Source of the DNA: Tubulanus polymorphus | Taxonomy: Eukaryota; Nemertea; Palaeonemertea; Tubulaniformes; Tubulanidae | Length of the DNA stretch: 64,000 bases | Assembly: GCF_964204645.1 (NCBI RefSeq) | Contig: NC_134030.1 | Coordinates: 4,958,278-5,022,277, forward strand | Direction: 5' to 3' | In this document: positions 1 to 64,000 of the stretch, one piece after another | How the letters are laid out: every line of letters begins with the position of its first letter | Position numbering within the stretch: the stretch's first letter is position 1 | Made by a program: the position numbers and the translations under genes | The notes under the pieces: generated by a model | What the model saw: the letters and a program-made list of their open reading frames with translations, nothing else | Told to the model about the DNA's origin: nothing | The model's database searches: none

Positions 1-3000
1 TTTTTAAATGATACAAAAATACTAAGTGTTACACATGATTTTCGAGTGCCTTTGTTAGATGGAAGACTTCGCTGCGAAATTACAAGCTGATCTCAGCTCT
101 TCATCCAAATGGAGTGTACTTCATGTGGCAAAGTGCTAACCATGTCGCCATTTAGAGTAACAACACCAAAATCACCGATAAAAGATAATACTTAATGCTG
201 AACAAATGAAAAGAGATATTCTAATACATTTTTTCATCGCCAGAAAATTTCAAATGTACGAATCCGTACGGCCGTGGCCACATTTTTCCATGCTCTCTTT
301 CTTGTTAATGGATAGATATCATGATGTGGTTCTGGTTCTTGGGGTCCTCATAGATGTGTATTCTATCTAAACCTTGACGTTGCATTCCCGTTTCGCTTTG
401 GTGACGCTTTGATTTACCCTGTAGGATAAACCGGAGGTTAAATAATGTATTGACTTATCACACGGTACCACTAACTAATAAAGCAATAATTAGATAATCA
501 TCACTTCACGACAAGGAGATCTTGGGCTACATTCACTGGCGAGCGACGAATAATTTTCGACCAGACTACTCTATCATTTTTGTGTCATTTCTTGCCGGCG
601 CTAGTCTGGCGCTAATTGAATAAGGTCACTTTCGAACAAAAGATAAGTACAGGGTCCAGACTCAGCCCGTCAAACGCAATTTGTGTCCAGGCAGACGACC
701 AGGTAGTTATCACAGTCGCGCAGTCAGTCGCACCGTCAGTTAGTCTGGGATGTTGTTTCTTTTTTAAATGACAACACAAAGCTCCATATCGAAAGAAAAG
801 TTATAAGTGAAGAAAAATAGCGTCTACGTATTTTTTTGCGTCGGAAGTTCATATGAAAATATTATATATGAAAATCGTGAGCTAAATGATATTGACTTGA
901 GAAACAAAGTCTTACGTACAACGCGGGCAGACGTCTGATTTTCCATTTGAATGAATAAATTGTCAATGTTTCGTGTAATCTTCGCTGTAATCAAAGTAAA
1001 GTCAAGTTATTTTGCTCGAGAACAAAAGAAAAGTCATGTTTTGGCAGCCAAGATGACACGACGATCCGATTGTCGCAATCCCGAGGGTTTTAACTAAGAT
1101 TTGTCAATGCTGCGACGACCAACGGTCGACGACACCGCCGATTAAGACAAACGGCTACGCATTATTTTCCGCCGCCGAACGGAAATCTGTTGTTCTTTTC
1201 ACTTTCCCTAATGTCGACATCTTGTCACGCACAAAGAAACGATCTATACACAGCGCGGTCGCGGTGACTCAAAACGTGCGTGGCTGGCGGGCTGGCGGGC
1301 TCGACGAGGTGATTGATGTGTTTTCACGAATAGTTGCTCGGCAACCAATGCGAATGTCCTTTGTTTTGTCGGCGTAAAAAGAACGAGTGAAGCGATATTT
1401 CAAAATTTCTCGGAGCACACCACATGCGAAGAGATGAGCTAATTAAAATTTGTGGCGCACGGAAATGACAGCGCTGTGAGAAAAACACGGCTTTAATCAG
1501 AGTAACGTAGTTAGAGACATAATACTTGTCTCCATACCACAACGTGGTAATTAATCAAAAGGCTCCAAATGATAGAAGAAATTGAACAGAACGTGTTGTG
1601 GCCACTGTGGGATGAAGAGCATCATCAAGCCCCCCCCCCCCCCAAAAAAAAAAAAAACCCGGAAATTCAGTTTACAATATATTTCATCATCGATGATTTA
1701 ATGCAAGCGCCGCAATATACTGAGATCGTACAATATGCGAATCTGGATGGTTACTTGAAATATTCAACGTTATATCAAGGTTCTTATTTCACTTCCACAG
1801 CTATTTACCTCAATTGAATTAACCCGTATTTTAAAAACTACGAAACGACCTTATATTATCCAAACGTGCGTATGACATAACTGCTGTATTGTAATATTCA
1901 TATAGGAACAGGAAAGCTCTCAAATGAAATATTCAGGTATTTTCCAGAACGTTTCCCCTCTCTCTCTCTCTTTATCAAGAATTCACTGAAAAACATCCCA
2001 GTTTTTCCATCGGTTTTATCACCATGGTAACTCGCAGCAATGGTGAGGACGGCGATGGAGTATAGTGAGTCACCTTACCGACGTTCGATATATTAATTTC
2101 TTTTCACGAGATGTTCGTCAGACGATAAAAAATATTCACGGCAGTCCGCACTATGAATTGACATCGCTGCGCGGTGCATGTGTGTGTATTACGCTCTTGT
2201 AGAAAATCGTGAGTTATTCGTGATAAAATATATTCGGATTGTTGATCTTGAAATAGGGAATTTCCCTCTCCTGATTGATTGATTTCGATTTAATTTGATT
2301 TTGAACCTTACCAACCCAGCAGCACACCTGCCAGGAACGAAACAGGAGGGATGATTAGTCGAATTTACTTCTTTTTTTAAATCGAGGTATTAATTGAAGA
2401 TTTCGGTTCCAGCCGGTGTAAATAAACTTCCAATCAGCCTTAACAGGCAAGCCACACTGATTTTGGTTAATTATTGACTGTCTATATAATACGATGAAAG
2501 AGGCAGGTTTGAAGCATCATATCAGCGCAACAAACTGTCGAAACTGTATCTCTAACTGCCCCGAGACTATTGAAATAATCTGGGTAGTCTTCAAGGTGCA
2601 TTATAGCTAAACAATTAACTATGTACCTGCAAGGTTTCAGTTTATTATTTCCTTCGAGCATTTCTCCAAATATAATACATTCATTGTTTTGTTGCGACGT
2701 TTATCGAAGGGAAATTCTAAGCGTTTATTGATAATACATATAACTTTTTTTGCATTAAAATGGAGAAACGGTGAAAGAAGAAGTTTCGTCTCGGGGGTAT
2801 TTTAAGTGCATTAGCAAAATCGATCAAAATATTCGATACAAAAGAAAGACTATTACCAGTTCAAACGGTTTTTTTTTCATCGGGGTGCAAAATACCGATA
2901 AAAATAAACATGTCGGAGCAGAATCGATGGAAAATATCAAATTTTGAAATGATAGAAATTGATTTTTCAATAATCATTCCACCGTACTACCCGAAGGGGA

Positions 3001-4560
3001 TGTTACTCAAATATCAAAGTGCATTTGAGATATGAGACCAAAACGTATTTCATTTTGTGGATTCATACACATTATGATCCATGTGCCTATGGGCACATTA
3101 ACCGACCCTGACCTCAACATGTTCGTGGAGCGGGTTTGATTTGTCTCTGAATCAAGTTCGGCAGTTACAATGTTGTAGTTGTACGGGTTTGATTTAACTA
3201 CGGGCCCCAGTTCCATAGTTGTGCGGGTGTGGTTAAACTCTGCGGACCCATTGATCGTTGGTGGAGATTATCAGACGTCACATCACGTGTCATTATGGAC
3301 TGCCACTTGGTGGCCAGCATGACGTGCAGTGACGCCACGTGCATGAGTAAACATGATGCGTCGAAAATGTTGGCAAATTTCAAAGAGAAAGACATAAAAA
3401 GAACTTCGTTGACATTTTTGATTGATTTTCACCGATAATTCCAGCGATGCCACGTTTAACAGTATTCAATTTCACCGAGTTAAACCCTACAGCAATAAAG
3501 TATATTTAAGAAGTCACGAATAGTTTTCCCCAAAATATGGATTGCCGTATATAGATGTTGTTCAAGTGGGTGACTGAATATTAATTCAAGTTATAGATCG
3601 ACAGTTTGTGATATTTTTTTCCAATAAACCCGTGTTCAAAACGTTTACATCTGTTGCCCCTAGAGGGGGTTGATAAACATTTTGAATTCGAGTCAATGAC
3701 ATCGATAACGACTGACACACCCTAGGATAGTGTCTCTGAAATCTTTTACGAACACATTTTATTTTCTATTATCAAGCAGACATTTTATATTCGGTCGATA
3801 GAATAATTTAACAGAGCTGCCTAGGTATGTGATATCCTTTTTAGTGATTAGGTTCACTGGTTAAATGGAGAGAATATGGAAGAGAATAAATCAATGTTGG
3901 TGGTCCTAGAAATCACTTGAACTATCGTCAGACAATATTGATTCGTTTTTCTGACGGATACGTCGTGGCCCTCGGAAAAGCCAATTTTGTCATAAGTGTT
4001 TGCGAGACCTTGAAACTGTAATCGATTTTATATTAGGACGCAACAGCTGTGGACAATTAGGTAATATCGACATGATTTACTGAGGATATTCATCAAATAA
4101 ATCAGTGATCTATGACGACAAAAGTTTCATTTATGGTCTCCATATGTTGCCACACAATCACCACGAAAACTGCATATACATATCGGCTCAGAAACTGGAT
4201 CCAAATTTGATTTAAAACAAAGTATTGTCGGAAAATATTGTCAGACCGGACTAGGTTTAGCATTGAAGGGGTTAAGTGAATAAGAGAAACTAATTAGATC
4301 AATGGTGTGACCGATGACAATGAAATGGAACAATAGCCATCAACCACGACTCAGAATATTGAAAAGATACTTTAATAGGACGTTAAACGAGCGTGAAAGA
4401 TAATTTACGAACGAAATCCTCTCGGGAACCGCAGCACTGTCATCGGTTTCGAAACGCATCGTCCCAAAGCGACCATTCATCAATCGAAACTTGAAGCGTG
4501 TTTTTTTCCTCGGTTGTATTGTCTTCTGTAGTGAGAATATCTTTCGCATTGTTAAGATCT
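1..4560. other. Gene-poor stretch, no supported gene
   Basis: Only short ORFs without family resemblance are visible. The part around 1000-1320 is richer in CpG than its surroundings and could be a promoter of a gene outside the window or in poorly visible exons, but no exon can be supported. A C-run followed by an A-run lies at 1629-1657. At 3100-3240 there are degenerate words of the 'CCCAGTTCCATAGTTGTG' inverted-repeat family described at 15061. Confidence 0.5.
1629..1657. repeat. Poly-C/poly-A homopolymer pair
   Basis: About 15 consecutive C residues are followed directly by about 13 A residues. Homopolymers of this kind are error-prone in sequencing, so the ORF that crosses it (1569-1817) should not be trusted. 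Confidence 0.9.
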
Positions 4561-4567
4561 TGTCAGT

Positions 4568-5152
4568 CGCTTTGAAAACCTGAGATGGATTCGCCACGAA
4601 AAGACGCAGGCAATATGGCAACGACGTCGCTACAGAGTGATTCCCAAAAGATCATGGAGAGCATCCATAAGGGAATCACCTAAAGGTGACTATTACTCTC
4701 TATTCAAAGATAATCATAGCCTGGAGTTTATTTACACGTCGGACATTCCTGATGACCTGCTATATAGTTTAAGTAGATTTAGAACGTGTAACCACAAACT
4801 TCCAATTGAAACTGGTAGATGGATGAAAGTACCCAGAGAAAACAGGACCTGTCCTCTTTGCAACAGTGCTATAGGGGACGAATATCATTATATATTATGT
4901 TGTCCAACCCTTGACGTTTTAAGGACCAAGTACATTGAGAGAAAATTTTCAATTTATCCAAACCAGTATAAATTCTCCTCCCTTATGCAGACAAAAAACA
5001 TCAGAACACTTTATAATTTATGTATCTTTATAAGTAAAATTGCTAAAATATTTGTGTAAACACGGCATTCGCTGCTATGTTATTTTGTATAATGTTCTAT
5101 TTTTCACTCATATTGTCTAATTTGTAGACCTTGAGTTTGTCAAATAAACTGT
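4568..5152 (+). mobile_element. 5'-truncated non-LTR retrotransposon (LINE) tail, C-terminal end of ORF2
   Basis: An open frame runs on the plus strand to a TAA at 5057-5059 and has no proper ATG at its left end; it stays open upstream of 4637. The protein contains a Cys/His cluster CPLCNSAIGDEYHYILCC (CxxC, then H and C) of the kind found after the reverse-transcriptase domain in many animal LINE ORF2 proteins, preceded by a basic segment and the motif FRTCNHKLPIETGRW. No polymerase core (YxDD) is present, so this is a 5'-truncated dead copy. The A/T-rich stretch to about 5150, ending near 'CAAATAAACTGTAAACTG', probably represents the 3' UTR. The longer ORF on the opposite strand at 4340-4621 is a shadow. 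LINE origin is fairly sure; the clade cannot be named. Confidence 0.75.
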
Positions 5153-5160
5153 AAACTGTT

Positions 5161-8100
5161 AGTAGTTGATTGACAGGACCGTTTGCGACTGTCCTATCAG
5201 ACTCGAATGAATGGAATTTGTGTCAGCTTCATTGTTTTAGGTTTAGTCATCGCGCATCATAAATTGCTCATCTTCGCATGATGAGACAAAAGACAATTAA
5301 CTATTGCGCAATTTCTGAAAGGGAGACAATGGAGGATGGTCGCGCATTAGTAAGTGCTTAATGTGCTTAATGGCACATTAGACTCGAGTTACAGTTACCA
5401 GAAAATTCATTTAACCTTTTTTATTCCAACTTCAAGCAGCTCTGCTTCGGGCACCAATCCTCAAAAGAAACCAATATAAACGTCGAAGAAACCGGTTTGA
5501 TTAAAATACAGAAACTAATCACGAAAACGTTCTTAAAAACATACGTAGGCAAATAGCGAGAGTCTACAGTTACCGAATCACTAGTACTGAACGTCGTAAT
5601 CGCAATATCGGAGGTGATTAGTTTGTAATGAAACCTGATGGATGTATGACGATTTTGGTGATTCACTCGTCGGCAAACAGTAGGTGCTGTGTTTGCTGCA
5701 GTAAAATCGAGAATAACGTGACGAGAAAATGATTCATTCCAGTTCTGTCCCGGGAAGATATACGTAATTCTCGCTAATACGATAAATCTTTTTTTTCTGT
5801 CGCAAAGCTCAAAATCATGAGGTTTTATTGTGTGCGCTTCACTTGTTTCGACATTTTACAAGCGCGTTAGATTTCCCATCCGGATTGTTTTCATTTTCTG
5901 TAATCATGTCGATGAGATTTTTATCAAAAAGATTAATAGATATCGGTATCAAATGACTCTAGGGCCTACCGATTCGATGCACTGACCCAGTTCCATAGTT
6001 CAGGTTTTGACTTTAAAACATTAAAAATGAACTAACTCTAGATTCATACTAAACTGAAAACTGTCCTGGGACTCGGAATCCAGGTATGTATCGGTGGAGC
6101 TTAGCAATTTGCACACAGAAACGTGATACTGAATAAGCTCAATCTAAATTGATGAGTTCTAACGCATGTGCACGGAATTCAGCGATCAATAACTATTAAT
6201 ACAAACGCATTAAGCAACAGATTATTATTTTACCGAATCGATGACAGATTTATTGCCCTGAGTGAGGATGACTCACTGAGGATCTCCGATGAGATTTTAC
6301 CTGATCTACAGGTAAGAGAGATGATCATGCCACCCGGTAATCAGCATGGCGACGATCCGGTAGTCGATCAAGAAGGTTACCACCGGTGACGTCGATCGCG
6401 CTTACCGCAGAGAGCGATGCAGGCCTTCGATGACTCACACCTTCAACAGGAAGACAGTTTTACATAATTAATTTATAGGCCCAATAAATTGTTAGTGTCC
6501 CGCCATATACATCCCCGCTGTCATGGTAATCGTCCAAGTCGCCACCTCAGATTCTATGCTTCACAGGAAGCCTATTCCTATATCGATTTTATGTGTCGTT
6601 GCATTAGATGTTAAGTGCAAATAAATTCAAGGCTATAATATGATAGAATGCAAAGAAAAGAATCCTAATACTTTCTATGCAGATACTGGGCGGGAAATTC
6701 TAGAAATAAGATTTATGGTATCGATTCAAAAAATCGGTCCATTCCTCTCATTCCCATACCCTCCTTACCAACTTTGAAAAATCTACATAATCCAAGAACA
6801 TCTCGCACTATCGAGAAAGAAGATCGATAGAAAGGACAACCGCGGAAAACTTCTCAAGAAGACATCCACTCAGTGCGGATTATGAATTAGCCACGACTGA
6901 CTCATCTTACATTATATTGGTCAATAGCACCATCTCTCTGTCAATCTGAATCGCTATCAACGCTTCAGGTGTGTCCATTTACAGGGTGGACACTGAACCT
7001 GGGAAATGTAGATTTAATCATTAAACGATTTTTCCTCATCAAAAAAGGTATAGTTATGAGAATGGAGTGCCTATCCTTGAGAATTATAGAAATATGTTTA
7101 TTCTTGGATAGAGTTCTTACTGGATGGCAAGATATCTATCTCAATGATTTTTTCCATTTCCGAGGAAGCGCAATTGCAGTTTAGAACCCCGGGTTACGAA
7201 AACAAGCAATTAGATTCAATGTCTTCATTCTGTGACTCAAGGCAGCTTCATTTTGAAGATATTCAGTCAGGTAACCACTTGAATTAAAATCTGAGCAGTG
7301 TGACAGAGAGAGAATGAGGGGTACATAAGCCACTGTGACTCATCGTGAATATAGACCCTCAGGTCAAAACCAATTACATCTCCGCTTAACGACAAGACAA
7401 TTTATGGCAATTCTAGATCGCTCGTTCTCAGCAACTTCAGGAATTCTACACCATCATCATCAGTAAAATGAACGCTACATTTTAGAATTCAAAAAAGAGG
7501 GCGCTCAGCTTTAAACAGGAATTTAGATTTTAGATTCTGCGCATAGGCCACAGTTGTGACTTCGTAGAGAAAATTGAGAATAGAAACGCTTTTGTTAATT
7601 GAAAATCGAGAATAGTAACTTTTTGCTAATTCAATTCCTGTAGACTAAAACGGCATTTTCGTAGACATTAAGTCGGAAATTAGTGTCGGGCTGAGCATCG
7701 TAAATGACCAATACAAAATTGAAATGAAATTGTCACAAAAGAAAAGTGTTTTTATAAACGAATTAAACCGTGACAAAATTATGGTTGGCCATTAATAAAT
7801 GACCAAGAAACGACACTTCCTGTAGTAAATCCATCAACTTTCGCATAATGAAATTTCGTTGTCATTTCCGATACGGTTGCTACATTCTGAAATTAATTTC
7901 CACGGTCTATAATTTGTTTTGTGTCGATAATAGCTCCCGGCGAAGTGGACAACATAAACCCTGTTTACGGGTCGCAACAAACATTTGAAAGATACGCATG
8001 TGACCAGCAAAAACATATGAAGTTAAGACGATGCCAATGTAGTCTCCCATGATACGGTAATCTAATGAATTTCGAGAGATTCTACAAGGAACATTGTATG

Positions 8101-9190
8101 TAGAAGTTTAAACGCAGCTGTGCTAATGTCTTAAGGGGCACTGGCGAAAATTAACATTTTCGATGCTGGCAAAATGAGGAATTGTTGTGCGATAGAGCGA
8201 TGTAATCAAGAAAATTGACGAAGTCAAACAAATCATCAATCTTCGTTACAGGGGCGACACTGCCGTGCAGCGCAAAACAAACCCATCAGTGAATTACTAG
8301 ACAAATGCTGCAGGCATTCTGTCACGTTCATCCCATTACTTTACGTACAAGCGAACCAAAATCAATTGCGAACTTTGCACTGATATATAAGAGTTCGTGT
8401 AAGACGTCAGGCCGCCTTCTCCCAAGTTGTAAAACCTGACCCGCCGCGGTCCCATGTTAATAGTGATTATAGAGCAAATGGTTTTAAACCGTGACTATAT
8501 GCAACTGGCTCCAAATCTTATCGTAAAAAAAAACAACATTCCCGGGTACTATTAATGTGCTTTTAGCCGAGAAGATTTTACATGATCAATATAATGCCGA
8601 ATACCGTGTTTATTGCTGCTGCACTTTTTTGGATCAAAGAAACGATGACCAAAACAACCTTCAGTGCCAATTTGTGTGATGATCACATCGCACTGGATGA
8701 TGCGAGCGCAGATCAATGGCTGCATCTAAGTGATTTAACCTGTTCTATCGTTTCATTTCTTCATCAAACGATTTAGCTTCCGTGTAGTCATTACATGAGA
8801 GGGTAACAAGAAAGAGGTTCACGGCATACAAGTCGTTTTGGCTAAAAAATGCAGCTCATCCACCGTTTGCATTTTCAAAGCAGTATCTCAGGGCAAAGAA
8901 AAAAGCCTATACCCTGTACTTAATTCCAATTCTTTTGAGTTCATGCATATTTCTTTAGAAGGACCTTGATAATACCCTGTGGGTAATAAGTGAATTTGTC
9001 GTATTAAACTGGTTTCCCTATCATCCAAAGCTCGATTGATATAAATATCTTAGCTGGGACATGCTGGAAATCAACGTGTTTCGTCTCGGAATGGAATCGT
9101 GTTAACGAGGTTCAACTGTATTAAAGAATGAAGTGGATCCAATGCTCCATTCTTCAGAACATAAGAAAAAGCAATGATTTATTCTCTAAT
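5161..9190. other. Intergenic stretch, no supported gene
   Basis: No ORF here resembles a known family. One weak exon candidate ends with a good donor at about 6312 (CTACAG followed by gtaaga) and would read FIALSEDDSLRISDEILPDL, but no partner exon was found. A degenerate copy of the short inverted-repeat family seen at 12968 and 15061 lies at about 5985-6072. Confidence 0.5.
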
Positions 9191-9197
9191 TAAGACT

Positions 9198-9203
9198 TTT
9201 ATT
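9198..9203 (-). terminator. Polyadenylation signal AATAAA, IQCB1
   Basis: The plus strand reads TTTATT, that is AATAAA on the minus strand, about 580 bases after the IQCB1 stop codon. It is the first clear signal in that direction, so the 3' UTR would be roughly 0.6 kb. Confidence 0.6.
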
Positions 9204-9779
9204 AAAAAATATCAAATATGCTTTGTATAAAATAACATGTAATAGCAAACAGATATGAAAACCCTGACCAGCAGGATGAATTTACATTGATAACTGATTA
9301 TCATCAAATGAGATGGATGCAAAGGTTTAACCAACAAAATCCTATAATTCAAAATCTTGGCCCACGTAAGCTCTGGCAGAAGTAACCCTAAATAGCTGCC
9401 ATTTCTATAAGAGCTAACTATTAGCCAACAGTTTTGTAACATCTCTTAGTATTTTCCATAATTGTCGGTTTTTTCTTCAAATTGAATTATAGACAATCAC
9501 TTGTCTATGGAAACAAACATTGGCTCAATTCTACAGATATTCATTCAATAACTGTGTGACTTTGTCAATTAGTATTTCACAGAAACTTGCCTACACTAAG
9601 ACAGAAGATTATTCTAAGCTCATTGTAAAACTGGTGGAGGGCAGTTCATTTTATAGAAGTGAGCCTACATTTCTATTCACAACTAACAGTTGTACATTTA
9701 AAAATATCGCATTCACACATTCTACCCTTCACTTGCAGATTCAATGAGATATGATAGAGACACTACATATGATTTCCGA

Positions 9780-12700
9780 CTAGAATAAGATTTCGTGTTG
9801 TTCGAGTTCAGGTTGTTGATGAAACTCATCGCCCAGTTTTCTCCACCACGGCTGTTTCAAACGTTTCATCTCGTTGTTGTGCAGCATTTGAGCTCGATTC
9901 GCAATCGGTACCGAACGACACACGTACAATTCCAGATCTTTCTCGGTTGCTTCGTCTAATTTCGGCGCATCTATCGGTTTAGAAAATATTCAGAAGTCAT
10001 CAATGATTTAATGACGACATTGCTTAGAATAGATAGCAAACTCATTCCGTAATTTTTCATTTTTCAATTAATTTCACAATGAACGATAGATTATAGACAA
10101 CTTACTTAGTAATAGTTCGGAGTCATTTTCTATGCGTGCCAGCATTGCTTCTCTTTCTTGATGTTTCACACGAGTGTGTTTAGATGTCATCATGAATCTC
10201 TGTAACATCATCTGAGCCCGCTCGTGTATCTTCTCCTGTTCTTCCCGACTTTTAATTTCGCACTGAAATTCGAAATGCCGAATACATTTTGCGATGTATC
10301 AAAATTCCGATATTACTAATAAGATCAAACCCAGTTTATATCAAATTCGTGAGTTATTAATGAATTTTCAATATTCCTGACATGATCAGACTCAAGTAAT
10401 AAACTACGTACCGGATGATCCTCCCTGTGCTGCTGTATGTATTGTTGTAATTCTACACGTCTTTCATCGGTCAGTCCAGGAGGACGCTGAAACGCTGGCG
10501 GTTCTTTCTTCTTCGCTTCTCGGCGAGCCAACCACTTTCTCACCTAGAAAGTTACGCGATTTCAAATCGAAGAACCGATGAGAGGGGTGAACGGCACACG
10601 AGATATCAGCGTGTTATTCTCTAATGGAAATTATAGATTACCTGTCGTTGTATAGCGACAGTTGCCTTGATACGAACGGCTCTTTCTTTTCGATCGCCGA
10701 GTAATTTTCGCTCGCGGTAACCACGCCAGCTGGCTTGTAATTTCGTCGCCGATCTGTCCTCCTCTCGACGTATATAATCATCAACATCAGCTGGAAAAAA
10801 TTACCCAAACTACTAACAAATCAGTTACAAAGACCTAGTTCCATAGTAATCGGTTACTTTCGACTTTAGAAGAGTTGAAATCAGTTAATTTCAAATGCTT
10901 TTACCATAGAGTCAACTGCTTTTATGCTAGAGTCAAATTGTTTTAATGCTATAGGCAAATGATTTTATGCTTGAGTAAAATGCTTTTACCATAGCAAAAT
11001 AGTTTTATGCTGGTGTCTAATGGTTTTATACAAGAGTCAGATGCTAGTTATAATACTTTGAGATAAATCAGTTAATCATTATCTATTCAATATTGATTAA
11101 ACTTAATCAGTTAAATCAATATTTTAATCTAATCTGGAAATAATCTGAATATATCATAGAAACGAGATTAATTCCATTGGTTTGAAATGATGCAGATAAA
11201 ACATGGTTGAACTGTTTTTACCTGCTGGTAAGATTTCCATGTACTCTAGCTGTCGTTCACGTAATTCTCGCACTTTACGTTTACGCGCCATCATCAGCTG
11301 ATGACGAAGTTCTAATTGCTGTTTTTCCTGTTGTTTTTCTCTGCTGCTCACTTCTCGACGCAGTCTGAAAATCATTCAGAAATAAATGGACCTGAATTGC
11401 AGGAAAAAATAATCGAAAGAATCCCCTGAAACTGACGGAAGTTACCTGTATTCTTTATGGAATTTTTTGAAGACGCTATTGACTTTCTGCAGTTTTCTTC
11501 GCGTATTAAACATCCTCCAAAGCGCCTGGATTCTAATAGCGGCACGATGAAACTTCTGAAAATTTCACACAAAGTCTCCATAATCAGCGTAATAGTGAAG
11601 CAAAGAATGTGAAAAAGTTCACCGTTAAACATGGAACTGGCTCTCTACTATCCACCACAACTTACTTCCATTTCAGCTCTTTGGGCGTTTCCAGCATCAA
11701 GCAGGAAAAGTAATGCTTGTAGATCCTTTGCGAAGCCTTTTCCAGTCCATTTACTGATCAATAATCGCAGTCCCCTTCAATGAGAAAACACCATCAATAA
11801 CAACTCAACATCTCCATGTAAAATATCGAATGTTGAAACTATGAATGGAGTTAGTGTCAATCTTACTTGTATCTGCGACACAGAGCTTCAATCGTGGGTG
11901 GGTACAGATCGCATAATGCCAGAAGACATCGTATTGAGCAACTGAAATAGGAGGCAAGATTCACAAATTATTCTCGCTTCAATTCGCGTAAAGACCAATC
12001 ACATCTGACCGGTATGATCTATTGACAGTACCTGGCGATATCAGGATCTTCACTGATAGACAGTTTATAAACTAATTCATCGAGTATTCCATTTGATTGC
12101 TTTTCATCCAGTGTTGAGATGACTGCCCTGGTAATCATGAAAGTGAAAGATAATCAATGAACCAAATTTTGTGCCATACAAAATATGGGAACTAACCTTA
12201 AGGGCTTTGAAGAAAGATGTTTAAATTGTTTAAAGTTCACCAAGAATATGCATTTTCTGTGTAATTTGATGCTAGCTGTGGGTCCGGTTTTACGAAAAAG
12301 TTTGGGCTTAAAACGGTCAAATTCTAATTGTTGTCCATGTTGAAAACACAAAGTAAACCAATAGCAACTAAACCAAAATTTGACTTTAGCTTTTTCATGG
12401 AACATGGCTTAGATAAAAGATTTATTTACCTATCAGCACGAGCTAGTCTCATTATTAGATTTGTCAAACTAATAGCTGTTTCTTTATCATCAGTAATTAG
12501 TAACTGTAATAACCACGCCGATCGTAAGACTGAAAAATAATTTTGCAGATAAGCATTTCGTACACACGATTCTACGTGATGATAGATTCCAGCTTTAAAT
12601 TCGATAGCAAACTCGGCTTTACTCGTATTGGAATTGTGACCGTTATTAAAAATACATACCATTACCGACAATAAATGTGTGCACATTGTATATCATCACC

Positions 12701-14593
12701 ACGGAGTCAATAACCGCTCGGAAATGACCGAGTAGATCATCTGCAGTAAAATACGTTCCCTGAAAAACAATACCGTATCAAATTCATAGTACACTATTCA
12801 ATCAAGTGGTATGCTCATATTTTCATCGCTGAGGTCAGTTGTTCAAAAGTTGGAAAAGAATTCACGTACGAGTAAAGAAACACATAGTCAATGACATTAT
12901 CCAAATTCCAAGTTTTCCAGATTTTTAGTAGAATCAGTCAAATTCCGACTGGACCCACAGGTATTCTGGGTGCAGTTCCACAGTTCTGAGATACATTTGA
13001 CTCTAGATTTAAAACATTGAAAATGAACTAACTTTAAATCGGAGTTAACTCTAACTAACAACTGTGGAACCGGGCCCACTGGGAGTTATCCAGGATTTTT
13101 TTTACATTTTCCGACTCCCTGAGTTTTCCAGGTCAGTGGCCACCCAGTCCAAATCCGGTTTAATGCGGTAAATAGGGGGAACTAAATGAATTTCACGATA
13201 CCTTAGAATCCTGTGCTTTGATATATCTGTCTTGTACACGTTTAGCTAGAATGAGTAAGTTTTCAGCCGCGTCCGGGAGTATGACATCATTGAATTTATC
13301 ACGGTCCGGAGGATCGATACCAGTGCAACAATTACTGAAACGAAACGACAAAAAATCACATCAGTAGAATATTTCATACTTTAGAAAAAACTGGGGGCAG
13401 TTGTATAAATATCATAGTAACAATTTACTTTTAATCGTCACTATTTTATCTATCAACTGGTTTACCTCAAACCAACTTTTTCGAACTGCAGCCCCTGATT
13501 TTACCAAGAAGATGAATCTGTAACTTGTCTGAACAAATGATGTATTCTCAGAGTAGAAGATGAAGAACAATTGCGCTATTGATAATGATGATGATATCTA
13601 AATTCTAGTAATAGTATTCCGACAGTTTTAAGATTTATCTAAATCTTATCATCAAAAATATAAATTTCAGATATCATCATCAATTGTAGCATACCTGAGT
13701 AAAGTGGCCAGCCTTGCAGCGGTTTCCCAACTACCGCTAACGCGCGAGAAATCCTGTTTTATGGCGAGCACCATGACTGATAGTAATTCAAACTCCCAGA
13801 TATCCTGTTTCACTTGTCCGGCATATCTAGTGCCAGGTGTAACGGAGTCGAGAATTTCTGAAAAAAACCATTGTTGCTACTACAAACAGCGTAAGATTAG
13901 TGGAAACTCAAAGAAAGATACAGGTGCCAACATGCTCATCCACCACAGCATATTGCAGCAGGATCAGGAGGGCACCGGAGGTAGGCAGCAACAGAGCATG
14001 GAGGCAGGAGAAGTCATGAGGCGCGAGTTTATTTCTAGCAGTTAACAGCTAACACTAACAGTATTAGCCGTTAGCTGTTAGAAATGAACGTTTGGACACA
14101 CACAGGCACTTGATTTATGGGCTTTGACCTTGTTGGTGAAGTAAAAATGATCAAATTTACCGTAATCTACGATTAAAACACCACCGGGGTTGCAATCTTA
14201 ATTATCGTCAGCTGTCCTGATATTTGCGGGTAGATTTAAGCATTACGGAAATAGGATCGTTTCCAGCCTTACTGTATAGTATAGAGTTAAACGATGGGCA
14301 CGCGTTGCATCATGGGTAAATTCACTATAAAACAAGGCGAATTATTAAGTCAGGAATAACTTATCGCTGGAAAATTATTAAATATTTATCCATTATCAAA
14401 GCCCATATTCAAGTGCCAGGTGGTTAGGATTTATTTTAGGAATCATTTGTTATTTTTGTTTATTAATATTATCATAATTTGAAGACGAACCTTCCAAACG
14501 CAATAGAAGACCGGGTACATGTTTATCAGATGCTTCAGCAACCTCAGCGGCAAGCGCAATCATGCGCTGATTCGGTAGAGTTGGATTGGACAT
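9780..14593 (-). CDS. IQCB1: IQCB1 (nephrocystin-5), complete, 14 coding exons
   Basis: Calmodulin-binding IQ protein of the ciliary transition zone and centrosome. The family partners CEP290 and is linked to nephronophthisis and retinal disease in people. Exons, right to left: 14491-14593, 13695-13857, 13202-13334, 12660-12759, 12430-12529, 12032-12127, 11867-11941, 11666-11774, 11446-11555, 11222-11364, 10642-10790, 10412-10543, 10106-10262, 9780-9970. All junctions are GT-AG and phases agree, giving 586 residues (human about 598). The start MSNPTLPNQRMIALAAEVAE matches the family N-terminus. The helical N-terminal half includes KQDIWEFELLSVMVLAIKQD and DFSRVSGSW. IQ motifs lie near residues 297-325 (AAIRIQALWRMF) and 390-430 (TKLQASWRGYRERK, then a third). 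The tail has GLTDERRVELQQYI and the hallmark KQPWWRKLGDEF. Introns carry several MITEs. Identification is by remembered homology along the whole length. Confidence 0.95.
10880..11050. repeat. Degenerate minisatellite in an IQCB1 intron
   Basis: A unit of roughly 25-30 bases with the words TGCTTTTATGCTAGAGTCAAA recurs about six times with substitutions and small indels, between exons 10642-10790 and 11222-11364. It probably grew from the CCTAGTTCCATAG-type inverted repeat that begins at about 10837. Confidence 0.7.
12968..13077. mobile_element. Short MITE, 'GGAACTG' inverted-repeat family
   Basis: The left end reads GGGTGCAGTTCCACAGTTCT and the right end reads AACTGTGGAACCGGGCCC, which pair as terminal inverted repeats around about 70 bases containing AAAACATTGAAAATGAACTA. 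It sits in an IQCB1 intron. Related copies occur at 15061-15171 and, more degraded, near 5985, 10837 and 27655. Confidence 0.65.
13386..13496. mobile_element. Short MITE, 'GGGGCAGTT' family
   Basis: Ends GGGGGCAGTTGTATAAAT and TTTTTCGAACTGCAGCCCC face each other. The interior has TTACTTTTAATCGTCACTA and TCAACTGGTTTACC. Recognisably related interiors (TTTTAATTGTCA, GGTTAACTTAAACCAACTT) lie at about 55290-55345 and 58430-58650, both inside the Lasp-like gene. Confidence 0.55.
14037..14085. repeat. Imperfect hairpin in IQCB1 intron 1
   Basis: CTAGCAGTTAACAGCTAACA and GTTAGCTGTTAG face each other, giving a stem of about 12-16 pairs with mismatches. Function unknown; it could be a remnant of a transposon end. 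Confidence 0.5.
14103..14420. mobile_element. MITE with about 25-bp terminal inverted repeats in IQCB1 intron 1
   Basis: The left end CAGGCACTTGATTTATGGGC(TTTGA) pairs with the right end (TCAAA)GCCCATATTCAAGTGCCAG with about two mismatches over 25 bases. The interior (about 270 bases) has no ORF, so the element is non-autonomous. No clear target duplication was found, and the superfamily is left open. Confidence 0.75.
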
Positions 14594-15390
14594 ATTATTC
14601 GGTAATCAAATGGGTGATTTGAAAGAAAAATCAAAAATTTCGAAAATTTGTTTTCTTGTTGCTACAACATTTCATAGTATATCGAAGGTCTGCTAGATGG
14701 CGCTACTTTTTCATGGATGAGAGAAAGGGTGACTCCGAGAACAAGCAGTATCGCCAATTGACCAGCATTCTAATTAGCCTAAATTGAGGTACCGATTATG
14801 AAGTCTTTATCAAAAGAAAACAAGAATCATCATCTTTTTTCATTTGCCACGAGATAGTGGTCGCTTCTAATGGTGGTAGGTAGAAAAACGCCGAACCAAT
14901 TATATACATTACGTTGACTTCACTTAGGTCGGTTGTGGACAAATTGTTGATTTGCAGACTTCTGTTGAGTTGAAACGCTTGCATTTTGCCTCGGAAGTGG
15001 ATATTTAAACGGTGGACTGGACTTCTGATATTATTGATCTATCAAACACAGTAAAACCCAGGACCCAGTTCCACAGTTGTGAGTTAGAGTTAACTCTGAG
15101 TTAAAGTTAGTTCATTTTCAATGTTTTAACCCAGGGTCAAATCTTAACTCAGAACTGTGGAACTGGACCCAGATTTCAAGTTGATGATTAAATTGTCTTT
15201 GGTTTTAATCATATTTTTTGTCTGACCAGAGAAACCAAAATGTTCTTATAATATATGCCTAATGATGTATTGTTTATTTCATGATTTGTTGTTATTTTTT
15301 ACTGAATGACTTGTTTATTGCCCGTCTCATCACCATCATCCAGAAAAAGTTTGAGATCTATCACAAATTGTTTTTGAAGAGAAACTCACA
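14594..15390. other. IQCB1 upstream region with one MITE, no other gene
   Basis: This stretch holds the likely IQCB1 start region just right of 14593 and the short MITE at 15061-15171. The ORF at 14796-14984 on the minus strand has no family resemblance. Confidence 0.5.
15061..15171. mobile_element. Short MITE, best-preserved copy of the 'GGAACTG' family
   Basis: The left end GGACCCAGTTCCACAGTTGT and the right end ACTGTGGAACTGGACCC form nearly perfect inverted repeats of about 24 bases with GAGTTA/TAACTC continuing inward. The total is about 110 bases with no coding capacity. Confidence 0.75.
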
Positions 15391-15394
15391 GATG

Positions 15395-15400
15395 TTTATT
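15395..15400 (-). terminator. Polyadenylation signal AATAAA, small peptide gene
   Basis: TTTATT on the plus strand gives AATAAA on the minus strand 107 bases after the stop of the small secreted-peptide ORF, a usual distance for a short 3' UTR. Confidence 0.55.
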
Positions 15401-15506
15401 TTCTTCCTCAACCAAAAGAATCATCGAATTTGAAAAAGGTAATTTGATGGTACGATAAATGGTACGGGACCAGTAGGATCTGATTCAACCACAAATAAGA
15501 TAGTTT

Positions 15507-15878
15507 TTAGCTTTGGCAATTAAGATTAGAATCACAACCAATAGTACCGTTGGTGCCACGTCTTTGCCTCCCATCTTCCGCGGCGACCGTCACCAAGAGA
15601 GACACCAACACAGCCGTCATAGCAACCGCAACTTGAACAAACTGATCTGAAAAATGTGGTATAAACTGAGATGACAGAATGTTCAAAAGTTCAAAAATAC
15701 AAATAGAAATTTCCATCAAGCTAAACTAGAACTAGATGCTATGCTAGAACATTCTTATTCTTCTGATACATGTACAGAAGTACGTCGCATTTGTATTACT
15801 GAAAAATTCTTAAGAAGGAAAAGCATTTTTTACTGAATTAATAGTAAGTCAAAATATCAAAATACACTTACTAATCAT
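15507..15878 (-). CDS. Candidate secreted prepropeptide of 48 residues, two coding exons
   Basis: Not recognised as a known family. The ATG lies at 15876-15878 inside a 35-base exon (15872-15906, acceptor ttctag, donor gtaagt) in the context AAAAATGA. Seven coding bases there join in phase to exon 15507-15646 (acceptor tttcag). The predicted protein starts MINQFVQVAVAMTAVLVSLL, a strong signal-peptide core ending VTVAAEDG. This is followed by the furin-like site RQRR and then a C-terminal segment GTNGTIGCDSNLNCQS with two cysteines five residues apart. A further 31-base exon, 16080-16110, with good splice sites fits as 5' UTR, and an AATAAA lies 107 bases after the stop. This architecture fits a neuropeptide or other small secreted peptide. 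It could instead be a noncoding transcript, or the tail of a longer gene in another frame. Confidence 0.45.
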
Positions 15879-16079
15879 TTTTGTGTGGTTCGAGATTATC
15901 GAAAGGCTAGAATAAAACGTTTTCGGCGTCTGTAAAAAATATGATAACATACCACAGATTATCACGAGTGAATAAAATATGTACGTGTCAACTTTGAAAC
16001 TAAACTAAAAATCTAATTACAGGAAATTACTCAGAAAAATAGATAGCCATACACTGATCTACTGCCTCGTGTTACTTAC

Positions 16080-16110
16080 TTGCGGTTTTGTCTTCGTTAC
16101 AATTGTGTTG
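16080..16110 (-). other. Probable 5' UTR mini-exon of the small peptide gene
   Basis: A 31-base segment is bounded on the minus strand by the acceptor tgaatgcag and the donor gtaagt. In the frame that reaches the downstream signal-peptide ORF it contains a TAA, so it would be untranslated. An alternative reading through this exon and the next gives a short tail ending PFDNLEPHKND before a stop formed at the last junction. Confidence 0.4.
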
Positions 16111-16350
16111 CTGCATTCAAAAATATGAATCATTATATGGAGAATTCACTGATCAATTTTGCACTTCAAAACTTAACACATTGTTTACTTTCCTATTCCC
16201 GATACTCAACTATTTCAGTAACTTGAATCCCTGAGAGCGGATTAATTGCGTTCCTGCTTGGAACCCAATACATGTACCTCAGAAGAATACTACAACTCTA
16301 ATCCATAGCATAAACCCATAAAAATTATCAGATGACAAGTATCACTAATT

Positions 16351-16835
16351 TGAGCGGATTTAGGTGGTGGTCTCGGGGGTCCCCCTGCCTTCCTATTTTT
16401 TTTAATATCTTAAGTTTATTTGCCGTAAAAGCTAAGCGGCCGGTTGTAGAAAGCTCCATAACAAACTAAATCACACTCACTGGAGTCAGGTGGGGGACTG
16501 ATCAGTTTAGAAAATTGAAATTACAGGGTAAAGAAATATAATATAGAAATCTCCAAGCTCCGCTTCAATAGATGTTAAGACATCTTGCGGCCGAGGAGTA
16601 TTCTGCCTTCCTATTGAGGTGGCCCTTTTCATGAAGACCACCAGAAGTAAAGTTAGAACCCGTAAATTTGACACTCATCGTCTGAGAAATTACAGTTCCG
16701 TGTGATTTTCTTAAAAGCTATATTAACACCGAGGGTGGAACTTCGCCTTTTAGTTTGCGAGGCCCTGCTTTATCTGAAAAATACCGCAATCATTTCTTCT
16801 AGACCCTGTCTACAAATTTTCTAGATCCGGCCCTG
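16351..16835. mobile_element. Diverged MITE of the 'GGCGGAT' family
   Basis: It starts TGAGCGGATTTAGGTGGTGG TCTCGGG and ends TTTTCTAGATCCGGCCCTG; the ends are imperfect inverted repeats. The same end words occur in a shorter element at 28729-28943 (GGGGCGGATTTAAGGGGTGG and TCTAGATCCGCCCC), so the two are related. Confidence 0.55.
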
Positions 16836-17668
16836 AAATATGCTTAATTTATATTCTGTGACTGTTTTGGCATCATCGAATTAACATTGAGGAAAACAGA
16901 CCATCCGACAGATTTCTATGTTTAATTTCAAGGATGAAATCACTTATTTGAAGGCAAAACTGTTATTGAGGTGAATATCAAACCACTTACGTAGAACTTA
17001 TAGTTTTAAATTACATTCGAATTCAAGTTCGGAGCAAAACCATCATTAGAATTAAGTGACGTTTCATATTTCACCTGTTCGCGCTCTGGATTCAAGTGCG
17101 CGGCAGTACTGTGAAATTTACACCCGATTGAGTATCTTCAATGAACAAGTTAAACTGTGTATGAATTTCTAAAGCGCGGATTGAAATTCATGAGCGAATT
17201 TTCGATGATAAGATTAATCTATCCGGTTTTTTTTCTAAACAGATAGATAATGATTTGTACAAATGTAACAAAGCAGTTAGAAAAAATTGCTGTGATCTAA
17301 CAAGGCACCCAACATCACGACAGCTTTACGTATACGGTAACTGTCTGGATACGCCCCCGATTCTTACATTTCTTAGATGAATTTGGAGAGTGTTAACCAT
17401 CGTTTAATAAACAACAAAGTTTTCTAGATTGTTTCTGCGAACTCTATAACTATGCGCCTCTGCATCGAGACTATTTGCATAATAATGCTTGCTTCTATAT
17501 TTTCAGGTATGAGACGTTTGATTCGGGTTTTCTAATCATCGCTATTCATCATCTTTCCGTATATATTTATTCTCACACCCCGGACATCCGACGATCAATA
17601 CAAACTCAACACAGAAAATTCAACAGAAAAATCATCAAAATACAAAGATATTTTTTCGACTAGCTAAC
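16836..17668. other. No supported gene
   Basis: Short ORFs only. Nothing in this stretch can be joined convincingly to the mini-exons at 15872 and 16080. Confidence 0.5.
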
Positions 17669-17669
17669 T

Positions 17670-17771
17670 TTAACGCCTAGCCAACACTTGCAAATCAGCC
17701 TTTAAAAGACTCTCGAATGATTCCCAACCGTGATTTTCCACCAAAAAAGAATTCACTTTTTCGGTGGCCAT
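17670..17771 (-). CDS. Possible first exon (MATEK...) of an unknown minus-strand gene
   Basis: Not recognised. An ATG at 17769-17771 in the strong context GAAAATGGCC opens a reading MATEKVNSFLVENHGWESFE, which continues LLKADLQ to a weak donor (CAA followed by gtgttg) or ends at a stop just beyond. Joined to the 31-base exon at 16110 it would end QHNCNEDKTATFR, so it might be an upstream ORF of the small peptide gene. An overlapping plus-strand ORF (17764-18144) is equally unproven. No domain is visible. Confidence 0.25.
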   Translation of the reverse strand: MATEKVNSFLVENHGWESFESLLKADLQVLARR

Positions 17772-18359
17772 TTTCGAAACAATAAATTCACAGAAAGTTA
17801 ACGGGGCTGAGCAAACAAGTACCGACCAACATAGCACAGCGAAACCAGGAGAATATACACAGAACCTTAAGCGTACGAAACGTGGACACAGCTCCGGAGT
17901 AAAGGCTGGTCCGTGGAACAATTCGTCGCTAATTTTCTCATCTTTCACTTTTCCGGACGAGCCCCCAAGCGATTTCCATGTAGAAATAACCGACGACGAC
18001 GAGAAACGTCTATATATTCGGTTTATTCACAATACTGACAACAAGACCAAACCAAAAACCGCCTTATGTCACTGGTGGCTTAGTTTATTAAATGTTACTA
18101 AACCATTCAACAGTAGTATGGGCAGTATTGATGTCCACCAGTGACATCAGGACAACATGGTGCGGAGACGAGTATGTCCGCAAAATATGATAATCGATTA
18201 TATCAGGCAATACAGTTAAACACTTTAAACCGGACACACTGACACTTGTTGACCGGTTAGAAGCAAGTGTTGCTGCCGAAGAGTGATTGCGAAATTTTTT
18301 TTATTGTCACTATAGCCATCAAGGGTGAATTTCCACTTCAATTCAAAATTTATTGCATC

Positions 18360-18510
18360 CGTATATTTATTGCATCAAAACCGTCCAATACTGATTAAAA
18401 CCGTCTGATACCAACCAAAAGCCGTCTAATACCGACCAAAAGTAAAATTAGTACCGACCAAAATTGTAACAACCATTAAAAGTAAATCATGATACCGACC
18501 AAAAGTAACC
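18360..18510. repeat. Degenerate minisatellite, unit about 22 bp
   Basis: The words CCGTCTAATACCGACCAAAAG recur about six times with substitutions and gaps (AAAACCGTCCAATACTG, ACCGTCTGATACCAACC, TACCGACCAAAAG). No coding frame is retained. Confidence 0.7.
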
Positions 18511-20560
18511 AACCAAGTAAAATGAGAAGAACATCGACCGACCAATGATGACTAAAACTCGCAATTTTTAGCCTTGTTATTATTTGAAATCTTTCACTAT
18601 TGAAAACTGTCTGGTAAGTTGACTATAATTGGTGGAGGGATCACTCGCTGGGCGAAGCAGAGACTACTAAATTCTAATAATTTTTGTTTGAATAACAGGG
18701 TACTATAGGCGAACTATATCTTGTCAAATCAGATTCGATTTTCCTAATCATAATTTGCTAGTTCACGTGTAGTCCAAATAAGATAAAGCACAGATGAATT
18801 AGACGCCTGTTGTTCCACAAACGGCTGACAAAATAATGTCCCCCACTTTTTAAAATATCAATTATTTCCTATGAATGAGTTTCAGGTTTCTCTTTCAGTT
18901 TTGACATTCATATCAGTTTTTCGAAACAAATTTGTGAGTCGACCATCTTCAAATCGTATCAAATCACCCGGCCTCTGGGGGTGATTTGATGATTCGACCG
19001 GGGACGAGCGGAAGCCGTGGTGGTCCCTTTGAAGTGGCATCCCGTGGACTGTATTAACATCTACAGACTCCGAATCAAAGATCGTATGAAAGAAAAGTGA
19101 GAATCATGTCTACAAAAAGTGGCTTTAAAGTCTTTAACCAAGAGAATGGTTTCATTAAATAAAGCATTTGAAACGAGCCCGCCACTATAAAAATAGTGAT
19201 CTGAACCGTCTAGTGCTGCCCCTATGTATAACGATAGCGGAGAAAACGTGAACTAACATAATACTCGCTTGCCAGACTCTTTTTAACGGCCGTACTGAAC
19301 GAACTATTTACCGATTTGCGGGCCGGATTCCGAGAAAATCTCAAACTCTTTCAAAACAGCTCTGAAACACCTTAACTGGCAATTCCTCTTTAAATGAATT
19401 AGTTTTAAAAGAGTAAGTTAGTATCAGGGTATTTCTAGTTAGGTTGGCGATGATATGATAGTAATTAATTGGTAAGCATGAATTGGTCAGTGATGGTCAT
19501 TCATGAATTCTCAATATCTATAGCGAATCCCTTCTAGTTTGACACCATTACGCGGTATATCGTTTTCAAATTCAAGGAGTTTGAATTCGTCAGTGGTGGT
19601 CGGTGATGGTTTATGTTTATGAATGTATAGTTTATGAATTTGCAATGATTCTTCAGTAGTTTGAAAACAAACATGACTTGAAAAATTTCCGAAATTCGAA
19701 GTCAAGTGTTCGAGACTCGGGGATATCTCAATTGGTCAGTTTCTGACCATGATGGTGTCGCCGTTGTGGTCTATAGCTCAAATGAAACATGTGGAACCGA
19801 CGAAGAGGCCCAAAAGCGCAAGTCATTTCCTGAGTGATGTGATCCAAAAATGCCCTTCCTGGAAAAGGCAGTCTCTCAATTGGACGAAACCAAATCGGAC
19901 AGGACAATTAAAATTTGGGAAGGCCACAGGTAGTGGTCTTTCTACGAAGCCCACGCGGTGAGCGTATTATTATGAAATCTTTTTTTAAACCACCATGTAC
20001 CACGAAGTAAAAAACATCGTTGTAAGCACTTGAAACAGCCATTAACCACTTGAAACTGTCACATCATACCGAATCCCCGCAAAGAGGGGTAGTTCAGCAA
20101 ACCGGAGTTTTCATTGGCCTCTCTAGACTACCCCGCCAGTACGGGTAGCCGAGCAAACCGGAAAACTCATAATGGAAAAGAAGAATCTATCCCAATGATC
20201 ACCGCCGGATAGTGAAATCTAACACCGTGATAGTCTTCGCAAGTGATAGTCTTTTCAAAAATAAAATTAATAAGTTCTTGAAGTGAGTAAGTAGGTTGAA
20301 ATATTAGCCATTTCCCTTTTTTATATGACCGGGATATCATTGCACCGGGGGATCGGCTGTCATCCCTGTAAAAATGAAGAATTTATCCCAATCCTAACTT
20401 TTTTCTGCTGCCGTTGAATAATGCGTCACATTTCTATTCTCTCTTTCTCCTGTACTTTAAATTCAATGCAATTTTTCTTAAATCCCTTTCTTGTTCATAA
20501 TATGTAAATCATGTAACACAAAAGGACCAATAAAGTTTTGAATTGAATATATGGGTGCCT
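18511..20560. other. Intergenic stretch with scattered repeats, no supported gene
   Basis: Contains a perfect 12-bp hairpin (18958-18990) and paired words GTAGTTCAGCAAACCGGA / GTAGCCGAGCAAACCGGA at about 20090-20160. An A/T-rich tail at about 20440-20550, ending CCAATAAAGTTTTGAATTG, resembles the 3' end of a retrotransposed or ordinary transcript. ORFs at 19511 and 19749 show no family resemblance. Confidence 0.45.
18958..18990. repeat. Perfect 12-bp inverted repeat with 9-base loop
   Basis: ATCAAATCACCC and GGGTGATTTGAT flank GGCCTCTGG. It is conspicuous because it is perfect and because GTCGACCATC and GATTCGACC extend a weaker symmetry outward, suggesting transposon ends or a remnant of them. 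Confidence 0.7.
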
Positions 20561-20569
20561 GGTTTGTAT

Positions 20570-20960
20570 ACAGTCGGAGCCGTCCGCCATCGAGCCAGAT
20601 TCCACCCCGTGATGGCGGATTAATAAATTAGGAAGGTCACGTGATAATTTCCTGTTGCACGCTTTGTCCGGTTACACGAGGAAAGCGTCGTATTTTCTCC
20701 GATTAAGACTAAATCGAAGGTAATCACGCCGTTATATCATCGATTAGACGTTGTTCGTTAGTTGGGGAAGGTGGATTGCGGGTGACGGTGGGTTTACCGT
20801 GCCTTAAATCGGTTAAAACCAGCGCGGTATCGACGGTAAACGGCAGCCGGATGTTTTGATTTTTTGCCGGAAAAGGAAACTGCAGACTTCTGTTTCCTCT
20901 TCCTGTCTCTCTTTTATTCACGTTCCTTATTCTCGAACGGAAGATTTATTTTTAGATTTC
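20570..20960 (+). promoter_or_regulatory. Probable GABPA promoter region
   Basis: About 0.5-0.9 kb before the GABPA start codon lies a CpG-richer block. It has two facing YY1-like words (CCGCCATC, GATGGCGG), an E-box (GTCACGTGAT), and several GGAA/TTCC ETS cores (ATTTCCTG, CCGGAAAAGGAAAC, TTTCCTCTTCC, ACGGAAGA). ETS cores in the promoter of an ETS factor suggest autoregulation. This is inferred from motif words only; the transcription start is not visible. Confidence 0.4.
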
Positions 20961-21450
20961 GACATACCTCCTACTAAGTCTAATCAGTTGGCTGATAAGT
21001 AACCAAATCACCACTTAAGTCAGCCTGACTATGAGCCCCACCCAATTTCTTCCCCTCTCCCATCATTCCCATCACACTATCACTATCAGTCCAGACTCAA
21101 GACTCAGACTCCTCCTGCTCCAGCCTCCAGGACCTTTCATTCAGTTTTTTTCACCCGATTGGCGTCATCCTTCCAAACGTAAATGTGTCATCAGTTATAT
21201 CCTGTACCAAATTCATTATAATCTCTTCTCCCTACCCTGCACTGACTTAAAAAACAAGTATGTATCCACGGAGCTCTTTGAAACTAAAGAAGAACCGTTG
21301 ATTATGAATTCATTGTCTGAGTTTATGAATGATACGACTATGTTAAAAGTTTCTCTCGGTATTGGTAAGGCGTTAGAATTATAGAAACCTTCGTTAATTC
21401 CCTATGCATGTTCATTCATGTTGTTATTGAATAATTCATTGTTTTGCAGG
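20961..21450 (+). other. Probable GABPA 5' UTR / first-intron region
   Basis: A long ORF (21031-21384) ends with MNSLSEFMNDTTMLKVSLGI and a stop before the splice acceptor that precedes the GABPA ATG. It has no family resemblance, and I treat it as leader or intron sequence. Confidence 0.35.
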
Positions 21451-24400
21451 ATGAAGAGATCTATAGAGAGCGGTGATGAACTAGAGCACATGGTTGTGAA
21501 AGAACCGAGGTTGAATATCACCGATGCAGAAGTTGAAGGGTTAACAGTCGTTTCCGAAAAAGACATCGATGAACAGCAGTTAGTATTTTCTATTTTCATT
21601 GATATACCAGGGTCCCTACGACTAACTCCCTTTTAAACAGAAAATGCTTTTAAATGTGCTTGAAACTCCTTTAATTTGAACAAAATGCCCAAAACTCCTT
21701 CAATTTTAGAAAAAGGCGATCGGAAATTTTGTCTAGATTGTAGTCAGTAAACTACACCTAAAAAACGATTTGGGACCTGGATTTTTTCTTTAATGAATCA
21801 CGCAGTTACCGAATTAGAAACTGAGTTTTAGTTGTGTAAAAAATGAAAATTTGCTTTGTAAATTGTAGAGTATTTGTTACGGCTGATGGCGACCACGGAA
21901 ATATATTCGTTACCGATGATTTAACGGTTCAGGAACCGACGATCGTCCAAGATTTAACGATTGTAGAAGAGGAAAATGATGATGATGACGACGACGATGA
22001 CATGGCGTCGATTCACCGGTCAGCGCTTGATCAGTTCGAGCTGCAGGATTCCGCTCATACCGTACAGAATATCGTCGTTCAACACATGGACATCGCTGAA
22101 CCCCTGACCGTATTGAGAAAACTACTAGAATCTAAATTACAATGCAGTTTGAAGGGACATGATTTCTACCTTCAAGATCAAATTCTTGTAAGTCATTTTC
22201 AGTTTGTTCTGATATTGTAAGGTGTGCTGTCAGTTTGAGCGATTAAGCAACGCGTATTTGAAATAATATGTAAAATACTGTGTAGAAAGTTCACTGATCC
22301 AAATCTTAAAAAGTGAAAAAAATGATTTTAGAATTGACCCGGATGTTTCGGGTTGCATTTTATTACAATTTGTTTTATTTACTTTTTATCGAAAAAGACT
22401 TTTCTTGATTATTATCATAATTTCTAAGATGCACAAATGGACAAAGCAATATTACCAACATTACATCTAGCATGGGCTTTGATTTAGGTGTTGTTAATAG
22501 TGTTTGAATCGAAATGAAATTCATGTAAAGTGAAAATTATTTAAGCCTACAATGCCAGTCTTTGGACCAATGTAAAACATTGGGCTTAAAAGTTGGTAAA
22601 TTAGTTCTCTGAAAAATGTTGGCATCAAGTGAGCAGTGGCATAAAAAAAGAATGGCGTTATAATGGACATAGATCGTATTTACTTTTGATATAATTTCAG
22701 TTGGATCCAAAGAAGAATCTAGTTGAACAATGTGTCCAGGGTGAGGGAACTGTACAGATCAACGTGGAAATTAAATCTCAACCAGGCATTAAACCGATGA
22801 TCAACATTGTCGATATACTAAAACAGACTGAAGAAATCATTGAAACCACAGTTGAACCAGAACGTAAGTTACACTAGTATATGTCGCTAAGTTGAGCAAA
22901 TGAAAACCCTGAATATAATGTAAAATCTAAAATTTGGAGTCTGGAATATTTATAATAAGCTAGTACACATAGTTTATATCAACATTTCGAATCTATGATT
23001 ATCCTTATAGTCATCTTCAGTCAAGATGTTGGAATTGACTACAAACTCAAGGAAACATTGTGGACTGTTCTTTTTCAATTTTTCGTTGTGGGATTTTATA
23101 TTATTTTCACAACCCAGACAGAGTGTTTCATTCCTGAATATTGTTGGTAAACATTGTAGTTTCCTATCATTTTAGCCGAGCCAACTCCACCTTCTAAAGT
23201 TGTGATACCATTTCATGAAAGTTCTGAACACGTGACACGATGGATCGTCGACCAAAACTTCCGCAAAGAACAAGAACGACTTAAAATACCTCTCGGTTAG
23301 TAAAAATCACTGAACACAATATGAAAATGACTTGAAAAGGGCCCTATTTGATTTCTTTCACTTCTCTATTGCAGACCCGTCGCAATGGAATATAAGTCAT
23401 GTGAAACACTGGTTACAGTGGGCGGTTAAAGAGTTTAATTTGACAAATGTCGATGTACACGGATTCAATATGACTGGACGTCAACTGTGCGATCTGAAAC
23501 ACGACCAGTTCACCAGTTATATCCCCAGCGATCGTAATGACATCTTCTGGACACATTTAGAACTATTGCGAAAGTGTAAATTTGTCGGTGAGTGTTTATC
23601 AAATTAGTTGTCTCCAGTCAGGATCGAGTCAAAAATGTTTTTGAAAACGTTTCTAATAAGTCTGAATTCAGATCTGCTACTAAAATCTCCTAATTGCTGT
23701 GTGATTTCTGTTTTAGCCGTAGTTCAACAGCCGACTCCTCATGCCATAACAACGGTCACTGTTTCAACATCTGGCAATGATTACGCACCTGTTGGTAAAT
23801 ATTCTGACTTCGTCAATCAATCTAAAATTGTTAAGAATCTTTCTTTGAAATGCATTTTAAATCTTTCTTTTAATTCTTTACAGCCGCAAAAATTGGCAAA
23901 CCTAAATATAAAAGTCGGCCACCGCGAATATCAGATGATCGAACTTTGCCTGGCAACAGGACCGGTGAGTAACACATTAAAACTGTTAACTGTTTATAGC
24001 GATCAGGTCCAGCATTAGTTCCTGAGTTCCAGTATCACAGCAACACAGAAGGGTCCTTCCCTGGAAAATGTAGGAAATTTGCTGCCTCCTAATACAATGT
24101 TGAGCATTTTTGGGCGACATCTAATTAAATTTCCCACATAAGAATCCTATTAGATTTTGAATTTTACCTTCGTTCATCGCTCATGCAGTAATGGTCATCA
24201 GATGGATCCATCTGTGATGATGTTTATTACGTTAAATGACAAAATTGTTTCATTCTTTTAAGGAAATAATGGGCAGATTCAGTTGTGGCAGTTTCTGTTG
24301 GAATTGCTGACTGATAAGGAATGTCGTGAGGTGATTCACTGGGTTGGTGATGAGGGCGAGTTCAAACTGAATCACCCGGAGCTCGTTGCTCAGATGTGGG

Positions 24401-24929
24401 GCTCGAGGAAAAATAAACCGAATATGACGTACGAGAAATTAAGCCGCGCCCTCCGGTATTATTATGACGGAGATATGATCGCTAAGGTGAGTTTTAATAA
24501 ACAGCTCCAGGGTCGACACTTACCTGTAAATTGGGGGGTTTCCATCTATATTTGACATATTTGACTTTCTTAATTGATTAGATTGTTATAGGGGAACCGA
24601 CTTACATTTCAGGGAATAACCGGTCAGGGAAAAGCAAATCAGATAGAAGTGACCACCTCAGATCTTTTTCCTAGGATTAGAATTGACAATCATTTCCATT
24701 ATCGATTAGCCTTTGAATAGTAATACTGAGTTTGTTTTGGTTATTTCAGGTTCATGGAAAACGTTTTGTGTATCAGTTTATCTGCGATCTGCGTATGTTG
24801 CTAGGATACACGGCAGCCGAGTTGAATCGACTCGTATCGGAAAGTTCGGAGCGGTTTATGAATAAAGTTCGTGTGGCGTTCTCTCCCGGAGCGTCGGGTA
24901 GCGGCACGACTAAAATCATCATGAAATGA
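21451..24929 (+). CDS. GABPA: GA-binding protein alpha chain (ETS transcription factor), complete, 9 coding exons
   Basis: DNA-binding subunit of GABP/NRF-2, which binds GGAA sites, pairs with the ankyrin-repeat beta chain, and controls nuclear genes for mitochondria and ribosomes. Exons: 21451-21578, 21869-22187, 22701-22863, 23176-23295, 23375-23587, 23717-23794, 23884-23964, 24263-24486, 24750-24929; phases agree, giving 501 residues (human 454). Domains: the N-terminal OST/ubiquitin-like region in about residues 110-200 ([16 protein letters not shown]); an unusual acidic run of eight Asp near residues 75-85; the Pointed domain at about 245-315 ([20 protein letters not shown]); the conserved linker [20 protein letters not shown]; and the ETS domain at about 372-458 ([41 protein letters not shown]). 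The ETS domain is split by the intron after MIAK. The ATG follows a splice acceptor by one base. Identification is secure. Confidence 0.97.
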
Positions 24930-25274
24930 TGATAGTTTGTGGTGAAATGATAATGATACGGACTGCTTTACTCTCAGTTAGGGCAGTGGAGCCTCGGTTC
25001 AACAAACTTTAGGGCACCAGAAAATCAATTTGTTATAACCGATAGTTCAACGTTGTATACAGTGTAAAATTAATTATATTCGACTTCCTTATAACGAGGT
25101 TCTGCTGTTCTCATATTTAAGAGACATCTGAAGAATATTATTTATGTGATGCAAACTGTACTCCTGGATATATTGGACACTTAGGAGTCAATTGTGTCAT
25201 TCTCCATTACTAATGTATATTGATATATTGTACATACTGTAAATCTATAATGAATTCTTATTTGTACAGAAAAA

Positions 25275-25280
25275 AATAAA
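25275..25280 (+). terminator. Polyadenylation signal AATAAA, GABPA
   Basis: AATAAA lies 346 bases after the GABPA stop, at the end of an A/T-rich 3' UTR. Confidence 0.7.
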
Positions 25281-25299
25281 TGTCTATTATATATAATAC

Positions 25300-26450
25300 A
25301 CTTCAAATGTTGATTATTTCGATTTTTCTGCGAGATTGCGATCTCCTTTCTGGACAGGGTGTTGTATTTACGTCGATGGTAATCTATAGGATAACTTGAT
25401 CCATGAAAGATCAATCGGGAATGATCAATATGCGGCCTCAAGCAAGAAGTGTCACCATTAGGAGTTGATCATTGAAGTGAAAAGAAAGTTTGGATGTACA
25501 GATAAGGCTAAACAAAAATCATACCTTGTTTCTCCGCAGCGGCCGGGTAATTTTTGTAAAATATGATAAAATTTGTAAACATTTCATTTCTATAGCGGCC
25601 GGGTCTGTTATGGTACAAATGATCACGATTTAAAAAAAAGTAATGTATAGGGTAGATAGGCGGCCGGCCGGATCAACATTTAAGCTCAGCAGAGCGGAAA
25701 ACAAGGTATCAATTTTTTTTAGCCTAAGTATATTTTTGATATTCAAGACTTAAAAACATCACTCACAAATACAGAGAGTGTATACAAATCAAGCACCAAT
25801 GTTATTAACATACGTTGGTTGAATTTATACATATTCACGTAGACAATGTTGTAAGTTAAAGTATATAAATTTTAACAAGCAAACAAAATAAAACAAATGC
25901 ATTTCATAAGTCGATGAATTTGTCTAGTATATGGTACATTTTAGAACACATGATTCCATATACAAGTTCAATTAAGAAAGTCAAAATTACACGCATGAAC
26001 CGGTAATAGATTTTACAAAATTAGAAAAAGACTTAAGTGGTTACTATAGATCAACGAAGGCAGAATATAACTCAAGTGTACATAACGTAGGTCCATGTAC
26101 CAGGAAGAGTGTAAATATAAAGTGTGGAACTGGAATACATGTATAAATACGGCCAGCTGTCCGATGAAAGGAAGGTTGATCTACTAATATACATAAAACG
26201 AGCTGCTTTACAATGACTAGAATAAAGAGGTCATCGTTTTAAAGATGATCAAATTCTCCCGTCCCCTGAAATTCGTTGTAATAAAATCGTACTAATTAAT
26301 ACAAGTAGTAAATAAATCTATGTTAGCTGTTATTATACCTTAGATTTTGCATTCAAACTTAGTAATTACAGTAATGAATATTTATATATCACATTGATTG
26401 AATGAAAACAAATATCCAACATTTAACTTTGATATCGTTTACGTAGCCCT
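25300..26450. other. Intergenic region between two convergent genes
   Basis: This region separates the GABPA 3' end from the 3' end of the minus-strand MVP-shoulder-like gene. It holds the MITE at 25521-25709 and A/T-rich sequence. A minus-strand ATTAAA at about 26457-26462 could serve the neighbour. No gene is seen. Confidence 0.5.
25521..25709. mobile_element. MITE with about 17-bp terminal inverted repeats
   Basis: The ends ATACCTTGTTTCTCCGC and GCGGAAAACAAGGTAT are inverted repeats with one mismatch or gap. The 189-base interior repeats GCGGCCGG three times (25540, 25594, 25661). No coding capacity; superfamily not assigned. Confidence 0.75.
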
Positions 26451-26700
26451 GGAAGCTTTTAATCGAATGGATTCTTCTAGAATTTCATTCATGATTACAT
26501 AGACATACAAAATGTTTGACGTGAAATCTAATTCTTATCTATTGGTTTCATTGAGCAAAGTGTGGACAAACATTGATTTTAAGAACAGCAGAAATGATAT
26601 CTTCACTTTCACTGAACTTTCAAAACATCTGCTGAATGTTAAGATTCAGGCAATAAAAAACACAAAACGATAAGATCAATAACGACCAAATCGTCTGTAA

Positions 26701-29700
26701 TCATAAGCCATCTTTAGGAGGTGGAACAAGCTGTATTTCCTCAGCCACCGGTGCCTCCTGTTGACTGAGTAAATACATCGTTAGGTCGACCCCCAAATCT
26801 GATAATTTTGACAGAAATTCCATCTTTGCTTCATTCTCCATTTTTTCACATTCTGAAAATGACATACATATATATATAAGTGTAAACTATAGGAGTGTTA
26901 TGCTAGTATATTAATCCAGAGTACAACACTTACTAAGATTGAATTCTTGTTGGATATCTAGTCTTTTAATGAGTTCTGTATTTTCACTGAGACGAATCTC
27001 ATCCTGGTGGCTTTGTTTCATTAATTGCAGTGATTGGTCGTGTGCCTGACGACTTTTCTCAATATCTTGTTCTACAACAATAAATGTTCTAAATTGTCCA
27101 ACGAGCATTGAGAATGAAGCAGAGATTGTTCACACTGCCAGCCAATGACATTCAATTGCATAATATCAAACAGTACACAAGAAGGATCAGTTACAAGATA
27201 ACTCGTGACAATGTTCGTTCACAGAACAGACGAACCACGAGATATCTTGAGACATTTGAAAACATACTTGCTGTAGTTCGCGCTTGCTCGCGATTCGTTT
27301 TAAAATCTTTCACTTTCAATTCTTGTTCCTGAATTTCTGCGTTTAATCTCAACTGCGTACGCGATTGGACAGCTCGATCTTGCATCGCCTTAAAAATAAA
27401 ATCATCGATCTTACACTAATCATGCCCATGTAATTTTTAAAGGTTTTTGACGTGGATCTTGTAATGAAAGTGGGTGATTCTAAATGTATAGTTTAAAGAA
27501 TGGAGTATATGCTGCAAGAGTTGAATTCGGAGCAGGAACCGACAGATTTTTTTTAGAATAGAAGCCTGTAGATGGGTGTTAAAGCATTTTTAGGTAGAAC
27601 TGACGCATCATGCAGTTTTCACCATATTCAGCGCAATGTAAAGGGGAATTCCACATCCTGGATTCATTTCAACATTTGAGAGTTAGGGTTAACTCTTGAG
27701 TTATAATTAGTTCACTTTCAATGGATTACAAGTCACATCTGAACACAGAACCATGAAACTAGAGATCCTGGAATCGTCCTGTGATCCGTGAAATGATAAC
27801 CAACGACATTATGTACATACCTGTAACTGGTCGCTGGAATGGTAACCAGTGTAGACAACTTTATTGATGTCGAACCCAATTCGTTCACATCTTTGTAACA
27901 GTTGCGGGAATGTTTCTAATTGGCTGAATTTGGACGTATTCTTGAGGAAATCTTGGAAGCTAAGTTTGCCAACAACAGCCACAACATCAGCACAAACAGC
28001 GCTATCAAAATAAACACAAGTCAATTAGGGAATCTGAATATCTTAAACCCACTACTTTGTTACATGGCATTTTTTTCCTGTCTGGTTTGGTTTGCAAATT
28101 TGCAACGTTCTGATTTAAGATTTTCAACTTAAGATTTTTCATCCATGAAAATGACCAGAAACCACAGTACTAACATGTCAACAAATGTTTTGTGGTTCAA
28201 CCAGAAAGGCAGTTTAGGTCAAACTGGTTGATGGTTAAGACCCATATGTAGAAGGAATAGCAATTGCTTTTACTCACTTGATCATGTCTGCTATTGGATC
28301 ATGAGTTGCTTCTAACTAAAAACAAAATGATAGTCGATCATTTTGTAATCAAATAAATATTCACAATGTGGTTAATAGCACTAAAACGTTCAGATATCAG
28401 TACAGAGAATTATGATGTCGAAACATGGGATAAATAGATTTATAGCTGAAAGAAAAACTTTTCAGACTTTATCTTTCTTTCGTGGGATTCTCTATGGTCA
28501 CAACACGGAATAGTGTTTCATCAACTGGTTCAGATATAAATATGTGTTAATTATGAGCAAGGAGAATCAATACTCCGTAGTTACCATTTTAATGATGTCT
28601 TTCATTTCGTAAAATAACATCAGTTTTACTGTAATCATAGTATCATCCACTGTTCGAACATCGCGCACCTTTCATAAAGAAAAAAAAATACAAAAAGAAA
28701 TTCTAGGTAGATATTCTGAAGTATATACTAGGGGCGGATTTAAGGGGTGGTCTCGGACCGCTGTCTTTTACGGTACTTTTCGTCAAGACAGAGATAGTTA
28801 AAACCTGCCAATTTGACACTGATCTCTCAGAATTTGCATCCTTAAGGGTGTATTTCTTCAAAAATATCGAACCCTAATAGAGGCACCCGCTAGTGGCCTT
28901 CCTTCTGGACCCCATCCTTCCAATCTTTCTAGATCCGCCCCAGATATACTTATTACTAGTAATTGAATTCTACGGCATAGTTATAGTTTTTCATACGGTC
29001 AGTAGTTTCTGAATTAGTTGAACATTCGAATTCCCTTACATCATAATAGAAGTTTTCAGGAATGGTAGTAAGTTTCTGAAATGTCCGACTGCCGGGAATC
29101 ATTCTAGATTTCATTGCTGGATCGGCGCCATGCCACTGAAATTCATGCAGCCTACAAAACAAGAGGAAACAAGTCGATCTTTAAAGCAACACTGAAAGCA
29201 TCATTAACAGCTCAGTGCATAGTGGAATATTCACATCAACATTTCTACTTTTTTCACTCCTAAAAAACCTGGATTTCTATCAAAATCTTCAAATTATGAA
29301 TATTCTTAACATCGAATTTTGTGAGAAACTTTAGCCTTGGCTTTAACAATGGCAAAACAGAGCTTGGTCACCGTGATGACTATAAAATCAAGTTTGAAAA
29401 AAATGAGCCTAAATTAAGAGGAACTCAAATGATGTTTGTATTCAAGCATTTATGCTCCTTGATGTAAAACTGAAGAGAATATTCTGCAGAAAAGCGCATC
29501 AAAATTTCCTAATTTTAAACTTTAAAAAAACTTTCTCACAGGAATTATACAACTTTTAGAATATTCACAATTTTCACATCCACTGATTACTTCGATCTAA
29601 CGAGGACATTGGAATAAATGATCTACTGGTGATTACCATTCTTCAGCTGTAGGAATGAAGACAGTTGGTCCTTGTACAATACGACGTTCTACGTTATCTT

Positions 29701-30920
29701 TCACTTTTTTGTAAACGACGATCAAATGATTGGCGTCGATTTTTGTAGCGTCTTGCACGATAATATAGTCATACGCCAAAGGGTTTTCATAAAGATCACA
29801 AGGGCTGAAAAAAAATAAACACACACAAAACATGATCGTTGAACTAAGATCAAAACGCAAAAATATGTTTAACCATTTCAGTGCGTCTACACATAAATCA
29901 GTGATAGATTTCGCTAGTACACCGCACTGCGGTGTATTGATGTAATTAGTAATTATCTGTCTTGAAAAATGGCAGCACCTGTCAAACGTAGCGAAATACT
30001 AGTAACTAACAATACACTGCGCAGTTGTATAGATGCACTATAGTGGTATTACCTTTATTCAAAACACTAGGGTGGAATTTTTTAAAATTTTCAAATTATC
30101 TCCAGCACTATAGGGTATTAATTAGTCGGCACTGAAAGGGTTAAACCAGAACCATTAACTAACTCCAGTTAAGGTCACTTTCCTGCTATGTGGCACTAGA
30201 GAGTTACTGATTACAGCGATGAGATGCAAGATTCAACAATTTTCACATTTTTCGCATAGCCATTTGATCCTTTCTTCAGATTTCTTCACAAAATAGGATA
30301 TTTTACATTTCTTCGTACCAAAAAGAGGATTTTCACATTTTTCCATACCAAAAACAGAGTTTTTCAAAGCTTTTTTCAAAAGGGATATATACCCGAAACC
30401 ATTTCTTCATTTTTGAGGAGGTTTTATGGAAGAATTGCATAAGAAGTTAAACATGTTATAGACAATGCAACAATTTCAGCCTGTAATTAGGGTATACAAA
30501 TCGTCACATAGGCTAATTTCCTAAATTTTCACATTTTTCAGATGCATCTCAACCCTTAAGGATAGCTTAACTGCAGCCGTTTCGATAATGTACATTAAAT
30601 TTTCCGAAGTTTTACCCGGGTAAGTGAGACAAGACGCCATCTTTATTCTTGATAACCATATACTGGTCAGGAGTACACGTGTGCCTTCGTAATTTCACTA
30701 GACGTTGCCGAAACAGAAAAATCTGCGCAATAAGAGAAAACGCCGTTCTAATTGATTATCTAAATAAGCGTCACTGCGTGCAAGAGTAATCATATATAAT
30801 AATTATGTTCAGTTGCTCCTAAATCAACTTTACCCGGTGTGGGCCTTTGATAAGGCGTCCTTCACCGAGGTGATTAAATACTAATGCTTGTTCCCCTTGA
30901 AGGATTCTTTTGAATTTCAT
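26701..30920 (-). CDS. MVP shoulder / SPFH (band 7)-like protein with C-terminal charged helix, complete, 10 coding exons
   Basis: An uncharacterised animal protein of 395 residues. Exons, right to left: 30834-30920, 30616-30722, 29637-29804, 29040-29151, 28585-28668, 28278-28315, 27821-28001, 27268-27388, 26934-27071, 26701-26852, all in phase with GT-AG sites. The start is MKFKRILQGEQALVFNHLGE. Residues about 30-120 look like short beta repeats (YMVIKNKDGVLSHLPGP, RRIVQGPTVFIPTAEEW). Residues about 140-245 resemble the major vault protein shoulder domain: TVDDTMITVKLMLFYEMKDI, then DMINAVCADVVAVVGKLSFQ followed by DFLKNTSKF. In MVP the matching helix ends with FDDFHKNSA. Residues 262-350 are charged and helical (QELKVKDFKTNREQA, RQAHDQSLQLMKQSHQDEI), consistent with the cap-helix position in vault proteins. 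The tail is EIQLVPPPKDGL. It is too short for MVP (about 870) and lacks most of its repeats. Likely role: scaffold or membrane-linked SPFH assembly, by inference only. Confidence 0.85.
27655..27772. mobile_element. Degraded copy of the 'GGAACTG' MITE family
   Basis: Shares the interior words GAGTTAGGGTTAACTC, TTAGTTCACTTTCAATG and a mutated end ACAGAACCATGAAACTAG with the copies at 12968 and 15061. It lies in an intron of the MVP-shoulder-like gene. Confidence 0.45.
28729..28943. mobile_element. MITE of the 'GGCGGAT' family with flanking ATATACT duplication
   Basis: The left end CTAGGGGCGGATTTAAGGGG pairs with the right end TCTAGATCCGCCCCAG. ATATACT occurs on both outer sides, as expected of a target duplication, though end placement is ambiguous by two bases. 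It lies in an intron of the minus-strand MVP-shoulder-like gene and is related to 16351-16835. Confidence 0.7.
29869..30144. mobile_element. piggyBac-like MITE (TTAA ends), copy 1
   Basis: The 276-base element is bounded by TTAA on each side: TTAACCATTTCAGTGCGTC on the left and GCACTGAAAGGGTTAA on the right. The interior contains the palindromic CACCGCACTGCGGTGTA. The TTAA target plus CCCTTT-type ends is the signature of the piggyBac superfamily. It lies in an intron of the MVP-shoulder-like gene, and a second copy in opposite orientation is at 44916-45192. Confidence 0.8.
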
Positions 30921-30956
30921 GCTTGCTTTATCTCAATTGGACTTGTTTCTTCTTAA

Positions 30957-31946
30957 CTGTAAAAAAGAGAAAATCAAAATGAATTATGAAATACTTCAAA
31001 AAAGAAGGAAGTCTTAGGCTATTTAGTTTTTTAGGTAGGTGATATTTTGCCAATGCGGTATTATTCCTGTTAACGCTATTTTGCCAATGGCTCGTTCTGA
31101 TTGGCTAATTGACACTGCACATGCGTAGCGACGTGTGAGAAAATTCGAGGAAAGTGTTTAGAACAGAGTTAGAGAAAAAAAGGAGCATAGAGCGGGATTC
31201 GAACCCAGACTACCAAATTGTTATCAATAACAATATTCAGTAGTTAGTTCACGGCTTGGTCTCGCAAAAAAGAATTCAAATCTTTATTATTATTGCCATT
31301 GATGCCTTCACATTTTCAATGAGGACGACAATTCAAACTTAACCGTTTTAGGCTTAAACTTTTTCATGAAACTGGGCCCAGGTTCCAATCTTTCCCAAAA
31401 GCCCTCCTTGGTAAAAGCCCTAGGTGCGATACAGACGGATTTTGCCGATTATTTTGGATTGATCGCACGATTTAACAATCTTAAATATTCCTCGAACCAC
31501 TTGGTTTAACGCAGAAATTCTCCGAATTATCTTACTTGAAACAGATTGGGGTAAAAGTGCACCTCTCGTGATTGACGCAATCTACAGAATGACAGAATCC
31601 AGGCTACAATCTTTCTGGTGAAGACTTAAAATTAACCAATGCCTGGCAATGTATGAATTGCTGATGACATTTTGAATCTACCCAGATTGGATTATTAATA
31701 ATGAAGACAAAGTTACGAACTGTTGTCTGTTGAAGTAACATACCTATCGACCGATTAGTCAGTAAACCTGTCTGTGCCGTCGTCGTGGTTTAGTTTGAAA
31801 CTGTTTGACTTTGAGTGTTTCAGTTTCACGATCCGGATCGGATATTTTCACAAACCACAGTCGAGTCAGGAATGGGACCACCGATCAATCAGATATTTGC
31901 ACAACAATGACATAGCCTTCTACAAATTCCTAATAAGTCCACTTAC
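30957..31946. other. Probable 5' UTR intron of the MVP-shoulder-like gene
   Basis: The coding exon's acceptor (ttttacag) lies just right of 30956, and a good donor (ATTAG followed by gtaagt) lies at 31946, so this stretch is likely one leader intron. It contains the tRNA-like segment at 31190. Confidence 0.4.
31190..31262 (-). other. tRNA-like segment, probably a SINE head or tRNA pseudogene
   Basis: On the minus strand the sequence has GGTTCGAATCCCGC, a good Pol III B-box with T-arm symmetry. Upstream are a hairpin TTGTTATTGATAACAA in the anticodon-arm position and GCCGTGAACTAACTACTG in the D-arm position. The acceptor stem is not convincingly paired and there is no CCA. It fits a tRNA-derived SINE better than a working tRNA. 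Confidence 0.35.
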
Positions 31947-32115
31947 CTAATGCAACATAAAAAAACAACATATACTCGTCTAATTTAGGCCCTGGCCGCC
32001 GCCGAATGAATAACGACGATCGAATGAATAAATGAAACGGAAACAGGTTAAACTGCAGCAGTGCAGCATTCGCCCGTGAGATGACCTGGGATACGTGTCC
32101 CGTCATAGGTCCCAT
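31947..32115 (-). other. Candidate 5' UTR exon of the MVP-shoulder-like gene
   Basis: The minus-strand segment ends with a strong donor (GTTGCATTAG, then gtaagt) and points toward the untranslated acceptor at 30957. Its own ORF shows no family resemblance. Its right border is arbitrary. Confidence 0.35.
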
Positions 32116-33786
32116 AGAAAATGAAAACTTTGCATTTTATAGACGAAATGTCGAAAGTTACTGAACTCGATTGCCGGTTTACTATACACTGAAAATAAAG
32201 TTAAGAACATGTTAACAATCTAAATTTATCAATGATATCAATAAATTGAAGCATTAAATGCATAGAACGGAACTCAAATCAAATTGATTTCAAAGCATTT
32301 GATTGAGTTCTGATTGAGTTGGCTCATTGTCTGGTGTTCTCGGCATGTGGCTGGCGACGGAGAGCTGAAAAGCTTTCGAACATTAGTTTTGTTCCATACC
32401 AGGTTTTCATCGCTCTTCTCTTTTTTCTTCATTTCAGGACTCCCAAGAAGTTGAAGAAGAAGATGCTAGAAGGTGACAACAGAAGATGGCGAAAAAAATA
32501 CTGAACTCGGCAATCTTGAAAGTTAAGTTGATACCCATGTAAATTAGGATTAATGATGAAGAAATGTGTGACTACAAAATGTTTTTCTTTTACGCAATTT
32601 CAGCTTCGACGAAGCCCAAGAAGACAAAGAAGTACTTCGATTTTGAGAAAAGATTAAGTAAAATCGACCGACGATCACACAACTATATCTGTACTTCGAT
32701 TTCGAGAAAAAAAATTAGACAAAATTATCTTCAACCTTGTAAACTTTCGGACTACTTATATGAAAAAAAGACCAAATATTGTAAAATTATCGAAAAAAAT
32801 GATGTAAAATCGACCGACGATCACACAACTATATCTGTACTTCGATTCCCACCTGTTTCGCTCCTGGCAGGTGTGTCATGATCGTAAGGGACACCAACTC
32901 AAAAAGTCAAACGAGAGCTCATCATCTAAGATCTGCCGATTAGAGAACAGTGCGCAGAAGGGGCCAATTTGGATGAAACTCAACCAACCAACTTAAGAGA
33001 TCCTCCGATAATGAACCCAGCCATCATAAAAGGTAATTTGATATTTGATACAAACTTGGAACATTTTAACCGATACTGAACCCAGCAAACTTGAAATGTA
33101 AGTTGATTTTTGGCGAACCGTAGGTTTGCCTATGCAAATGGTCTGGAGAAGCAGTTTTCATTGAAAATGAATAGAGTACCGGTGTGTCAACAAGGCACAA
33201 ACATTGGCTGTTGAACCAATACTGTTGATTTTTGGTGTCATGGTTTGTCTTATAATGAGTTCTCGAGCCCACAAAAATTTCATAGTGATCAAATTATTTT
33301 AAGGGGACTTATTCTTGAAAAACACGTAAAAACCCTGCTTTTTAGCACTAATGGCACGTTTTCATATATGAGAATTTGCATACTTGGAATTGAAATATAT
33401 ATAAGTTCAATCCTTCCTGGAAGTGTTGCCGTTTTTTTTGCGACTCATCTCGATGTACTTTTCGACCTACGGGTCCTCACTTTACGAACCCCCAAAATTT
33501 TCTCGCTTCTATTTATCTGAGTTGACCTTGTTACCTGAGCTACATTGAATGTGATTGGCTGTTTGTTGGATATACCGAAAATTCCGGGAACTTCTGATGT
33601 AATTGGGAAAGCCCATTGGGAAAACGCAATGTGGAACCCAAAACAAAATGGCGAGCATTTCATTCGACTAGGTATCGGATGTTCGCTTATAATTTGTTCG
33701 GTGTTACGAATATAACCGAGTAGGCTATTCTAGGTATATTATTTATGGAAATTATTATGATAAATTCTAAATGAAATATTTTGTCA
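32116..33786. other. No supported gene; ancestral relatives of the downstream array
   Basis: Several segments look like orphan exons: after an acceptor at about 32437 (TTCATTTCAG), at about 32602 (GCAATTTCAG), and a segment ending at about 33031 with ATCATAAAAG followed by gtaatttgat. The last is a diverged relative of the 237-bp array unit. No continuous reading frame links them. Confidence 0.4.
32680..32847. repeat. Exact 42-bp direct repeat, 126 bp apart
   Basis: The 42 bases at 32680-32721 (starting AAAATCGACCGACGATCACA) recur exactly at 32806-32847. Exactness over 42 bases in otherwise diverged surroundings suggests a recent local duplication. Confidence 0.85.
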
Positions 33787-33789
33787 TTG

Positions 33790-36730
33790 CAGGATATCTT
33801 CTTTTAATCATTGCAGCTAAATTTCAACTATGCGAAAAACCCAGCTTGAGATCAACTACTCGTCAAAAATCGACCAACTGGAACAGTGCACAGATGAGGC
33901 CAACAGAATCGAACTCATTAACCCACCAACTAATAAGATAATCGCCGATAACGAACCCAACAATTATAAAAGGTAACTTGATATACATGAAATTATTACG
34001 ATTTATTCTTATTGAAATATTTTGTCATTACAGGATATCTTCTTTGCAGCTAAATTTCAACTATAAGAAAAAACTCAGCTTGAGAACAACTACTCGTCCA
34101 AAATCCACCAACTTGAACAGCGAACAGATGAGGCCAACAGAATCGAACTCATTAACCCAACAACTTTAGATGATCCACACCGATAACGAACCAAGCAATC
34201 ATAAAAGGTTACTTGATATACATGAAATTATAACGATTAATTATTATTGAAATATTTTGTCATTACAGGATATCATCTTTTAATCATTGCAGCTAAATTT
34301 CAACTATGCGAAAAAACCCAGTTTGAGATTAACTACTCGTCAAAAATCGACCAACTTGAACAGCACACAGCCAACTAGGATCCAACTCATTAACCCACCA
34401 ACTTTAGATGATCCACACCGATAATGAACCCAGTAATCATAAAAGGTAACTTGATATACATGAAATTATTACGATTTATTCTTATTGAAATATTTTGTCA
34501 TTACGGGATATCTTCTTTTAATCATTGCAGCTAAATTTGAACTATAAGAAGAAAGCCAGCTTGAGAACAACTACTCGTCCAAAATCGACCAACTTGAACG
34601 GCGCACAGCCAACTAGAATCGAACTCATAACCAAACAACTAACAAGATAATCACCGATAACGAAACCTGCAATCAGGTAACTTGATATACATGGAATTAT
34701 TACAATTAATTCTTATTGAAATATTTTGTCATTACAGGATATCTTCTTTTAATCATTGCAGCTAAATTTCAACTATAAGAAAAAACCCAGCTTGAGAACA
34801 ACTACTCGTCCAAAATCCACCAACTTGAACAGCGAACAGATGAGGCCAACAGGATCGAACTCATTAACCCAACAACTTTAGATGATCCACACCGATAACG
34901 AACCAAGCAATCATAAAAGGTTACTTGATATACATGAAATTATAACGATTAATTATTATTGAAATATTTTGTCATTACAGGATATCTTCTTTAATCATTG
35001 CAGCTAAATTTGAAATATAAGAAGAAAGCCAGCTTGAGAACAACTACTCGTCAAAAATCGACCAACTTGAACGGCGCACAGCCAACTAGAATCAAACTCA
35101 TAATCAACCAACTAACAAGATAATCACCGATAACGAAACCAGCAATCATAAAAGGTAACTTGATATACATGGAATTATTACGATTAATTCTTATTGAAAT
35201 ATTTTGTCATTACAGGATATCTTCTTTTAATTATTGCAGCTAAATTTCAACTATGCAAAAAAACCCAGTTTAGAACAACTACTCGTCAAAAATCGACCAA
35301 CTTGAACAGTGAACAGATGAGGCCAACGAATCGAACTCATTAACCCAACAACTTTAGATGATCCACACCGATAATGAACCAAGCAATCATAAAAGGTAAC
35401 TTGATATACATGAAATTATAACGATTAATTATTATTGAAATATTTTGTCATTACAGGATATCATCTTTTAATCATTGCAGCTAAATTTCAACTATGCGAA
35501 AAAACCCAGTTTGAGATTAACTACTCGTCAAAAATCGACCAACTTGAACAGCACACAGCCAACTAGGATCCAACTCATTAACCCACCAACTTTAGATGAT
35601 CCACACCGATAATGAACCCAGTAATCATAAAAGGTAACTTGATATACATGAAATTATTACGATTTATTCTTATTGAAATATTTTGTCATTACGGGATATC
35701 TTCTTTTAATCATTGCAGCTAAATTTGAACTATAAGAAGAAAGCCAGCTTGAGAACAACTACTCGTCCAAAATCGACCAACTTGAACGGCGCACAGCCAA
35801 CTAGAATCGAACTCATAACCAAACAACTAACAAGATAATCACCGATAACGAAACCTGCAATCAGGTAACTTGATATACATGGAATTATTACAATTAATTC
35901 TTATTGAAATATTTTGTCATTACAGGATATCTTCTTTTAATCATTGCAGCTAAATTTCAACTATAAGAAAAAACCCAGCTTGAGAACAACTACTCGTCCA
36001 AAATCCACCAACTTGAACAGCGAACAGATGGGGCCAACAGGATCGAACTCATTAACCCAACAACTTTAGATGATCCACACCGATAACGAACCAAGCAATC
36101 ATAAAAGGTTACTTGATATACATGAAATTATAACGATTAATTATTATTGAAATATTTTGTCATTACTATACAGGATATCTTCTTTAATCATTGCAGCTAA
36201 ATTTGAAATATAAGAAGAAAGCCAGCTTGAGAACAACTACTCGTCAAAAATCGACCAACTTGAACGGCGCACAGCCAACTAGAATCAAACTCATAACCAA
36301 CCAACTAACAAGATAATCACCGATAACGAAACCAGCAATCATAAAAGGTAACTTGATATACATGGAATTATTACGATTAATTCTTATTGAAATATTTTGT
36401 CATTACAGGATATCTTCTTTTAATTATTGCAGCTAAATTTCAACTATGCAAAAAAACCCAGTTTAGAACAACTACTCGTCAAAAATCGACCAACTTGAAC
36501 AGTGAACAGATGAGGCCAACGAATCGAACTCATTAACCCAACAACTTTAGATGATCCACACCGATAATGAACCAAGCAATCATAAAAGGTAACTTGATAT
36601 ACATGAAATGATTACGATTAATTCTTATTGAAATATTTTGTCATTATAGCATATCTTCTTTTAATTATTGCAGCTAAATATCAACTATGAGAAAAAACCC
36701 AGCTTGAGATCAACTACTCATCAGAAAATC
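33790..36730 (+). repeat. Tandem array of a ~237-bp unit, 12 units, with a duplicated five-unit higher-order block
   Basis: The junction word AAAGGTAACTTGATATACAT starts units at about 33972, 34207, 34445, 34676, 34919, 35154, 35395, 35633, 35864, 36107, 36347 and 36588. Spacings of 235, 238, 231, 243, 235, 241, 238, 231, 243, 240 and 241 repeat with period five. The block 34207-35394 (1188 bp) is copied at 35395-36587 (1193 bp) with only about four differences noticed, one a 5-bp insertion near 36168. Each unit keeps a splice-acceptor-like TTTTAATCATTGCAG before CTAAATTTCAACTAT and a donor-like AAAAG/gtaact about 155 bases later, so each looks like one exon plus one intron. Frames are not conserved between units and stops occur in all, so protein coding is unlikely. 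Confidence 0.9.
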
Positions 36731-36869
36731 TACAAGTAGATGAATACTGATTGACCCATTTGCTGATGAAAACTGCAGAAGCCCAGATTAGAAGTTTAGG
36801 AGCCAGCGACGGATTAATCACTCAACGATGGATTCTTCTACAAACGGTGTTTGATTTCTATAAAATATT

Positions 36870-37375
36870 TTATCAGGATCAGCAGAGACTATAGTGAATC
36901 TTATAAACACTGATTCGAGCGACAAAGCTAATGGATTATCTCATAAACACTGATTTAGGATAAGCACTATTTTAAAAGCAGTAAAGACAATAGGGTATCT
37001 TATTAGGAGCAGCATAAACAATAGTGCATCTCAGTGGCGGATTTAGCCTACCGCACTTGCCGCTAATGCGGTAGTCAACATTTTTCCTCTAACAACATTT
37101 TATTTATTTCATGGATGGACTTGACTTAGCTGATTCCTTGGAAAAAAGTACCCATATTAAAACAGGATTTTTCTCTCCCAAAACCCAGGAAATGTCATCT
37201 CAGCCCTTTAAATTTTTCAAAATTATCCGGGGGAGGACCCCCAAACCTCCCGTAGGCACGTCGTGCCTTCGGCACTCGTATTGCACATCTCGTGTCTTCG
37301 GCATATTATGCCTCTGGATCCGCCACTGCATCTTATAAACACTGAGATCCAGGAGCGGCAAAGACAATAGTGGAT
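36870..37375. repeat. Degenerate ~50-60-bp tandem repeat interrupted by a MITE
   Basis: Words such as ATAGTGAATCTTATAAACAC TGA, ACTATTTTAAAAGCAGTAAA GACAATAGGG and GAGCAGCATAAACAATAG recur about five times. The array continues on the right of the insert (CATCTTATAAACACTGAG, GGCAAAGACAATAGTGG), which shows that the MITE at 37032 inserted into an existing array. Confidence 0.65.
37032..37328. mobile_element. MITE with CAGTGGCGGAT inverted repeats and CATCT target duplication
   Basis: The 297-base element begins CAGTGGCGGATTTAGCCTAC and ends GGATCCGCCACTG. CATCT flanks it on both sides. Removing the element and one CATCT gives TAGTGCATCTTATAAACACT, which matches a neighbouring repeat unit (TAGTGAATCTTATAAACACT), so the empty site is visible in the sequence itself. 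The interior has the short inverted words GGCACGTCGTGCC and CTTCGGCA. The ORF inside (37111-37338) has no family resemblance. Confidence 0.85.
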
Positions 37376-38401
37376 TTCTGTAGTAAAGTATTGATTTTTT
37401 TACTTATCACCCTTTTTCAAACCAGTCTGATATAGTGTTTTCAAGGAAATTATTTTATATTGTTCAATGCAATGTGAGAGTCTAATAAAAGCTAAGCACC
37501 ATTAATTCACGATATTGGTCTTCGATCCTTGGTTGATAGAGAAGTCAAGTTAGGTTAGTCACTAGGGGTCAATGGTCGCATTGAGCGCCTAGTTTGAACT
37601 CGTAGGTCTGTTGAGTTAACTCCTAAACTGAGATATAGTTTCAACATGATATTGTGAGTTCAATCTTTAAACTTTACCATAGTAAAACATAGTCAACTAT
37701 GGCTATTTGTCCGTGTAGGTATCACATAGTTAGGAAACATAGAACATAATGTTAGGCCAGTGTTGATGTAGAAATATTAAGTATTTGCTGAATTGTAGAT
37801 GTATTGATTTGATAGATATATATTTTCGAAGGCCCATGTAACTGATTTCACAATTGAATCGTATATGTCGATTTTCACATCGAGTTTTAACTTAGGTTGG
37901 AGACTGTTATTGTAACACAGTTCGCCTGTTTGGAAATTAAGAACTTGCGTGATGATTCCTCGATTGAGATATTATTTGTGAATAAAACGATGTACATTTT
38001 CATCATTCATGTTGAAACTTTTAAGTTGTTAATTTTTATAGCGACAATTCCACTGTGGTGCTTTTCAGTGGTTCATAAAATACTGATTTAATTAAGGCCT
38101 TTTCAAAAATAGCAGGAGCATAGAATAGAAGCAGCAGTTTCTTGATAACTTGAGGATATAGTGCTAATTGGTCAATTGTCCTAGCTTTGTTTTGATTACC
38201 AGTTTAACCGCGTCTGTGTGGGGCCTGTAATATCTGGACAAGAAGAATTTCTGATCTTTATATAGAGTTGTATTTATATCTACTATCAAGTTGAATTATA
38301 CAATTAAGAAGTTACTGTAGCTTCGTCAGTCAAACCATATTTATGTGAAGATACTCGATTTATCTTGAATTATCACGAAGAAAAACCTTTATAATAGTTT
38401 G

Positions 38402-38659
38402 CAGGGTTTGATCTAAGGAATTAATGCCACTAGACCTTGGGGCAAGCATATGTAATATCACTTGCCCCCTCAAAAATCAACTTGCCCTACATGAGCAGTC
38501 CGATTGTGACACAATCATCCCTTGCATCTAGTGGGTTAAAAGCTTTGAGACATAGAATTACACAAGCCCGGTGGTAGACGAGTGATTGTGATAACCTACA
38601 TGCCCTAATGAAAATATACTTGTCCCGGGCAATTGGATTAGTGCTTAAATCAGACCCTG
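38402..38659. mobile_element. hAT-like MITE (CAGGG ends)
   Basis: The left end CAGGGTTTGATCTAAGGAAT and the right end GTGCTTAAATCAGACCCTG are imperfect inverted repeats of about 25 bases starting with CAGGG, common for hAT elements. CTTGCCC words recur inside. No clear 8-bp duplication was found. The element lies within the diverged long-period repeat. Confidence 0.6.
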
Positions 38660-39925
38660 CTTTGTTTCAAATGTAACATTTGTGAAATAATTAAAGAAAT
38701 CTCTCAGACGAGGAAATTTTTGGCAATGTTTTTACAGTTTTCTTGTAATAACTAAGATTAATTAGTTTACCTAACGCTTTCCAGAGTGAGTGAATTTGTA
38801 GGTTTTATGTTGAACTGTTTTTTAAATAACTCATTTAGCAGGGTATAATTGTTGTGTAAGAATAAAATGATATACATGTTTCGTCATTCATACTGAGGTG
38901 CTCATCAATGGTTCATAAAATACTATTTTCATAAAGGCCATTATGGAAAATAGAGTAGCAAAATAGAGGAGCATTCTCTTGATAAATGAGGATATATGAA
39001 CAGTATTAATCAGTAGATTTTGCTAGCTATGGACTCTAAAACCATGGTTTAACAATGTCTATATGGGTTCTGAAATATCTGCACAAGAAGCACCTCAAAA
39101 AGTTAGTTATTGAATCTTAACTTAATTGAAGCAAAGCCATTAGTTATTAGTAATTGCCCTAGCTCTATTCAAATTGACAGTTGAACAATATTTATATACT
39201 CGATTTATATACTCTTGTTGAATGCATGGAAGAGAAAACCTCCAAAATACTATATTTATAACAGTTATAATGTTTTTATGTTGGAGATATTTTTGAAATA
39301 CAGGTCACGTTTTTGTAAATGACTGAGGAACTTCCTCCAGTACTGTCATTAAGGTATAATTCTTGTTATAGAGATAAAACGACATGTTGATGTCAATTGT
39401 TCATAAAACATTGATTTATTAAGGTCCTATCGAATAAAGTTGAGCTTTTTCTTGATAAATGAGATGTCCTCAATCGATGTCATTTGAAAAGTTGACATTA
39501 TAGATTCATATTTCATGAAATATAACAATTAGTGTTGGTTATATTCACCTCATGAATTGTCAAATTCATAATCTTAGTCTTTCAGACTAGTCCAATTTTC
39601 GTTTTTTTTTGGATCAAATTTATAATTCTTTGTGTATTTTTGTTATTTTTCTATTGATGCAAATTGTATAAATCAGCTGTAGTGGAAAATGTATCGTAAA
39701 GACTTCTAAATACCTTACATGTAACTTTGTTTTAAGTTAGTACAATTTCATACATAGTAATAGAAATGAAATTGCTTTTAAAATTTGAGAAAATAAGCTA
39801 ATAATTTGACATGTGAAAATAAAATGATGTAAGAATGTAAATCAGATTGATTACTTAATCCTACGCTTTCCAGAGTATTTGGCCAGGTTTATCTCTGGTT
39901 TTAGTGCGGGGAGCCATGGTTTGGG

Positions 39926-40003
39926 CCATAGACTTTTTTGTTTTAGAGTCTATGGTTGGACCATGGGCGTATAAACTCTCGTTTATAGTTTATACACCCA
40001 TGG
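39926..40003. repeat. Two adjacent hairpins
   Basis: The first is CCATAGACT paired with AGTCTATGG (39926-39955). The second is CCATGGGCGTATAAAC paired with GTTTATACACCCATGG with one mismatch (39961-40003). They are only five bases apart and could be parts of one larger foldback element. Confidence 0.7.
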
Positions 40004-40424
40004 TGGTTGGACTAGTTGTTTTTGAAAGTCCACGTGTTTGAGGAGCGTACGTTATAATTTCTCGAGCACAAACCTGGCATTTTGTAAAATTGTTGTATGA
40101 GAATAAATATGATTGATTTTGAAATTTGTCATTCGTTTATTTAAGCAACAAGTGTTACTAAAATGAAGCACTACTAAAAACCAAGACTATATGCACCCGA
40201 GAAAACCGACCAATTTACGTTTGCGGCAGTGGTGGTACAGAGCGCCTCAAGTGATGATTTCGAGTATCTTCGGACTTCTTTTTAGTCATGCATAGTTTTA
40301 ATACCTCAAAGTGCATAGCTCTTCGTTTTAGTAGCGCCTAGTTTTTAGTAACACTCCCATTTCACTGACCAGCTATAAAATTAACTGCTTCTCACGGGCC
40401 AGCCGTGAATCATTTTCATGAACC

Positions 40425-40586
40425 CAGGGCCGCCTTCGGTTATCTGAGTTAGTCGACTATAGTCGAACTAAACGAAACCGAATGTCAGTTAGTCCGGAAC
40501 TATATTCCATGAACGAAATCAAGCACCTTCGGTTATTAGTTCCGACCACGAGTCGACTCTAGATATGACAACCGAATTTGGCCCTG
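40425..40586. mobile_element. Short hAT-like MITE (CAGGGCC ends)
   Basis: The left end CAGGGCCGCCTTCGGTTATC pairs with the right end GACAACCGAATTTGGCCCTG with four mismatches over 20 bases. The interior repeats AGTCGACTATAGTCGAAC. No ORF and no clear target duplication. Confidence 0.65.
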
Positions 40587-41477
40587 GCAGTTGAATCGGT
40601 TGCTGCTCCCCGAAGCATTTTGATCTAAGCATCAAATCATTAGAGTGGAGAATATTTCGTATCAAAATATTAAACAGTCTCCCTCTTCAATGACTGTTCC
40701 TAAGTTTTACGAATCGAGGCATAAAATGAAATTCCTCATTAAGAAGGTATGAAAATATGTTTTTTCAATGATTTCCCAATCGTTCTTGGTGGTTTTGTAA
40801 GTATTGGAAAATACGAAATGTACTACCAACATTTTTCCTAGGTGATGAAAGGCCATGTCGACATGATTATTGGATCCTAGGTAAAAAAAGGCCATGTAGA
40901 TTAAATATCTTGAAAATGTTGTGAAAATGAAATATAATATAGATGTAAGAGATTTTTGATAAGAAGGCTGTTCAAAGTCCCACAATAGAAAAACTGAAAA
41001 GTTGAAATATTCACGAAGGAATGAACCGAAAATTTCGGAATATTTGAATGAATTTTTTCGATATTTTAACCTTTCGGTTTTTTATTCTGGGACTTGGACT
41101 TAATTCAACAAGTTCTATCTCGTCGGTCTCTGTCTGGACAGTCGTTTCCTCCATGCCACTGCATCAATGATAGTCAGGCAGTTTTATAGTTGAAGTACCG
41201 GTACCGGTATTTGCGTTATTAACTTTCATTGATTTGTTTCACGAACATTCCTCCATCATGCAATTAACATCGTCTGGTTGGCCATGCTGTTGTCAAGGTT
41301 ACTGCCTCTTATCTCACTACAGTAATACCAGGCAATGCAGGTATAATGGCTTGATTAATTAAGTATAAATTCAACAGATCGAATAGAATGGAACTGCAGC
41401 TATTGAAACAGTGGTGATTTTACATGCAATTGGATATAAATTCAGTCATAGGAGATTAGCTACTGCAGATACTTCCT

Positions 41478-44400
41478 ATGTTCAGATATTATTTCCTGAG
41501 ATGTGCATTCAATGTAGTAGAATTGTGGACTAGATTTGTTTTACTTACAGTCTATTTTAATGTCATTGAATCTGGCGTAAGATTCACTTATGTGTCACCA
41601 GATATAACAACTTATCAAGGAAACAATGTCACTCTAAGATGTCAAGTTACAGGCTCTGTTTTGCACTCTATCAATTGGACCAAGGTACTGTATACCCTTC
41701 GATTTGACTAATTCTTTATCTTTTGAAAATGTCAACCAAAAAAGGCCATTTTAAAGGTTTTAGCCTTGTATGTACATAACATGGTAAAGCAAAGGATGTT
41801 TTATTAATTCAAAGGTTCACGGGTCATTGCCTGAGTCAAGATTGATCTACCAGTACTCTGGAGAGCTCATTTTGAGAGATGTTGTGTCTGAGGACTCGGG
41901 GACGTATATTTGTTCATTTGGAAGTTTGATTGATCGTATTGGGCTTACTGTTCAGTGTATGTATATTCATGCTAGCATTAGATTGAAGCCCTAATTCAAT
42001 TAGTTCCCTGTAAATCCTGACTTAAGTTGAATGGCTGATTGATGATAATGTTTCTGTAAAGTTAACTTGAACACAAATCTTGAAACCATTCCAACAGACT
42101 GTGAATTAGATTTCACTTGGAATATCGCCTGAATATTTGTTTCTTCGGTTACAGCACCTCCATGGATAACAACTCATTCTGATTCAACCGCTGTCATACT
42201 TGGTCAACCAGTTACATTAAAATGCTCAGTCACAGGTTACCCTTACCCAACAGTAACATGGCATACACCAACATCAGGTACTGATCAAGATCTCATAATC
42301 GATGCATTCTGCCATAATAATCACCTTTAATCATAATGCTGTTGCTAAGTAGAAGTATTTTTTATGACTAATAGAGCAAATGAAAGCTGGAGAATTTCTA
42401 GATGGTATTTTTATTCAACCAAGCAATACACTTTATATAAACACCACAACAGATGAACACCATGGAAACTATAGATGTATAGCTACAAACATTGTAGCCA
42501 CAGTTACTGCCTCGACAATGGTTTCAGTACAAAGTACGTTTCTAGATAAAAACTTTTTGTGAAATACTTTTTGCTGACCGCAAATAATTGCTAGCGATTG
42601 TTCTTTAGTGCCACCAGTGATTGAAATGAAATCCTCCCATGTCAAGATTATTCAAGGGTCAGTATTGAAGTTACCTTGTCAGGTATCTGGACGACCATCT
42701 CCAGTGATTTCCTGGTACTTAAACGGATTGCATATTCAACAAACTGATAACAGATTATATATTCTCGGGTAAGCTTCAGGATTCCTCTCACAAAACATTA
42801 AGAACTACTGATTGACACTTCGGCCATCAACTATGATTTATAATTAGAAAAGCTTGAGCTTTCATTCATACTGTTGTTTTTTACAGAGATGGTGTATTAA
42901 TCATTAGAGAAGTGTTCATGAGTGATGCCGGGACATATACCTGCATAGCTAGAAATATTCTCAATCAAACCTCGGCCAAAATTGAAGTTTCTGTTATTCG
43001 TGAGTATACTTTTGAAATTCCAGTTCAACTAAATGTTGTATTCTGTAATCAGTTCAATTATGATTTCATTTCAGCTAAACCAGCATATCTCATAAAACCT
43101 CATGATCGAGTTGTTCAACTGGGTCAGTCCCTCTTACTCAATTGTCTCGCAACGAATGAGCCCAATAACAACGTCAGCTATGTTTGGAAAAAAGATGCAG
43201 TTTTACTCCAGCAAGGTCTGTTAGATGTCTGAGAGCTGGGTGATAATTCTTTATTCATTGAAAATCTCTCTCAAAATTTATTATGATTTTGCAGACGATA
43301 ATCTGAAGATTTTCGGTAATAATTCAGTTTTCATTGGTCAGATATCTATATTTGATTTGGGTGTGTATGAGTGTAACTTACACAGTGAGACTGCAGTGAT
43401 TAGATCACGAGCGAGCATTTATTTAAGAGGTTAGACGAAATTTTGCCAATATTTTGTGTTTGAAATATCATTCTTGAATTTTTGATTATGTATTAAATCC
43501 ATTTTCAGATGCTCCATCAATGGTTGTTTCTCCTAGCAACCTAACTGTCCCTGTGAATGGCTCTGCGTTGTTCAAGTGCCGGTCGACATCGAAGGAACAG
43601 ATATCTATAAATTGGTTCACATGCGACTCCCCCATTAGAGTGTTAGGTGAAGGTATCAAGTTGCCGGGTGGAAAGTCGAGTGCTGTAGTTTCGGCATTAG
43701 GAGACTTGTATATTCAGGTGAGTGATCCTGTTATTGGGCTGCGGCTGTGGAAGTAAGGCTACGCTGGTCTGATGCACTGATTTATTTTTCTGATCAATTG
43801 AATACGATATTTTCCTCATTCCAGAGAACTACCGTTGTAGACTCTGGTTGTTATAAGTGTCAAGTTAAAAGTGTCTTCAACTCTTCTTTTAAGACAGTTA
43901 GCCTCAGTGTACAAGGTGAGTCTTTATTCATCATCTGCAAAATATCACTGTCTATCAGATTTTGTTTACTGATAGTATAAGAAACCTATGAGATCAGTAT
44001 TTTATGCGTCTCTTGTAGTTCCACCATCATTGGTGAAAACCAATTCACCCGTGGTTGTTCTGGAGAACAGTAGTGCCACCTTGGAGTGTCAGTTTGTTTC
44101 AGATCCCGTATCTAAAGTCACGTGGTTCCACCGTCAATCTAACCGACATTTTCAATCGACCTCGCCCGGTCGTCTGCAACTAAATGATGTGACCTTGACT
44201 CAGGATTCTGGTAACTGGATGTGTATGGGTTGTAATGTAATTGGTTGTTCAGATGGCATTGTCAATCTACTCGTTAATGGTGAGTAGGCAACAAAACTAT
44301 TGTCAATGCTTCATTGTCCACATCTTCGTGTATTTCAAATGAGATAATTCCTTCCATTATAGGTCCACCGGTCTTCACCAAATCGTTGTTGCGTCCTTTA

Positions 44401-47400
44401 GGAAGTCGTATCGAAATATTCTGCTCCGGTATTGGCTATCCATTACCGACTGTTAGTTACTATGTGAACAATCATGAAGTGAATGAACGTAGTCTACCGG
44501 CAGGTTATACACTGCATGATGGTCAACTGTCTATTGAAGAAACGCTGAATAACAATACTGCCTACAAGTGTAAACTGAAGAATATATACGGGAGTGTGGA
44601 GAAAATTCTAACTAGTGAGTATGTAAGAACAATTTATGCAACTACTGAAAAATATTATATTTATGAGGTCATTCAAGGGGATTTAGTATAGATTTAGGCA
44701 GTTTTTGATTGAATGTATTCCGGTTTAGGTATTGCAATTCCGGGTTCAGGAATAGCAATTTCGGATCTTCTATCAGGTTTACAGAATATGCTATTCCGAA
44801 AGAGGTAGAGTGAATTCTGGTTGAAATGAGCATATACCATAGAGAATTCTGGAATCGGTTGAGACCAATTGAAACCTGCCTATATTTCTCCAGTGCTTGT
44901 GCTGGATCGACCTTCTTAACCCTTTCAGTGCTGACTAATTAATACCCTATAGTGCTGGAGATAATTTGAAAATTCTAAAAAATTCCACCCTAGTGTGTTA
45001 AACAACGGGTATACCACTATAGTGCGTCTACACTGCGGTGTATCGTTAGTTACTAGTATTTCACTATGTTTGACACGTGCTGCCATTTTTCAAGAGAGAT
45101 AATTACTAATTACATCAATACACCGCAGTGCGGTGTACTAGCAAAATCTATCACTGATTTATACACCGCACTGGACGCACTGAAAGGGTTAATCTAATAC
45201 AAGTATAATTTCACTACGCGGTGTATTTTCAGTGCCTTCTGCTCCGAGTTCACCAAGAAATATAACAATAATAGACGTAACATCCATCTCTGTATCGCTA
45301 AACTGGACAGAGCCATTAATAGGTGGTGACAGCGTGATTTCATATGACGTACAATACCGTGCAACTCCAGTCATCCAATCATGGTCGTCGACAGTGGCTT
45401 GGATAACCACAGTAACAGTGAATAAACTCCACCCCTACACGTTGTATTCGTTTCGTGTTCGTGCCTTTAATGGAATTGGATACGGTCTGTATTCGACATC
45501 GAATCGAGTGATGACTTTACCAGCAGCACCATCCAAACCGCGAAATCTCACGTTCGAGCTGAAAGGGTTTTCAGATGTTTTAGTTTCGTGGGAGGCACCG
45601 GTGAAATCAAATGGCAACACAGGTGATAATAGCGTAAATAGTTGAGACTATTTCCAGTCTTGATGAACATCATTGAGAAAAAACCCACAATCTCAATTCA
45701 AACAACTGTAATTAGTTTTTTCTTACAAGTTTCGGGTAGAATCCTTCGAGTGGAGCTTATTTGAAAATTATTCATTGACATACATTGTGGGCTTCTCAAT
45801 GTGATTATAGTAATTGGTGTGGCATTAGAATCCAGTTCCTTGAGATGGCAGTTGAACATGACAGTTCATTGAATCTATTTGTAGCTGATGTTATGTATGA
45901 AGTATCCTATTACCCATTAAACAATGCTGAAGCTATGATATCTGTACAGTCTGAGAGTCTGCAGGTGACGTTATTGGGTCTGAATACGTCGGCTATGTAT
46001 TCTGTTTCTGTGAGAGCTGGAAATTCACATCTGGATGTTTGGAGCCCGTATTTGACTGAAACAGTTGATCTAACACTATTAGGTTAGTGTATACCTTAAA
46101 ATCTGTTGTGTAAGACAAGTGAATATCAAGTTTTAACAAAAACGTTTCCTTCATTAATTATGAATTATTACAGTTATCTATGTATATTTGAATTGTTAGT
46201 TGACAGTTATGGATATAGGGTAATAGAATTGTGTGCATGTGTGGTAAAAGGAAACACTTATCAAACACGAATGGTGTGTTATTTCACCAGTGGAATGAAT
46301 TGTTTGCTAATTCTCTCTTTTATGTCACCATGTTGTAATATGTGAGATCAATTCATGATTTCACTGTCACTCAGATCTGTCACTTATGTATGTTTTACCA
46401 TTTCTTTAAAAACTGATTACAATTCAATGTTTTTTTAAGTATACTGACTCTACAATTATGTGTTGTATAGAAGACTGCTTGCAGTAGATCTATTAGTTTG
46501 AGCCTTCTATCATATTACAGTTGCAGCCACTACTCAACTTGTTGCTGTTACTACACAATCTGAAGTCATTAGCAAAGGAATCAAAGATGATCATCTGATA
46601 GCTATCCTGTGCTCCGTTGGATTTATGGTATTCGTCGTGGCGGCGATTTTGATTTATTTTTGCTGTCGGCGACGTAACAGATGGCATAAGATGAAAATGG
46701 AAGACGCGAAGATGAAAAACTATGACCGTAATCATATTCCAATTATAGGGGGCAGGTATGTACACACTGATACCTTGTGGTATGATGCCGTATGCAACGC
46801 ACACGTCTTCTAATTCATTTCAAACTTGAATAATCTATTTATAGCCCAGCTCATCGAATTGAATTGTCGCGAATTTCATCTCGCGGGTTCTATGATTTGA
46901 AGACGCACAAAGCCCCCAGTGTTGCAATGGCGCAGCATTCTGATGTATTTTACAGGTGATCTATTGCTTCAATTTTAATCATTACTTTAAATATCAAATG
47001 TTTGAACTCGTGATGAAACTATGTAAGTGTTTATCGTATAACAGGCCTTCGAAAGATCCGATTTTGCTGTCAACTCAACGACTGCTTAAACAGACCATTT
47101 CTCTACCACCCATCAAACGACAGTCGGTACAAACAGATTATGAATTAGGAGTGAGTTTTTCTATTTCGAATATGATACCATGTGCTAGAATTGTTGAAAC
47201 TGAGTAACAAGTTGAAAATCCCACAATAAGTCCAGACTAACTGTTCTGTTGAAATATATTTTGCAACTTGGCTATCATCTAAAGGGATCATCACACATAC
47301 TGAAACTGAGTACCCTTGCGATGCCAAATAAGTATTGATGGATTTTATAGATTGAGCTTGTAATTTTCAATTTTCAGGAAATCACTAGACACAATGACAG

Positions 47401-47874
47401 TATGCATATCAGTAACCCACAGATGAATGCAGTAGTTATGGGAAGTGGTTCAGGTTTAACACATCTCAATGATCTGAACACCTTTAAACCCTGGTTAGTA
47501 CTCAATCTATTTCAATCAATGAAACAATCTATAATAATCACTTTTCATTTATATCAGTTTCTGATGCAGAGCCAATGACTAGTGCGTGTTATAATTTCAG
47601 TTTGCCAGAACGTGATATGAAATCAGTAGAAGATACTGGACAAGATGAAAAAAATGAACTGACAAATTTTGAGTCAAATTTTAATTCTGTGTCAGAAAAT
47701 GATGCCATGTTTGACCATATTGATGCTGGAAATGCCAGTGGAGATGAGGATGAAGGCTTTTCGTCGGAAAAGATTCAAAATCGCTGCGATGTACATTCAG
47801 AAAGGGAGATGTATAGTAAAAGAATTAGTCTTAACAATGAGATTAGAAAGAGTAAAGAAGCATTTATGTTTTAA
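41478..47874 (+). CDS. Single-pass receptor with seven Ig and two fibronectin III domains, complete, 19 exons
   Basis: Cell-surface adhesion or guidance-type receptor; the exact family (DCC/protogenin, Robo-like or other) is not assigned. Exons: 41478-41684, 41815-41956, 42155-42277, 42375-42533, 42609-42768, 42887-42999, 43075-43215, 43295-43429, 43509-43717, 43825-43915, 44019-44279, 44363-44614, 45233-45622, 45885-46082, 46521-46755, 46845-46955, 47045-47150, 47378-47453, 47558-47874; phases agree for 1141 residues. The signal peptide is within residues 1-33. Ig domains run to about residue 664, each with a Cys pair (for example VTLRCQ...YICS, VTLKCS...YRCI, LKLPCQ...YTCI). Two FN3 domains follow (SAPSSPRNITIIDVTSISVS; AAPSKPRNLTFELKG). 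The TM segment at about 887-909 (AILCSVGFMVFVVAAILIYF) precedes CCRRR. The cytoplasmic tail of about 230 residues is acidic near its end. Ig1-Ig5 are each split by an intron, whereas Ig6 and Ig7 are each one exon. Confidence 0.88.
44916..45192. mobile_element. piggyBac-like MITE (TTAA ends), copy 2
   Basis: TTAACCCTTTCAGTGCTGAC on the left and GCACTGAAAGGGTTAA on the right bound 277 bases that match the element at 29869-30144 in inverted orientation (shared CCACCCTAGTGTG, CACCGCAGTGCGGTGTA). It lies in the IgSF intron between exons ending 44614 and starting 45233. Confidence 0.85.
45637..45805 (-). repeat. Degraded copy of the hammerhead-bearing dispersed repeat
   Basis: Shares TAAATAGTTGAGACTAT, CTCAATTCAAACAACTGT, TTTCGGGT and GAATCCTTC with 63731-63945 but has lost the CTGACGA segment, so the ribozyme core is broken here. 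It lies in an IgSF intron. Confidence 0.65.
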
Positions 47875-48335
47875 AGATATTATTGCAGTTGAATAACCGT
47901 AACGTAAACAATACTGGAACATGTAGATTTAGGTGCTCTTATCTGGGATATATATAGTATATAGTTTTACCAGTTTACAGTCAAACTGCTTAATTTGAAT
48001 CAGTTTAATTTGGATTATTCACCATCCACCGTTGTATAATGAATATATGTAAAATAAGATATTTTATCTGGATATCTGGAATCTCATTGGATTAACATCA
48101 TGTGTCCCAAATGATATGAATCAAGCGGGCCATACTGTTGTTGGGATTGATATTTGATGTATTCATTATCTCAATAGTATTTTCGATGTTTTAATGTAAT
48201 TTTCTATGTGGAATTGTAGGAAGTTGGAAAATGTCAAATTTCTAGTCCATCACGATGCGAGAATTCCGTCCATTTGTATTTCGGCTGTCTTTTTAGTGTT
48301 CGACAGTTGCATTTAGAACATATTTACTAATTGTC

Positions 48336-48341
48336 AATAAA
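48336..48341 (+). terminator. Polyadenylation signal AATAAA, IgSF receptor
   Basis: TGTCAATAAACTTTTAC lies about 460 bases after the stop codon at 47874 and is the first clear signal. Confidence 0.65.
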
Positions 48342-48361
48342 CTTTTACTTCTACTCAACAA

Positions 48362-48895
48362 ATCTTGTTTTGTCTTTCATGTTTTATGGAGAAAGAACAA
48401 CTATGAGTTCATGAAGGCCAAGCCTAAAGGGAGCTTAGGTCGGCCTTTTGACTGCTCTCTATAGTTGGTCCCCTCATCCCATTAACATTGGCCAACTTCA
48501 CCACAATGTGGTTCCTCTACTCATTAACATTGATCCCCCTATTCAATGTCACCTTTCTCACTGGGGGCCTAAATGCCTAGGCAGTATTAGGTCCGATTCA
48601 GATTCTAGAGGCAGTGTTCTAGGGAGCTGATAAAGTCCTCTAACACTTTCGGTAGACAGCAACTACAATAAACTCTGCCACAAAAGAAATCAAGAGCAAA
48701 AGACAATATTTCACAGATACAAAATAATGTTTAATTTCCAGGTTTCGAGGCTTCAGTATAGAAGACGAAAGGGAGATGATATATAATTTACATCATTGAT
48801 GTTACAGATTTATGACACTAAAGTGCGCTACTAGAGACTACATACTACAGCAGAAAATATTCATTCAGCTTAAAATCATCCATTTAAAAATCGCC
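48362..48895. other. Short spacer between two convergent genes
   Basis: Between the IgSF polyadenylation signal and the candidate signal of the minus-strand Lasp-like gene. The words CACTGGGGGCCTAAATGCCTA and GGGAGC near 48430-48630 look repeat-like, but no element could be delimited. Confidence 0.4.
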
Positions 48896-48899
48896 CACC

Positions 48900-48905
48900 T
48901 TTATT
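48900..48905 (-). terminator. Possible polyadenylation signal AATAAA, Lasp-like gene
   Basis: TTTATT on the plus strand gives AATAAA on the minus strand, about 2 kb beyond the Lasp-like stop. The long interval is A/T-rich without ORFs, consistent with a long 3' UTR. Nearer signals may have been missed. Confidence 0.35.
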
Positions 48906-50958
48906 ATTTACAACGATAATTATCATAATAATGATGATAATAATTAATTTATAATAAGTGCATAACAGTAAAGGCAAAATTAAAATAACGATTGCCAGAA
49001 TTTCGTACCACCACCCATTAATAGAGGGTATCAACTCATAGGAATAACCAATCAACTGAATTCACCATTGTTTTTCATCATTTAGATCAATTTTACTTCT
49101 ATGATGATCTTGAGAATTGTCCAGTCATTGATGACATTATTGGTTAATACAATGAGTAGCAATACATCCTCCATCCAGCGCAGTATTTTACAATCTCTAC
49201 TAGGTTACCTATATCTAATCTGTTGATCTAAGTTTTATTATGCGCTGTACACAATCCATAATACATAAATACTGATTACTAGGACAGGTTGTCTGAATTC
49301 AATGAAATTACGTAGTCCTTTTTGAAGAATAGACAACTTAAAATCTCTGGTCAATTGATTTTCAATCCGTTTTCTTTTTTGTACCAGAAACTTCTTATTG
49401 CTCCAAAAGGTATTTGAATTAAAGAAATCATTTTCAATTTAGCGACGACATCAAAAGCTGATTAAGGGCGGACGATTAGCTTTTGAAAGAAACACCAAAA
49501 TGTACTGAAATATAATGCTTTTACGCAAGAAAATTCAGTTGCACCACTTTTGAACAAACTCAATCAAACATTGACTGCTGGTTTAAACTAGTTATGAATG
49601 AGTTGTTACAACATTATTTCACATGGCGTTTATGTACCTAGTATCAAGGTTTTTGGTGTAAATAAGTTTGCTACAAATCAAGAGAATCTCCTCCACATCA
49701 CGACTTTACTTGTTTAGCATGGTATATAATATGTGCAGTCACTGACAACATCTAAAATACTGGTGTTTCTAATATAAAATGAAATTAGTAATAGCAGCTT
49801 AATATCATAACAAGACTTGATGTAACTATGCTGCAGTGACCTTGGTCGATACATATTATAAGAGAAGTAGAGTGCACCAAGAAATAATCACAAATGAATG
49901 AATGTATGCTTGCCATTAGCTAGATGATTTTACACTGGAGCCAGGCCCAGATGATTTTTCTACATTGATGGTGATGGAATCATACTCAGCACCGAACTTC
50001 CATACACAGAATCGCTTACAATGGCACATTAAATGAGGCATTAAGGAGCAGCGGACTTCAGAGAAATTCCAACACGACGGAGGAGGTCGCAATAGAGAGG
50101 CTGAATAGGAATGCTTATATGAGGAGAAAAAATCGTTGGAATTTTTCAGAAGACCGGCAGTACCACCTGAACTAGCAGACTGATCGATTGAATTCGTTGA
50201 GCCAGCAAACCAGAAAACTTCTTAATCTCACTCGGAGAATCATAACACATTTGACAATCAATCTCTTGAGGAAAACAAAAATTTCATTTTTGTACCAAGT
50301 GGCAAATCGCCCTCTTCCGAGTATACCGATATATAACACATTATTCACCTTGTCGCTGATTATTCAATAAGCTAGTTACTAAAATCGCCCACTAGGGTTG
50401 GACAAATTATTAGAATTGTTTTCAACAAACATACATTGTATGAGAAAATAAATACTTACAATGTACAGGACAAATACAATGTATGTATGTATTGTAACCG
50501 AATTAGTGCATATATTATTCATAATTTTACATCAATTGTACATATTTCCGTATAACATAAAAGTTCTGCGGCTGCTATATTCATAATAATGCTCATCTCT
50601 TAAATATTCTGAAATACTTATTCTTTATGACTAACTGACTGTAAAGTAAGCATCTGAGAATATCAGAAATTTCTCATCTTTTTCGCAGCTTCGATCGGTA
50701 ATCTTCGGTTAAAGTATACGCGGGGAATAGATTTAAAAATTCGAATGAAAACCAGTGTTCTACTTGAACTTTCCGTTAAAAAGTCTGATCAATATTTCAA
50801 CGACGAGCACCGCCCGATATCTTTAAAAATCCGGATGAAATCGCGAACGTCTTTGATTTTTCATTAAATTGTTACGTTAAATCGTACGGATGCTCATCAT
50901 GGCCACGGTTGTATATTTCTAGATGTGTTGCAATAATTGATGTTGATGGCGCCACTTC

Positions 50959-53900
50959 TCATGCCTGAAGTTCCACGTAATTTGCCGGCAACATCCCACG
51001 TATTCCTGTCCGTTGCACCGTTCCCATCATCCAGCCTTCGTCGATTGATTCGTGGTCGATGATGATGTCGCCCTCTACGAACGAAACCTCATCGACGTCA
51101 GCGGCCGAGTAGTCGTACATAGCTATGTAACGAGGCTACAATAAAACAAGAAAATAAACATGATCGCATTTAAAGACGTAATTTTTTTGAATATGAAAAC
51201 CCCGTTACAGTTATCAAAACTCGTTACAACGAAGTTCAGAAGATCCGTCATAACCAATACTTTCCAAGGTAATAATAATCAATTCTTAGTTGGTTACGCA
51301 GCGGAACCTCATAATATCGACCTTGGATATAACGATTTAGACCAATTTACGATTCCGGCTGCACCGTATCTGAGTTCATTCTAAGAAGCTTCCACTGTAT
51401 CTGAATTCATTGTAATGAGGTTTCCCTGTATCTAAGTCATGGTAACGAGGTTCCAGTGTGTGTCAGTACTAATAGTTGCGTGCAATCATGAATATTTTGC
51501 TTCCATATACCAGTAGTACGAGGATGTTCATCATCAAAGAAGTAGAAATAACACCTAATAAGTGAGGACCTAAATTCATGGGTCAATATGATCAGATCTG
51601 CCACTATCGACAAACATATGGGAGGGCAGCACCTTCCATTGTCGGATAACTGGTGGTTAGTAATCAAGTGATTGATATTTGTTGTGTGCTAGTTGTGCTT
51701 TGAAATCTCGGGATTTGGAAAAATTACTTCCAAAACTCGACTTTTCAAGCGCGATAGGTGCTGTGTTTAATATCGACAAATCTACCAGTAGCTCTACAGT
51801 ATTTATACCTGTGATGAAAAGGCGGGCGGGGGTTGTACCAAAGTAGAAGGGGGCGGGGCATCTTCTACCTGAAATTACAGAACATCATGATGCAAAACTA
51901 ACGAAAAAATAAATTAAGAAACTGAATACACTCAAATGACAAAAAACTGAAAACTCCATACAAACTGTTCATGTCTGTAACGAAAAACTAGCAAACACAA
52001 GCATACGCAAAAAAAGAAACGAGTGCATATTCCAGTGGTATGTCCCCTTTATTTCAATCAGGAATTGTTGTCAATTTGACAACATAAATCTCATTAACTG
52101 AATGTGTGAATAAGATTTGTAATAGTCAAATCGACACGTGCTTCGGCGTTACAAAATGTAACGCTGAAAGATTCTACACAATTGGTGCGACAAAAACCCT
52201 ATTGTTAATACTCATGCGGACGGTAGACATTTAGGAATAAAATCACTGATTTTTGCGGCAATACTTGGAATAATCATCTATATGTATGTGTTCATGTTTC
52301 TAAGCCACCACCTGATTATATCACCGGATACCACCAGCAAGGCGGGCAAGCTATATATATATATAAATATGTATTGACATTTCCGTTACATTTTTCTGCT
52401 TATCTTAGATCTGGGAATGTGCATCAAAAGGGGTAGGATAGGAGAGGATTGTATACCTGCGGTTCTACTATGGGTTCAGGAGGAGTGAAAACTGGCTCCG
52501 TGATCGGCTCAGGAGTCACTGGATCAAGTGCAGCGACATAAGGAGCTACCTCTTCCTCCTAACAATAAAACAATCTATGAACGCACGCTTATAGTAAAAA
52601 GACGACGACAAATAAAGCAGAGAACTAACATTAAACTGACGAACAACAAACATCACATGCAAACCCTCCTTTCTATAATGAACTTAAACCATAAAGCAGG
52701 CTAGAAATGATGTCAACAGCCCCCGGGGAAACAATGGGACAAATGTATACCAGTACGGGAAGTGAATTTGAGAGTTCATCATACCTTTGTTGGTCGGGCT
52801 TGTGGAGGAACTCCGTATGGTACTTTAAAATCACCTCCACTGCTGCGTTGATTAGCCGTGTATTGACCATTCATCGGGTCCTGGCCGTATGAACCACTGC
52901 GTGGTCTTTGGTCATCGTTGTCATCTACAAAAACAAGAAGAAAACTAACATTGAGTGATTCAACACATCGCAGTATCACTGTCTGATTGAAATAGAATCG
53001 AATCAGAACAGAGAAAAGGTAAGTATTGCTTAGTTAAATAATAAGAACACTTACTGACTCAAGCATAGACTGAGGCACTGGCCTCGAGTAATGTATGAAT
53101 ATTAATAATACTAATAAAATAGCGATGACGAACAAACATTATTAGACAAAATCAGTCAAAAATCTTAAATATCAATAGGGTTGAGTTTCTACACTGATGG
53201 AAATCTTATCAACCCCAAAATATATAGATTTCTAACTCATCGAATGAACAACACTGAGCTGTTAGTTAGGATTTACGCTAATCTTTAACATACACACAAG
53301 CCAATCCATGGTCTTCGAGCAACCGGCACTCTGCTGGTGCCCCCTGGTTGCAAATATAAGCACTTACCTCTCCTAGCGCTGCCCGAATAAATAACCTGCG
53401 AGTGTGACCTCGCTTTATACGGGGAGTTATAGTTGATATCACTTTTACCCAGCTCAGCGGCGAGCGGATCGCGGTCAAAAATCGAACCCGGCTTCATTTC
53501 AGTAGGGTAATTGTCTGTCTGGTGGAAATCCTGTCGAGTAATCGACGCCATTACAACCGGGTCTGAAAACACATAAGCAACGCCACCTACATGCTAAACA
53601 CTGAACCAATGAAAACGTAAGACACCCTTCACTGTGAGTACTGTGTGGTAGTAAGGCGATAACCAACAAATTAAAAAAAAAAAACATGCATAAACGGTGT
53701 GGTTTGAAACAAAAAGGAGAAACTTGAGTAAATGAAATAGTAACTACCGGTACCTTTTTGACCTTTTATTTTATCAACTCTAAGAATGTATTTTCATTCC
53801 AAATACCTTGTACTACTGTATCAGGTTTTTTGTTTGGATATCTGATGAACGTTTCTGAATTTGATATACCGAAGTGAGTGAGGAGTGTTAGATATATTTT

Positions 53901-56900
53901 AGCTATCATCGCTTATTTCAAAATCAAGTTTTCAGTGTACGATTGAAATTTCTTTGAGAATCAGTGAAAATAGTCTAAAATGATTAATAGCCCTTGAATA
54001 AACCATCTCTTATTCGATTTCATTTTTGATCCGCGTTGAATTTTATCATACTATTGTGAATTGTGTTGATTTTTAAAAATTTGTTATCATTGGAATCAAT
54101 GGAGGCACCAAAAAAAGTGATGGGAAAGAAAATCAAAGAAAACTGAAGCATTAACATAGAACCTTTTACGGTAAAACTGTTAAGCAATTTGTTGATATGA
54201 AGCAAGTTTAATAATTCATGTTAATGCTTCCTGAAGCAGATACCAGTTTATATACGTAAATGAATGAAAGGGTATCGAAAATGATATACACTGCATTAGA
54301 AAAATTAAAGCTGATCGTGATATTGCGAGGATACACAAAAAATGGCGCTGATTACCAAATTGTAACCATGGAAATGTGAATTTTAAATTCAATTGATGAA
54401 ATATGTTAATCAGAACGTATATAATGTCATTTCCGTGGTTACCAGAGCAGACGACGCGAGGTATTGTTACCTTGTCTTCCGAAGTTCGGATGCGCGCTGA
54501 TTCCGGGAGCTGCGAAATGATTCGCAAATGTTTATTTATGTTTTAAAATACAACAGTTAATCTAAACTAACACACTATATGCTACATGATTTTAGAATTT
54601 TGACCAGCGGATATAGACACGTAAAATAAAAGCCAAATCTACTGGTTTTCTGGAGAGGGGGATCAAGGTCACTCAGGCTCTAAATGCTCTTGAAATATTA
54701 TTCTCAAATCAAATTGGTTTAAGTTAGAAATAACATTTTATGGTATATTATGATTAAATTTCTCAGGCAGCAAACTGAGAAAAATTGAGATTTGTGATTA
54801 GCAGATTGAAGCCCAATTGATTTCGAATACCTTTGTGTCCTCCTAAAAATGGCACAATAAACATACATATATATATAAATATAAATATATACCTATGTAT
54901 AAATGATTACAACACAAATTATGAATATCAAGGCTTAAAAGGATTCTTCTAAAAGTAAATGAACAGAAATCACTTCAGAATGAAGTCAGTTCTTGAACAT
55001 CTGAGGCAAGTTGCCCAAAAGTTGGTTGAAGGTCTATTGGATAAAACTGTTTACAATAACATAATATCCCTCAAATCCTCAAAAGAGAAATGAGTCAGAA
55101 ATGTTTCCTTAAGCTGATATTCCATTCATTGTTTTGACCATATCGTAATAGCCAACTTCAGGAATACTGATGTCGAAACGTCAAAGTAAATATTAGCTCA
55201 AAGAAACATTTTTAAAACACTTTTTTCCTATTGTAGGATTACAACGTGGACAGTGTTTCATCAAAGCTTAAAAATTACGACAATGTAGTTTTAATTGTCA
55301 GTTATCCACCGGTTAACTTAAACCAACTTTTGAGTAACAAACCCCGGGAAGATGGTAACAGTTTTTCTCTGGGGATACAAACATAATCTATTTATCGAAA
55401 TACTTAAGAGCGGCATGCGTTATACTTCAAAACTGAGAAAAACTAGTAAATCTGTAAGCACTGGTCATGCTTGTACTTACTATATTCTGCATCGGAAGGC
55501 CGGCGTTTTTCCATGTGGTCCTTTTTGTCCTTCCATCCTTGGTAATTGACTTGACTGATCGTTTCCATATTTTTCTTGCTTCGCTGCAGCTCAGGATCGG
55601 ACTCGACGGATATTTTCTGTCCCTTTTGCTTCTCGAACTGCGCATGGTATTGAACCTGTGAAAACGAAATCAAAACACCGAAGTCAGATAAATCAAATAT
55701 CTTTAACAACTATTGCACCGTAACAACTATAATTTCCAATAACCGCATCTATTAAATTTTCATGCCCCAGCACTCTACATTACGGCCAAAAACTAACGGC
55801 GTTTTACGATTGACATGAATTAAGTTCGCTTTTTTTCAAGATTAGACTTAGGTCCGAAAAGTACAGAAATCGATGCAAAGCAGCAAAATTGAATCAACAA
55901 CTGCTTTAAGGGTTAATTTGTTTACAAAATGCAAGTTCATGCGCAGTGTATGCATGATTAGTTATTTCAGTCATGTGTACATACATTCCTGTTTGAAGGG
56001 AACATGCACATTTTACTCACTTGCCACAGGAGGATGCGTCACCTCTGTGTTAAGTGAGTATGACGAATTTTGGGTCTTATGCAATAAGTGCTACTAAAAG
56101 AATTTGAGGACAAAAGTTTTATCGTAAGACAATTATTTTCACATCCACCATCTAAAGTCTAAGTTCATCGACCTAAAGAAAAAACCTGAAAAGTAATCAC
56201 TAGAAAACATTTTTCATTAAATACCATATGGAACTTTGACTCAATAAGACCCATAGGGCAGCTTTCAAATCGAATATCTTTGAAAATTGCAAGTCTTTGA
56301 GTCTTCAAGTAGCCAAATATTCCACTTACTAACAAAAACACATATCAAGCTTATCTAGGCTTAGTAAGCCAATTGTTGCCTATATCTGTTGAAACATGCA
56401 AACCATAAACCATATATGTTACATTACATTAATACCCTTTTTAAACAGAAACTGATTTAAAATTGATTATATAGATATAACAAATTATTTGATTACGCTT
56501 AATTTGACCGTAAGAATTATTTTCATAAGCCGGAATAAGCTTACAATGAAGTCATTTGCGTCAAGGCTGGAAAACCAAATGAGGATCTCAGGGGCCACGA
56601 GCATAAGAAAATTTTGATTCTTACTAATCTGGATTGAAGTCCCCAGTTCCAACCTTGGCAAGTGAGCAGTGTTTGCATTAATTCAGATTAAAGTAGTGTT
56701 ACATAATATATTCATTTGGAAATGCGTAGAAAGACAGCCTTCTGAAATGTTCCATCGGAAGATTTGACAATATTATGATTTGTAAGAGTAGAGTTTCGGG
56801 TTAAAGCGTTTGTGTAAATGTGAACGAGTGTAATTTGTGTGTTATATAAGAACAGCGCAGTTAAAACAGGGGAACATGATGATGATGATGATGCCCGACA

Positions 56901-59900
56901 TATATAGTACATCGATATTACCATGCTGACTATCAGTTCATAAATTACTAAATATAGGACACAATCCTAATCAACGTATTCATGAACACAATCATATGAT
57001 GGAATCGCACATATCCTGCGTTATACGCAGGTTATAACGTATGGGTACGATCGAAATATCCGCAGGTGGGAATAACGGAACTTGATTAGCTTCCACCCGA
57101 GTCAAGCCAGCTATACCCACCCAAGTGTCAAAATAAGAACGAAATTTGAGTGCTGAATAAAAATATTTCCACCAATGCATATGAACTTTGTCACCTCTGA
57201 GAGTCAACATGGTATATAGTGTTACGACTGAACTATAGATGGCAGTAGTAGTAATACCGTGCTGATTTGATCGGAATTTCGTCTCGCTCGTCGAGTTTCA
57301 GGGTCGTCGGCTACTGCTGTAAAACGACCTTTAGTTTGTTCGAAATCCTTGTGGTAAGCAATCTGAAATACACGTCTTTATCCGTTAGTTAAAATCTCAT
57401 TATCATCGATTCACTGAAAAAATACGGTAACCTTAAAAAAAAGAATTAATCGAAATCTTGTGCAACTAGTAACAAACAGTGCCGAATAATAAGTCAACAT
57501 TCTCTATAGTCGACCACTTGAATTTTTAAGTTTGATAACAATTTTCAACTTTCTACAAAGCATTCTTAAATAGGCTCGAGGATCTTTTCTCTCAACGAAG
57601 TATTGGCTAAAACATGTACAACCAATGCATATAGGACAAAACGCATGTATGTGGAAAAGCCGCTTCTAAAACAGGTGCTGCCATCTATCGGAAATGGAAA
57701 CAGATTTTCTTTAATAGTTTACGATAAAACAATTACATAGATTGAAGTGAAACTTGTAATAACACCATCCTAAGAACAACACTGAAATGAAAATGATGAC
57801 TGAATTAAAACTGACAATTTGACAAACAAGTGATGATGAAATCTTTGACTATCGCAGTGATCACACGGAGATGATTTGGCCCCGGTCAAATTGTACGGGA
57901 CCAGAGCCCAAGTCAAACTTGGCCCATACCTAAATAGAAAGCGTGTTCATACCTGGATCATTCAATCATTACTAAAATGATTCGGAATTTATAATTCCAG
58001 AACCAATAAGCATTCACATACTCATTTGCTAAAATATGGCACAGACCTAACCTTTTACTGGTCAGGCCATATTGTGACCATGTAATAAACAGGCATGGAC
58101 CCATTTAGCACCAATTTAAGCGGTTGGCCCTGGGCCTAATCGGACATGGGCCAAAACCACTTGTGTGATCGTTGCTTGTAAAAGCGTAGTTGGTTGACAC
58201 CGCTCGGTAATGAGGTCAACAATATTGAAATCGGCACGGCAACAACATAAAATACAACTTCTACCCGCAGGTGTTTTATACCAGACTCGAGTTTTGTGTG
58301 TTTTGAATATGGCGGCGAATTTCAGGTTCGTCTGGAATCGGCGTGTATTTATCTTTCTGTTCCTCGAAATCCTTGCGATATTTTACCTGAAAGTCAACCA
58401 TTTTAACGTCCTGGGATCAGTCTCTCGAAAGTCGGGTAAATACCATAGTTACAATGAACTTTTAATTGTCACAATATAAACTATCCGTTGGTTAACTCTA
58501 ACCAACTTACGAGCAACTGGTCCCAGGGGTCAGTTTCTCATAAGTTGGTTACAGCGTACCGGTGGACAAAATACCACGGTGACAATGAAATCTTAATCGT
58601 CATTATGTCAAAATTCTACCAGCTTAATTTAACTAGAAATGGTCAGACTAAAAAGTGAATAATTGTAGCAAAATCTATGTCATGTCACGTAAAGACAAGA
58701 TAATAAGTGGGCGGCTGTGATATTTAAATTAGGAGATTCTTTCTTATCTCTATCTAGCAGTGTAATTATCCATCCCCCCAGTACCGTAATTACCATACTG
58801 ATTGATTCAGTGGCGTCTTTAACACGTTTAGTGACGGGATCATCGTGTACGGACTGTACTTTACCTCGGCTTTCCTCGAAATCTTTTACATACTGAACCT
58901 ACAGAATATCATATAACGAACCCGGTTAACGTTAATAGCGGCAGTGAATAGAACAGCGGAACATACCGGGTTCAAAAATCACAATACACAACTGACGAAC
59001 TGAAGAAAGAATACTCTCGAAATGATTAGATCGATTAACGCGCTGGGATGAGCACTTAAACCCCTATAATTAATGGAAACCTGAAGAAAAAACGATTATG
59101 ATAATAACAGCATGAGGCTGAACGTAAGCTGGTCACACCTAGATATACCCTATCTCCTATGTATATTCTGGGCGCCTGCATGAAATTGGCTATAAACCAA
59201 CATACACTCGCCATAATAAAAGTACCAGTATTTACACAATCAGAAACCTAAATACATTTCAACCTTTGATAAATCATCATCAACGATCTTTCAGTGCAGT
59301 CACACTGAAATCAAACGCGGCAAGGCAAAAATGCGGGTGTTTTTCGCATGCGCAAAAAGACAAGAGAAAACTGTGCGCCGACCTGTAGTCTGTCGCTCGA
59401 CAGATAACACGCGGGCGAATGATGGATGAATTCAGAGCGGAAAAATAAAGCATAAACGCGGAGAAAGAATGTATGTATTGATTAGTTAAGTCCCTGTGGC
59501 TCAAACGGCATCAAAGTGGCCAGCAATAACGGCTTAACGAGAACAGAATGGCAGCAGAAATAGAGAATTGAAACATCATTTAATCATCATACAGGCTGTT
59601 AACATGCACCCGAGCATTCTACTGAATCGACCACGTCTATTCAGGACGCCGAGTGAGAATGAAAGGGGTCTGAAAGGGGTCTGAAATCATAACATCAACA
59701 GAACGAAACTGGAACAATCAAAACAAGATGGCTACCATACTGATTTTTTCTTGGTTGTCTAACAACCGCTTCATCTCGGCTGTTCCCGCGTCCTGGCTAC
59801 ATTTACCGCGACTTTTCTCGAAATCCTCGTGATATTTGACCTGAAATAAGAAAGGTCTTCTCATGAACTACTGGATGTCACCGAGTCGAAACTCACCCAA

Positions 59901-62900
59901 ACAAGCAATGAAAACCCGAAGAGACCTTCGATTATAGTTCTCGAGAAATCCTAAGCGCAACAACTCTTGATCCTCTAATATGAAATGACGTTTTATAGAT
60001 ACTGTTAGTAGAAAAGCACTGAACAGTTTTTTCGTTCATGCAAATGAGAAATTGAACAATCAGAAGTAAGAGTTAATACTCCAAACAGGTTCGAGTCCGG
60101 CTGGCTGCTAACAGTGTGCCGCCGACAAGAATTCAAACGCTGTGAACCCATTGTGAGTTAAAATGAACAATCCAGCACGGTTAGTCTTCGGAAACCAAGA
60201 TCTGAACGACGTAAATCAAAATAGAGCAATAAAATAACAAATTGATAACTGATATGAATGAATCAACAAACTTGCAAGAACTCCAACAGCATCAACAAAT
60301 TCAAAGGACATTTCTCAACTCGATGCAAAAACTATGAAACATAAATCAACGATTAGTAAAATTCACAGTCGCTATGCAACAATGCGCACTCATTTGTATG
60401 CAAATGAGCTACTATACAATGTAGCATCCATTGTGACGTATTCTACTATGTACCAGGCTATATAACTCTTGGTTTCCACGGAGACGCATCATTTCAGCAT
60501 CATCTTCAATCTGTGTGTATTTACCTTTACTATCCTCGAACTGTTTCTGATACAGAACCTGTAAAATTATGAATATCTATAGCCATGGCCGACAAGGGTG
60601 GAGTCTATAATCCTTAAAGTCTTGAGATGTACATCTGAAAAGGTTCAGACGTGAGCGTATAGGTGGCGTATGTGTACCTTGCTGGTTTTCTGCGTGTTAT
60701 CGAGTAAACGCTGAATTTCTGGATCGTCCGCGACTGTCGTGAACTGACCTCGTGATTTCTCAAAATCTTTCCGATATTCAACCTGAATTTTCAACGAATA
60801 CGACATTAACATCGGTTCCGATGCATGGGCGGATACTGTCAAAGATCCATCAATATTCTCTATACGTAATGGTATTGATTGATGTGACATGTACAGTATA
60901 TCTTTTAATTGACATGAATTGAAGCAGTGATGAAATGAACTCAAGATTAACAACCAATCATTGTCGCAGCCGAGTCATTGCGATGAACGACAACAAAACA
61001 AACGTTTAACAGCATGTATAAGAATAGCTCAGCTTCTATATTAAACTTGCTGAAAATGTTGCGACAAAATCTTTGATACCAGACGCTCGTACCTCTCGGC
61101 CAACACCAAGCTTTTAGTAACTAACTTCACTCAGGTATCAGTAAAACCACGGCAACAAACAAAGAATGCGAATAAAAAACAATAAAATGGTCTTAAAGAT
61201 TAGTAGAACTCGTGGACCTAGGAATGGTTAGGTCTGACGTAGAAATTCAACTGCATGATGATAAATCGAAAATAGTCAGAAAACTCTTAAAATCAGCTCA
61301 TGCTGACATCATCGATTATTCATAAAATGAACGTCATTAATTAGTAAATATAACTAATTAGCAATCGGCAGGCTGATTACCGTGCTGATTTTCTGTGTGT
61401 TCTCCAGGTGGCGCATCACCTCGGGATCGTCCGCTATCTGCGTATATTTACCCCGAGAATTTTCGAAATCCTTATGATACTGAACCTAACGAAATACAAT
61501 TTCATATTAGTTCATTTGGCAAGCGTAGATAATGGATTTATTTTGTTTGTGGGAAACTCAACCGCAGCAGTTCAGAAATCGATTTTCTCTCATTCGCGAA
61601 CAACTCATCAAAGTTAAACAGTTTTTTTTTCTTCGATTTGAAAGCAGGTTACGTAAAGATGATTCACCTGCGTTTTCAAACTGTTGAAAAAAAATCACCT
61701 GCATATAAATTACAGGAAGCAGACATGCTTTAAATATGTCAAAACACACTTCAATTCCACACATAAAATACAAACTAACCAACTATTTTAAGGAATGTGC
61801 AGGAATCATGGCCAAAAAAGGGAACACGTTTTCTAGAACAGCAAATAATCGCTTCATAAAAGGTTAACCAGTTACCCTTAAGAAACTGCACGCCAGTGAT
61901 CCATCAATCATGGATACTGCTCCGAAGAGGTGTCAATAAGCTAATGATATATAAACGAGGTTGTTTGTGAGTGTTAAGAAGGGTAGTATTCAATACTTCG
62001 GTTTAGTTATTAGAACTCATCACTCGAAGTTACAGGTTTGTAAACCTGGCGTTACTGCAACGAGAGACATTCAAAATAATACGCGCTGCCAAATTTTTTA
62101 AATAGATATTCTATAGAAAACAAATTCATGCCATTACGTCAGACGGCCTTCATGCTATTTGTACCAGACTGATCTGTTGTTGATTTTCGAGAATTCTCTG
62201 TAATTCCGGGCTATCGACCACTGTTATATAGTGGCCTTTCTTCTCTTCGAAATCTTTATGATAATTTATCTACAACACAGAAAACAAATACTTAGACAAA
62301 CCGGAACTTTGTTGATAGAAAAACCCTGATACAGATACACGCAGCATTCGGCCGTCTCTAAATGGGTTTACAGCAACTATCTTCACGTTGAACACTGGAA
62401 CTAAGAAAAAGTAGCTTTTTATCCTTCGAAACAACTTCGGCTGCATACAAAATGATGGTGGTCGGGTTCAGTATTATCATATATCGGTAGAAATGCATAA
62501 AACCTGTTTATATAGACATGAAAGTATTGCAGATATCAGTATAAATGCTGATAACAGGTGTCTATGTTGCTTAGCCGCATAACTTTACAATCAGCCGCCA
62601 GCGCTCTTACCTTCAGTAAGCTATTAAACTCATGACGTTCCTGGTCAAAAATCAGACCACTTACGAGCGCGATACATGGCAAAATCTTATTGCACTCGAT
62701 AAATATGTTAAAAAGTATCGATTTAAGCATCTCCGGGGTTTAACAATTGTAAACTACATGTTTTCATTTTCATATAATCACTTCATGCAAAACTCTATTC
62801 ATCAAGTAAAGAGACGAATCTCGATGAAGGAAGGTTTCTAAAAGCCAGGGAATTTTCACACCACCTATCAAATGTCTGTTGCATGCGACATGCTGAAAAT

Positions 62901-63570
62901 CTGAAGAGAATTTCATTGAGATTATTCTGGGTTGTATTAGTAGTAATAAAATAGACATCATCGCATCATTTTATCAGTGGTTAGTAAATCATTGGTCTCG
63001 ATTAATTTTAACAATCGGTCAATATTTTGAAACAGATGTCAATTTAATGAAAGTAAGAAATACTTCATTAAACGTTGCTTTAGTTACAAACTTAAACCAT
63101 GATCAAATTGAATTAATTCAAGTCGTTAAATTGACATCCGCCATCACCTAATAATAGATATCGGGATTTGTAGCAGTCAGAAAGCGAGAACTTTTTCCGG
63201 AAGTCTAAAACGAGTTTATATATAAAGACGCAGTTCTTTATATATTTCAGTAGAAATTTCCTGAGATGACAGAACGTTTTCAGCACTTTCAGGATTTTAC
63301 CCGAAAATTTAACACTAATCGGGGCCTATCCTAAATGTGTGCATGTATGTAAGCACTTTGTCGGACTCGCTACAAACCCTGGGTTCACATCGTCTTTCAT
63401 CTTGTGTAATAAAAATATAAAGAAAACCCGGATACATTCTCGACAAAAACGGATAAACTATATACCAGACTGACGCGTTCTTGATTCTGCAACAATCGAG
63501 TCATTTCGACATCAGCCGCAACGGGCGTGTACTGTCCGCGAGCATCCTCGAACGCTTTGTGATACGTAAC
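50959..63570 (-). CDS. Lasp: Lasp/nebulette-like actin-binding protein, C-terminal 597 residues: at least 10 nebulin repeats and SH3 (5' end outside window)
   Basis: Nebulin repeats bind actin filaments, and the SH3 domain binds proline-rich partners at focal adhesions or Z-discs. Nine exons of exactly 105 bases, all phase 0, each encode one 35-residue repeat: 63466-63570, 62165-62269, 61381-61485, 60678-60782, 60454-60558, 59736-59840, 58794-58898, 58282-58386, 57258-57362 (pattern VKYHKDFExSRGKYT...DDPExxRLLxNQxxIS). The tenth repeat runs into a linker in 55481-55655 ([20 protein letters not shown]). Linker exons follow: 53368-53562, 52785-52924, 52457-52558 (Pro/Glu rich, [20 protein letters not shown]) and 51809-51868 ([19 protein letters not shown]). 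The SH3 exon is 50959-51135: [19 protein letters not shown], then DEGWMMGTV and [12 protein letters not shown]. All phases agree. Vertebrate LASP1 has two repeats and nebulette over 20. The LIM domain expected at the N-terminus would lie to the right of 64000. Confidence 0.93.
51355..51460. repeat. Degenerate ~33-bp tandem repeat in the last Lasp intron
   Basis: Three units with the words CTGTATCTGAATTCATTGTA and ATGAGGTTTCCC recur with substitutions between the proline-rich linker exon and the SH3 exon. The GAGGTTCC-type words resemble those in the GABPA 3' UTR near 25095. Confidence 0.55.
56877..56893. repeat. (GAT)n microsatellite
   Basis: GATGATGATGATGATG lies in the large intron between the ninth-repeat exon (57258) and the tenth (55655). 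Confidence 0.9.
57855..58173. mobile_element. MITE in a Lasp intron with about 30-bp imperfect inverted repeats
   Basis: The left end CAGTGATCACACGGAGATGA TTTGGCCCC pairs with the right end GGGCCAAAACCACTTGTGTG ATCGTTG. The interior carries several TTGGCCC/GGGCCAA words. No ORF; superfamily not assigned. Confidence 0.7.
58430..58650. repeat. Two tandem copies related to the MITE at 13386
   Basis: TACCATAGTTACAATGAACT TTTAATTGTCACAAT is followed about 150 bases on by TACCACGGTGACAATGAAAT CTTAATCGTCATTAT, with GGTTAACTCTAACCAACTTA and CATAAGTTGGTTAC between them. It appears to be two partial copies back to back. A single partial copy is at about 55280-55345. Confidence 0.5.
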
Positions 63571-63730
63571 CTAGCAACACGATACAATTAATAAAACCGA
63601 TAGTCGACAGATATAAACACGTCGTTCTTCTACGTTATAAAACCCTATCAATAAACATCGATGACGCTCGATATAAAACAATCAAACGAATACCGGATTT
63701 TTCCACCTGACAAATTAATTACCGGGGGTT

Positions 63731-63945
63731 GTAAATAGTTGAGACTATGTATTTCCAATCTCGATGACTATCATTGAGAGAAACAAACAATCTCAATTCA
63801 AACAACTGTTATTGTTTTTACTTACGTTTCGGGTGGAATCCTTCCACCCTTCGTCAGAGTAGTTTATCTGAAAATTAACTCTGAGTCGAAGATGGGTGGA
63901 AAGAATCCACCATAAGAATTGATATTGTGGGTTTTTTGCAATGAT
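63731..63945 (-). mobile_element. Dispersed repeat carrying a hammerhead-ribozyme-like motif
   Basis: It shares its outer parts with 45637-45805 (AAATAGTTGAGACTATG, CTCAATTCAAACAACTGT). On the minus strand it contains the hammerhead-like core described separately. Hammerhead motifs with very short helix III occur in Penelope-like elements and in small non-autonomous retroelements (retrozymes) of animals, so this is probably a fragment of such an element. It may continue past 63945; the right edge of the window limits the view. Confidence 0.55.
63819..63861 (-). ncRNA. Hammerhead-ribozyme-like motif, probably type I with minimal helix III
   Basis: On the minus strand: helix I strand TACT, core CTGACGA (63851-63857), an extra A, then helix II GGGTGGAA / TTCCACCC with loop GGA (8 perfect pairs). 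GAAAC follows, then GTA as the expected cleavage triplet (63823-63825), then AGTA, which pairs with TACT. All parts occur in the right order without gaps. Helix III is almost absent, as reported for hammerheads of Penelope-like elements, and helix I is short (4 pairs), so activity is uncertain. Confidence 0.5.
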
Positions 63946-64000
63946 ATAACTACGGGGGATATTTGAAAAAAATAGCACCCACAATAAGCTTCAAACAATC

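Follow-up and report, generated by a model that had tools for sequence, protein, structure and literature searches.

The window analysed here is a 64-kb stretch of DNA (C6:4958278-5022277) from a genome that we searched as 267.8 Mb on 77 contigs. It contains one copy of a dispersed repeat, hereafter the carrier, and within the span of that copy a tandem array of ~238-bp units (Table 1). Along the copy the order is a 5' part, decayed units, a nested repeat, the array and a 3' part that runs to ~40610. Downstream of the carrier copy lie Ig-like and fibronectin III exons at 42858-45645, which are probably those of a cell-surface receptor gene and point to an animal genome.

Table 1. Features at the array locus, in positions of the window
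Feature	Position	Strand	Remarks
Dispersed carrier repeat, window copy	32320-40610	+	Homology to dozens of loci
Decayed partial array units	32945-33112	+	75-82% identity to array units
Nested dispersed repeat between decayed units and array	33116-33730		33730 is the end point of many solo matches at other sites
Array of ~238-bp units	33748-36730	+	12 units plus ends; TRF, unit matrix
Five-unit higher-order block, copy 1	34224-35411	+	1188 bp; block comparison
Five-unit higher-order block, copy 2	35412-36604	+	1193 bp; block comparison
Nested MITE-like insertion	37032-37328		297 bp; TIR CAGTGGCGGATYYAG / CAGTGGCGGAT; 5-bp duplication CATCT
3' half of carrier	37329-40423	+	Lacks a long ORF; contains divergent repeat modules and several AATAAA motifs
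Terminal-inverted-repeat element	40424-40587		CCAGGGCC...GGCCCTGG; near 3' end of most copies

TRF reports a single long array in the 64-kb window, with a period of 238, 12.5 copies and a score of 4187, and together with the unit alignment matrix this bears out the twelve ~237-bp units described in an earlier note on this DNA. The extent given there holds, apart from the start, which moves to 33748 with decayed pieces of the unit lying farther upstream. The units stand head to tail with one period, and the spacings between successive unit starts are, in order, 241, 235, 238, 231, 243, 235, 241, 238, 231, 243 and 240, a series containing both runs of the pattern noticed earlier (238, 231, 243, then 235 or 240, then 241). 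Aligning all units with one another, as the earlier note had proposed, backs the five-unit block: units five apart are more alike than neighbours, with a mean identity at lag 5 of 96.2% (0.962) compared to 84-89% at other lags and 0.843 between neighbours. Only a 5-bp insertion and 2 substitutions set the second block apart from the first, in agreement with the claim that 1.19 kb had been copied almost exactly. This is a real higher-order tandem array, far beyond what chance would produce.

The array does not form a separate locus but belongs to a multicopy dispersed repeat, which the earlier note had not recognized. Homology to other loci starts sharply at 32320 and ends at 40583-40610, and the window copy is cut short on the left, where fuller copies reach at least 1.2 kb further. 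The nested repeat upstream of the array is missing from another group of copies, as a filled/empty comparison with L045 and L049 shows, and in these two copies the decayed units adjoin the array directly; in three other carrier copies the site of the MITE-like insertion is empty. The absence of these nested insertions from other copies indicates that carrier copies are discrete and evolve independently. The terminal-inverted-repeat element is also found solo elsewhere.

A representative unit gave at least 183 matches, in arrays on C5, C6, C8, C9 and C10, and the genome search for further arrays that had been suggested earlier, made with unit, flank and peptide queries, found unit arrays at about 42 loci (41 on C1-C12 and one on C55). 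Loci on different chromosomes share homologous sequence on either side of the array and differ in array length; this homology of both flanks places the array inside a dispersed repeat. The unit, the flanks and their order recur on most chromosomes. The shortest arrays have 2-3 units and the longest clusters cover ~32 kb; the carrier measures 8 to over 40 kb. Very long unit arrays, of ~17-32 kb, lie at C6:8067701-8100239, C8:9877630-9897155, C6:2591154-2609554 and C11:10388795-10406173, and repeated identical scores in several arrays of this size suggest private higher-order blocks. The 5' module of the carrier is present in more than 150 copies in the genome, and the 5' part of fuller copies contains an inverted repeat of ~225 bp that is not at a defined terminus. 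Upstream of the 5' module one subfamily has ~190-bp tandem modules (L068 1-150; C55, C4, C2, C1 and C6), and other subfamilies have unrelated sequence there. Among the best-scoring matches listed, which are not a random sample, 63 of the 146 placed 5' modules fall in the outer 20% of chromosomes, where 29 are expected, with almost none mid-chromosome and one on C12. The carrier ends, compared on a sample of copies, vary step-wise: the 5' homology starts at several points and the 3' side continues in at least two ways. In these sampled copies no terminal inverted repeats, target-site duplications or transposase were found for the carrier itself; for target-site duplications the ends were too variable. 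Since the variation affects both sides we assign no transposon class; possible identities of the carrier are an ancient, non-autonomous transposable element and a family of segmental duplications undergoing recombination.

Statistics on 162 units from 23 genome stretches give a unit identity of 0.880 within arrays versus 0.821 between arrays, and in long arrays the best match of most units falls in their own array. The array of L005 likewise has a five-unit period, with a lag-5 identity of 0.966, and in that of L004 identity is raised at lags three and ten. Spread by unequal crossover, one of the origins considered in the earlier note, fits well with the five-unit block, whose two copies are nearly identical, and with the higher-order blocks private to other arrays. 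We favor, at a probability of roughly three in four, the interpretation that the window array is a tandem repeat, variable in unit number, within a large, multicopy and apparently noncoding dispersed repeat. A carrier copy would first have inserted at this locus; misaligned units would then have undergone unequal exchange (or replication slippage or gene conversion), by which a five-unit block would have been copied to give a higher-order repeat, and the same local block duplication would act independently at other loci. Local block duplication after dispersal accounts for the array data, and from these we infer the mechanism itself. The unit may derive from a genuine exon with its intron; at present it behaves as noncoding sequence.

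This interpretation has to be weighed against readings in which the units are, or were, exons. The earlier note had placed splice-like signals at constant positions in the units. Donor-like and acceptor-like signals do occur once per unit in the window array, with AGGT kept at the donor-like site in 12/12 units and TTGCAG at the second acceptor-like site in all of them; at the first acceptor-like site the AG is broken in 2/12 units (ACGG at 34493 and 35681). Tandem repetition alone gives such constancy, and constantly spaced splice-like signals, to be expected in any tandem array, do not on their own argue for exons. If the signals were used, the carrier would be a family of spliced noncoding RNA genes, with units as exons of ~155-180 nt, introns of 60-85 nt and, at the 3' end, a long last exon that contains AATAAA signals. 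Such a family could account for the strong serial + strand acceptors in the 5' half of the carrier (32438, 32871 and the units), with few in its 3' half, and for the 10-14 + strand acceptors of at least 8 bits per copy versus 4-6 on the - strand, both seen in three copies. It would likewise suit the acceptor AG, which is kept at the first site in 150/162 units and at the second in 160/162. A donor/acceptor pair this strong, with an intron of 50-120 nt, arises in just 0.7% of tandemised random 238-bp windows, which makes the pair somewhat better than chance, although the figure is weakened because the pair was picked after being seen. On the other hand, donor GT is found in 140/162 units and is replaced by GA in 16/162, the first acceptor AG is lost in 12, and the retention of GT and AG lies within the range of other unit columns, so that splice dinucleotides are conserved no better than the rest of the unit; 'exon' columns are indeed less alike (identity 0.872) than 'intron' columns (0.937). 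Splice sites were scored with position weights that are generic metazoan values and may not fit this genome. The array contains 9 donors and 12 acceptors of at least 5 bits in 3.06 kb, equal to the window rate of 3.4 donors and 3.6 acceptors per kb, and its - strand has as many such sites as the + strand. The genome search found no spliced-junction copies, in which the end of an exon would run directly into an exon start, and Rfam gave no match in the window or in two fuller copies. We regard a noncoding RNA family as unlikely, and the broader proposal of more than 40 dispersed spliced noncoding transcription units, varying by unequal exchange in their number of near-identical exons and biased to distal chromosome regions, as distinctly improbable. 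A tRNA or SINE origin was also considered and rejected, as no tRNA was found.

The first unit, which reads ...KTQLEINYSSKIDQLEQCTDEANRIEL..., is open, as are some units elsewhere, and this would agree with a decayed family of protein-coding genes with tandem coiled-coil-like exons. Many units contain stops, however, their exon-like lengths fall 61/45/44 in the three classes modulo 3 so that frame is not kept across units, and the unit peptides have no match in Pfam. This spread, together with the greater variability of the 'exon' and the GA donors, gives no support to protein-coding exons: lengths spread over three frames and units without coding constraint count against a coding gene. The same family might be recognized in an ORF of 130-150 aa that is lacking from the window copy and starts with MLPWILL or MLTWILL in more than 100 copies of the 5' module; its hydrophobic leader (MLPWILLLAIFAAL...) is open in most 5' modules (e.g. 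L066, L068 and L078). Its pairwise dN/dS of 0.62 is barely below the 0.71 of the next frame, with 1269/990/1414 differences at the three codon positions, and Pfam yields sub-threshold membrane-like matches only. A stretch ~70-160 nt after the ATG is nearly invariant across otherwise diverged subfamilies and runs into a pyrimidine-rich, acceptor-like stretch, and the open frame may for this reason be incidental. By our impression, the tail of the ORF may be similar to the C-terminal end of reverse transcriptases from non-LTR retrotransposons. Evidence for a protein is weak at best, and some coding or RNA function of the 5' module is possible given the number of open copies and the dN/dS ratio. 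A decayed coding family appears highly improbable. The close identity of the two blocks could also reflect a false duplication of the second block in assembly; they differ, however, at the few positions given above, equivalent higher-order blocks are present in other arrays and the contig is chromosome-sized, and an artefact of this kind is extremely improbable.

Taken as an internal variable-number tandem repeat of a dispersed carrier, the array would be a clear example of a dispersed repeat that brings a satellite-like array to many sites, where local block duplication then enlarges it, and a single family would thereby show the early formation of higher-order repeats replicated independently dozens of times. 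An exon-like array outside a coding gene had been called unusual, and it corresponds rather to ordinary repeat growth, known in kind. Higher-order blocks are classic. In higher-order repeats of the alpha-satellite type near-identical multi-unit blocks, subject to unequal exchange, make up megabase centromeric arrays. The window array resembles these in having multi-unit blocks copied with near identity and departs from them in that its arrays are short and lie within a dispersed repeat. The NBPF/Olduvai units, of ~1.6 kb, lie in genes and are grouped in a repeated higher-order block (PMC9584774); the tandem units described here share this arrangement in blocks, whereas they do not keep frame. 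In the Firre lncRNA, a single locus with proven spliced RNA, local repeats (RRD) coincide with exons (PMC4820808), and in the noncoding-transcript reading the repeats would do the same, but at ~42 dispersed loci. A similar layout is that of Cg_HINE of Crassostrea gigas, a non-autonomous Helentron (DINE-1/HINE) in which monomers of 100-500 bp form a short satellite-like array between left and right modules (PMC7492417), by which satellite-like arrays in mobile or dispersed repeats are already described. The carrier differs from HINE in its size of 8 to over 40 kb, in arrays of up to ~32 kb and in its step-wise variable ends. HINE termini have subterminal inverted repeats, a 3' palindrome and a TT target without target duplication, and it is by array layout that the carrier is likened to it: in both, a satellite-like array stands between two conserved modules, is dispersed genome-wide and varies in copy number from locus to locus.
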